A program made the translations under genes and the position numbers. Under the pieces are notes generated by a model that saw only the letters and a list, made by a program, of their open reading frames with translations, had not been told where the DNA came from and ran no database searches. A stretch of 40,798 nucleotides of DNA, taken from positions 1-40,798 of the forward strand of contig JAMPEW010000028.1 of NCBI GenBank assembly GCA_023664775.1, read 5' to 3'. This stretch comes from Clostridium sp. (lineage in GTDB: Bacteria > Bacillota > Clostridia > Lachnospirales > Lachnospiraceae). Of the stretch, positions 1 to 40,798 are shown piece by piece. Within the stretch, counting starts at the first letter, position 1, and each line of letters begins with the position of its first letter.

Positions 1-299
1 CAAGAGGCGAAATTGAGATAACCAGTATAAACAATGAGTATTTAAGACGGGGCACTCTTATGGTGGAGACGCTTGGACGCGGGTTTGCATGGCTTGATAC
101 AGGAAATCATGACATGCTCCTTGATGCCGCTGATTTTGTGGCAGCGTTCCAAAAAAGACAGGGCATGTATATTTCATGTATTGAGGAAATCGCATACAGA
201 CGGGGCTTTATCAATAAGGAGCAGCTGCTTGCACTTGCTGAACCTCTTATGAAAACGGCATATGGACAGTATCTTGTAGACGTGGCAAATGGACTATAA
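1..299 (+). CDS. rmlA: Glucose-1-phosphate thymidylyltransferase, C-terminal part (5' end outside window)
   Basis: The reading frame is open from the first full codon at position 3 to TAA at 297-299, so the gene enters from the left edge. The visible 99 residues match the C-terminal part of RmlA/RfbA, which makes dTDP-glucose from glucose-1-phosphate and dTTP in the dTDP-rhamnose pathway. The stretch GFAWLDTGNHDMLLDAADFV is characteristic of this enzyme, and the tail with EEIAYRRGFI and the GQYL motif near the end is also typical. The nucleotide-binding N-terminus is not in the window. An upstream rml operon is likely but cannot be seen. The next gene starts 12 bases after the stop, so the two may be co-transcribed even though their roles differ. 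Confidence 0.9.
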   Translation, partial: RGEIEITSINNEYLRRGTLMVETLGRGFAWLDTGNHDMLLDAADFVAAFQKRQGMYISCIEEIAYRRGFINKEQLLALAEPLMKTAYGQYLVDVANGL

Positions 300-311
300 G
301 GAGATGAAAAT

Positions 312-2678
312 ATGGGTGATATCAGGCTGGTAGAGTTAATTGAAACTGAATTATTGCAAAAAATACAGGACAGCTTTTCTTCGCTTACGGGTATGGCTGC
401 ATTGACTACGGATAAGGATGGTACACCGATAACGGAGGGAAGTAATTTTACTGACTTTTGTATGAAATACACACGTCAGTCTGCAAAGGGAGCTGAACGG
501 TGTGAAAAGTGTGACAAAATGGGCGCTGAAATATGCATAGAAAATGGAAGACCCTATGCATATTCCTGTCATGGAGGACTGACTGATTATGCGGCTCCGA
601 TTATGGTACACGGAAAAATGATAGGCTCATTTATTGGAGGACAGGTGCTTTCCAAGAAGCCTGACCTTGATAAATTCCGAAAAATTGCAAGAGAACTTGA
701 AATTGATGAGGAGGAATACATAGAGGCAGTTAAAAAGGTTGAGGTTATCGATAAGGAGCGGATTGATAATGCTGCTGCGGCACTTGGAAATATCGCTGAG
801 GTTTTGTCGAACCTTGCCTATGGGCGTTATCTTGCCAATAAGGCAAGACGGGATACCGAATTTGCAATGCAGGCAAGAACAGAATTTTTTGCTAAGATGT
901 CACATGAAATAAGAACTCCTATAAACACAATCATCGGCATGAATGAAATGATAATGCGGGAAAGCACAGAGGATAATGTCCGTAACTATGCCATGGATAT
1001 TAATGTTGCAGCGAAATCCATGCTCAGTATCGTAAATGACATTCTCGATTTGTCGAAGCTTGATTCGGGAAATATGACGCTGCTTCCTGTCAGGTATGAT
1101 TTTTCTTCCCTGATTAATGATGTGGTAAATATGACACAAAGCTCTGCCGAGGCAAAAAAGCTGAAGCTTGAGATACAGGTTGCACGTGATCTTCCCAATA
1201 TCCTTTTTGGCGATGATGTAAGAATCAGACAGATTTTGATTAATCTTTTGTCCAATGCAGTGAAATATACAAAACGGGGCGGCATTACATTAAGTGTAAC
1301 TAGCGGCGGATATACAGAGCATGGTGAGGTAAAGCTTGTGTTTAAAGTGATTGACACAGGCATTGGCATAAAAGAAGAAGATATACCTGAGCTTTTTAAA
1401 GCCTTTAAGAGAATTGATGAAAATAAACACAGGTATGTTGAGGGCACCGGTCTTGGAATGAATATAACAAATCAGCTTTTATTCCTGATGGGCAGCAAGC
1501 TTGAGGTGGAAAGCGTCTATGGCGAAGGCTCAACCTTTTCATTTGTTTTGGAGCAGAAGGTAATGGGGCAGGAAATTATAGGCGATATTGAGAGTCGATT
1601 AAAGCATATGACGCAGGAATATGAGTACAGCACGCTGTTTACGGCGCCTGACGTAAAGGTTTTGGTCGTTGACGACAACGAGGCGAACCGAAAGGTATTT
1701 AAAAACCTTTTGAAAGAAACAAAAATAATGGTAGAGCAGGCAGACAGTGGAAAACAATGTCTGAAAAAAACAGCCGATACAAAATATGACATTATATTTT
1801 TAGATCATATGATGCCGGAGCTTGACGGCGTGGAGACGTTCCATCTTCTGAGAAATGCAAAGGATAATGTCAATGCAAATACGCCTGTTGTAATTTTGAC
1901 TGCAAATGCAGTAGTAGGCGCAAGGGATAACTATTTGGCAGAGGGCTTTGATAATTATTTATCAAAACCGATTATTCCGGAAAATCTTGAGAAGCTTATC
2001 GCAGATATGCTTCCACGTGAAAAGCTTAATTTTGAGATATCTCCAGCTAAGAAAACGGTTAAGAAAAAAACAACTGAGCTGCCTGAGCTTGCAGAATTTG
2101 ATTGGACGTATGCCCTTACGGTATTAAAAACGCCGGAGCTTATTTTGCAGACTGCCGGGGATTTTTATAAGACGATAGATTATGAGCTTGAAAACTTAAA
2201 TGAAATGTATCAAAATATTGAAGACTCTGATATAATGGAACAGTATAAGATAAAGGTCCATTCATTAAAGAGTACAAGTAAAATGATAGGTGCGTTAAGC
2301 CTGTCAGGTGTTGCAAGGGTCGCAGAGGTATATGCCATAGACAAGGATGTGCAGCGGATAAAAAATATAACACCGATTCTCCTTGATGAGCTTAAAAAGA
2401 TAAAGGGTATATTGTACGAATGGGTTGGTGATAAAAATGTTAAGCCGCCTATGGAGGATTATGATGAAATGCGTTCCATTTTAGGCGAGCTTGAAAAGGC
2501 GCTTAAGGTCAGAAACCTTGATAAGACGGATGAGCTTGTGGCAGAGCTTGGTGAATATTCTTATGAGGAGGAGCTTCAGGAAAAGGTTGACACGATTGCA
2601 AAGCAGGTTTTAAATCTTCAAATGAAAAAAGCAGATATAACGCTTGCAGAAATTATGGAAATGGTTGGAGGGAAATAA
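312..2678 (+). CDS. Hybrid sensor histidine kinase: PocR-type sensor, HisKA, HATPase, REC, Hpt
   Basis: This 788-aa protein combines signal input, kinase and phosphorelay modules. Residues about 10-175 look like a PocR ligand-binding domain with cysteines at C50, C64, C67, C75 and C86. The HisKA motif SHEIRTP places the phosphorylated histidine at H198. The ATPase shows an N box (NLLSNAVKYT), DTGIGI and GTGLGM. A receiver domain begins at VLVVDD, with the phospho-acceptor Asp at about D498 (FLDHMMP). A C-terminal Hpt-like domain has HSLKS with H650. No membrane segment is visible, so the kinase is probably cytoplasmic and senses a small molecule or redox state. The start has GGAG spaced about 8 bases upstream. 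The response regulator gene overlaps its RBS with this gene's last codons, indicating a two-gene operon. The ligand is unknown. Confidence 0.9.
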   Translation: MGDIRLVELIETELLQKIQDSFSSLTGMAALTTDKDGTPITEGSNFTDFCMKYTRQSAKGAERCEKCDKMGAEICIENGRPYAYSCHGGLTDYAAPIMVHGKMIGSFIGGQVLSKKPDLDKFRKIARELEIDEEEYIEAVKKVEVIDKERIDNAAAALGNIAEVLSNLAYGRYLANKARRDTEFAMQARTEFFAKMSHEIRTPINTIIGMNEMIMRESTEDNVRNYAMDINVAAKSMLSIVNDILDLSKLDSGNMTLLPVRYDFSSLINDVVNMTQSSAEAKKLKLEIQVARDLPNILFGDDVRIRQILINLLSNAVKYTKRGGITLSVTSGGYTEHGEVKLVFKVIDTGIGIKEEDIPELFKAFKRIDENKHRYVEGTGLGMNITNQLLFLMGSKLEVESVYGEGSTFSFVLEQKVMGQEIIGDIESRLKHMTQEYEYSTLFTAPDVKVLVVDDNEANRKVFKNLLKETKIMVEQADSGKQCLKKTADTKYDIIFLDHMMPELDGVETFHLLRNAKDNVNANTPVVILTANAVVGARDNYLAEGFDNYLSKPIIPENLEKLIADMLPREKLNFEISPAKKTVKKKTTELPELAEFDWTYALTVLKTPELILQTAGDFYKTIDYELENLNEMYQNIEDSDIMEQYKIKVHSLKSTSKMIGALSLSGVARVAEVYAIDKDVQRIKNITPILLDELKKIKGILYEWVGDKNVKPPMEDYDEMRSILGELEKALKVRNLDKTDELVAELGEYSYEEELQEKVDTIAKQVLNLQMKKADITLAEIMEMVGGK

Positions 2679-2679
2679 T

Positions 2680-3738
2680 ATGAAAAAAGCATTGCTGATA
2701 GGAAAATTCAACACTGTTTTTAAGGATCTCTACGATTTTTTTGATGAGAAGGATCAGTTTATCCATATTCAGGTATGCCCTGAACACATCGAATCAATCA
2801 AAAGCATCATAAAAATGACAAATCCGGGGCTTATTATCATCAGTCTCATAAGCTTGGATAAGGAATATCAGAGCCTTTTTGCATTTATCAGGCAGAAATA
2901 TGAGGAGCTTCCTGTGCTTTGTATCGGAACGGAGTCTGAGCAAAAGCCCTTTGAGGCTTTTTTGGAAACTGCCCAGTATCAGGCAATCACACGTCCATGC
3001 ACGAACAGAAATATATGGACGCACGTAAAGGCAATCCTTGACATATCAGAAAAACCGACAAAGCTTGTTGAAAAGTCTGAGGAAGATTTAGAGCGTGAGC
3101 TGGAGGAAAAAATCGGAAGGCGAATGGAGGAAAAACAGGAGGAGAAGGAGAAAAGGACTGTCACATTCAGGGATAACCGCCAAAACAGCATTGAGGATGA
3201 TTTGGACGATTCGTGGATTGATGAGGCACTTGCAAAGCAGACGAAGGCTGCTTATCAGGCGAAGATAATGCCGAAAACGGAAGCGGCACCAGCCGTAAAA
3301 GCAGTACCGCAGGCTACGGTAGCCCCTGCAGCCGCACCACAGCCGAAGGTGGAGGAGGCTCTGCCACCGATAAGTAAAAAGATAAGGGTTCTTTTGGTAG
3401 ATGACAATCCGATTCAGTTAAGGGCGCTTCGAAGTGCCTTGATGAAGGATTATGAAGTACTTATGGCTGTATCAGGGGAGGAGTCAATTGAGGTCATGAA
3501 CGATGAACACCCTGATATCGTATTTTTGGACTATACGATGCCGGGCTACAATGGAAAACAGGTGCTTGAGACAGTACGCCAGTCGGAGAATTTAAAAAAC
3601 ATGCCGGTTGTTTTCCTGACAGGATTACAGGATAAAAAGGAAATTATGAGCCTTGTGGCACTGAAGCCGAACGGGTATCTTGTAAAGCCGCCTGATGTAG
3701 ACATCATTAAGAATACAATACAAAAATTAGTAGGATAG
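2680..3738 (+). CDS. Response regulator with degenerate N-terminal and canonical C-terminal receiver domains
   Basis: The 353-aa product begins at ATG 2680, one base after the kinase stop codon, with GGAGG upstream inside the kinase gene. Residues 1-120 look like a receiver-type alpha/beta fold without a clear acidic triad. Residues about 125-240 form a highly charged, then Ala/Pro-rich linker. The C-terminal domain (about 235-353) is a canonical receiver: LLVDDN acidic pocket, phospho-acceptor D284 in FLDYTMPG, then FLTG and the K-P-P of the signature loop. No DNA-binding or enzymatic output domain is present, so it probably acts by protein contact or as a phosphate carrier in the relay started by the upstream kinase. 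The output is unknown. Confidence 0.85.
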   Translation: MKKALLIGKFNTVFKDLYDFFDEKDQFIHIQVCPEHIESIKSIIKMTNPGLIIISLISLDKEYQSLFAFIRQKYEELPVLCIGTESEQKPFEAFLETAQYQAITRPCTNRNIWTHVKAILDISEKPTKLVEKSEEDLERELEEKIGRRMEEKQEEKEKRTVTFRDNRQNSIEDDLDDSWIDEALAKQTKAAYQAKIMPKTEAAPAVKAVPQATVAPAAAPQPKVEEALPPISKKIRVLLVDDNPIQLRALRSALMKDYEVLMAVSGEESIEVMNDEHPDIVFLDYTMPGYNGKQVLETVRQSENLKNMPVVFLTGLQDKKEIMSLVALKPNGYLVKPPDVDIIKNTIQKLVG

Positions 3739-3744
3739 GGATAA

Positions 3745-3796
3745 GGGACTGCAATGCCTGAAATTACACCTTGGCATTGCAGTCCCTGTTTTTTTG
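3745..3796 (+). terminator. Rho-independent terminator of the kinase/regulator operon
   Basis: A perfect 14-bp stem pairs 3745-3758 (GGGACTGCAATGCC) with 3773-3786, followed by a T-rich run from 3788. It lies 6 bases after the response regulator stop. The convergent phosphofructokinase stop codon is inside the loop region, so its last codons are part of the terminator. On the minus strand the hairpin is not followed by a strong T tract. Confidence 0.9.
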
Positions 3797-5014
3797 TAAT
3801 AAATGCGGCACGTCAAGGTAAGACGGAACACCATCCGTATAGTTTGCTTCAACCTCGCCTGCAATAAGCGGTGCAAGATATTCCTGCATCTCCCCCGTCA
3901 CGTCATTTCCATCGGCGTTAATGAAGCTGCGTGGAACAGCCTTTGCCTTGTTTGCTGTTTGATTTACGGGCACTGAGGAGAGCGTACAGCTGTAAGGCTT
4001 ATTGTTTGTTCGAATCAGAGTGGTCATAAAGCCTGTTTGTCCCTCTTTCACAAGTGTTACTGCATGTTCGCCAAGGGCAAACGCCTCGTCAAGATCTGTT
4101 TTTGAGCAAAGGTGCCCTGCACAGCGCTGTAAAACATTTATCTCCACGGAACGCACCTTTACGCCAAGGGTTTCTTTTACAAGGTGTTCGAGATATTTTC
4201 CGGCGCCGGAAAGCTGTACGTGGCCGAAACGGTCAGCTGCCGCCTCGGCTGCTGAAAGATATGTGCCTTCCTTATCACGGATTCCCTCAGACACTGCCAC
4301 GATTAAATTCTTATGGATAGGCAGCAGCCTCTTAAGGTCAGATATAAAATTCTCAGTGTCAAATGCAACCTCAGGAAGATAGATAAGATGGGGTGCCAAA
4401 GCAGCTTCGTTTCTTGCAAGGCAGGAGGCGGCTGTGAGCCAGCCTGCATCACGTCCCATTATCTCAACAATTGTAACACTCTCAAGGTCATAAATGTATG
4501 TGTCATATGCGATTTCCCTTACGGAGGCAGCTATGTATTTGGCTGCAGAACCAAAACCGGGCGTATGGTCCGTACACATAAGGTCATTGTCTATTGTTTT
4601 GGGTATGCCTGCAATTTGAATGTCACTGCCGATTGACGATGCATATTCGGAAAGCTTGTCTACGGTATCCATGGAATCATTGCCTCCGATATAGAAAAAC
4701 GCACCGATATTCATTTTGTCAAATACGTTAAATATTTCCCTGTATAAGGTTACATCCTCCGATGCGTCAGGAAGCTTAAAACGGCATGAGCCGAGATACA
4801 TGGCAGGGGTTATTTTAAGTCTGCCGACAAATTCAGGCGTGCTTTTTGTAAGATCGAGAAAATTCTCACGCAGGACACCCTGTATGCCGTGAACTGCACC
4901 ATATATATGTTCATATTCCTTGTTTGTTATTATTTTGTTTATGATTCCTGCAAGGGAAGCGTTAATAGCGGCAGTCGGGCCACCGGACTGGGCAATGATA
5001 CAGTTTTTTTCCAT
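3764..5014 (-). CDS. pfp: Pyrophosphate-type 6-phosphofructokinase
   Basis: The protein (416-418 aa) belongs to the phosphofructokinase family, which phosphorylates fructose-6-phosphate in glycolysis. Motifs seen are QSGGPTAAIN at the N-terminus, GGNDSMDT, PKTIDNDL and MGRDAGWL. In this family Asp after GGN (where ATP enzymes have GGDGS) and Lys in PKTIDND (where ATP enzymes have PGTIDND) mark pyrophosphate as phosphoryl donor, so PPi use is inferred. Two in-frame ATGs lie at the start, 5018-5020 and 5012-5014. The GAGG element is 1-2 bases from the first and about 6 from the second, so the second is preferred (protein begins MEKNC). It is convergent with the regulator operon and shares its terminator region. 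Confidence 0.88.
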   Translation of the reverse strand: MEKNCIIAQSGGPTAAINASLAGIINKIITNKEYEHIYGAVHGIQGVLRENFLDLTKSTPEFVGRLKITPAMYLGSCRFKLPDASEDVTLYREIFNVFDKMNIGAFFYIGGNDSMDTVDKLSEYASSIGSDIQIAGIPKTIDNDLMCTDHTPGFGSAAKYIAASVREIAYDTYIYDLESVTIVEIMGRDAGWLTAASCLARNEAALAPHLIYLPEVAFDTENFISDLKRLLPIHKNLIVAVSEGIRDKEGTYLSAAEAAADRFGHVQLSGAGKYLEHLVKETLGVKVRSVEINVLQRCAGHLCSKTDLDEAFALGEHAVTLVKEGQTGFMTTLIRTNNKPYSCTLSSVPVNQTANKAKAVPRSFINADGNDVTGEMQEYLAPLIAGEVEANYTDGVPSYLDVPHLLQKNRDCNAKV

Positions 5015-5181
5015 TTTCATACCTCATAGCTTAGTTTTAAAATCTTGCTATAGGATAGCATATTTTTGTTAATTTTTCCATAATAATATCTTGAAAATAG
5101 CATATAATTATTATATAATTAACAAAAGGCAATATCAATTGCGAAAATGGATGTTGTCAGGTTGATTTATTGATACATATA

Positions 5182-5365
5182 TATCTGGAATGCTCGATAA
5201 TTCCTGTTTATTTTGAACCTACATTTACTTTAAACGGGATTCCTATAGCGTAGTAATATGTCAGGCCTCCGATTTGCAGTGGAAGACAAAAAAACTATGT
5301 GCGGTTGCCCACCTAGCTTTGCTAGGAGTCAAAAGGCAGGAACCGGCATTCTGGATATATATTTT
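5182..5365 (+). ncRNA. ssrS: 6S RNA (RNA polymerase-binding regulatory RNA)
   Basis: The roughly 175-nt region folds as a long interrupted rod typical of 6S RNA. 5184-5193 pairs with 5346-5355 including two wobble pairs, and TTCCTG 5201-5206 pairs with CAGGAA 5337-5342. A large central bubble contains the TTTGAACCTACATTTACTT stretch. An apical hairpin is CCTAGC 5312-5317 with GCTAGG 5321-5326, followed by the AGTCAAAA segment seen in Firmicutes 6S RNAs. A T-rich run (5361-5368) follows the closing stem and could terminate it. 6S RNA mimics an open promoter and sequesters sigma-A holoenzyme. Assignment rests on recalled family pattern and on the pairing; a covariance search was not possible. 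Confidence 0.8.
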
Positions 5366-5413
5366 TTTGCTTGGACATTGATTAATGTGTAAGCGTGCGG
5401 ATGAATTGTATTT

Positions 5414-7750
5414 ATGAAAAGAAAAATATACATTTTTTTAGGACTGTTTTTTTCCCTTGCTATAATCATTGTTATTGCAGGTGAGATTAATAGAATGGCA
5501 AAAGAAACAAGGAAGGATGACCGGCAGGATGAGACGTCAGGCACCGGTATGGATGCGTCCTATGGGGAAGCATCGACAAAAACGGATGCAGACTGTTATT
5601 CCTACAGTGATGTCGAAAAGGTTGTAAGCTATCTTGCAGCTTCGGAGGAATCAGCTACTCAGCTTGCAAGACTGGTGGATCCACTGTCAAAAAGCAATCC
5701 CATTACAGTTTCATATGTGAAAAATATTGTTAAAATCATCGGTGCACCTGATACTGTCTATCAGGATTATTTTAAGGGCAGAAGTGGGGAAAGCGTTGTC
5801 AGCCGTGAGGAGTTCGACGAGATTTACCACAATATGGTGGATTCCGATGTTGTAAACGGCTTGGAGCGCAGGGAAATTCTTGTGTTTGATGTTGCTTGGA
5901 CGGAGGATGAGGAAAACAGGGAAAAAATATATGTGAGTGACGGCACGAAAAAATATGATTTTCAGACTGCCTATGAAGAACATTATTTAGATAGAGTTTT
6001 GGATGTTTACGTAAAAAATGGCGTAATATTTAAGGTGAACGGCTTTGGACATACAAAAATACCCCTTGAGCATGTATGGATGATTGATGCGGACAGCACG
6101 AAATGTACTTTTTTATATAAGGGAATTATAAAAAGCTATCCTATAAACAATGGCGCTATGGTAAAAAAGGATTGTGTGGGGACGCTTTTTATTACAGACA
6201 CAGGTGTTGAGAAGTTCGATGGGGACTATGAGGTCATGGAGGGCAGAGTCGTTTCGGTTGAAGGAGATATACGCTTAGAAGGCACGCCGAGCTATGCCTA
6301 TGATGATAATTTTGCAGTGTATAACGTATCGGATGATATAAGCCTTATGGAAAGCAGGCAGCCTCTCTTGGGATATGGGACGGTAAAGCTTTTGGTAAAG
6401 GATAAAAAAGCCTGCGCCGCTGTTACATATGGGGATGCAGAGTGCGAAACAATAAGGGTAATACTTAGCAATCATGATTTTACATCGTACAAAATGGCAA
6501 AGCTGACCCTTTCGTCGGAGGAAGTGCTTAAGGTTATATATCCTGACGGCGGGGAAAAAACATTTCCGGCAGGTGAGATGGTTACGATACAATATGAGGA
6601 CTATGAAGATGGCGACAAAATTATTATAGAGCAGACCGGTAAAGGAAAAGGAATTACCATCCACAGCATAACAAGGGAATGCGGCGCTCCTGCTTATGAC
6701 GGCTTTCTTGAGCTTGATATTAAGAAGGACGGCATGTACGTCATAAACGAGCTGCCTCTTGAGCAGTATTTGTACGGCGTTGTTTCAAGTGAGGCTCCGT
6801 CCACATATGAGAATGAAGCGCTCAAGGCAATTGCCGTTTGTGCAAGGGCATATGCTTATGGTAAAATGAAGGATGGAAGCTTTGACGAATATAATGCCGA
6901 TTTGGACGATTCCGTTTTTTGCCAAATGTACAATGATGTTTTAAAAACACCGGAGAGCATAAGGGCAGTTGATGAAACCTATGGAATTGTTCCGATGTAT
7001 GACGGCGAGGTGGTTTTTCCGCTTTACTTTTCGACCTCATGCGGCATGACGTGTACAAATTCAGAGGTATGGGGAGGAACGCCATATCCGTATTTTACCT
7101 CAAATGTGGAGGATATAGAAAAATCGGAGCTTGATTTATCAGATGAGGACACCTTTGTACAGTTTATGGAGGATAGTCTTGGATATGACACCATAGAGAA
7201 GAATTTGCCATATTACAGATGGAGCATATATTATACAAGAGAGGACATATCAAAAGCCGTAAACCGTAAGCTTTCGGAACGGCTTGACACTGCGGCAGGA
7301 AGCATAAGGGTAAAAAACGACAATGGCGATTTTGTTGACGGGAACATTGCGGATATAGGAGACATTGTTTCCGTGGAGGTTTCTGAAAGAAGCAGCAGCG
7401 GCATGGTGCTTGCACTTTTGATAGAGGGAACAAAAGGAACGATTTTAGTGAAAGGGCAGGCGAATATAAGAAATCTTATAACGCCCGTAAATCAAAATAT
7501 CGTAAGGCAGGATGGCTCTGTCGTAACGGGGTGGAGCTCGCTGCCGAGTACATTTTATTATGTAACGGAAAGTGACGGTGGCTTTACAATATATGGAGGC
7601 GGCTTTGGCCACGGCGCCGGTTTAAGTCAGAATGGAGCAAATGCCCTGGCTGCAAAAGGGTATCATTATACATATATCATAAGGCATTATTTTTCATCTG
7701 CTGACTTTGAAATGATATATGAATTTTTAGAGGAAGACGGGGAAGAATAA
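5414..7750 (+). CDS. SpoIID/LytB-family protein with long N-terminal extension, membrane anchored
   Basis: This 778-aa protein begins with a signal-anchor (about residues 4-22) and a charged linker. Residues about 430-760 match the SpoIID/LytB domain: LPLEQYLYGVVSSE, the candidate catalytic Glu E460 followed by A-P, EALKAIAVCARAYA, and the closing FGHGAGLSQNGA with the histidine-rich loop. SpoIID is a lytic transglycosylase acting on peptidoglycan during engulfment. Family members are usually 300-400 aa, so the roughly 400 residues before the domain are an unexplained extension. It is probably not the main SpoIID but a cell-wall-acting paralogue. No strong RBS precedes ATG 5414. It starts about 45 bases after the 6S RNA, and the next gene starts directly at its stop. 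Confidence 0.85.
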   Translation: MKRKIYIFLGLFFSLAIIIVIAGEINRMAKETRKDDRQDETSGTGMDASYGEASTKTDADCYSYSDVEKVVSYLAASEESATQLARLVDPLSKSNPITVSYVKNIVKIIGAPDTVYQDYFKGRSGESVVSREEFDEIYHNMVDSDVVNGLERREILVFDVAWTEDEENREKIYVSDGTKKYDFQTAYEEHYLDRVLDVYVKNGVIFKVNGFGHTKIPLEHVWMIDADSTKCTFLYKGIIKSYPINNGAMVKKDCVGTLFITDTGVEKFDGDYEVMEGRVVSVEGDIRLEGTPSYAYDDNFAVYNVSDDISLMESRQPLLGYGTVKLLVKDKKACAAVTYGDAECETIRVILSNHDFTSYKMAKLTLSSEEVLKVIYPDGGEKTFPAGEMVTIQYEDYEDGDKIIIEQTGKGKGITIHSITRECGAPAYDGFLELDIKKDGMYVINELPLEQYLYGVVSSEAPSTYENEALKAIAVCARAYAYGKMKDGSFDEYNADLDDSVFCQMYNDVLKTPESIRAVDETYGIVPMYDGEVVFPLYFSTSCGMTCTNSEVWGGTPYPYFTSNVEDIEKSELDLSDEDTFVQFMEDSLGYDTIEKNLPYYRWSIYYTREDISKAVNRKLSERLDTAAGSIRVKNDNGDFVDGNIADIGDIVSVEVSERSSSGMVLALLIEGTKGTILVKGQANIRNLITPVNQNIVRQDGSVVTGWSSLPSTFYYVTESDGGFTIYGGGFGHGAGLSQNGANALAAKGYHYTYIIRHYFSSADFEMIYEFLEEDGEE

Positions 7751-8617
7751 GTGAAGGCTTTTATAAAAAATATAGTGCGTATCGTGGAAAAGGGTTCGGA
7801 TGACAGTCTTCCTGCTTATGCGGCGCAGACGGCATTCTTTGTCCTGCTGTCCTTTTTTCCATTTGTCATAATGATTATAATGGCCGCAATGCATCTTCCC
7901 TTTGCGAGGCAGAATATAGTATCTGAGCTGATTGAGCTTATGCCGGATGAGTTTGACTCCTATATCATATATATGGTTGATGATATTATGTACGGAGGCG
8001 GCAGCTCATTTACAATCATAACGGCACTTTTTACCGTATGGTCGGCTGGCAAAGGAATACAGGCGATAACCTATGGACTTAACAAGGTGTATGGGGTGGA
8101 GCGTGCAAGGGGCTTTGTCCTTACAAGGCTTATCAGCGCATTTTATACAATTATTTTCATGCTTAGCTGTATTGCACTTATGATTTTAAATACGTTTGGA
8201 AATGATATAGCGAAAAAGATTGTTTCGGCAAGACCTGAGCTTGCCAACGCCACGGCACTTATATTAAGCATAAAGGGAGCGCTTACCTTTGCAGTGTTTT
8301 TTGTGTTTATTCTTCTGATATATTATCAGCTCCCCAACCGTAAGGGTCGGTTTAAGGATGAGGTTATGGGCGCCGTATTTGCGGCATTTGCATGGATGGT
8401 TATGACAAGAGGCTTTGCGATATATATGCGGTTTGCAACAAAGGCGTCCTATATGTACGGAAGCCTTACCTCCATTGTTGTTATCTTGATTTGGCTGTAT
8501 GTGGGTATGCAGATTATTTTATATGGTGCGGAGTTTAATTCCCTTCGCCCGGTATTTTTTAAAAAAGATGAAAAAGATGAAAATGCAGATAGCAATAATG
8601 AAAATGCTATGGTATAA
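7751..8617 (+). CDS. YihY/BrkB-family inner membrane protein
   Basis: The 288-aa protein is a polytopic membrane protein of the YihY/BrkB family (once misnamed ribonuclease BN). The N-terminal signature is SLPAYAAQTAFFVLLSFFPF, followed by about six hydrophobic segments and the conserved region YGVERARGFVLTRLISAF. The C-terminal motif YGSLTSIVVILIWLY and GAEFN are typical. The function of the family is not established. It starts with GTG immediately after the SpoIID-like stop codon, with GGGGAAG upstream, so translation is probably coupled. The short charged C-terminal tail (KKDEKDENADSNNE) is cytoplasmic by prediction. A putative promoter for glyA overlaps its last codon. Confidence 0.88.
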   Translation: MKAFIKNIVRIVEKGSDDSLPAYAAQTAFFVLLSFFPFVIMIIMAAMHLPFARQNIVSELIELMPDEFDSYIIYMVDDIMYGGGSSFTIITALFTVWSAGKGIQAITYGLNKVYGVERARGFVLTRLISAFYTIIFMLSCIALMILNTFGNDIAKKIVSARPELANATALILSIKGALTFAVFFVFILLIYYQLPNRKGRFKDEVMGAVFAAFAWMVMTRGFAIYMRFATKASYMYGSLTSIVVILIWLYVGMQIILYGAEFNSLRPVFFKKDEKDENADSNNENAMV

Positions 8618-8618
8618 T
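8611..8618 (+). promoter_or_regulatory. Putative extended -10 promoter for glyA
   Basis: TATAAT at 8613-8618 is preceded by TGG, giving an extended -10 element. No good -35 is visible about 17 bases upstream. It overlaps the end of the YihY gene and would start transcription about 40 bases before the glyA start codon. Confidence 0.4.
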
Positions 8619-8663
8619 GTTATGGCGAATGTTTAGAGTATGTGTCCAATGGAGGTAAATGAA

Positions 8664-9899
8664 ATGTACGATTTTGATGAGATACAAGGCTTTGACCCTG
8701 AGGTTGCCGAGGCAATGACTGCCGAGATTAACAGACAGAATGACAACATTGAGCTGATTGCATCTGAAAATATTGTCTCAAAGGCTGTTATGGCGGCCAT
8801 GGGAAGCCCTCTTACAAATAAATATGCAGAAGGCTATCCGGGAAAGCGGTATTACGGTGGATGTGAGCATGTTGACGTTGTGGAGGATTTGGCGAGAGAA
8901 AGAGCGAAGCAGCTTTTTGGATGTGAGTATGTAAACGTGCAGCCGCATTCAGGCGCGCAGGCAAATATGGCGGCATTTTTTGCAATTATGGAGCCGGGCG
9001 ATACATTTATGGGAATGAATCTTGCACACGGCGGACATTTAACACACGGTTCACCGGTCAATTTGTCAGGAAAATATTTCAATGTTGTGCCTTACGGCGT
9101 AAACGATGATGGATTTATAGACTATGATAAGGTGCTTGAAATTGCAAGGGAGTGTAAGCCGAAGCTTATCGTGGCAGGCGCTTCCGCATATGCAAGGGCA
9201 ATCGATTTTAAACGGTTTCGGGAGATTGCAGACAGCGTAGGAGCAGTTCTCATGGTCGATATGGCGCATATTGCAGGACTTGTTGCAGCAGGCGTACATG
9301 AAAGCCCGATTCCTTACGCACATGTTACGACAACAACGACCCACAAGACCTTAAGAGGACCACGAGGCGGCATGATTCTTTCAAGCAATGAGGTAAATGA
9401 GAAGTATAACTTTAACAAGGCAGTATTTCCGGGCATTCAGGGCGGACCTCTTATGCATGTCATAGCTGCAAAGGCAGTCTGCTTGAAGGAGGCGCTTACC
9501 GACGAGTATAAGCAGTATCAGCAGCAGGTTGTCAAAAATGCGGCAAAGCTTGCACAGGCACTTACGGAGCGAGGCTTTAAAATCGTATCGGGCGGTACGG
9601 ATAATCATCTGATGCTCGTTGATTTGCAGAACCTTGACCTTACCGGAAAAGAGGTTGAAAAGCTGCTTGATTCGGTACACATTACATGTAATAAAAATAC
9701 AGTTCCAAACGACCCGAAATCACCATTTGTAACCAGTGGAATCAGACTTGGCACACCTGCAATTACAACCCGTGGTGCAAATGAGGAGGATATGATTACC
9801 ATAGCGGATGCCATAAAGGCAGCAGTGATAGACAAGGATAACGATAAGGCTATGTCATTAGTAAAGAGTATTACTGATAAGTATCCTTTATATAAATAA
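8664..9899 (+). CDS. glyA: Serine hydroxymethyltransferase
   Basis: GlyA is a PLP enzyme that interconverts serine and glycine while forming 5,10-methylene-tetrahydrofolate, the main one-carbon source. The 411-aa length fits the family. Motifs seen are [34 protein letters not shown], and [11 protein letters not shown] with the Schiff-base lysine at about K228. The start at ATG 8664 is chosen because GGAGG lies 6 bases upstream and the protein then begins MYDFDEIQ. A start 24 bases earlier is possible but has no RBS. It is followed after 74 bases by ftsH, with a hairpin between. Confidence 0.96.
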
Positions 9900-9913
9900 T
9901 TTTTATTATTTAG

Positions 9914-9947
9914 ATGGGCTGTTGCAGTGTATTCTGAGACAGCTCAT
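9914..9947 (+). terminator. Hairpin between glyA and ftsH
   Basis: ATGGGCTGT 9914-9922 pairs with ACAGCTCAT 9939-9947, with one G-U pair. No T tract follows, so it may be a partial terminator or a processing/stability hairpin rather than a strong terminator. Confidence 0.3.
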
Positions 9948-9973
9948 TGCTAATTCAAAGAAAAGAGAAAAAT

Positions 9974-11905
9974 ATGGAAAATAATCAGAGCAATAACGAT
10001 AACGGAAATTCAAACAATAATCAGGGCAGTAACAACAATAATAAGAAAAAACCTTCAGCTACGCTTATCATTCTTATTTTGTCTGTGTTAATGACGCTTG
10101 CCTTTTGGCAGACCTACAGTAAATTTAAGGATTCAGGCAAGGAGCAGGTAACCTATGATGAGTTTCTTACAATGCTTGATGAGGGGAATGTCCAAAATGT
10201 AAAAATATATTCAAATGAGATAACCTTTGAGCCTGCCGTACAAGATGAAAATGCGGTTTACGAGGTTTCCTACAGCGTTGTCAGAACCGATGATTTCAAC
10301 CTGATTGACAGGCTGGACAAGGCTGGGGTAACCTTTGAGGAGATAGATGAGGGCGGAAGTGTTATTGTACAGACAATCCTTTCCTACGGCATTATGATTG
10401 TGGCATTTTATCTTCTCATGATGCTTATAATGAAAAGCGCCACAAAGAGCGGCGGCGTTATGGGCGTTGGAAAATCCAATGCGAAAATGTACGTTCAGAC
10501 AGAAACGGGCGTTACATTTAAGGATGTGGCAGGTCAGGAGGAGGCAAAGGAATCCCTTTCTGAGATGGTTGATTTCCTTGAAAAGCCTGAGAAATACCTT
10601 CAGATTGGAGCAAAGCTTCCGAGAGGCGCCCTGCTTGTAGGACCTCCGGGAACAGGAAAGACGCTTCTGGCAAAGGCTGTTGCAGGAGAGGCAAAGGTTC
10701 CGTTTTTCTCACTTTCAGGCTCGGATTTTGTTGAGCTTTATGTAGGTGTGGGAGCCTCCCGTGTAAGGGATTTATTTAAGCGTGCAAATGCCATGGCGCC
10801 ATGTATTATATTTATCGATGAGATTGACGCCATTGGAAGGAGCAGAGATACAAGACATTCAGGCGGCGATTCTGAGCGGGAGCAGACATTAAACCAGCTT
10901 CTTTCAGAGATGGACGGCTTTGATACCTCAAAGGGTATCGTTGTGCTTGCGGCTACAAACAGACCGGAGGTGCTTGACAAGGCGCTCCTTCGTCCGGGAC
11001 GTTTTGACAGAAGAATTATAGTGTCAAAGCCTGACCTTCAGGGACGTATTGATACGTTGAAGGTTCATTCCAAGGATGTAAAGATGGATCAGACCGTGAA
11101 TTTAAGGGAGCTTGCCCTTGCGACTGCCGGTGCGGTCGGTGCAGACCTTGCCAACATCATAAATGAGGCGGCGCTGCTTGCAGTAAGAAACAGGCGTGAT
11201 TTTGTTTCGCAGGCTGACCTGCTTGGCTCCGTTGAGGTTGTATTTGCAGGAAAGGAAAAGAAGGAGAAGCTTTTAAGTCCGAAGGAAAAGGAAATCGTTG
11301 CTTATCACGAGGTTGGACATGCCCTTGTGTCGGCGCTTCAGAAAAATACGCTGCCGATACAGAGAATAACCATTGTGCCGAGGACAGGTGGAGCATTGGG
11401 ATATGTATGGCAGGTTCCTGAGGAAGAAAAACAGCTTGAAAGCAAGAAGGAGCTTGAGGAGGAAATTGTTATCTGCCTTGCAGGACGTGCGGCGGAGGAG
11501 CTGAAGTTTGATTCGGTTACAAGCGGTGCGGCAAACGACATAGAAAAGGCAACAAGCATTGCGAGAACAATGATAACCATGTACGGCATGTCGGACAAGT
11601 TTGGAATGGTGCAGCTTGAGAGCGTGACAGGTCAGTACCTTGACAACAGGCGTGTCCTGAACTGTTCATCGGAGACGGAAACGAAGGTCGATACGGAAGT
11701 TAAAAATATGATAAAGGCTTCTTACGAGAAGGCAATCAAGCTTCTTAAGAAAAACATGACGACCCTTGACGCTATTGCAACGGTGCTCTATGAAAAGGAA
11801 AACCTTACAGGCGACGAGTTTATGAAGCTTTATGAAACACATCAAAACGTCAAGCTTAAAAATGCAGCAGATAACGATAAGGCAGGGATAAATTATGAAC
11901 TATAA
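9974..11905 (+). CDS. ftsH: ATP-dependent zinc metalloprotease FtsH
   Basis: FtsH is a membrane-bound AAA+ protease that degrades misfolded membrane proteins and some regulators. The 643-aa product has an Asn-rich N-terminus, TM1 at about 27-47, an extracytoplasmic FtsH-ext domain, and TM2 at about 130-150. The AAA module has Walker A GPPGTGKT (223-230), Walker B FIDEID, and the second region of homology [20 protein letters not shown]. The protease domain has the zinc motif HEVGH with H445, E446 and H449. ATG 9974 is preferred, giving MENNQSNND, because a TTG 27 bases earlier has no support. The last 11 bases overlap the next gene, indicating coupling. Confidence 0.97.
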
Positions 11906-12482
11906 TTTTTATGCTACTGTTGCAAGAATGAAATATATTGAACGATGGGCGCTTATGCGAAACACCATATCAGAAAATCTGTCAGAGCACTCTCTTGAGG
12001 TGAGCATGATTGCCCATGCCCTGTGCATTATAGGAAACGTCAGATATAAAAAAAGGCTTGATGCAGATTATGCGGCTATTGTCGGCATCTATCATGACGC
12101 TTCTGAGATTATAACAGGCGATATGCCGACACCGGTAAAATACTATAACAGAAGCATTAATGAGGCATTCAAATCCATTGAGGATGAGGCGAATAAAAAG
12201 CTTCTCTCACAGCTTCCGGAGGATATACGGAACGAGTATGAAAAGTATTTTGTAAAGCCGGAGGAAAAAGCTTACGAGTGGAGGCTTGTTAAGGCTGCCG
12301 ACAAAATATCGGCACTTATTAAGTGCATAGAGGAAGAAAAAACCGGAAATAAGGAATTTGTTGTTGCAAAAAAATCTACTGAAAAAAGTGTAAAAAGGCT
12401 TGCGGAGGAGCTTCCGGAGGTAGAGGCATTTGTGAGTGAATGCCTAGAGGCATTTTCAAAGACATTAGATGAGTTATCTTAA
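11895..12482 (+). CDS. yfbR: YfbR-like HD-domain 5'-deoxynucleotidase
   Basis: This 195-aa protein resembles E. coli YfbR, which dephosphorylates deoxyribonucleoside 5'-monophosphates. The match runs along the whole length: MKYIERWALMRNTISENLSE, the HD-type metal residues in EHSLEVSMIAHAL and YHDASEIITGD, the MPTPVKYYN loop, and the C-terminal KAADKISALIKCIEEE region. The expected metal ligands (H of SEH, HD pair, distal D of AAD) are all present. It overlaps the ftsH end by 11 bases. GGGA lies just upstream of ATG 11895 inside ftsH. The DAHP synthase gene follows after 11 bases. Confidence 0.9.
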   Translation: MNYNFYATVARMKYIERWALMRNTISENLSEHSLEVSMIAHALCIIGNVRYKKRLDADYAAIVGIYHDASEIITGDMPTPVKYYNRSINEAFKSIEDEANKKLLSQLPEDIRNEYEKYFVKPEEKAYEWRLVKAADKISALIKCIEEEKTGNKEFVVAKKSTEKSVKRLAEELPEVEAFVSECLEAFSKTLDELS

Positions 12483-12493
12483 GGAGGTACAAA

Positions 12494-13522
12494 ATGGCAC
12501 TACACATGGTAAAGAGTGTACCCACCCCTGATGAAATCAGGCAGGCACACCCAATGGACAAAGCACTTGCAGATATAAAGGCTGCAAGGGATGAGGAAAT
12601 TAGAAAAATTTTTACGGGAGAATCAGATAAATTTATCGCTATCATAGGACCCTGCTCGGCAGATTATGAGGATTCAGTTTTAGACTACCTCGGAAGACTG
12701 GCAAAGGTGCAGGAGAAGGTTAAAGATAAAATAATGATTATCCCTAGAATTTATACAAATAAGCCTAGGACAAACGGTTCGGGCTACAAGGGAATGCTGC
12801 ATCAGCCGAATCCTGAAAACAAGCCGGATTTTATTGAGGGCGTAAAGGCAATCAGAAAGATGCACATAAAGGCAATCAACGAGACAGGGCTTACGGCTGC
12901 AGACGAGATGCTTTACACGGATAACTGGCCTTATCTTGAGGATGTCCTTTCCTATGTTGCAATCGGTGCAAGAAGTGTGGAAAATCAGGCTCATAGGCTT
13001 ACGGCAAGCGGTATAGACGTTCCTGTGGGAATGAAAAATCCTACAAGCGGAGATTACAATGTCATGCTCAATTCCTGCGTGGCAGCACAGTCAAAGCACA
13101 CATTTTTATTTATGGGCTATGAGACAAAGACTGACGGAAATCCTCTCGCACATTGTATTTTAAGAGGCTCACTCAGCAAGAGCGGCCGCTCCCTTGCAAA
13201 CTATCACTATGAGGATTTAAAGCTTTTAAGTGACATGTATGCAAAATTTGACCTTGTAAATCCTGCCTGCATTGTGGATGCAAACCATAATAATTCAGGC
13301 AAGAAATGGGACGAGCAGCCAAGAATTGTCAATGAAATACTGCACAGCAGGAGACATTCTGAGAGTGTGAGAAGGCTTGTAAAGGGCGTCATGGTGGAAA
13401 GCTACATTGAGGACGGTAATCAGCCGATTGGAGGAGGCTGTTACGGTAAATCAATTACAGATCCATGTCTTGGCTGGGAAAAATCGGAGGCTTTGCTTCT
13501 TTCTATGGCAGAGCAGCTTTAA
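12494..13522 (+). CDS. aroF: 3-deoxy-7-phosphoheptulonate synthase (class I DAHP synthase)
   Basis: The enzyme condenses phosphoenolpyruvate and erythrose-4-phosphate, the first step of the shikimate pathway. The 342-aa protein has family motifs AIIGPCSADY, PRIYTNKPRTNGSGYKGM, GARSVENQAHR, GMKNPTSGDYNV, LRGS and DANHNNSGKKW. This is the AroF/AroG/AroH type of class I enzyme, and which allosteric isoform it is cannot be told from sequence by eye. A very strong RBS (AAGGAGG) lies 7 bases before the ATG. aroA of the same pathway is in this window at 30.6 kb but is not linked. Confidence 0.93.
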   Translation: MALHMVKSVPTPDEIRQAHPMDKALADIKAARDEEIRKIFTGESDKFIAIIGPCSADYEDSVLDYLGRLAKVQEKVKDKIMIIPRIYTNKPRTNGSGYKGMLHQPNPENKPDFIEGVKAIRKMHIKAINETGLTAADEMLYTDNWPYLEDVLSYVAIGARSVENQAHRLTASGIDVPVGMKNPTSGDYNVMLNSCVAAQSKHTFLFMGYETKTDGNPLAHCILRGSLSKSGRSLANYHYEDLKLLSDMYAKFDLVNPACIVDANHNNSGKKWDEQPRIVNEILHSRRHSESVRRLVKGVMVESYIEDGNQPIGGGCYGKSITDPCLGWEKSEALLLSMAEQL

Positions 13523-13557
13523 TTTGCGACAACTGTTATTAATGGGGGTAACATAAG

Positions 13558-13944
13558 ATGAACATATTTAATATTCTTATTCCGAAGCAGGATCTTACAT
13601 ATCTTAATGGAAGCGATAAAATGGATAAAGCAGTTGAATTTCTGCTTGCCAGCGGCTTTACTGCTGTTCCTGTTGTGGATGAGGTTGGAAGACTGGAGGG
13701 CATTGTAAGTGAAGGTGATTTCCTGCGTGTAGCCATACAGCATGGCTGCGATGAGATGAAAAACATGATTGTCAGGGATATTGTACATCTTTCTGTAGAT
13801 GACTTTGTGCTTAACAGTACGGATACGGATAAAATCATGGACAAGATAATTGACAGAAATTTTCTTTCGGTTATAGATGACAGAAATATTTTTATTGGAA
13901 TTATAACAAGAAGAAGCGTAATGCTGCATTTAAAAAGGAAATAA
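13558..13944 (+). CDS. Small protein with a pair of CBS domains
   Basis: The 128-aa protein is almost entirely a CBS-domain pair (Bateman module). The first repeat has MDKAVEFLLASGFTAVPVVD followed by GIVSEGDFLR. The second has DKIMDKIIDRNFLSVIDD followed by FIGIITRRSVM. Such modules bind adenosyl ligands such as AMP or ATP and act as sensors. No catalytic domain is attached, so the partner is unknown. GGGGG lies about 8 bases before ATG 13558. The DUF951 gene starts one base after its stop. Confidence 0.85.
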   Translation: MNIFNILIPKQDLTYLNGSDKMDKAVEFLLASGFTAVPVVDEVGRLEGIVSEGDFLRVAIQHGCDEMKNMIVRDIVHLSVDDFVLNSTDTDKIMDKIIDRNFLSVIDDRNIFIGIITRRSVMLHLKRK

Positions 13945-13945
13945 A

Positions 13946-14119
13946 ATGGAATTTCAGGTGGGACAGAAAATAAAATTAAAGAAGCCGCATCCCTGCGGGG
14001 CAAACTGTTGGGAAATTCAGCGTGTAGGCATGGATTTCCGCCTGAAATGTACCTTGTGCAGCCATTATATCATGATACCAAGAAAAACAGTGGAATCATC
14101 CTTCAAAGGATTTGTTTAA
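13946..14119 (+). CDS. DUF951 family small protein
   Basis: A 57-aa ORF begins at ATG 13946, with AAAGGAA about 8 bases upstream, and ends with TAA at 14117-14119. It starts MEFQVGQKIKLKKPHPCG and contains WEIQRVGMDFRLKC, CTLCSHYIMIPR and a C-terminal ESSFKGF. This is the conserved pattern of DUF951, small Firmicutes proteins of unknown function. The cysteines in HPCG and CTLC could bind a metal. It sits one base after the CBS-pair gene and is probably the last gene of this operon. Confidence 0.88.
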   Translation: MEFQVGQKIKLKKPHPCGANCWEIQRVGMDFRLKCTLCSHYIMIPRKTVESSFKGFV

Positions 14120-14229
14120 AGTACCCCTTTTGTTGGGAATAATTAGACTATCACATTGTAAAATATTACAAAATAACAAGGGGTCAAAATGAGCAAAGTG
14201 ACAAAAATTTTTTTTGGGCAAATTTAACA

Positions 14230-14259
14230 TTTACTTTTCAGTTTTAAATTTGCTAAAAT
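14230..14259 (+). promoter_or_regulatory. Sigma-A-type promoter of the CarD-like regulator gene
   Basis: The extended -10 TGCTAAAAT has its hexamer at 14254-14259. A possible -35 TTTACT is at 14230-14235, with an 18-base spacer. It gives a leader of about 70 bases. Confidence 0.5.
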
Positions 14260-14269
14260 ATTTGTTACA

Positions 14270-14316
14270 ACGGCTTTTTCGTTAGTAAAAAAGCAGTTTA
14301 CCTACGGTAAATTGTT
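14270..14316 (+). promoter_or_regulatory. Two hairpins in the leader of the CarD-like gene
   Basis: GCTTTTT pairs with AAAAAGC around a 7-8 base loop at about 14273-14293. AGTTTACC pairs with GGTAAATT at about 14295-14313. Both precede the RBS. They could modulate translation; a role is not established. Confidence 0.35.
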
Positions 14317-14334
14317 TTGGAAATGGAGGATGTA

Positions 14335-14835
14335 ATGTTTGATATCGGAGACTATATCGTTTACGGAATTAATGGAATTTGCAGGGTGGCGGATATTACG
14401 CATCCTGACATTTCGGGAGCAGACGGGAACAGATTATACTATGTATTAATTCCGGAAAAGGCAAGAGGCAGTAAGCTTTTTTGTCCAGCAGACAATGACA
14501 GGATTATGATCAGAAAAGTAATCAGCTGTGAGGAGGCAAAACAGATTATTGCCGAATCAAAAACTATTGAACCGCTTTGTATAACGAATGAAAGAATGCG
14601 TGACGACAGCTATAAGAGCGTCATGAAAAGTGGAGACTGCAGACAGTGGATACAGATTATAAAGACGCTCCTGATAAGGAAGAAGGAACGGGAGGAAAAC
14701 GGCAAAAAAATAACTGCAACAGATGAGAGATACTTGAAAATGGCTGAGGAGGATCTGTATTCAGAGCTTGCGCTTGCAACAGGCAGCGACAAGGAGGAAA
14801 TCAGGAACATAATTATCCAAAGCGTATCAGAGTAA
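14335..14835 (+). CDS. CarD-family transcriptional regulator
   Basis: The 166-aa product matches CarD/CdnL-type proteins, which bind the RNA polymerase beta subunit and stabilise open promoter complexes. The N-terminal polymerase-interacting domain is visible as FDIGDYIVYGINGICRV, then the strand pattern RLYYVLIPEKARGSKLFCP. The C-terminal half is helical and charged (RKKEREENGKK, DERYLKMAEEDLYSELA). The start at ATG 14335 is chosen from GGAGG 5 bases upstream. An ATG 18 bases earlier would contain that RBS. The gene is monocistronic, with its own promoter and a strong terminator. Confidence 0.88.
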   Translation: MFDIGDYIVYGINGICRVADITHPDISGADGNRLYYVLIPEKARGSKLFCPADNDRIMIRKVISCEEAKQIIAESKTIEPLCITNERMRDDSYKSVMKSGDCRQWIQIIKTLLIRKKEREENGKKITATDERYLKMAEEDLYSELALATGSDKEEIRNIIIQSVSE

Positions 14836-14845
14836 AGTTACTTCT

Positions 14846-14876
14846 AAAAAACCTGCACAGAATATGCAGGTTTTTT
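14846..14876. terminator. Bidirectional Rho-independent terminator after the CarD-like gene
   Basis: AAAAAACCTGCA (14846-14857) pairs perfectly with TGCAGGTTTTTT (14865-14876) around a 7-base loop. It has A- and T-tracts on both sides, so it can work in both directions. It lies 10 bases after the stop codon. Confidence 0.92.
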
Positions 14877-14989
14877 AAGTTATAGGTAGAAATAGGCAGG
14901 AAAATCTGATATAATTTTCAAGTATATCAATTATGTGTTGGTAACAGTATCGCAAAAAACAGCGATAAGTCATATTTAGGAGATGCTTT

Positions 14990-16498
14990 ATGGGACAGAA
15001 GTGGAATAAAAATATTATACGTGCCGGAGTTGTATTTACGGTATCTGTCTGTATCTGTATTCTTTTTGCACATGTAATTGAAGGATGGCGGGTAATAGCG
15101 GCAACCATCGGCAAGATTTTTTCTGCAATGACGCCTGTTATCATAGGATTTATTATTGCCTTTATGCTCAATCCGATTATGATATATATAAGGCGTGGAC
15201 TTGCCTTTCTATTTACAAAAATATGGAAGAAGAAAAGCTACAATGTGCTGTACCATAAGACAAAGGTGCCGGCACTGATACTGACATTGGTATTTTTTAT
15301 CGGTATATTATCAGGCTTTTTATGGCTTGTCATTCCTCAGATTAAAGTCAGTATTGAAACACTTGCGCGGAATATGTCAGGGTATCTGAATAATGCGCAG
15401 GAGTGGGTTGAGCGGGTGTTTGCAAAAAATGAATATCTTGAGGGAAAGCTGTCAGAGGTTATAAGCTATGTACAGAATAATGTCATGACAATTGTTGAGG
15501 AAAAAGTAATTCCGAATATAGATACAATTATGGTGCAGGTTTCATCGGGGCTGATTGTCGGAGTGAAGGCGGTACTGAATTTCTTTGTCGGACTGATTGT
15601 AACCGTGTATCTCCTTGCAAGTAAGGATGTGCTGATTGCTCAGGGTAAGAAAATTATTTATTGTATTTTCTCCAAAAAGCATGGAAATAAAATACTTGAT
15701 GGTCTTTCCTATGCAAATTCTGTATTTGGAGGATTTATAAACGGTAAAATACTCGATTCCATCATAATCGGCATCATATGCTATGTGTTCACGGAGACAA
15801 TGCACATGGAGTATGCACTGCTTATCAGCGTTATTGTGGGTATTACAAACATAATACCATTCTTTGGACCTTTCATCGGTGCTGTTCCGGGAGCGCTGCT
15901 TGCCCTTATGGACGACCCGATTATGTTTGTTATATTTATTGTATGGGTTCTCATTCTCCAGCAGTTCGATGGCAACATACTTGGACCGCTTATTCTTGGG
16001 GATTCCACAGGTATATCGGGAATATGGGTACTTGTCGCAATCTTGGTCGGAGGAGATTTGTTCGGTGTGCCGGGCATGATTTTGGGCGTTCCTGTATTTG
16101 CATGTATTTACGCATTCTTTGCAGTACAGCTTCGGGATGGACTTCGTGCAAAAAATATGTCCTCCGAAACTGAGGATTATTTCAGGCTTATTGGATTTGA
16201 TGAGGAGACGGGAGAACCAAAATATGCGGCAAAGCTTTATGGAAGAAGGTCACTGAAAAAGAAAAAACGGAAAAAGGGTTATTTTGCCACCATTAAGGCA
16301 AAGCTGCTTGTGAGAAAAAGACAGGAATTTCCTGATGAGGAGACATTGGACAAGGATACCCTTGAGGAGATAAACATGGCGGAGGACGATGTGTATGAGA
16401 CTGTAAACGAGGCGGAGGATGACGTACATGAGGCTGTAAGTGAAATAGACGATGCACATGAAACAGCAGGCGACACGGAGCATGACGAAAAACAGTGA
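14990..16498 (+). CDS. AI-2E family transporter (PerM/YdiK-like permease)
   Basis: This 502-aa protein has about eight hydrophobic segments arranged as in AI-2E/UPF0118 permeases. Segments are at residues about 10-30 and 38-62, a third near 95-120, and a cluster at about 185-375. Conserved features are PVIIGFIIAFMLNP, GFINGKILDS, ITNIIPFFGPFIGAVPGA and LVGGDLFGVPGMILGVP. Members export varied small molecules or ions, and the substrate here is unknown. The last 60 or so residues are acidic with an imperfect repeat (AEDDVYE, AEDDVHE) and are not part of the usual fold. The RBS AGGAG is 7 bases before the ATG. The next gene follows after 18 bases. Confidence 0.88.
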   Translation: MGQKWNKNIIRAGVVFTVSVCICILFAHVIEGWRVIAATIGKIFSAMTPVIIGFIIAFMLNPIMIYIRRGLAFLFTKIWKKKSYNVLYHKTKVPALILTLVFFIGILSGFLWLVIPQIKVSIETLARNMSGYLNNAQEWVERVFAKNEYLEGKLSEVISYVQNNVMTIVEEKVIPNIDTIMVQVSSGLIVGVKAVLNFFVGLIVTVYLLASKDVLIAQGKKIIYCIFSKKHGNKILDGLSYANSVFGGFINGKILDSIIIGIICYVFTETMHMEYALLISVIVGITNIIPFFGPFIGAVPGALLALMDDPIMFVIFIVWVLILQQFDGNILGPLILGDSTGISGIWVLVAILVGGDLFGVPGMILGVPVFACIYAFFAVQLRDGLRAKNMSSETEDYFRLIGFDEETGEPKYAAKLYGRRSLKKKKRKKGYFATIKAKLLVRKRQEFPDEETLDKDTLEEINMAEDDVYETVNEAEDDVHEAVSEIDDAHETAGDTEHDEKQ

Positions 16499-16516
16499 CA
16501 AAAAGGAGGAGTGGAT

Positions 16517-17419
16517 ATGGCAAAGGGAAGCTACACAACAAATCAGATACTTGAATGGATGGGTTATTTTTCAAAAGCAATGGAAACAAGTCCTGAGAAA
16601 ATAAAGCTTTTGGATATTTGCGGCAAAATGAAAAATGTCATACCTATTGTTGAAACCCACAAGCGGGTAATCATATTTGCAGACGAGCTTCATGAGGATT
16701 TGTTTTATGAATTTTGGGAGGCTGGCTTTGGCGAGTATGATATGTGGTACGGCGTCGGCATAAAGGAGGAAGGACAGGTACGGCATGTAAAGATTAAAGA
16801 GGTTATCAACAGGAAGATAACTGCTCCCACAGTCATATTTATTCTAAATGAAAATACAAGGGAATCCTACAGAATAGGCATGAAAAATGATATGTTTTCC
16901 AAGGGTCCCATCAAATATGTGGGCAAGGAAATCAGAGCGGTTATCATGAGTCTTTTAGGTGTAGATTCACAGGATATAATCTGTCTTGTTGATGCGGAAA
17001 GCATTGCGGTTGAGGCTGCATTTGTAGCGGTTGACGGCACAATTATATGTGTTGAAAACGACAAGGGCGCAAAGGAAACCATGGAGGATAACGTCAAGCA
17101 GTTTGGCGTTCATAACGTAAAGATTATTCCTGATCTTGATCAGGAGTCCATGGACAGTATTCCTGTTCCAAGACTTTCCTTTATTGTGGCAAACAAGCAT
17201 CTTGAGGAGGATATACAGAGGCTTCTTGTGAAAAATCCTAACATGCAGTTTGTTATTTATACCCTTGAGCTGGATATACTTTCAGGTATCAAGGCTTTAT
17301 TTGAAAAGTACGGCATAGGCAATATGGAGGTTATGCAGATAACCGTTTCCAAGACGGATAAGAACAGCGTGTTTGTGACACAGCCGTCGCCTTGGCTGAT
17401 AACGGGAGAGGTGCTGTAG
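16517..17419 (+). CDS. Degenerate CbiET-like protein (precorrin methyltransferase homologue)
   Basis: The 300-aa protein resembles the end of CbiE fused to CbiT. Residues about 45-130 correspond to the CbiE C-terminal half (VIIFADEL, VIFILNENTRE). These lead to KEIRAVIMSLLGV at the position of the KREIRAVTLSKL-type junction. Residues about 150-220 correspond to the CbiT Rossmann fold, but the SAM-binding motif DIGAGSGSVSIE is replaced by LVDAESIAVEAA. The acidic residue at the end of the next strand (VEND) and NVKQFGVHNVKII remain. The CbiE start is missing, no cobalamin gene is nearby, and SAM binding is doubtful. It may be a repurposed relative. ATG 16517 has AGGAGGA about 7 bases upstream. 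Confidence 0.65.
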   Translation: MAKGSYTTNQILEWMGYFSKAMETSPEKIKLLDICGKMKNVIPIVETHKRVIIFADELHEDLFYEFWEAGFGEYDMWYGVGIKEEGQVRHVKIKEVINRKITAPTVIFILNENTRESYRIGMKNDMFSKGPIKYVGKEIRAVIMSLLGVDSQDIICLVDAESIAVEAAFVAVDGTIICVENDKGAKETMEDNVKQFGVHNVKIIPDLDQESMDSIPVPRLSFIVANKHLEEDIQRLLVKNPNMQFVIYTLELDILSGIKALFEKYGIGNMEVMQITVSKTDKNSVFVTQPSPWLITGEVL

Positions 17420-17605
17420 ATGGCGATAGATGTATTACCGAAAGACCCTATGATGCTGCTAAGCTTTGTAAATACAAGAATGCGGGATGAAAATATCAAT
17501 CTGGCGGAGCTTTGTGAGCAGTTTGGCACAGACAGGGAAGCTGTTGAGGGCGTGCTTGAAAAAATAGAGTATCATTATGATGAGGCGCTCAGAAAATTTA
17601 TTTAA
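17420..17605 (+). CDS. DUF4250 family small protein
   Basis: The 61-aa protein begins right after the stop of the CbiET-like gene, with GGAGAGG upstream. Its sequence (PKDPMMLLSFVNTRMRD, LAELCEQFGTDRE, then IEYHYDEALRKF) fits the DUF4250 family of small Firmicutes proteins. The middle looks like a helix-turn-helix segment, so a nucleic acid-binding role is possible but not established. Tight linkage suggests translation coupled to the gene before it. No terminator is apparent in the 108 bases before leuS. Confidence 0.75.
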   Translation: MAIDVLPKDPMMLLSFVNTRMRDENINLAELCEQFGTDREAVEGVLEKIEYHYDEALRKFI

Positions 17606-17713
17606 GAATATTTAATATAAGGCTGTGCTTAGTAAATTCATATAAATATATTTAATATTAGAAAGAATTGTTTATAGTAGAAAAAACAATAAAATTACCG
17701 GAGGAATTGAAAA

Positions 17714-20140
17714 ATGGCGAGTGGATATAATCATAAGCTGATTGAAGGAAAGTGGCGTAAGAACTGGGAAGAAAATCCGATTAATGTAAATGATGGGGTA
17801 AAGCCGAAATATTACTGTCTTGACATGTTCCCGTATCCGTCTGGAAACGGCTTGCATGTAGGACATTGGAGAGGCTACGTTATATCTGACGTTTGGAGCA
17901 GATACAAGCTGATGCAGGGACATTATGTGATACACCCTATGGGCTGGGATGCCTTTGGACTTCCCGCTGAGAATTATGCTATAAAAAATGGAGTGCATCC
18001 AAGCATTTCAACAGCAGAAAATGTAGCCAACATAAAAAAGCAGATTAATCAGATTGCCGCCATATACGATTGGGATATGGAGGTTAATACGACTGACCCT
18101 GAATACTACAAGTGGACGCAGTGGATATTTGTGCAGATGTTTAAGAAGGGGCTTGCATACGAGAAGCAGATGCCGATTAACTGGTGTCCGTCCTGTAAGA
18201 CGGGACTTGCCAACGAGGAGGTTGTAAACGGTAAATGTGAACGGTGCGGTGCTGACGTAACCAAAAAGAACCTTCGTCAGTGGATGCTTAAAATCACAGC
18301 ATATGCAGAGCGGCTTTTGGCTGACCTTGAGGGTCTTGATTGGCCTGAAAAGGTTAAGAAAATGCAGAGCGAGTGGATTGGAAAGTCCTACGGTGCAGAG
18401 GTTGATTTTAAGATTGACGGACGGGATGAGGCGATTACCGTATACACAACAAGACCTGATACCCTTTACGGCGCTACATTTATGGTGCTTGCACCTGAGC
18501 ATGCGCTTGCGGCTGACCTTGCCACACCTGAAACGAAGGAGGCAGTTGACAAATACATTTATGAGGCTTCCATGAAGTCAAATGTTGACCGTATGCAGGA
18601 TAAGGAAAAAACCGGCGTATTTACGGGAAGCTATGCCATAAATCCTTTAAATGGAAAGAAAACGCCGATATGGCTTTCAGATTATGTACTTGCCGATTAC
18701 GGTACGGGTGCAATCATGTGTGTGCCTGCACATGATGACAGGGACTTTGAATTTGCAAAGAAGTTTAAGCTTCCAATCATTCAGGTTATTGCCAAGGATG
18801 GCAAGGAAATAGAAAATATGACTGAGGCTTATACGGAGGCGGCAGGAACCATGATTAATTCAGGAGACTGGAACGGCATGGAATCTGCTGTGCTGAAAAA
18901 GGAAGCGCCTGCAATGATCGAGGAAAAGGGCTACGGCAAAAAGACTGTAAACTACAAGCTTCGTGACTGGGTATTTTCACGCCAGAGGTATTGGGGCGAG
19001 CCGATACCGATCGTACATTGTCCTGACTGTGGGGCAGTTCCCGTTCCTGAGGAGCAGCTTCCGCTTCTTCTTCCTGAGGTTGAAAGCTATCAGCCTACGG
19101 GAACAGGCGAGTCACCGCTTGCAGATATTACAGAGTGGGTAAACACAACATGTCCATGCTGTGGAAAGCCTGCAAAAAGAGAGACAAATACCATGCCTCA
19201 ATGGGCAGGCTCCTCATGGTATTTCCTGCGGTATGTTGACAGCAAAAATAAAGACGAGCTTGTGAGCCGTGAGAAGGCAGACAAATATCTTCCTGTGGAC
19301 ATGTATATCGGCGGCGTTGAGCATGCGGTTCTGCACCTGCTCTACTCAAGATTTTATACGAAATTTCTCTATGATATTGGAGTTGTGGATTTTGAGGAGC
19401 CGTTTAAGAGGCTGTTTAATCAAGGCATGGTATGCGGCAGGGATAAGGTTACGGGTGCGGCTACAAAGATGAGCAAATCGCTTGGAAATATTGTATCACC
19501 TGATGACATTGTGAGAGATTACGGCTGCGATACGTTAAGAATGTACGAGCTGTTTATCGGACCGCCTGAGCTTGACTCCATATGGGACGACAGCGGTATG
19601 GAGGGCATATATAGATTTTTGAACCGTTTTTATGCAATGGTTACCTCAAATCTCGAAAAAGATGCACCTGAGACAAAGGAGCTTGTAAAGCTTCGCAATA
19701 AGCTTGTATTTGATATAACACAAAGACTGGAGCAGTTCAACTTAAATACCGTTATATCAGGCTTTATGGAGTATAACAACAAGTTTATGGAGCTTACAAA
19801 AACTACGGGCGTAGATAAGGAAACGCTCAAGACAATGGTGCTTTTGATTGCTCCGTTTGCACCTCACATAGGTGAGGAGCTTTGGGAGATGCTTGGAGGG
19901 ACGACCTCCGTATTCCATAATCAGTGGCCTTCCTATGATGAGGCGGAAATGAAGGATGATGAAAAGGAAATTGCCGTTCAGATAAACGGCAAGACAAGAG
20001 TTACCGTAAACATTTCCGTAAATGATGACAAGGACACCGTGATTGCCAAGGCGAAGGAAGCGCTAGGCGATAGACTTACCGGCAATATTGTCAAGGAGAT
20101 TTACGTACCGAATAGGATTGTAAACATCGTTTGCCATTAA
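17714..20140 (+). CDS. leuS: Leucyl-tRNA synthetase
   Basis: LeuRS charges tRNA-Leu. The 808-aa protein is a class I synthetase with the HIGH-like motif HVGH (48-51) and KMSKS (585-589). The CP1 editing domain follows [13 protein letters not shown]. Zinc-binding-type cysteine clusters are CPSCKTG and CERCG, and CPDCG with CPCCG later. The C-terminal domain has [12 protein letters not shown]. All expected domains are present. AGGAGG-like CGGAGG lies 8 bases before the ATG. I see no T-box in the short upstream region. The stop overlaps the stop of the convergent minus-strand gene. Confidence 0.97.
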
Positions 20141-20457
20141 AGAAACGATTTCAGCATATTAAATTTTTGTCTTTCAGAAGGAGAGAGTGATTCCTCTATT
20201 GCATCAAGGAGGAGTTCACTCTCTTGTTTTGTAAAGTTCATGTTACGGCGGTTCAGCTCCTGATTTATTTTCATGATTTCAGGAAGCAGCTCCTCCATGG
20301 ATTTATTTTGGCTTTTATTTTTAATTTCCAATATTATTTTCAGCTTTAAAGGGTCGATTCCCCTTAATTTCGGATTATTCTCAAAAGAGCCGTCATTTTG
20401 ATAAGGGGAATTTTGACGTTGGTAGCCGTTATTTCTTTGTTGTGGTCTGTTATACAT
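20137..20457 (-). CDS. Hypothetical protein, convergent with leuS
   Basis: The 106-aa protein is not recognised. Residues 1-35 are Asn/Gln/Pro-rich and likely disordered. Residues 36-106 are predicted helical and charged ([29 protein letters not shown], shown here in part, then [18 protein letters not shown]). There is no membrane segment or cysteine. Its TAA overlaps the leuS TAA. It lies two bases downstream of the next minus-strand gene, so the two form a pair. The upstream protein is also Met-rich and helical, which makes a joint complex plausible but unproven. Confidence 0.75.
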
Positions 20458-20459
20458 TT

Positions 20460-20885
20460 TTACGTCCTTTCATTTAATATTGACATTACGCTTTCATACA
20501 AATCATCTGAGGTGCCGCCGTTTGTTTCACTTTCAACGTGTTCGCTATATTCAGGAGGCTGTGCAGGCATGGAATTCATCATTTCCATCATGGACATCAT
20601 CTGTTTCATCTGCTTAAACGTGTTTGCATATTCACCGGGCATAAAGCTTAACATGCTTCCAAGCATTTCCTCCTGATTTTTTGGATGGCAGTCAAAGCCG
20701 CATTCAGAAATGTAGTTCCTGTCATTCATTCGCTGCATAATCATTGTAAGCTCCCTGTACTTTATGAAAAAAATTAAAGGAAGTTTGTACTGATACTCTA
20801 CAAAAGGAACCATTGCTTCAAGCAGGAAAAGGGAATCATCATCTATTAATTTATCAAGGGGATGGACACGCCCAAAATTATTCAT
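20460..20885 (-). CDS. Hypothetical Met-rich protein, paired with the downstream gene
   Basis: The 141-aa protein has no family that I recognise. The N-terminal half contains LIDDDSLFLLEAMVPFVEYQYKLPL and is amphipathic. The middle has an unusual methionine-rich helix (about 85-108: FKQMKQMMSMMEMMNSM). The C-terminal third is acidic and probably disordered. AGGATG lies about 6 bases before the ATG. It is followed after two bases by the 106-aa gene. The arrangement of two small soluble proteins, one disordered at the N-terminus and the other at the C-terminus, suggests interacting partners; this is inference only. Confidence 0.75.
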   Translation of the reverse strand: MNNFGRVHPLDKLIDDDSLFLLEAMVPFVEYQYKLPLIFFIKYRELTMIMQRMNDRNYISECGFDCHPKNQEEMLGSMLSFMPGEYANTFKQMKQMMSMMEMMNSMPAQPPEYSEHVESETNGGTSDDLYESVMSILNERT

Positions 20886-21013
20886 AAAAGCATCCTGCCT
20901 GTTTCGTTTTTGTTATTGAAAGCACTTTTTCCGATAAGGCAACATTTTCTCTGTACATTATATGCACATATTTTTTTTCTTATGAACAATGGCTGAACCT
21001 ATATAAGGATTTA

Positions 21014-21064
21014 CCGCCATGGAGTTGTCGTACAAAATATTTTAATACAACAATCCCATGACGG
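21014..21064. repeat. Imperfect 18-bp hairpin between two minus-strand genes
   Basis: 21014-21031 pairs with 21047-21064 with three mismatch or wobble positions, around a 15-base AT-rich loop. No T tract follows on either strand. It may be an RNA-stabilising structure downstream of the Cys/Gly-rich gene. The rest of the 207-base gap shows nothing else. Confidence 0.4.
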
Positions 21065-21092
21065 ATCCCTGCTTGTTAAAAAAATTCCCTTA

Positions 21093-21353
21093 TTAGCAGC
21101 CGCAGTTATTTGAGTATCCACTGCCGCAATTGTTGCTGTTTCCACCGCAGCAGAAAAGAAGAATAAGGATTATCCAAATGCAGTCACATCCGCCGTTTCC
21201 GTAGCCGTCGCCGCCAAAGAGACCACTGCCGCAATTTCCATTGCAGAGCAGCAATATCAATATTATCCATATACAACTGCAATTGCTGCCGTTTCCGCCA
21301 AAGAGGCCGCCGCCGCAACCGCAACCACACTGTGTAGCTGATAAATCACTCAT
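21093..21353 (-). CDS. Cys/Gly-rich small protein ('chorion/HCB'-type), internally duplicated
   Basis: The 86-aa protein starts MSDLSATQCGCGCGGG and consists of two similar halves. Each has a GLFGG stretch, a Gly/Asn/Cys-rich segment, then a hydrophobic CIWIILILL segment followed by cysteines. It contains about 14 cysteines. Proteins like this are annotated in Lachnospiraceae as high-cysteine 'chorion class HCB' proteins, and their function is unknown. They resemble small YjcZ-type spore proteins in having one short hydrophobic segment in Gly-rich sequence. GGAGG lies 7 bases before the ATG on the minus strand. The gene is monocistronic with a 115-base gap upstream. A spore-coat or envelope role is plausible only by analogy. 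Confidence 0.7.
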   Translation of the reverse strand: MSDLSATQCGCGCGGGLFGGNGSNCSCIWIILILLLCNGNCGSGLFGGDGYGNGGCDCIWIILILLFCCGGNSNNCGSGYSNNCGC

Positions 21354-21468
21354 GTGTTTACCTCCAAATTATTCTTATGCTTTATATTATTCATTTGGAG
21401 GAAAGTTGTTAAAATATTATATTGGGCGAAATGATGATTTGAGAAAGAAAGGCGGCACTGTTTTTTTG

Positions 21469-22446
21469 TTATTCTTCGTTGCCGATGCTCTTGATAACAG
21501 CGTCAATTGTTTCCTCAGAGGTAAAATCCACCTCATAAAAGAGCGTATCAGGATTAGAAAGCGTGAGCCTGAATTTTTCGGAAGCATGTCCGAAGGTCTT
21601 TGGGCGCTCAATCACATTTTTTGACAGATATTTTACCATATCAAGCTTGATAACATCTGTTTTGGAAAGATAATTTACAATCATATATTTTTCTGTGATG
21701 TAAATATGCTTTTTTTTGTAGAGCAGATGATATGTAAGCTGTGTATTTATATCATATATGATTTCAGCAGGCTTACCGTACGGGGCAAGCTGCTTTGACT
21801 GTGGGTGCGCCTGTGGGTTCAGCATGATATACACCGTGTACATTAAGATGATAATGCTGATTACGATTGGTGCAATAAAAAGTATATATACCATTACAAT
21901 GAAATTGAGGGGATAGCCTACCTCGCTTACAATATAATCACTGCAATAGCCTGCGAGGATGCTTTGGTCTATGCCTGCCTGGTCTGCAAATTGTCCCATG
22001 ATATATGTGGAGGAAACGTTATCCTTGATGATGGTTCCTTTTAAGGTTTTCGCTTCATAGCTTGGAGCAGGCGCATCCGTTTTAATAAGAAAAAGTATGA
22101 GACGGTTATTTGTTGACATGTAATAATAGGAGCCCTTCTGCTTTCCGTCCTCATAATAGTCAAGTCCGGTATATTTTAAACTATCAGCTGTAAGCTTTAC
22201 GTTTGTAGTCTGCGCGGCATAAAGTCCCTCAAGCGTCGCATCTATATTTTCCATGCTGATGATTTCCTTACACTCGATATAGTCAAATATCGGATATTGA
22301 ATACATAGAAAAACAAGCACAAGAAAAACTGCTATAGCAGGAATTGCTACGGCAAGTGTATTTTTTAATAACATTTTCTGATACTTTTTTTTCTTCATGC
22401 TAAACTCCGATGGGGTATAGGAGGAAAGCAGCTTTGCCACTTTCAT
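21469..22446 (-). CDS. Hypothetical membrane protein with two transmembrane segments
   Basis: The 325-aa protein is not recognised. A cytoplasmic N-terminus (MKVAKLLSSYTPSEFSMKKKK) precedes TM1 at about 31-50 (LAVAIPAIAVFLVLVFLCI). An extracytoplasmic domain of about 125 residues follows, with a conserved-looking GLDYYEDGKQKGSYYYM. TM2 is at about 183-208 (FIVMVYILFIAPIVISIIIL), and a cytoplasmic C-terminal domain runs 210-325. The C-terminal part (HIYITEKYMIVNYLSKTDVI) has the strand pattern of a PH-like domain. It is divergent from the T-box/pheST transcript. A palindrome overlaps its upstream region. No clear SD precedes the ATG (TTTGG only). Confidence 0.7.
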   Translation of the reverse strand: MKVAKLLSSYTPSEFSMKKKKYQKMLLKNTLAVAIPAIAVFLVLVFLCIQYPIFDYIECKEIISMENIDATLEGLYAAQTTNVKLTADSLKYTGLDYYEDGKQKGSYYYMSTNNRLILFLIKTDAPAPSYEAKTLKGTIIKDNVSSTYIMGQFADQAGIDQSILAGYCSDYIVSEVGYPLNFIVMVYILFIAPIVISIIILMYTVYIMLNPQAHPQSKQLAPYGKPAEIIYDINTQLTYHLLYKKKHIYITEKYMIVNYLSKTDVIKLDMVKYLSKNVIERPKTFGHASEKFRLTLSNPDTLFYEVDFTSEETIDAVIKSIGNEE

Positions 22447-22457
22447 CCAAATACAGA

Positions 22458-22477
22458 TTTACTCTTGTAAGAGTAAA
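22458..22477. promoter_or_regulatory. Perfect palindrome, operator-like
   Basis: TTTACTCTT (22458-22466) and AAGAGTAAA (22469-22477) are exact inverted repeats separated by GT. It lies 12 bases upstream of the minus-strand start codon and downstream of a possible minus-strand -10 (TAAAAT, 22485-22480). A repressor site or a 5' hairpin in the mRNA are both possible. Confidence 0.4.
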
Positions 22478-22511
22478 CCATTTTACGACATTTTTCAATA
22501 GTAAAAACCAC

Positions 22512-22539
22512 TTGACAAGAAATAAAGTTATGCTAGAAT
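22512..22539 (+). promoter_or_regulatory. Promoter of the pheST T-box transcript
   Basis: A consensus -35 TTGACA (22512-22517), 16-base spacer and -10 TAGAAT (22534-22539) are present, with a TG extension at 22531-22532. The predicted start site is about 22546. Confidence 0.85.
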
Positions 22540-22547
22540 ACCTTTAT

Positions 22548-22797
22548 GTGAATATTTAAAGGCTGTGATGGTGCAACAAGGACTTATTCGCTTCCTACAG
22601 AGATGAGGGGCCGCTGGCTGAGAGCCTTTCTAAAGATAAGGATAAGTCTCATTTTCACACCGGAGCTGCATGCCTGAACTTACAGTAGGGCATGACGTGT
22701 TATGTACGTTACACATTTTTTAAGAGCAGCCATTTATGGCTGAAAACGGGTGGTACCGCGGATTATTTTCGTCCCTTTGTTAGGGGACGTTTTTTAT
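22548..22797 (+). promoter_or_regulatory. T-box leader specific for tRNA-Phe
   Basis: The leader has T-box stem I. A basal stem pairs GGTG 22570-22573 with CACC 22658-22661. An internal specifier loop is followed by the stem GACTTA 22581-22586 with TAAGTC 22643-22648. The loop contains the Phe codon TTC at 22654-22656, followed by A as expected. The T-box TGGTACCGCG is at 22751-22760, and its TGGT fits an ACCA tRNA end. The terminator stem CGTCCC with GGGACG (22770-22790) is followed by six Ts. Uncharged tRNA-Phe would stabilise the antiterminator and allow pheST transcription. Confidence 0.95.
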
Positions 22798-22802
22798 TTT
22801 GA

Positions 22803-22915
22803 ACTGCGAAGCATCATAACGTGAGAAAATATGCTAGTAAGGGCACAGGGCGTTAAGCGTTAGTGTGCCCGGTGCCCTTACTAGCATATTTTCGACAATG
22901 TATTTTAATTTTGCC
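22803..22915 (+). repeat. MITE-like palindromic repeat in the pheS leader
   Basis: A perfect 22-bp inverted repeat runs from GAAAATATGC through TAGTAAGGGCAC and its complement, about 22825-22891. It encloses a core that, read on the minus strand, is GGGCACACTAACGCTTAACG followed by CCCT. The same core and the GAAAATAT arm ends occur in the element at 27488-27638. The outer ends are only weakly similar, so exact limits are uncertain. It sits between the T-box terminator and the pheS RBS. Confidence 0.7.
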
Positions 22916-22936
22916 ACTGTAAAGGAGGAAGAAATA

Positions 22937-23956
22937 ATGAAGGAGAAGCTTCAGGGCATCAAGGACAAGGCTCTTGCAAGTATAGAGCAGGCAAAGGATG
23001 CCTCCATGATTAATGACATTAAGGTAGCCATACTTGGAAAAAAGGGTGAGCTTACGCAAGTGCTGAAAAGCATGAAGGACGTTGCACCGGAGGACAGGCC
23101 GAAGGTGGGGCAGCTCGTAAATGAGGCGAGACAAAGCATTGAGGAAAAATTAGAAGCAAAGCTAAAGAGCATAAATAATGCTGTGCGGGCTGAGAAAATG
23201 AAGCGTGAGACGATAGACGTAACACTGCCCGGCGTAAAGAAAATTCAGGGACACAGGCATCCGAATCAGATTGCCATAGAGGATTTGGAACGTGTATTTA
23301 TCGGTATGGGCTATGAGGTTGTAAGGGGACCTGAGATAGAATATGACAAATACAATTTTGAGCTTCTTAATATACCTGCAAATCACCCTGCAAAGGATGA
23401 GCAGGACACATTTTACATTACGAAGGATATTCTTTTAAGGACGCAGACGTCGCCTGTGCAGGCGAGAATTATGGAGCAGGGAAAGCTTCCGATAAGAATA
23501 CTCTCACCTGGCAGGGTATTCCGGTCGGATGAGGTGGACGCAACCCATTCGCCTTCCTTTCATCAGGTGGAGGGCCTTGTCATAGACAAAAACATAACAA
23601 TGGCGGATTTAAAGGGAACCCTTGACCAGTTTGCAAAGGAATTTTTTGGAGAAAAAACAAAAACAAAATTTAGGCCGCATCATTTTCCGTTTACTGAGCC
23701 TTCGGCAGAGGTTGACATAACATGCTTTAAATGTGGTGGAAAGGGCTGCCGTGTATGTAAGGGAAGCGGCTGGATAGAAATTTTAGGCTGCGGCATGGTT
23801 CACCCTCATGTGCTTGAAATGTGTGGAATTGACCCTGAGGTTTATTCGGGCTTTGCCTTTGGAATAGGCTTGGAGCGTATTACGCTGCTGAAGTATGAGA
23901 TAGATGATATGCGTCTTCTCTACGAAAATGACATGAGATTTTTAAATCAGTTTTAG
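22937..23956 (+). CDS. pheS: Phenylalanyl-tRNA synthetase alpha subunit
   Basis: PheS is the catalytic subunit of the heterotetrameric PheRS. The 339-aa protein has an N-terminal coiled-coil that contacts tRNA (residues 1-85). The class II core has RVFRSDEVDATHSPSFHQVEG and the C-terminal GFAFGIGLERI (motif 3). A CxxCGGKGCRVC-like insertion (CFKCGGKGCRVCKGSGW) is typical of bacterial PheS. ATG 22937 is chosen because AAAGGAGG lies 8 bases upstream. An upstream in-frame ATG falls inside the repeat element and is unlikely. pheT follows after 25 bases. Confidence 0.97.
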   Translation: MKEKLQGIKDKALASIEQAKDASMINDIKVAILGKKGELTQVLKSMKDVAPEDRPKVGQLVNEARQSIEEKLEAKLKSINNAVRAEKMKRETIDVTLPGVKKIQGHRHPNQIAIEDLERVFIGMGYEVVRGPEIEYDKYNFELLNIPANHPAKDEQDTFYITKDILLRTQTSPVQARIMEQGKLPIRILSPGRVFRSDEVDATHSPSFHQVEGLVIDKNITMADLKGTLDQFAKEFFGEKTKTKFRPHHFPFTEPSAEVDITCFKCGGKGCRVCKGSGWIEILGCGMVHPHVLEMCGIDPEVYSGFAFGIGLERITLLKYEIDDMRLLYENDMRFLNQF

Positions 23957-23981
23957 TTTAGGAAAGATGAGGTAAAGGCAT

Positions 23982-26408
23982 ATGAATACACCAATATCAT
24001 GGCTTAAAGCATACGTTCCTGATTTGGACGTGGATATCAATGAATTTGTTGACGCAATGACGCTTTCGGGCTCCCATGTTGAGGGATACGAGAAAAAGGA
24101 TAAAAACCTTGAAAAAATTGTTGTGGGACGCATTGAAAAAATAGAAAAACACCCTGATGCAGACAAGCTGATTGTGTGTCAGGTGAATGTGGGCGCTGAG
24201 ACGATACAGATTGTGACGGGCGCACCGAACGTAAAGGAGGGTGACCTTGTACCCGTAGTGCTTGACGGCGGAAGGGTTGCAGGGGGACATGACGGCGAGC
24301 CCCTTCCTGAGGAAGGAATCAAGATAAAAAAGGGTAAGCTTAGGGGCGTTGAATCCTTTGGCATGATGTGCAGCATTGAGGAGCTCGGCTCAAGCAGGGA
24401 GCTTTATCCTGAAGCGCCTGAGTATGGAATTTATGTATTTCCGGAAGATGCAGGCACAAGTCCCGGGGAAGATGTAGTTGCTGTCCTTGGACTGAATGAT
24501 GCAGTGGTAGAATACGAGATTACGTCAAACAGGGTTGACTGTTTTTCAATGATAGGAATGGCTAGAGAGGCTGCGGCTACATTTGAAAAGGAGTTTATAC
24601 CGCCTGTTGTTACCGTAAAGGGAAGCGGTGGAAACGTAAACGATTATATTTCCGTGGAGGTGCAGGATTCGGACCTTTGTACACGCTACACTGCAAGGGT
24701 TGTAACCGACATTAAAATAGGTCCTTCTCCAAAATGGATGCGGGAAAGACTTGCCTCGCAGGGGATACGTTCTATCAATAATTTGGTTGACATAACTAAC
24801 TATGTGATGGAAGAATACGGTCAGCCTATGCATGCTTATGATTTGTCTACCATTGCGGGCAGCAAAATCGTTGTCAGACGTGCAAAGGACGGAGATGTGT
24901 TTACTACCCTTGACGGACAGGAAAGAAAAATGGACAAGGATGTCCTTATGATTTGCGATGGGGAAAAGGAAATCGGTATTGCAGGCATCATGGGTGGTGA
25001 AAATTCCATGGTTACTGACGACATAAAGACACTTTTGTTTGAGGCTGCCTGCTTTGATGGAACAAACATAAGGCTTTCCACAAAGAGAATCGGGCTGATG
25101 ACGGACGCTGCCGCAAAGTTTGTAAAGGGACTTGACCCGAACCTTGCCATAGAAGCAATGAATAGGGCGTGTCAGTTGATTGAGGAGCTTGGCTGTGGAA
25201 AGGTTGTTGACGGCGTGGTAGATGTTTATCCAAATCCCGTATCGGAGATAACGCTTGCCTTTGAGCCTGATAAAATGAACAGGCTGCTTGGAACAGATGT
25301 GCCGGCTGAGCAGATGCTTCAATATTTTGACAGGCTTGGCATCAAGTATAACAAGGAAACAAATATGCTTACCATACCAACCTTCAGACAGGACATAAAA
25401 TGTATGGCTGACCTTGCAGAGGAGGTAGGAAGATTTTACGGCTATGACAATATTCCGACAACGCTTCCAAAGGGAGAGGCAACTGCAGGCAAAAAGGGCT
25501 ATGCTGAAAGAATTGAGGACGAGGTAAGAATGATATGTGAGGGCAACGGCTTTTCAGGTGCAATGTGCTACTCCTTTGAAAGCCCTAAGGTGTTTGATAA
25601 GCTGCTTATTCCTGCTGAGGACGAGGTAAGGCGCGCAATAGAAATATCAAATCCGTTAGGGGAGGATTTCTCAATTATGAGAACCATTCCTTTGAACGGA
25701 ATCCTTACCTCAATTGCAACAAACTATAACAGAAGAAATAAGGATGCAAGATTGTATGAGCTTGCCAATGTTTATATTCCAAAGTCGCTTCCGCTTACCG
25801 AGCTTCCTGACGAGAAGATGAAGCTTACAATGGCGATGTATGGAAGCGGGGATTTCTTTGACCTAAAGGGCGTTCTTGAGGAATTGTTTGAAAAGCTTGG
25901 CTTCGGAAAGGAAGTAACCTTCCAGCCGACAGGTGCACATACCTTCCTGCATCCGGGCAGACAGGCAGATATACAAAAGGGAAAGCTTCAGATTGGCTAT
26001 ATGGGACAGCTTCACCCTGAGGCAGCAGACAATTATGGCATAAAAGCGGAAGTGTATGTTGCAGTCATAAACATGGATGTTGTCACAATGCTTTCCACCT
26101 TTGACAGAAAATATGAGGGAATTGCAAAATTCCCGGCAGTCGTAAGAGATTTGAGCATGGTTGTTGACAAGTCCATATTTGTCGGACAGATAGAGGCAGT
26201 TATAAAAAAATGTGGAGGAAGGCTGCTTGAGAGTCTTACGCTTTTTGACGTATATGAGGGCGAGCAGGTTGCCGAGGGAAAGAAGTCGGTTGCCTACAGC
26301 ATGACCTTTCGGGCAAAGGACAAAACGCTTGAGGACGCAGAGGTTGGAAGGATAATTGAAACGATTATTGCGGAGCTTGGTAAAATGGGTATTACGTTAA
26401 GGGCATAA
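23982..26408 (+). CDS. pheT: Phenylalanyl-tRNA synthetase beta subunit
   Basis: The 808-aa protein is full length for bacterial PheT. In order it shows an N-terminal domain with PISWLKAYVPDLD, an EMAP-like tRNA-binding domain at about 40-150 (VGRIEKIEKHPDADKLIVCQV, shown as one motif), and the B3/B4 editing domain (EITSNRVDCFSMIGMAREAA). The B5 domain and the catalytic-like core follow, then the C-terminal anticodon-binding FDX-ACB domain (KFPAVVRDLSMVV to the end). The beta subunit edits Tyr-tRNA-Phe and binds the anticodon. GAGGTAAAGG precedes the ATG. It shares T-box control with pheS. queA follows after 29 bases. Confidence 0.97.
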   Translation: MNTPISWLKAYVPDLDVDINEFVDAMTLSGSHVEGYEKKDKNLEKIVVGRIEKIEKHPDADKLIVCQVNVGAETIQIVTGAPNVKEGDLVPVVLDGGRVAGGHDGEPLPEEGIKIKKGKLRGVESFGMMCSIEELGSSRELYPEAPEYGIYVFPEDAGTSPGEDVVAVLGLNDAVVEYEITSNRVDCFSMIGMAREAAATFEKEFIPPVVTVKGSGGNVNDYISVEVQDSDLCTRYTARVVTDIKIGPSPKWMRERLASQGIRSINNLVDITNYVMEEYGQPMHAYDLSTIAGSKIVVRRAKDGDVFTTLDGQERKMDKDVLMICDGEKEIGIAGIMGGENSMVTDDIKTLLFEAACFDGTNIRLSTKRIGLMTDAAAKFVKGLDPNLAIEAMNRACQLIEELGCGKVVDGVVDVYPNPVSEITLAFEPDKMNRLLGTDVPAEQMLQYFDRLGIKYNKETNMLTIPTFRQDIKCMADLAEEVGRFYGYDNIPTTLPKGEATAGKKGYAERIEDEVRMICEGNGFSGAMCYSFESPKVFDKLLIPAEDEVRRAIEISNPLGEDFSIMRTIPLNGILTSIATNYNRRNKDARLYELANVYIPKSLPLTELPDEKMKLTMAMYGSGDFFDLKGVLEELFEKLGFGKEVTFQPTGAHTFLHPGRQADIQKGKLQIGYMGQLHPEAADNYGIKAEVYVAVINMDVVTMLSTFDRKYEGIAKFPAVVRDLSMVVDKSIFVGQIEAVIKKCGGRLLESLTLFDVYEGEQVAEGKKSVAYSMTFRAKDKTLEDAEVGRIIETIIAELGKMGITLRA

Positions 26409-26437
26409 GATGTGGCAATGTTTGATTGGAGACTGCT

Positions 26438-27475
26438 ATGGAAAACAACTTTAAATTAAAGGATTTTTATTACGAGCTTCCCCATGAGCTGATAGCGCAG
26501 GACCCGCTTTTAAAACGAAGCGACTCAAGGCTGATGGTTTTAAACAGGGAGGATGCTTCCATTACCCACAGACATTTTAGTGATATTCTTGACTATCTTA
26601 GTGAGGGCGATTGTCTTGTTATCAATGACACAAAGGTAATTCCTGCAAGACTCATCGGAGTTAAGGAGGGAACGGGAGCCTCCATAGAGGTGCTTCTTTT
26701 AAAAAGACTTGATGACACAAGATGGGAAACACTTGTTAAGCCAGGCAAAAAGGCAAGACCGGGAACGGTAATATCCTTTGGCGACGGAATGCTTGTGGGT
26801 ACTGTTACTGATATCGTGGAGGAAGGAAACCGCATGATAGATTTTCGCTTTGAGGGAATCTTTGAGGAGCTTTTGGACGAATTAGGGCAGATGCCGCTGC
26901 CTCCGTATATCACCCATGCGCTTGCCGATAAGGACAGGTATCAGACTGTGTATGCGGTAAATACAGGCTCGGCGGCAGCGCCTACGGCAGGGCTTCATTT
27001 TACGAAGGAGCTTCTTCGTGCTGTCAGCAAAAAAGGGGTCAATATAGCAAGGATAACCCTTCATGTGGGACTTGGCACCTTTCGGCCCGTAAAGGTAGAA
27101 AATATAAGCGAGCATCACATGCACAGTGAATTTTACGTCATTGATGAAACTGCTGCAAATTTAATTAACAAAACAAAGCAAAATGGTGGTAAAATAATAT
27201 CCGTGGGAACAACAAGCACACGAACCTTGGAAACGGCTGCCGATGAAAACGGATATATAAAGCCGTGCAGCGGATGGACAAATATATTTATCTATCCGGG
27301 ATATAAATTTAAAGTGGTGGACAGACTAATTACAAATTTTCATCTGCCCGAATCTACCCTGCTGATGCTTGTCTCGGCATTTTATGACAGGAAACGGGTG
27401 CTTGAAGCCTATAAGACGGCTGTGGAGGAAACATACAGATTTTTTTCCTTTGGCGATGCGATGATGATACTTTGA
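26438..27475 (+). CDS. queA: S-adenosylmethionine:tRNA ribosyltransferase-isomerase
   Basis: QueA transfers the ribosyl part of SAM to 7-aminomethyl-7-deazaguanine in tRNA, a late step in queuosine synthesis. The 345-aa protein shows the expected motifs: [49 protein letters not shown], and [10 protein letters not shown]. The C-terminal part has THLHVG-like [23 protein letters not shown] and [20 protein letters not shown] 26438 has TTGGAG 6 bases upstream and gives the usual N-terminus. The left target duplication of the MITE-like element begins two bases after the stop codon. Confidence 0.96.
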
Positions 27476-27487
27476 AAATAACAAGAT

Positions 27488-27638
27488 TAGGTAATTGCGA
27501 AACTATGTGTTTTATATGATACGTTGTAGAAAATATACAAATTCAACTCAGGGCACGCTTGCGCTTAACGCCCTGTCTATGAACTTGTATATTTTCTCCA
27601 ACTTACGTTATTATAAAGCAGAGTTTCACAATTGCCTA
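27488..27638. mobile_element. MITE-like non-autonomous element with 11-bp target duplication
   Basis: The 151-bp element begins TAGGTAATTGCGAAACT and ends with the near-complement AGTTTCACAATTGCCTA. Most of its length is an imperfect palindrome, with inner arms GAAAATATACAA and TTGTATATTTTC. The core is GGGCACGCTTGCGCTTAACG followed by CCCT. It is flanked by the exact direct repeat AATAACAAGAT at 27477-27487 and 27639-27649. No transposase is encoded, so mobilisation must be in trans. It separates queA from the next gene, whose RBS lies just after the right duplication. Confidence 0.85.
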
Positions 27639-27670
27639 AATAACAAGATAAGAAAGAGGATGGCAGACAT

Positions 27671-29503
27671 ATGAAATCTATTAAAAGAAGCTTAGGATTA
27701 TTTAGATATAATATGTCTGCCATTATTTTATTTCAGCTGGTATATAAGATAATGGCGCTTGCCCTTTTTGTACCGCTTTTTTATACGCTTCTTAATTATT
27801 CGGTAACGCTTGCGGAAATTCCCTATCTTACATCAAATAATATGAATCAATATTTTACGTCGCCATCGACCTATGCGCTTCTTGTGATTGCCATACTTAT
27901 CTTTGCCATGTATTTTTTAATTGATATTTCTGCTATGATTTACGCTATGGAGGCATCACACAGGAAGGAGAAAACAAATCCTGTGGAGCTTTTGTTAAAG
28001 GGTGTTTTTAATGCAATCAGAATCATCAATCCTAAAAATATGGGAATCGCAGTTTATGTGCTGCTTGTCCTTCCGTTTACCTATACGGTTACAATTTCAG
28101 GCTCTCTTGCGGGCTTTAAGCTGCCTGAGGTTTTTTTAAAGTATATCCGGCAAAACAAATATGTTTTTTTCGGTATTATGGCAGTGTATATACTAGTATG
28201 CTTTATAGAGGTGTTCGTTATCTTTACCATTAATTACTATTCCCTATACAAGCTTAGCTATAGGGAATCGGTTATTATGGGAAAAAAGCTGATAAAGCAT
28301 CATCGGGGTAAGGTTTTGTTCGGAATTATCATGTGGAACCTTGTGATAACGCTGTGCCTGTTCCTGCTTGAGGGTGTTTTGGCATCTGCATTTGTGGGAC
28401 TTTTTAAGACCGTGCTTCCCATCAAAAAGGCATATTTCTTTATGAGAAATGTTGTTCAGATTGGCTTTATGATTTTGTATATTATATTTTCCCTTATTTC
28501 GACGCCTCTTATTTATTCCTATATATGCAGCACATTTTATGAGCTTGAAGGGGATAATGACTATGCAGAGTATGAAAAGATACAAAAGAAAAGGGAAAGC
28601 ACCCATTTGGATTTGGAGAAAAAAAGAAAGCGGGATAAGATTACAATGGTTTCCATGATAAGTGTTGGTCTTATTCTAAATGGATTTTATATTTATTTAA
28701 GCATAAATAATAAGGTCAGCTTAAATATTGCATATCCTCAAAATGCAAGCGTTACGGCGCACAGGGGAGATTCGGCGCACGCACCTGAAAATACAATGGA
28801 GGCGATAATGCTTGCCGTTGAAAACCATGCGGATATAGTGGAGATAGACGTAAGGCAGACGATGGATGGGGAATTTATTATCATGCATGACGAAAGCCTT
28901 GAGAGAACGACAGGGGTAGACAGAATTGTAGGAGATGTGAAAATTGGATTCGTGAAGCATTTAGACGCAGGCATATGGTTTTCTGAGGAATACAAAAATA
29001 CAAGAATACCGACGCTTGAGGAGGTGCTTGCCTACGGAAAGGAGAATCACGTTTTTCTAAATATTGAATTAAAGCCTGCGGACACGGATGAAAATTATGA
29101 GGAGGGCGTGCTTGCGCTGATAGAAAAATACGAATATTTTGATGACTGTATGCTTGCCTCTACCGATTATGAGCTTTTGAAACGAATGAAGCAGCTAAAC
29201 GGGGACATTCAGACCCTTTACATTTTAAAAATGGCATTTGGAGATTTCGGAGATATGGAATATATTGATGCTTTCAGTGTGAGGCACAATTTTATAAGCA
29301 AGGAAATGGTAAATAATATCCATAAGAACGGAAAACGTATTTATGCGTGGACGATTAATACGGAAGAAAGCATAAAGAAGGTTCTGCTTATGAATGTGGA
29401 CGGTGTGATTTCTGATGATCCCTATGAGGCAAAGGAAATTATCTACAATGCAAATAACAGCCTTGTAACCGACTGGTTTGAAAGACTTGTCAAAGAATAT
29501 TAG
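27671..29503 (+). CDS. Glycerophosphodiester phosphodiesterase with N-terminal membrane domain
   Basis: The 610-aa protein has an N-terminal membrane domain (about residues 20-335) with six to eight hydrophobic segments. A GDPD catalytic domain follows (360-600). The domain begins TAHRGDSAHAPENTMEA with the catalytic-type H364 and R365, then DIVEIDVRQTMDGE with metal-binding Glu and Asp, MHDESLERTTG, and LNIELKP. The C-terminal KRIYAWTIN is also typical. Such enzymes hydrolyse glycerophosphodiesters to glycerol-3-phosphate and an alcohol, and membrane-fused forms may act on lipids or lipoteichoic acid. AGAGG lies 9-10 bases before ATG 27671. No cysteine or secretion signal suggests another location. 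Confidence 0.92.
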   Translation: MKSIKRSLGLFRYNMSAIILFQLVYKIMALALFVPLFYTLLNYSVTLAEIPYLTSNNMNQYFTSPSTYALLVIAILIFAMYFLIDISAMIYAMEASHRKEKTNPVELLLKGVFNAIRIINPKNMGIAVYVLLVLPFTYTVTISGSLAGFKLPEVFLKYIRQNKYVFFGIMAVYILVCFIEVFVIFTINYYSLYKLSYRESVIMGKKLIKHHRGKVLFGIIMWNLVITLCLFLLEGVLASAFVGLFKTVLPIKKAYFFMRNVVQIGFMILYIIFSLISTPLIYSYICSTFYELEGDNDYAEYEKIQKKRESTHLDLEKKRKRDKITMVSMISVGLILNGFYIYLSINNKVSLNIAYPQNASVTAHRGDSAHAPENTMEAIMLAVENHADIVEIDVRQTMDGEFIIMHDESLERTTGVDRIVGDVKIGFVKHLDAGIWFSEEYKNTRIPTLEEVLAYGKENHVFLNIELKPADTDENYEEGVLALIEKYEYFDDCMLASTDYELLKRMKQLNGDIQTLYILKMAFGDFGDMEYIDAFSVRHNFISKEMVNNIHKNGKRIYAWTINTEESIKKVLLMNVDGVISDDPYEAKEIIYNANNSLVTDWFERLVKEY

Positions 29504-29510
29504 CAAATTC

Positions 29511-30221
29511 TTATTGATTGCGTATGCACAGCTTTATGAAATTATATATATTTTCCGTTGTTTCATTGTCATAGTGAAGACCATCAAAGGTGTTATAGCC
29601 GTTTGACATAAGATATGTATTTGTGTCTATTATTTTTACCTCTGTGTCGTTTAACCCCTCAATCATGGAGGTGTTGAAGCGGTCTATCATTGCATTTGTC
29701 AGTGAATATCCGTTTGCGGAGCATGCAGCGTCGCTTACGGGATTTACAAGCATATAGTATACCTCTGCGTCTGTTCTTTGGCATAAATCCATAATGGTGT
29801 CAATATAACCTGCGTTACCGGCGCTTGCGTCATTTACGCCTAAGCCGATGATGATTCGTGTGTTGTCATCTGACGCCTCAACAATTTTATCCATGCGGTT
29901 TTTCAGAAAATAAAGTCCCACGCCATTCTCACAGAAAAAAACATCGTAAGCCTCTGCACACTCTGACATTGCAACATATCTTGAATCGCCTACGAATATG
30001 TATTTGTGGGTGTCAGGCACATCTGCCGTTGAGGTGTCTGTAACAGCGTCGTGGTTTTCCTCATAAAGGATATTGCTTTTTGGGGCATCTGTTGCCGTAG
30101 CTGTACCTGTATTTTTTTCTTCCATGTTTTTATTGTATTGTTTCCACAACATAAGCTCCATACTTCCTAAAAATATAAATATAATCAGTGCAATTATCCA
30201 TACGGTATTACTTGTTTTCAT
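29511..30221 (-). CDS. Membrane-anchored SGNH/GDSL-type hydrolase
   Basis: The 236-aa protein has one N-terminal signal-anchor (residues 7-24) and a Thr/Asp-rich linker, then an extracytoplasmic SGNH-like domain. Block I is FVGDSRYVAM with S80, block III is GLGVND with N130, and block V is DGLHYD with D213 and H216. All four catalytic-type residues are present. The family includes acyl-esterases acting on glycans and cell wall. The substrate is unknown. AAGGAG lies 7 bases before the ATG on the minus strand. It is convergent with the phosphodiesterase gene, with 7 bases between the stops. Confidence 0.82.
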   Translation of the reverse strand: MKTSNTVWIIALIIFIFLGSMELMLWKQYNKNMEEKNTGTATATDAPKSNILYEENHDAVTDTSTADVPDTHKYIFVGDSRYVAMSECAEAYDVFFCENGVGLYFLKNRMDKIVEASDDNTRIIIGLGVNDASAGNAGYIDTIMDLCQRTDAEVYYMLVNPVSDAACSANGYSLTNAMIDRFNTSMIEGLNDTEVKIIDTNTYLMSNGYNTFDGLHYDNETTENIYNFIKLCIRNQ

Positions 30222-30344
30222 AAAAGGCTCCTTAAAAAGAGAAAAACTCCATTCGTATATTGATTATTTCAACATATCACAATATATCACATTATAAAAA
30301 TTCATTCAATCCTTTGTTGGTGTAAATTATAGTACATCCAATGA

Positions 30345-30440
30345 TGGAAATTTAACCGGTAATGTGGTAAAATGTGCACGGCACATTTTACTTTGCGAAA
30401 ATACATCGCAAATAGCGCATCGTCAATCTTTGATTGACGA
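30345..30440 (+). repeat. Promoter-bearing three-hairpin repeat, copy 1
   Basis: A promoter-like TGGAAA (30345-30350), 17-base spacer and TAAAAT (30368-30373) lead into three consecutive hairpins. The first is TAAAATGTGC with GCACATTTTA (30368-30390). The second is TTTGCGA with TCGCAAA (30392-30412). The third is TCGTCAATC with GATTGACGA (30420-30440). The first two recur at 40747-40794 with changed but still paired arms. The whole 30222-30639 gap contains only this element, a terminator and a short ORF. Confidence 0.7.
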
Positions 30441-30477
30441 TATGGTAGAATGTGCACGAAAGCAATGAGCAGTGCCA

Positions 30478-30519
30478 GTCTGGAAGCTGAAAAAGCGGCT
30501 GCTTGCAGACCGTTTTTTT
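30478..30519 (+). terminator. Terminator-like hairpin in the aroA leader
   Basis: GTCTG (30478-30482) pairs with CAGAC (30506-30510), extended by AAGC with GCTT inside. Seven Ts follow at 30513-30519. The 3' arm with CG-T can instead pair with ACGGACTG at about 30525-30532, so an attenuation switch is possible. Confidence 0.6.
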
Positions 30520-30541
30520 AGATTACGGACTGATAGGGCGA

Positions 30542-30637
30542 ATGCCCGTGAATGAGGAAAACCAAGGGCTTTCCGAATGTGCGCTGCGACAAAATGAGCG
30601 AACGGTGACATGGCAGATTACGAAAGGAGACTACTGA
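30542..30637 (+). CDS. Possible 31-codon leader ORF upstream of aroA
   Basis: ATG 30542 opens a frame that ends with TGA at 30635-30637, two bases before the preferred aroA start. The peptide begins MPVNEENQGLSECALRQNER. No good RBS is visible. It could couple translation to aroA or be chance. Confidence 0.25.
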   Translation: MPVNEENQGLSECALRQNERTVTWQITKGDY

Positions 30638-30639
30638 AA

Positions 30640-31920
30640 TTGAAATTCAAAAGAGCAGGAGGCTTGTCCGGTGAAATTACTGTGCCGGGAGACAAGTCCA
30701 TTTCACATAGAAGTATCATGCTGGGCGCACTTGCAAAGGGAAATACGGAGGTTACGGGCTTTTTGCAGGGGGCGGACTGCCTTTCTACAATAGACTGTTT
30801 CAGGAAAATGGGCGTTGAAATTACAAATAATAATGATGGGACTGTTGTAATAACAGGCAGGGGGCTGAGAGGTCTTTTGCCGCCTGACGATACTCTTGAC
30901 GTTGGAAACAGCGGGACGACAACGAGGCTTATGTCGGGAATTTTGGCGGCACAAAGCTTTTCGTCAAGAGTAAACGGCGATGCCTCCATACAGAAAAGAC
31001 CGATGAAGCGCATTATAACCCCGCTTTTACAGATGGGGGCAGACATAAAAAGTGAAAATGGAAATGACTGTGCACCGCTTGTTATAAATGGCAGACAGCT
31101 CAAAGGAATATGCTATGCCTCGCCTGTTGCGTCTGCGCAGGTTAAATCGGCAATCTTATTTGCGGGACTTTATGCAGAGGGCGAAACAACGGTCACAGAG
31201 CCAGCCTTAAGCAGAAACCATACAGAGCTTATGCTTGAGGAATTTGGTGTTGATATAAAAACGGAGGGGAAATCCGTAACTGTTGCACCTGCAAGGGAGC
31301 TTTTTGCAAGAAAGATAACGGTGCCCGGCGATATATCCTCCGCCGCGTATTTTATGGTGGCGGCAGCCATTACGCCTAATTCCTGCGTTACCGTAAAAAA
31401 TGTTGGTATCAATCCGACAAGAGATGGAATGATACGGGTTATGAAAATGATGGGAGCAGATATCGCAGTTGAAAAAACATCGGCAGATATAGGCGAGCCG
31501 ACAGCAGATATTACGGTTAAAACCTCGGAGCTTAAGGGCTGCGTCATTGGGGGAGATATCATTCCGACATTGATTGATGAGATACCTGCAATTGCCATTC
31601 TTGCCTGCTTTGCGGAAGGAAAAACAATCATAAAGGATGCAGGGGAGCTTAAGGTTAAGGAATCAAACCGCATAGACGTCATGGTGTCAAACCTTTCGGC
31701 AATGGGAGCCGACATAGAGGCAACAGAGGATGGAATGATAATCAAGGGTGGAAAAGCACTCCATGGCGCTAACGTGGACAGCAGGCTTGACCACCGTATC
31801 GCCATGAGCTTTGCCGTAGCGGCATTAAATGCGGAGGGAGAAACAGGCATACTGGGAAGTGAATGTGTAGACATATCATATCCGGGATTTTATGCTGATT
31901 TAAAAAAGCTGATAAAATAA
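30640..31920 (+). CDS. aroA: 3-phosphoshikimate 1-carboxyvinyltransferase (EPSP synthase)
   Basis: AroA makes 5-enolpyruvylshikimate-3-phosphate in the shikimate pathway. The protein of about 426 aa shows PGDKSISHRSIMLGALA, LDVGNSGTTTRLMSG, ASAQVKSAILFAGL, SRNHTELMLEEFG, and the C-terminal KESNRIDVM and DHRIAMSFAVAAL. The start is uncertain. TTG 30640 gives the usual family N-terminus MKFKRAGGLSGEI with AGGAG 10 bases upstream. ATG 30610 would add 10 residues but has a poor RBS. A structured leader with a terminator precedes the gene, and a strong terminator follows. Confidence 0.95.
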   Translation: MKFKRAGGLSGEITVPGDKSISHRSIMLGALAKGNTEVTGFLQGADCLSTIDCFRKMGVEITNNNDGTVVITGRGLRGLLPPDDTLDVGNSGTTTRLMSGILAAQSFSSRVNGDASIQKRPMKRIITPLLQMGADIKSENGNDCAPLVINGRQLKGICYASPVASAQVKSAILFAGLYAEGETTVTEPALSRNHTELMLEEFGVDIKTEGKSVTVAPARELFARKITVPGDISSAAYFMVAAAITPNSCVTVKNVGINPTRDGMIRVMKMMGADIAVEKTSADIGEPTADITVKTSELKGCVIGGDIIPTLIDEIPAIAILACFAEGKTIIKDAGELKVKESNRIDVMVSNLSAMGADIEATEDGMIIKGGKALHGANVDSRLDHRIAMSFAVAALNAEGETGILGSECVDISYPGFYADLKKLIK

Positions 31921-31936
31921 ATGAAGTAAAAAAGAA

Positions 31937-32006
31937 GGACCGTCACAGTATGGCTGTGTAATTTTATGTGTGCCTGAAAGCCATGCTGCGACAGCCCTTT
32001 TGTTTT
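31937..32006 (+). terminator. Rho-independent terminator after aroA
   Basis: An imperfect stem of 18-19 bp pairs 31937-31955 with 31979-31996 around a 23-base loop. It is followed by a T-rich run (CTTTTGTTTT). The GACAGCC end resembles the terminator at 33306. Confidence 0.8.
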
Positions 32007-32113
32007 ATAAAAAAATTCTCTGAATTTTATAAGGCAGGATTAATCATTCTGCCCCAATTTGCCCCAAGTGCCATTAAAGGTATGGCAGCATAAGGGGTTT
32101 CAAAGGCACTTTG
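32005..32113. repeat. Multi-hairpin intergenic repeat, copy A
   Basis: TTATAAAA...TTC pairs with GAATTTTATAA (32005-32032), GGCAG with CTGCC (32033-32053), and CAAAG with CTTTG (32101-32113). The order and the unpaired pieces TTCTC-GAATTT, GGCAGGATTA and CTTTGTTCT recur at 33345-33430. The middle parts differ. Confidence 0.55.
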
Positions 32114-32119
32114 TTCTTC

Positions 32120-32737
32120 CTACAAGGTCTGCTTGTACATATTTTTATCAAACTCTGCATTAAAGTAATAAAAATTTTTGCTGTCCATCTTTTCCTTGGT
32201 CATTTCAAGTGCTTCGCCGAACCTTTGAAAATGGACAATCTCCCTTGCACGCAGGAATTTAAGCGGTGCCCTTACGTCAGGGTCATCAATCACACGAAGC
32301 AGATTTTCATATACGGTACGTGCTTTTTGCTCTGCGGCAAGATCCTCAAAAAGGTCTGCCATTGCATCACCCTTTGACTGAAATTCAAGTGCCGTAAAAG
32401 GAACACCAGCCGCCGCCTGCGGCCAAAGCCCTGTGGTATGGTCAATATAGTAAGCGTCAAAGCCAGCAGTTTTTGCCTGTTCAGGCGTAAGATTTTTTGT
32501 AAGCTGATAAACCATTGCACAGATAATTTCCATATGGTTTATTTCCTCGGTGCCTATATCCGTAAGCAGACCGCCTACCTTCTTGACAGGCATGGAATAA
32601 CGCTGTGCCAGATAACGCATGGATGCTGACAATTCGCCGTCAGGTCCACCGTATTGGCTTATAATAAGCTGTGCCGTTTTCGGGCATGTGTTTTTTATTT
32701 TAACAGGAAATTGTAATCTTTTTTCGTAGCTCCACAT
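32120..32737 (-). CDS. cotJC: Spore coat protein CotJC (manganese catalase family)
   Basis: The 205-aa protein is a CotJC/Mn-catalase homologue of the spore coat. Candidate dimanganese ligands are all present: E35 (GPDGELSASM), E65 and H68 (TEEINHME), E136 (LAAEQKAR) and H169 (REIVHFQRFG). MWSYEKRLQFPVKIK and the GGPDGE motif are typical. Its start codon overlaps by one base the stop of the upstream cotJA-cotJB gene, so the two are translationally coupled. Expression in the mother cell is expected for the family. I could not define a sigma-E site with confidence. Confidence 0.95.
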   Translation of the reverse strand: MWSYEKRLQFPVKIKNTCPKTAQLIISQYGGPDGELSASMRYLAQRYSMPVKKVGGLLTDIGTEEINHMEIICAMVYQLTKNLTPEQAKTAGFDAYYIDHTTGLWPQAAAGVPFTALEFQSKGDAMADLFEDLAAEQKARTVYENLLRVIDDPDVRAPLKFLRAREIVHFQRFGEALEMTKEKMDSKNFYYFNAEFDKNMYKQTL

Positions 32738-33201
32738 TATATTTTACCTCCTTCCCAAGGCATAGGACCTTCGCCCCAGTCATAGCAGCAACTGTCGGGG
32801 TTGCCTGTAATCATGGAAATCTGTGTCAATGGATAAAATTTACCTGCATACGCTGCAAGTAAATCAAGGCGTTTATTTAAAAGCTCCTTAAAAAGTGTAA
32901 GACCCTCCTTGCAGTCAGGATGTGTATCCAAATAAAGCGTAAGGTCATTTATGGCAAAGCTTATTGTTGAAAGCTCGGTCATTTTTGCTTCTCTGTCCGC
33001 CTCTGCGGGAGTGCCTGAAAGAGAGGCAGCTTTTAAGTTGCTTTCGCCCTTGTCAGCCTTGAAAAACGGCATGTTTAGGCAAGGGAAAATGGTACCCTCC
33101 ATAAGTGCTGTTTCAAAATCATAAGGCTCACACCAATCCTGCATTGGAACAGATGCCATTGCAAGGCTTTCAGGGCAGGAGCAGCATTTATCGTTGTTCA
33201 T
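32737..33201 (-). CDS. Fused CotJA-CotJB spore coat protein
   Basis: The 154-aa protein joins two coat proteins that are usually separate. Residues about 16-50 match CotJA (VPMQDWCEPYDFETALMEGT, then IFPCLNMPFF). Residues about 74-153 match CotJB (TISFAINDLTLYLDTHPDC, FKELLNK, YPLTQ, and the C-terminal W-G-E and MPWEGG). About 20 Ala/Glu-rich residues link the parts. The N-terminus has CCSC, and CC occurs again near the end. AAAGGAG lies 6-7 bases before the ATG on the minus strand. The cotJC gene follows with a one-base overlap, matching the normal cotJABC order with A and B merged. Confidence 0.9.
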   Translation of the reverse strand: MNNDKCCSCPESLAMASVPMQDWCEPYDFETALMEGTIFPCLNMPFFKADKGESNLKAASLSGTPAEADREAKMTELSTISFAINDLTLYLDTHPDCKEGLTLFKELLNKRLDLLAAYAGKFYPLTQISMITGNPDSCCYDWGEGPMPWEGGKI

Positions 33202-33305
33202 AACGGTTCTCCTTTCGTTTTCATTTTAAACAATTAAAAATTGCCGTACATTTATTTTGCGTGGGAAGAAAAAAATATATGTGAGAAGTTATTGGCAAAA
33301 AAATG

Positions 33306-33324
33306 GGGCTGTCGCAGACAGCCT
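33306..33324. terminator. Bidirectional terminator beside the first 99-aa gene
   Basis: GGGCTGTC pairs with GACAGCCT around GCA. On the minus strand it is followed by ATTTTTTTGCC, and on the plus strand by CTCATTTTGTTTTT. It can terminate the minus-strand gene at 33454-33753. Confidence 0.7.
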
Positions 33325-33344
33325 CTCATTTTGTTTTTATTATA

Positions 33345-33430
33345 GATAAGAAAGTTCTCCGAATTTCTTATCAGGCAGGATTAAAAATCCTGCTAGGATG
33401 CGAACTACAGCATCAAAGACGCTTTGTTCT
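33345..33430. repeat. Multi-hairpin intergenic repeat, copy B
   Basis: Hairpins in order: GATAAGAAA with TTTCTTATC (33345-33372), GCAGGATT with AATCCTGC (33375-33393), GATGC with GCATC (33397-33414), and CAAAG with CTTTG (33414-33426). It is the counterpart of 32005-32113. It is absent from the second copy of the adjacent gene at 40.3 kb. Confidence 0.6.
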
Positions 33431-33433
33431 GGA

Positions 33434-33787
33434 TTTCAATTTAAGCTTTATAGCTACGCTTCGCCAGCTTCCGCCTCAGAAGCAGTCTCGCCCTCCTGCT
33501 CTAATGTAACATAATCCCTTTCGCCAGGCTCGGAGTCCTCAAAGAAGATTTCATCCTCGTCAACGATATCCTCCTCGTTTGTCTTTGGGAATTTTTCCTT
33601 GATTGCAGTTGTGACCTTCTTGAGCTTTTCATCCACGTTGTGTTCCTTATAAACCTTAGATTCCTTAATCTGATCCTTAAATGCGTAGCAGATTCCGCCT
33701 ACTGCTGCGGCAGCTACAGTAAATTTTACAAGTCCCTTTACTAATTTTCCCATGTCTAAATCTCCTTTTTCATATATATTTTACGCA
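33434..33787. repeat. 354-bp direct repeat, left copy
   Basis: This segment is identical by eye to 40316-40669, offset 6882 bases. It includes the whole 99-aa gene plus about 20 bases downstream and 34 bases upstream of it. Sequence similarity stops abruptly at both edges. Confidence 0.95.
33454..33753 (-). CDS. Hypothetical 99-aa protein with N-terminal hydrophobic segment and acidic tail (copy 1)
   Basis: The protein starts MGKLVKGLVKFTVAAAAVGG. It has one hydrophobic segment at residues 8-25, a Lys-rich middle (KESKVYKEHNVDEKLKKV), and a strongly acidic C-terminal half (residues 58-99). It looks like a small single-pass membrane protein with a cytoplasmic or periplasmic acidic domain. I do not recognise the family. 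AAAGGAG lies 8 bases before the ATG on the minus strand. A second gene encoding the identical protein is at 40336-40635. The two copies bracket a secretion/ABC-type cassette. A role in that cassette is possible but unproven. Confidence 0.8.
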   Translation of the reverse strand: MGKLVKGLVKFTVAAAAVGGICYAFKDQIKESKVYKEHNVDEKLKKVTTAIKEKFPKTNEEDIVDEDEIFFEDSEPGERDYVTLEQEGETASEAEAGEA

Positions 33788-33788
33788 G

Positions 33789-33881
33789 ATGGAACAGGAA
33801 TATAAATATTACAGTGGCTTAGCAGATCGTCTCAAGGAACAAAGCAATCTGCGAGGAGCATTTCTACCATTTCAACAATGA
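33789..33881 (+). pseudogene. Possible truncated gene fragment at the repeat edge
   Basis: A 30-codon frame begins one base after the end of the 354-bp repeat (MEQEYKYYSGLADRLKEQSN and ten more residues) and ends with TGA 33879-33881. There is no RBS. It overlaps the next micro-ORF by ATGA. It looks like the inside of a larger protein cut by the repeat junction. Confidence 0.3.
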
Positions 33882-33991
33882 GAATGGCAAGCTTTTTAAT
33901 TGCACTTATTCTTGTGTTAATTAGTGTTAGTGACAAACACGATATTGCAGCTGTTTTAGGCACTGTCATATTTTTTATGCCTTGTGCATAA
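33878..33991 (+). pseudogene. Micro-ORF or gene remnant with a hydrophobic segment
   Basis: A 37-aa frame starts MRMASFLIALILVLISVSDK and continues to a second hydrophobic stretch before TAA 33989-33991. It overlaps the preceding fragment in an ATGA arrangement. Read together, the two could be one frameshifted protein with a soluble part followed by two membrane segments. Identity is unknown. Confidence 0.3.
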
Positions 33992-34086
33992 AAAGTTGTA
34001 CTTCGTAATTTACATATAAAAGGTAAAATTTCTTAATTGATATGATTGATGTAATAGGGGAAATATATGGTAAAAATGTTCCGAAT

Positions 34087-34151
34087 TGGTACAATGCACT
34101 TAACACTGGTACAATGAGCTTAGTGACTATGTGGAAAATGTCTGGTATAAT
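34087..34151 (+). promoter_or_regulatory. Tandem operator-like repeats and extended -10 promoter
   Basis: TGGTACAATGCACTTA (34087-34102) and TGGTACAATGAGCTTA (34107-34122) are direct repeats 20 bases apart, two turns of helix. The -10 TATAAT (34146-34151) has a TGG extension but no good -35. This is the arrangement of a promoter activated by a dimeric response regulator. It lies about 380 bases upstream of the secreted-protein gene. Confidence 0.6.
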
Positions 34152-34295
34152 AAATTTGTAGGTTAATCTGACAGATGGCTGAATGTGAAGCTGTCGTGTA
34201 TGAAACGAGGATTGTTTGGTAGAATTAAATTGGAAAGGACGGTGAAATCATTACAAGGCTTCCCGGCATTTTGAAAGCAAATTTCATATGAGGAC

Positions 34296-34350
34296 CATAT
34301 ACTCGTGTATTTAGGTTTTTGCTTCAATCAAGCAAAATGACGAGTATATG
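34296..34350 (+). promoter_or_regulatory. Long hairpin in the leader of the secreted-protein gene
   Basis: CATATACTCGT (34296-34306) pairs with ACGAGTATATG (34340-34350). Inside, TTTTGCTT (34317-34324) pairs with AAGCAAAA (34330-34337). Only TATTTT follows, so it is a weak terminator or a regulatory leader structure. A second possible -10 (TGCTACAAT, 34419-34427) lies downstream. The remaining gap to 34531 is AT-rich with nothing else identified. Confidence 0.5.
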
Positions 34351-34531
34351 TATTTTGAATCCATGACAGATCCTTACAGTGAGAGAAGATTTATTTATAT
34401 ATTAAAAATAATAAAAAATGCTACAATATGTCGTTTCAGTTAAAGTAAATTGAAAAATAAATAGATTAAAATGAAACTGTAAAAATGCAACGGTTGACAA
34501 TTGACAAAGAAAATTTATGGAGGGCTTATTT

Positions 34532-34942
34532 ATGATGAAAAAACAAAAAACTAAGGCGATAGCAATGATTTTTTCCATGTTGTTATTATTTATTTGTATG
34601 TATAACATAAAAACAAATGCAATGGATGTGACAAGTGCAACATATGAAGGTGTTACATATACAGGGAGCATTACATATTATGGTGCAGGAGGACCGTCCG
34701 GATATTATGAATTGGTGCTAAAGGCAAGTGCAACGCCTAACGAATTATATGAATACGTAAAGCTAAAATCAGGTTCAGGCTCTGATAAGGATCCAATTTC
34801 AGGAATCGCACGAAACTCGAAGTCTCTGTCATTACAAACCCCTGTTTTTGTAAGTAATGCTTATACTACGAAGGGATATTTTTTTTATTCGGTTGTATCA
34901 AGCTCGGGACAAAAATATACATTCAGTAGCACTAGACAATAA
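34532..34942 (+). CDS. Small secreted protein of unknown family
   Basis: The protein (136 aa from ATG 34532) has a Lys-rich N-region and a hydrophobic core IAMIFSMLLLFICMY, with a likely signal peptidase site near TNA-MD. The mature part of about 105 residues is rich in Ser, Tyr, Gly and Thr and lacks cysteine. It has a beta-strand-like pattern (YEGVTYTGSITYYG, YYELVLKAS, GYFFYSVVSSSGQKYTF). GGAGG is 8 bases before ATG 34532. It heads a block with a lipoprotein and an ABC transporter, separated by a hairpin, as in some bacteriocin or peptide-signal loci. I do not recognise the family. A bacteriocin, adhesin or sensed ligand are all possible. Confidence 0.8.
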   Translation: MMKKQKTKAIAMIFSMLLLFICMYNIKTNAMDVTSATYEGVTYTGSITYYGAGGPSGYYELVLKASATPNELYEYVKLKSGSGSDKDPISGIARNSKSLSLQTPVFVSNAYTTKGYFFYSVVSSSGQKYTFSSTRQ

Positions 34943-34950
34943 ATAATATG

Positions 34951-34993
34951 TATGTCAGAGATATAAATATGTGTTTATTGTATCTCTGACATA
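34951..34993 (+). terminator. Hairpin between the secreted protein and lipoprotein genes
   Basis: TATGTCAGAGATA (34951-34963) pairs perfectly with TATCTCTGACATA (34981-34993). Only TTTC follows, so it is probably a partial terminator or 3' stabiliser that lets the first gene be expressed more than the rest. Confidence 0.65.
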
Positions 34994-35017
34994 TTTCAAC
35001 ATGAAAGGACAACATTT

Positions 35018-37021
35018 ATGAAAAAGTATTTGCTTACGGTATTGGGTCTTGTACTTTTTATTTCTCTTGCTGCATGTGACAGAAAATCTGATAAAAAAAA
35101 TTTTCTTGGTGGATACGGAGATATAACACAGGGGGCATATGCAGGAGCGTATACATCGGGATTTTTTGAGGATGACACCTATATTTATTTTGGAGGTTTT
35201 AAAATCAATAAAATATCAGGAAAGGTCATAGGAATTTGCGAGACTCCGGGATGCAGCCATAAGAGCTCAGATTGCGTAGAATTTATGTACAAGGAAAGAC
35301 TTTTCCCGGGAAATGACATGATTTTTTATACGGAAGGCACAAGCCTGTATGAATTGGATGATACGGGAAAAAAAAGTCTGATAGCTGTGTTTGATACAGG
35401 AAGCAATGGAATATCCTTGGATAAGTCGGTCAAAATTGAAGGCGTCATGCCTGTTTCCGACAACATGATATATGTTTTATGTCAGGATGGAAGCTGTATA
35501 TATAATTTAGATACAGGTGAAAAGGTATATGCGATATCCTCTATGGTATGTGGGGATGATAAAAATGTATACTATTACGACAGCGCAAGCGGAATTTTCA
35601 AGGTTGACACGGCTACAATGGAAAGTAATGTAATCACTGATACAAAATTAATGTATCCATGCTGCTGTAGCAATGGCCTTTTGTATTGCAATACGGATGG
35701 CGGCTCTGTGTACAGCATTGACAGGGATAACAATATTGAGGTTTTTCTGACGGAGAGAAATAAAAAATGTATTATGTTAGGAGCGGCAGGGGAAAAGCTT
35801 TATTATATGCATACGGATTTGGACGCTGTTAAAAAACAGTATTCCTTTTGTGATTTGTATTCCTGTAATACGGATGGCGAGGACAGGGAAAAGCTGAATG
35901 ATGCCCCGCTGAACCCGAATATGCGGGCATTTGTAAGGGATAAGGCGTTATATTTGCTTGATATAGGACAGTTTGAGGAGGGAAATTCTGTTTACAGATA
36001 TGATATGGATAATAAAACATGGAATACATATATGCTTGCTCAAAACGGGAATCATGTGGAAGCTGAACAAGAGAACGAAGCAATCGGGGAGGCAAACCAT
36101 GAAGAACTCCCGATTGTGGAAAAAAGTGCTTCCATGGCAGCAGGCTTTTATTCCTATAGCACAGACGAGCTTACGGGAAATACAACGTTAATTATTCAGA
36201 ATAATGTACCTTTTAAGGCTGATGGCAGCGAACAGAAAACAATATATCAATATTATGTGGAAGTGGAGGGGTATCCCGAGGAGGGAGAAATATACATTTT
36301 TGCTTTGTGCGGCGGCATTTTTCAGCCCCTATCCGTAAACGGAAATGAGGAAAGGCTTATCAATTCGATTCCATATAAAAATAAAGAGAATATGAGCGCT
36401 GAGATTGCGTTTACAATCGGTAATTCCTCCTATGCCAATGAGGTAATAATTGGAACGTATTTCTCTGATTCAATGATAGAAAATGATTTTGAAGCGTTTA
36501 GTTGGCATAATGAAATGGTAAGCTCAGATAAATTTATATATAAGACGGTAGACGGATACCGGCTGGAGGAAAAGAAAAAAACGGAAATGGACGGAACTCT
36601 AATTTTCAGGGATGTTTATACATTTGAAACAGAGGAAAAAAGACAAAATATTGAGGATGTCATTAGCGGTTGGAGGTCGGATGGCTTTGCTGTGATTTCG
36701 GACCGTATTCCTATAGGGGTGCAGCGGGAACGCTGGAATATCATATTTGACGAAAATACACCGTGTTATGGTTTGTTTTGCGGTAATAGCGGAAAATACG
36801 ATATATATCTGCTTGTTGACGATAAGCCTGTTTTGTTTTATGGAGAAGAATACTGCCTGACATGTAATATTATTTCGGAAAAGGATACCGTTGTATTTGA
36901 GATGGATATAAATGATATTGTGGATGATAATGAGAAGCATATAGCCAAATTTTTGGTATACGATTATCAAACGGGAATGTTAAATTTTCGCCAGACGCAG
37001 ATAATTCAAAAAAAGGATTGA
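35018..37021 (+). CDS. Large lipoprotein, beta-propeller-like N-terminal region
   Basis: The 667-aa protein has a lipoprotein signal with lipobox LAAC, lipidated at C20. Residues about 45-350 show repeated short strand motifs (DDTYIYFGGF, DNMIYVLCQDG, DKNVYYYDSASG, GEKLYYMHTD) like beta-propeller lipoproteins of Lachnospiraceae. A motif C74-x4-C79-x-H81-x4-C86 could bind metal or form disulfides. The C-terminal 300 residues are another domain of unknown fold. GAAAGG lies 9 bases before the ATG. The location is the outer face of the membrane. It probably works with the adjacent ABC transporter as a surface sensor or binding protein. Confidence 0.82.
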   Translation: MKKYLLTVLGLVLFISLAACDRKSDKKNFLGGYGDITQGAYAGAYTSGFFEDDTYIYFGGFKINKISGKVIGICETPGCSHKSSDCVEFMYKERLFPGNDMIFYTEGTSLYELDDTGKKSLIAVFDTGSNGISLDKSVKIEGVMPVSDNMIYVLCQDGSCIYNLDTGEKVYAISSMVCGDDKNVYYYDSASGIFKVDTATMESNVITDTKLMYPCCCSNGLLYCNTDGGSVYSIDRDNNIEVFLTERNKKCIMLGAAGEKLYYMHTDLDAVKKQYSFCDLYSCNTDGEDREKLNDAPLNPNMRAFVRDKALYLLDIGQFEEGNSVYRYDMDNKTWNTYMLAQNGNHVEAEQENEAIGEANHEELPIVEKSASMAAGFYSYSTDELTGNTTLIIQNNVPFKADGSEQKTIYQYYVEVEGYPEEGEIYIFALCGGIFQPLSVNGNEERLINSIPYKNKENMSAEIAFTIGNSSYANEVIIGTYFSDSMIENDFEAFSWHNEMVSSDKFIYKTVDGYRLEEKKKTEMDGTLIFRDVYTFETEEKRQNIEDVISGWRSDGFAVISDRIPIGVQRERWNIIFDENTPCYGLFCGNSGKYDIYLLVDDKPVLFYGEEYCLTCNIISEKDTVVFEMDINDIVDDNEKHIAKFLVYDYQTGMLNFRQTQIIQKKD

Positions 37022-37026
37022 TGTGA

Positions 37027-38370
37027 TTGTTTTTTTTAGAGCTTAAAAAGTTTTTTAAAATAAAGGGAATTGGTGTATCCATTATTTTAATTATAATGTG
37101 CATGCTTCTGAATTCAATAAATAATACAGGGTTATTAAATAAGTACAAAAAGGGGATAGAAGCCGGTGATGGTCGTGATATGACAAAATATGAAAATAAA
37201 TTGTTGTACATGCATGCCGGAATTCAGTTTTCCGAAGAAAAATATAAGGAGATGCTTTTGGTATCCGACAGCCTTTATGAGGGAACGGATAGCGAAGGTG
37301 AAGAGACAGGACGATTCGGACCTGCAAAAAAATATGACAAATGGCTTTATGAGACGCTTCTTTCCACTATGAGATACCTAGGGGATTTTAAGGAAAGCTT
37401 AAGCGATGTGATTTATAATGCGCAGCAGGTAAAGGAAAACAATAAATACCTTGGTAAATACCGTGACCCGTATAAGGACAAGGAAGCAGATGCCATAATT
37501 TCCGCCTATACGCATATACGGGATAATATAGAGCTTAAATTGGCAAATACTCGGGGAGCTTATATGTACTGCTGGAGTGAGTCGGAGGGAATAAATCAAT
37601 TTAATTATCAGCTTTTGATTTTATTTTTATGCTGTATCATTTCGATTTATTTTACAAATGAATATGAGGGTGGAATACATCAGCTTACTTATACGGCATA
37701 TAAGGGCAGATTGTTTTTTTTCGTTTTGAAAAATAAAATTGTTTTTACGGCGACACTGTTTCTTACGCTGCTAAGCTGCGTGATTGACGCTGTCATAATG
37801 GGATGGAGGTTTGGCGGATTTCTTGGGGCACTGAGTCAACCTGTTCAGTTGGTATATTTTTTTCCGAATGGAGCCATAGCGCAGTTTTGTCCCTTTGACA
37901 TTACCTTTGGACAGTATGTTCTCTTGGCATTCTTTATGAAATTCACTGCGCTTTATTTTGTGGCAAACATAAGTGCATGGATGGCTGTATGGCTTAGAAA
38001 TGCTTTGGCGTCAATCGTTGCGTCTGTGCTTGCGAATGTTGGTTTGCTGCAATTTACAATATATACGGCGCAAATGGATTTATATCCGTACGAACAAAAA
38101 TCCATTTTTTTAGATAAAATATTCATATGGTTAAAAACATATTCGCCAATATCATTATTATGGTTTCAGGATTATATAAGGTCATATGATGCAATCAATT
38201 TATTTGGCACGCCTGTAAAAAGACTTTGCTTTGCGCTTACATTTGCGTGGCTGTTAATTGCTGCTGTTTTAATTATAAATTCATGCCTGTATTGCAGAAG
38301 GGGGTGCATAAGTGAAGCTGGAATTATTAAATATATCAAAAAAATATGGAAAAACAGAGGCCTTGCGTGA
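37027..38370 (+). CDS. ABC-2-type transporter permease (large)
   Basis: The 447-aa protein has TM1 at about 13-32 (IGVSIILIIMCMLLNSI), a large extracytoplasmic loop (33-195) rich in Lys, Glu and Tyr, and about five further segments between 195 and 430. This is the usual layout of ABC-2-type exporter subunits. The start is TTG 37027 and the RBS is poor (AAAGGATTG). It begins 5 bases after the lipoprotein stop. The end overlaps the ATPase gene by 59 bases. The function is inferred from context and topology, not from a recognised subfamily. Confidence 0.78.
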   Translation: MFFLELKKFFKIKGIGVSIILIIMCMLLNSINNTGLLNKYKKGIEAGDGRDMTKYENKLLYMHAGIQFSEEKYKEMLLVSDSLYEGTDSEGEETGRFGPAKKYDKWLYETLLSTMRYLGDFKESLSDVIYNAQQVKENNKYLGKYRDPYKDKEADAIISAYTHIRDNIELKLANTRGAYMYCWSESEGINQFNYQLLILFLCCIISIYFTNEYEGGIHQLTYTAYKGRLFFFVLKNKIVFTATLFLTLLSCVIDAVIMGWRFGGFLGALSQPVQLVYFFPNGAIAQFCPFDITFGQYVLLAFFMKFTALYFVANISAWMAVWLRNALASIVASVLANVGLLQFTIYTAQMDLYPYEQKSIFLDKIFIWLKTYSPISLLWFQDYIRSYDAINLFGTPVKRLCFALTFAWLLIAAVLIINSCLYCRRGCISEAGIIKYIKKIWKNRGLA

Positions 38371-39175
38371 TTATAGCGCAACTTTTGAGAATGGTATTTA
38401 CGGACTGCTTGGTCCCAACGGTGCAGGAAAAACAACGCTTATGAACATAGTTACAACGCTTATGAAACCGAGTAGTGGTGAGACTTTGTTTGATGGTAAA
38501 AATATATATAAAATGGGGAAAGAGTACAGAAAAATATTAGGATATCTTCCTCAGTATCCGGGACTGTATCCCTTTTATACGGGCAGAGAGCTTCTTTCTT
38601 ATTTTGCAAAATTGAAGGCTGTAGATGCTTCAAGGGAGCGAATAAATGAACTTCTAGAGCTTGTTCACCTACTTGACGTCGCAGATAAGAAGGTTGGGGA
38701 ATATTCGGGAGGAATGAAAAAACGTATGGCAATTGCTGTGGCACTATTGAATAAACCTAAGCTGATTGTTATGGATGAACCGACAGCAGGGCTTGATCCA
38801 AAGGAACGTATACGGTTTAGAAGCATTGTGAGTAAAATAAAATATGAAACCATAATAATAATATCCACACATATTGTTTCTGATGTGGAGCATATTGCGG
38901 ATAACATAGTGTTAATGGATAAGGGCAGATTGCTTGAGCAGGATAAATACGACAGGCTCATTGAAAAAAAGAAGAATTGCATATGGTCCTTGGATGTAAA
39001 AAATGAGGATGTACTTGGATATACGGAAAAATATAAGGTTGTCAATACGATAAATTTAGACAGAGAACACGTCAGGGTCAGAATCATAGGAGATGAAAGA
39101 CCAAAGGAAGAAGCACAGCCTGTTTATCCTACGTTGGAGGATGTTTACATGTATTATTTTGGGAGTGATGATTAA
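38312..39175 (+). CDS. ABC transporter ATP-binding protein
   Basis: The 287-aa protein is a typical ABC ATPase: Walker A GPNGAGKTT, Q-loop LPQYP, signature YSGGMKKRMAIA, Walker B LIVMDEPTAGLDP, and switch histidine in STHIVSD. The C-terminal 70 residues form an extra domain. The start is GTG 38312 with GGGGG 8 bases upstream. The 59-base overlap with the upstream permease suggests translation coupling. It belongs to the exporter-type group used for bacteriocin immunity, antibiotic resistance and peptide efflux. It presumably energises both flanking permeases. Confidence 0.95.
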   Translation: MKLELLNISKKYGKTEALRDYSATFENGIYGLLGPNGAGKTTLMNIVTTLMKPSSGETLFDGKNIYKMGKEYRKILGYLPQYPGLYPFYTGRELLSYFAKLKAVDASRERINELLELVHLLDVADKKVGEYSGGMKKRMAIAVALLNKPKLIVMDEPTAGLDPKERIRFRSIVSKIKYETIIIISTHIVSDVEHIADNIVLMDKGRLLEQDKYDRLIEKKKNCIWSLDVKNEDVLGYTEKYKVVNTINLDREHVRVRIIGDERPKEEAQPVYPTLEDVYMYYFGSDD

Positions 39176-40174
39176 GTGTTTAAATTTGAATTAAAAAAAT
39201 ATATGGACGTGCTTTTTATTTTAGTCTGCCTGTTTGGGATTATATATTTTTTCATATTGACATTTAACCATTCTAAAATTGATGCTAGTGTTCGGGGTTT
39301 TTATAATGAGTACATTAAAATTTTGGCTGGACCATTAAACGAGGAAAAGGAAACATATATATTGGAGGAATATCAGCGTGTAAATCTTGTTATTGAACAG
39401 AGTAACTCTAATCCCGAAGCATGGAGTGATTTTGATAAGCTACAATATGCATTTCAGCATGAAATAGCATGGGGAATGGTATATGACAGATATTTGAACA
39501 TGGTTGCAATACAAAATAACAAGGACTGCATTTTTTATAATGACCTTGCCATGCAGGATTTTTTAAAAAACAGCAGGGTGAATTATCTTGAGATATTTCT
39601 CTTGGCTGTCATTGCGATTTATTCCGTGACAGTTGATTTTCATGAAAAAAGGCATGCGGTTATAAAAGCCTCATATAGGGGAGGTACCGAATATATAATT
39701 ACGAAGCAAAATGTGCTTATGTGTATTGCCGTATTTGTTTCTGTCATGTTTTTGGCAATAGAATATCTGTATGTCATCTTTTCGGGGAATTTAAAGGTTC
39801 TGTCCCTTCCCATAAGAAGCATGAATGAATTTTCAAAATTGAGGTGGAGTATATCCGTGGGAGAGTATATTTTACTTAGGGGTGCACTTCATGTCTTATG
39901 GAACGTGGTAACAATGTTTGTGATATGTCTGATTGGAATGCTTGTAAAACGACTTCAAACAGGAGTGTTTTTAAGTTTGTTTACAATATTAGTTCCACTT
40001 ACGTTAAAGGAAATGATAAGCTCAAAGCTTTTTGCATGGATATACAGTGTAAATTTAGATAAGGATTTTATGCTGTGCAGTCGTAATAGTATTACAGCCC
40101 TAAATGCGGTAATATTAATTCCCGTACTGTATGCAGTTAATACTTGTGTATGGCAAAGACTTTCGTGTAATTAA
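39176..40174 (+). CDS. ABC-2-type transporter permease (small, second subunit)
   Basis: The 332-aa protein has TM1 at about 11-30 (VLFILVCLFGIIYFFILTF), an extracytoplasmic segment of about 105 residues, and five later segments between 138 and 330. It starts with GTG directly after the ATPase stop, with GGGAG upstream. It resembles the first permease only in layout, so the transporter is probably a heterodimer of two unlike permeases with one ATPase. A degenerate MITE-like end follows its stop codon. Confidence 0.8.
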   Translation: MFKFELKKYMDVLFILVCLFGIIYFFILTFNHSKIDASVRGFYNEYIKILAGPLNEEKETYILEEYQRVNLVIEQSNSNPEAWSDFDKLQYAFQHEIAWGMVYDRYLNMVAIQNNKDCIFYNDLAMQDFLKNSRVNYLEIFLLAVIAIYSVTVDFHEKRHAVIKASYRGGTEYIITKQNVLMCIAVFVSVMFLAIEYLYVIFSGNLKVLSLPIRSMNEFSKLRWSISVGEYILLRGALHVLWNVVTMFVICLIGMLVKRLQTGVFLSLFTILVPLTLKEMISSKLFAWIYSVNLDKDFMLCSRNSITALNAVILIPVLYAVNTCVWQRLSCN

Positions 40175-40240
40175 TCAGGCAATTGTAAAGCGATGTATTT
40201 TTAAAACACCTTGCTTATGATGTTGTATAATACGATTAAA
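40175..40240. repeat. Degenerate MITE-like left end
   Basis: TCAGGCAATTGTAAAGCG and the following ATGTATTTTT and TATGATGTTGTA pieces match the left arm of the element at 27488. No right arm or core follows, so it is a fragment or old copy. It starts one base after the permease stop. Confidence 0.5.
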
Positions 40241-40248
40241 AAGTGGAA

Positions 40249-40296
40249 GCTGTGTCAGTAAGGATTTATTTCCTTTTAAATCCTTGTCGACACAGC
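40249..40296. terminator. Terminator hairpin between the permease and the second 99-aa gene
   Basis: GCTGTGTC (40249-40256) pairs with GACACAGC (40289-40296), extended by AAGGATTT with AAATCCTT. The minus strand is followed by CTTTTTAA, so it can end the 99-aa gene transcript, and the plus strand by a weak T-rich stretch. Confidence 0.75.
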
Positions 40297-40315
40297 CTCT
40301 GTATTATTCTAATAT

Positions 40316-40669
40316 TTTCAATTTAAGCTTTATAGCTACGCTTCGCCAGCTTCCGCCTCAGAAGCAGTCTCGCCCTCCTGCTCTAATGTAACATAATCCC
40401 TTTCGCCAGGCTCGGAGTCCTCAAAGAAGATTTCATCCTCGTCAACGATATCCTCCTCGTTTGTCTTTGGGAATTTTTCCTTGATTGCAGTTGTGACCTT
40501 CTTGAGCTTTTCATCCACGTTGTGTTCCTTATAAACCTTAGATTCCTTAATCTGATCCTTAAATGCGTAGCAGATTCCGCCTACTGCTGCGGCAGCTACA
40601 GTAAATTTTACAAGTCCCTTTACTAATTTTCCCATGTCTAAATCTCCTTTTTCATATATATTTTACGCA
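40316..40669. repeat. 354-bp direct repeat, right copy
   Basis: The segment is identical by eye to 33434-33787 in the same orientation. The duplicated unit covers the coding region and its near flanks but not the terminator or the promoter -35 region. Confidence 0.95.
40336..40635 (-). CDS. Hypothetical 99-aa protein with N-terminal hydrophobic segment and acidic tail (copy 2)
   Basis: This gene encodes a protein identical to that of 33454-33753, with identical nucleotide sequence, RBS and start. It too is on the minus strand. The upstream DNA differs beyond 40669, so the two copies may have different promoters: a TAAAAT at the repeat edge would be -10 for both, with different -35 regions. 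The terminator downstream also differs. Exact identity implies a recent duplication or gene conversion. Confidence 0.8.
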   Translation of the reverse strand: MGKLVKGLVKFTVAAAAVGGICYAFKDQIKESKVYKEHNVDEKLKKVTTAIKEKFPKTNEEDIVDEDEIFFEDSEPGERDYVTLEQEGETASEAEAGEA

Positions 40670-40723
40670 AGTAAACTAGGTATTATTCTAATACATTAAA
40701 ATATAAAAATCAAGACGCATACG

Positions 40724-40798
40724 TTGTTGGAACCGATTTTTTGTGGTATAATATGCGTAAACGCATATTATACTTTGCGAAAGAACATCGCAAATAGC
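40724..40798 (+). repeat. Promoter-bearing hairpin repeat, copy 2 (cut by the window end)
   Basis: TTGTTG (40724-40729), 17-base spacer, and TATAAT (40747-40752) with a TGG extension form a good promoter. The -10 begins a perfect 12-bp hairpin (40747-40758 with 40761-40772). The second hairpin TTTGCGA with TCGCAAA (40774-40794) is shared with copy 1. The window ends in the segment after it, so a gene to the right is likely. Confidence 0.75.

Follow-up and report, generated by a model that had tools for sequence, protein, structure and literature searches.

Near-identical copies of a genus-wide gene on either side of an ABC transporter cassette are probably kept alike by gene conversion

Composite elements carried between direct repeats, IS-bounded transposons among them, are known, and concerted evolution by gene conversion is known from tufA/tufB and the rRNA operons. 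The locus described here resembles the former in having a gene block between direct repeats, and the latter in having paralogues that are closer to each other than orthologues are, despite a shared duplication; the block itself, with an ATPase, permeases and a lipoprotein, also recalls lantibiotic protection systems and ABC-2 transporters with a lipoprotein. A survey has dealt with gene conversion as a source of concerted evolution in duplicated bacterial genes (PMC6053082).

The window, that is, the whole stretch of DNA analysed, is the entire contig C20 of genome G000 (40,798 bp). An earlier note had described two identical 354-bp repeats with abrupt edges, each with the same 99-aa gene, bracketing genes for a secreted protein, a lipoprotein and a two-permease ABC transporter, with no transposase, and this description held throughout. 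Exact extension recovered two direct repeats that are 100% identical, end abruptly on both sides and are spaced 6,882 bp apart; each holds the gene, here called g, as a minus-strand open reading frame, and the five genes noted lie between them as open reading frames. The features are as follows.

30610..31920, plus strand: aroA (EPSP synthase), which adjoins g in cassette-free relatives
32120..32737, minus strand: CotJC (manganese-catalase family), the second cotJC of the genome
32737..33201, minus strand: fused CotJA-CotJB protein
33301..34403, unstranded: insert of ~1.1 kb in the cotJ-cassette intergenic region, holding copy 1; ~86 bp stand in its place in G036
33434..33787, minus strand: repeat copy 1 with g (open reading frame 33454-33753), the derived copy, without the promoter-like site of copy 2
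33788..33973, plus strand: frame-broken 5' end of a MutS-like gene; the MutS-like gene itself lies beyond copy 2, with an intact start in contig C44
34058..34205, unstranded: dispersed promoter-like sequence of ~130 bp, also in G000:C3, G014:C14 and G028:C22
34286..34345, unstranded: 60 bp missing from G014, with an inverted repeat seen by eye; the highly similar block has its left edge here
34517..34942, plus strand: small protein, 141 aa, with an N-terminal signal-like segment; likely start 34532
35018..37021, plus strand: lipoprotein, 667 aa, no Pfam family; lipobox LAAC, judged by eye
37027..38370, plus strand: permease 1, 447 aa, no Pfam family
38312..39175, plus strand: ABC transporter ATPase, 287 aa (PF00005, E 2.2e-31)
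39176..40174, plus strand: permease 2, 332 aa, no Pfam family
40316..40669, minus strand: repeat copy 2 with g (open reading frame 40336-40635), in the ancestral position, found also in both single-copy species
40685..40713, minus strand: sigma-70-like site TTGATT-17-TAGAAT upstream of g copy 2, not part of the repeat and lacking at copy 1
40742..40798, unstranded: part of a dispersed repeat of ~90 bp (11 matches in the genome) at the contig end

Among the six proteins (g and the five of the cassette), the ATPase alone matched a Pfam family at E 0.1 or better, and neither Pfam nor NCBIfam gave a transposase or recombinase match for any of these six, to which the search was confined. The ATPase scored 175.3 bits against NCBIfam TIGR03740, below the curated cut-off of 309.75 bits. 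Against the PADLOC signatures of anti-phage defence, the ATPase gave general ATPase matches only, g gave one weak match (E 0.00089) and the other four cassette proteins gave none; among solved structures, the lipoprotein matched none at E 1 and the small protein gave chance-level matches only (best E 0.3). Rfam matches in the window were limited to a 6S RNA and a T-box, both outside the locus, and literature searches gave nothing on this cassette among the papers listed. Our guess is that the cassette is an ABC-2-type exporter or immunity pump with a lipoprotein, which either works for the small secreted protein or protects against it; that it acts around sporulation is doubtful.

The gene g is present in 35 of the 37 genomes of the genus and in none of 24 others. 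Because it adjoins aroA in all six cassette-free relatives inspected, copy 2 is the ancestral g. The cassette, traced by a search with the lipoprotein, occurs in four of the 37 and always lies between cotJ and g, so that the fixation of the block in all relatives, which the earlier note had raised against its own reading, is not seen; these four carry a second cotJ spore-coat operon plus the cassette between aroA and g. Two separate copies of g exist only in G000 and in G014, a genome of another species. The other two carriers, G034 and G036, have the cassette with a single g on its right side, and since half of the carriers thus possess the right g only, the left repeat arose later.

Beyond the genus, the cassette was met in G483, a genome of another genus, beside a different cotJ operon, with no g and no aroA in the 20 kb examined there. 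In draws that are samples of larger groups, the lipoprotein was found in one of 392 genomes of the order, the window's own, and permease 1 in six of 397 genomes of the family, with strong scores only in its own genome and G483 (550 bits) and 22.5-51.3 bits in the other four; permease 1 was also found in two of 145 relatives of G483 (one of them a weak match, the other G483 itself), in two of 391 genomes of the class (its own and one weak match) and at three named loci in genome_contigs. The cassette lies beside cotJ operons of two different lineages. Inheritance of cotJ and cassette as one unit was considered and rejected, as the clade's cotJC and that beside the G483 cassette come from different lineages, the latter grouping with the genus's ordinary cotJC. 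Near 22 cotJC loci of other genera (~1.5 kb searched on each side) the cassette was absent, and only distant ATPase matches (24.8-35%) were seen, in three loci.

The insert that holds copy 1 is common to G000 and G014 and consists of scraps: g without its promoter-like site, the 5' piece of the MutS-like gene and other fragments. That the same truncated MutS-like piece is found in both species suggests that the duplication predates their split; a shared insert is possibly also compatible with its transfer between species. A direct repeat of 13 bp flanking copy 2 (40302-40314 and 40681-40693) had the look of a target-site duplication, a reading set aside because the left place in G036 holds a similar sequence that is not doubled.

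Within the repeat, the aligned differences sort by species and not by copy: ten events, spread over 23 columns (eight substitutions and two indels, of 1 bp and 15 bp), pair the two copies of each species, none pairs left copies against right copies, and the two columns that do pair by copy sit just left of the repeat. Judged against G034 and G036, both G000 copies have a derived 15-bp loss and one derived substitution, and both G014 copies a derived 1-bp loss and three derived substitutions. A tree of six rows joined the two G014 copies at 99/96, the two G000 copies being identical; species pairs were not resolved in a tree of nine rows that included farther outgroups. In G014, by our own count, the copies are still distinguished by three sites in the body and by two more at the right edge. 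The handling of repeats in assembly could sharpen the exact identity of the G000 copies.

Around copy 2 the limits of the tract are visible, as differences between the species are confined to 40334-40483: eleven events fall there, ten of which are also found in copy 1, and 39869-40333 and 40484-40797 show no difference at all. Because the copies are identical or nearly so within each species, ten between-species differences are shared by both copies and the DNA outside copy 2 is identical, we infer, from these two species, that gene conversion has acted between the copies, and that its latest direction may have been from copy 1 to copy 2. Within-species paralogues are here closer than between-species orthologues.

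The cassette itself is 99.3% identical between G000 and G014, with ~94% in its surroundings; 34346-40333 differs by 40 substitutions (0.67%), identity left of the cassette is 92.5-96.2% in 500-bp bins, and on the C44 side it is 94.2%. Compared with the outgroup G036, the cassette (85.3%) is as diverged as aroA (84.0%), and its 99% identity between the two species is therefore not accounted for by constraint. As judged from these alignments, the pattern suggests a recent exchange of the cassette between the two species. With G036 the clade's cotJ genes share 92.4% identity and aroA 84%, so that patchy exchange is a general feature here and the cassette not necessarily a special case.

Taken together, we consider the following history probably correct. 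At the start g would have been a neighbor of aroA throughout the genus. In one clade, the five-gene ABC cassette and a further cotJ operon would have come to lie between these two genes, and later, in the ancestry of two species, an extra g with the MutS-like piece would have landed between cotJ and cassette. Gene conversion, running separately in each species, would since have kept the copies alike, with one copy templating the repair of the other. There was probably also an exchange of the cassette and copy 2 between the species, and the resident copy 1 would then have overwritten copy 2. A rather improbable extension is that the promoter-poor left copy is a standing template, from which the expressed right copy is reset each time the cassette block of a related species comes in with a g of its own, so that the pair guards the resident gene during cassette swaps, and that the cassette serves secretion or self-protection in connection with sporulation and has repeatedly settled beside cotJ operons.

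One reading offered in the earlier note was a movable or amplifiable module, looped out when the repeats recombine, and part of this stands: direct repeats that are identical and 6,882 bp apart make a good substrate, the copies do recombine, through gene conversion, and the cassette is present in only four of 37 species. That the module moves or loops out by them found no support and is highly unlikely, mainly because carriers with a single g exist; G034 and G036 lack the left repeat, the G483 cassette has no g in the 20 kb examined, a looped-out form is absent from the four carrier genomes, and the lipoprotein has no match in 72,556 plasmid records or in viral contigs. Looping out may nevertheless occur as a rare event. 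The note's other suggestion, an insertion next to a duplicated target gene, was right in that the cassette adjoins the conserved g, but the order is reversed, the cassette having come first and the duplicate later, within the ~1.1-kb insert.

In a Campbell-type insertion, a circle with g and the cassette would have integrated at the resident g by recombination, leaving a g on each side in direct orientation, as observed. Such an event predicts a two-copy start, whereas the cotJ-cassette intergenic regions of the single-copy species G036 and G034 align with each other over their first ~300 bp and show no scar of g, and it is this region that copy 1 interrupts in the two-copy species; copy 1, moreover, is joined to a truncated MutS-like piece and not to a full flank, which makes this origin extremely unlikely. 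Two independent recent duplications, one per species, would account directly for the within-species identity, and a separate re-duplication would look similar; they are nonetheless very unlikely, as both species share the MutS-like truncation, the ~370 bp that follow it and the position in the intergenic region, and the MutS-like pieces of the left units, at 89.2% identity, have diverged from each other far more than have the paired g copies of either species. An assembly artefact in which one g was placed twice, a worry raised by the earlier note, draws on an exact 354-bp repeat being hard for short reads and on the contig ending 129 bp past copy 2, where the ~90-bp dispersed repeat starts. 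It is scarcely credible, since another assembly, that of G014, has the same layout inside a 164-kb contig, with a spacing of 6,840 bp and slightly different copies.

Gene conversion between an ancestral g and its later left copy thus stays the preferred reading, and as a mechanism it is ordinary, a known process in a tidy case. Its worth lies in the boundaries: direct repeats bracket a block probably exchanged between species, and the direction of this natural conversion can be argued from the flanks. The locus is also a warning that a gene block can have exact repeats on both sides without these being its true ends. It differs from composite elements in that the repeat is a duplicated resident gene, no transposase is matched and some carriers lack one repeat. 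Compared with the lantibiotic protection systems of TIGR03740, the permeases and lipoprotein match no family at a Pfam E of 0.1, and no lantibiotic synthesis genes are recognized among the five genes of the cassette. Known cases of concerted evolution are the nearest parallel, from which this one departs in concerning a short, genus-restricted gene with no assigned function, of which one copy has lost its promoter-like site, in two species.

Exact matching confirmed the observation in the earlier note that two identical 354-bp direct repeats, each carrying the same 99-aa gene (here g), surround a transporter gene set; in the source genome (G000, Clostridium sp.) the two copies are identical across all 354 bp. 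The features concerned are as follows.

33434-33787, direct repeat copy 1, holding g on the minus strand
40316-40669, direct repeat copy 2, holding g on the minus strand
Between the repeats, plus strand, gene 1 of five: 141-aa protein with a signal-like start
Between the repeats, plus strand: 667-aa lipoprotein
Between the repeats, plus strand: 447-aa permease
Between the repeats, plus strand: 287-aa ABC ATPase (Pfam match)
Between the repeats, plus strand: 332-aa permease

The labels permease, lipoprotein and secreted come from reading the sequences and from position beside the ATPase. The g protein has a hydrophobic N-terminal segment, in which the best 17-residue stretch starts at residue 8, and its tail is acidic, with 18 D/E among the last 45 residues; it matched no family at E 0.1 in Pfam or NCBIfam. 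Elsewhere in the window, Rfam matched a 6S RNA (5179-5361) and a T-box leader (22556-22779).

The cassette lipoprotein was found in four of 37 genus genomes (G000, G014, G034 and G036), and in all four carriers the cassette sits between a cotJ operon and g. G034 and G036 hold a single g, to the right of the cassette, and align with each other across about 300 bp of the cotJ-cassette intergenic region; in the window this region is interrupted by an insert of ~1.1 kb (33301-34403) replacing about 86 bp of G036. The insert, which G014 has in common with G000, holds copy 1, followed by 186 bp of the 5' end of a MutS-like gene, its frame broken; it also contains a dispersed promoter-like sequence (34058-34205) and a gene fragment resembling a place in G021 (locus L060). 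Sequence comparison indicates that the cassette preceded the second copy of g. G014 has, as an extra, a 147-aa ORF between cotJ and copy 1 (L039:17597-18040), with a sub-threshold PIN-domain match (22.1 vs 23.6 bits); given this insertion, the intergenic region is one that collects insertions. A 60-bp stretch with an inverted repeat (34286-34345) is present in G000 and missing from G014.

The gene itself occurred in 35 of the 37 genus genomes, the two without it being 88% and 80% complete, and in none of 24 genomes from other families of the order. Only G000 and G014 carried two separate copies; the two rows found in each of seven other genomes were adjoining pieces of one place. Six cassette-free single-copy genomes were inspected (G010, G021, G028, G020, G030 and G005): g adjoins aroA in every one, at 0.3 kb or less in five and 1.7 kb in G020, with neither cotJ nor cassette between them, and a MutS-like gene follows closely in three, lying farther off or elsewhere in the rest. 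Single-copy relatives have in common with the window the promoter-like site and the flank of copy 2, and on these grounds copy 2 is the original g. A 13-bp direct repeat flanking copy 2 (40302-40314 and 40681-40693; 0.01 expected by chance) resembles a target-site duplication, yet the G036 sequence is undoubled, and this candidate was rejected.

The two G014 copies are near-identical: they match exactly along 261 bp, and differ at three sites within the body and at two by the right edge. Between the two species, 23 informative columns pair the copies by species (8 substitutions, one 1-bp indel and one 15-bp indel), and two pair them by position, both immediately outside the repeat. With G034 and G036 as outgroups, both G000 copies carry one derived substitution and a derived 15-bp loss; both G014 copies carry a 1-bp loss and three substitutions, likewise derived. 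A 6-row tree supported the G014 pair at 99/96; in a tree of 9 rows, which included more distant ones, the pair was not resolved. At the surrounding divergence of 5%, about 18 differences would be expected over 354 bp, and the Poisson chance of none is 2e-8. From the species-wise change in both copies, and from identity despite those expected differences, we infer that the copies are kept alike by gene conversion, that is, homologous recombination between the repeats. The earlier note had suggested that the cassette could be a movable or amplifiable module looping out between the repeats, or else an insertion beside a duplicated target gene; recombination between the repeats is supported by the concerted changes, whereas the movable module is not supported, given the single g of G034 and G036.

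The window is the whole of contig C20. Copy 2 ends 129 bp from the end of this contig, which closes in a ~90-bp dispersed repeat that gave 11 matches across the G000 genome. Partly palindromic and promoter-like, this repeat stands at 30363-30456 and 40742-40798, and in tandem at the start of another G000 contig, C44. Because C44 opens with the same repeat, followed by the MutS-like gene with its start intact, it likely continues C20 beyond copy 2.

Across the 5,988 bp of 34346-40333, 40 substitutions (0.67%) separate G000 from G014; identity is 92.5-96.2% in 500-bp bins left of 34346 and 94.2% (91.8-98.2% per bin) along C44. Constraint on the cassette does not account for this similarity, because cassette and aroA are about equally diverged from G036 (85.3% and 84.0%), and the cassette is the more diverged from G034 (79.6% vs 84.4%). 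The cassette appears instead to have been exchanged between the two species. The high-similarity block is broken by copy 2, with 11 events within 40334-40483, past which there are zero differences as far as 40797, including 128 bp outside the repeat. In the simplest order, one species would have acquired the cassette together with copy 2 from its partner, and its resident copy 1 would later have served as the template for overwriting copy 2. The differences in the cassette cluster (12 within 36579-36667, 16 within 37075-37713), which makes several exchanges likelier than a single one.

In the neighbouring second cotJ operon (32120-33201), a single 154-aa protein combines CotJA with CotJB; the operon accompanies the cassette in 4 of 37 genus genomes. 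Any cotJC match was found in 30 of 37 genus genomes: two whole matches in each of the four carriers and one in the other matching genomes, with two partial pieces in each of two further genomes. The cotJC by the cassette clusters with a lineage from other genera, not the genus's own. In G483, a genome of another genus, all five cassette genes (36-69% identity) stand straight after its only cotJABC operon, the cotJC of which is of the genus-like lineage; neither g nor aroA occurs within the 20 kb examined around that cassette. The cassette thus adjoins cotJ in two separate places, which differ in cotJ lineage and in orientation. By a rough estimate, which assumes about 2,500 genes with one or two cotJ operons in their midst, the probability of a second cotJ neighbour by chance is well under 1%, and the two cases therefore hint at a link with sporulation.

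Among the five cassette proteins only the ATPase has a Pfam match, scoring under every curated NCBIfam cut-off shown; the other four reach no family. A role in export or self-protection tied to the small secreted protein is a guess, and a doubtful one. Because looser relatives in other genomes combine a lipoprotein, one or more permeases and an ATPase of similar type (ORFs judged by eye), the transporter probably belongs to a broad clostridial class, with the small secreted protein added here. The mechanism is an ordinary one, and the locus is a clear natural example of it.
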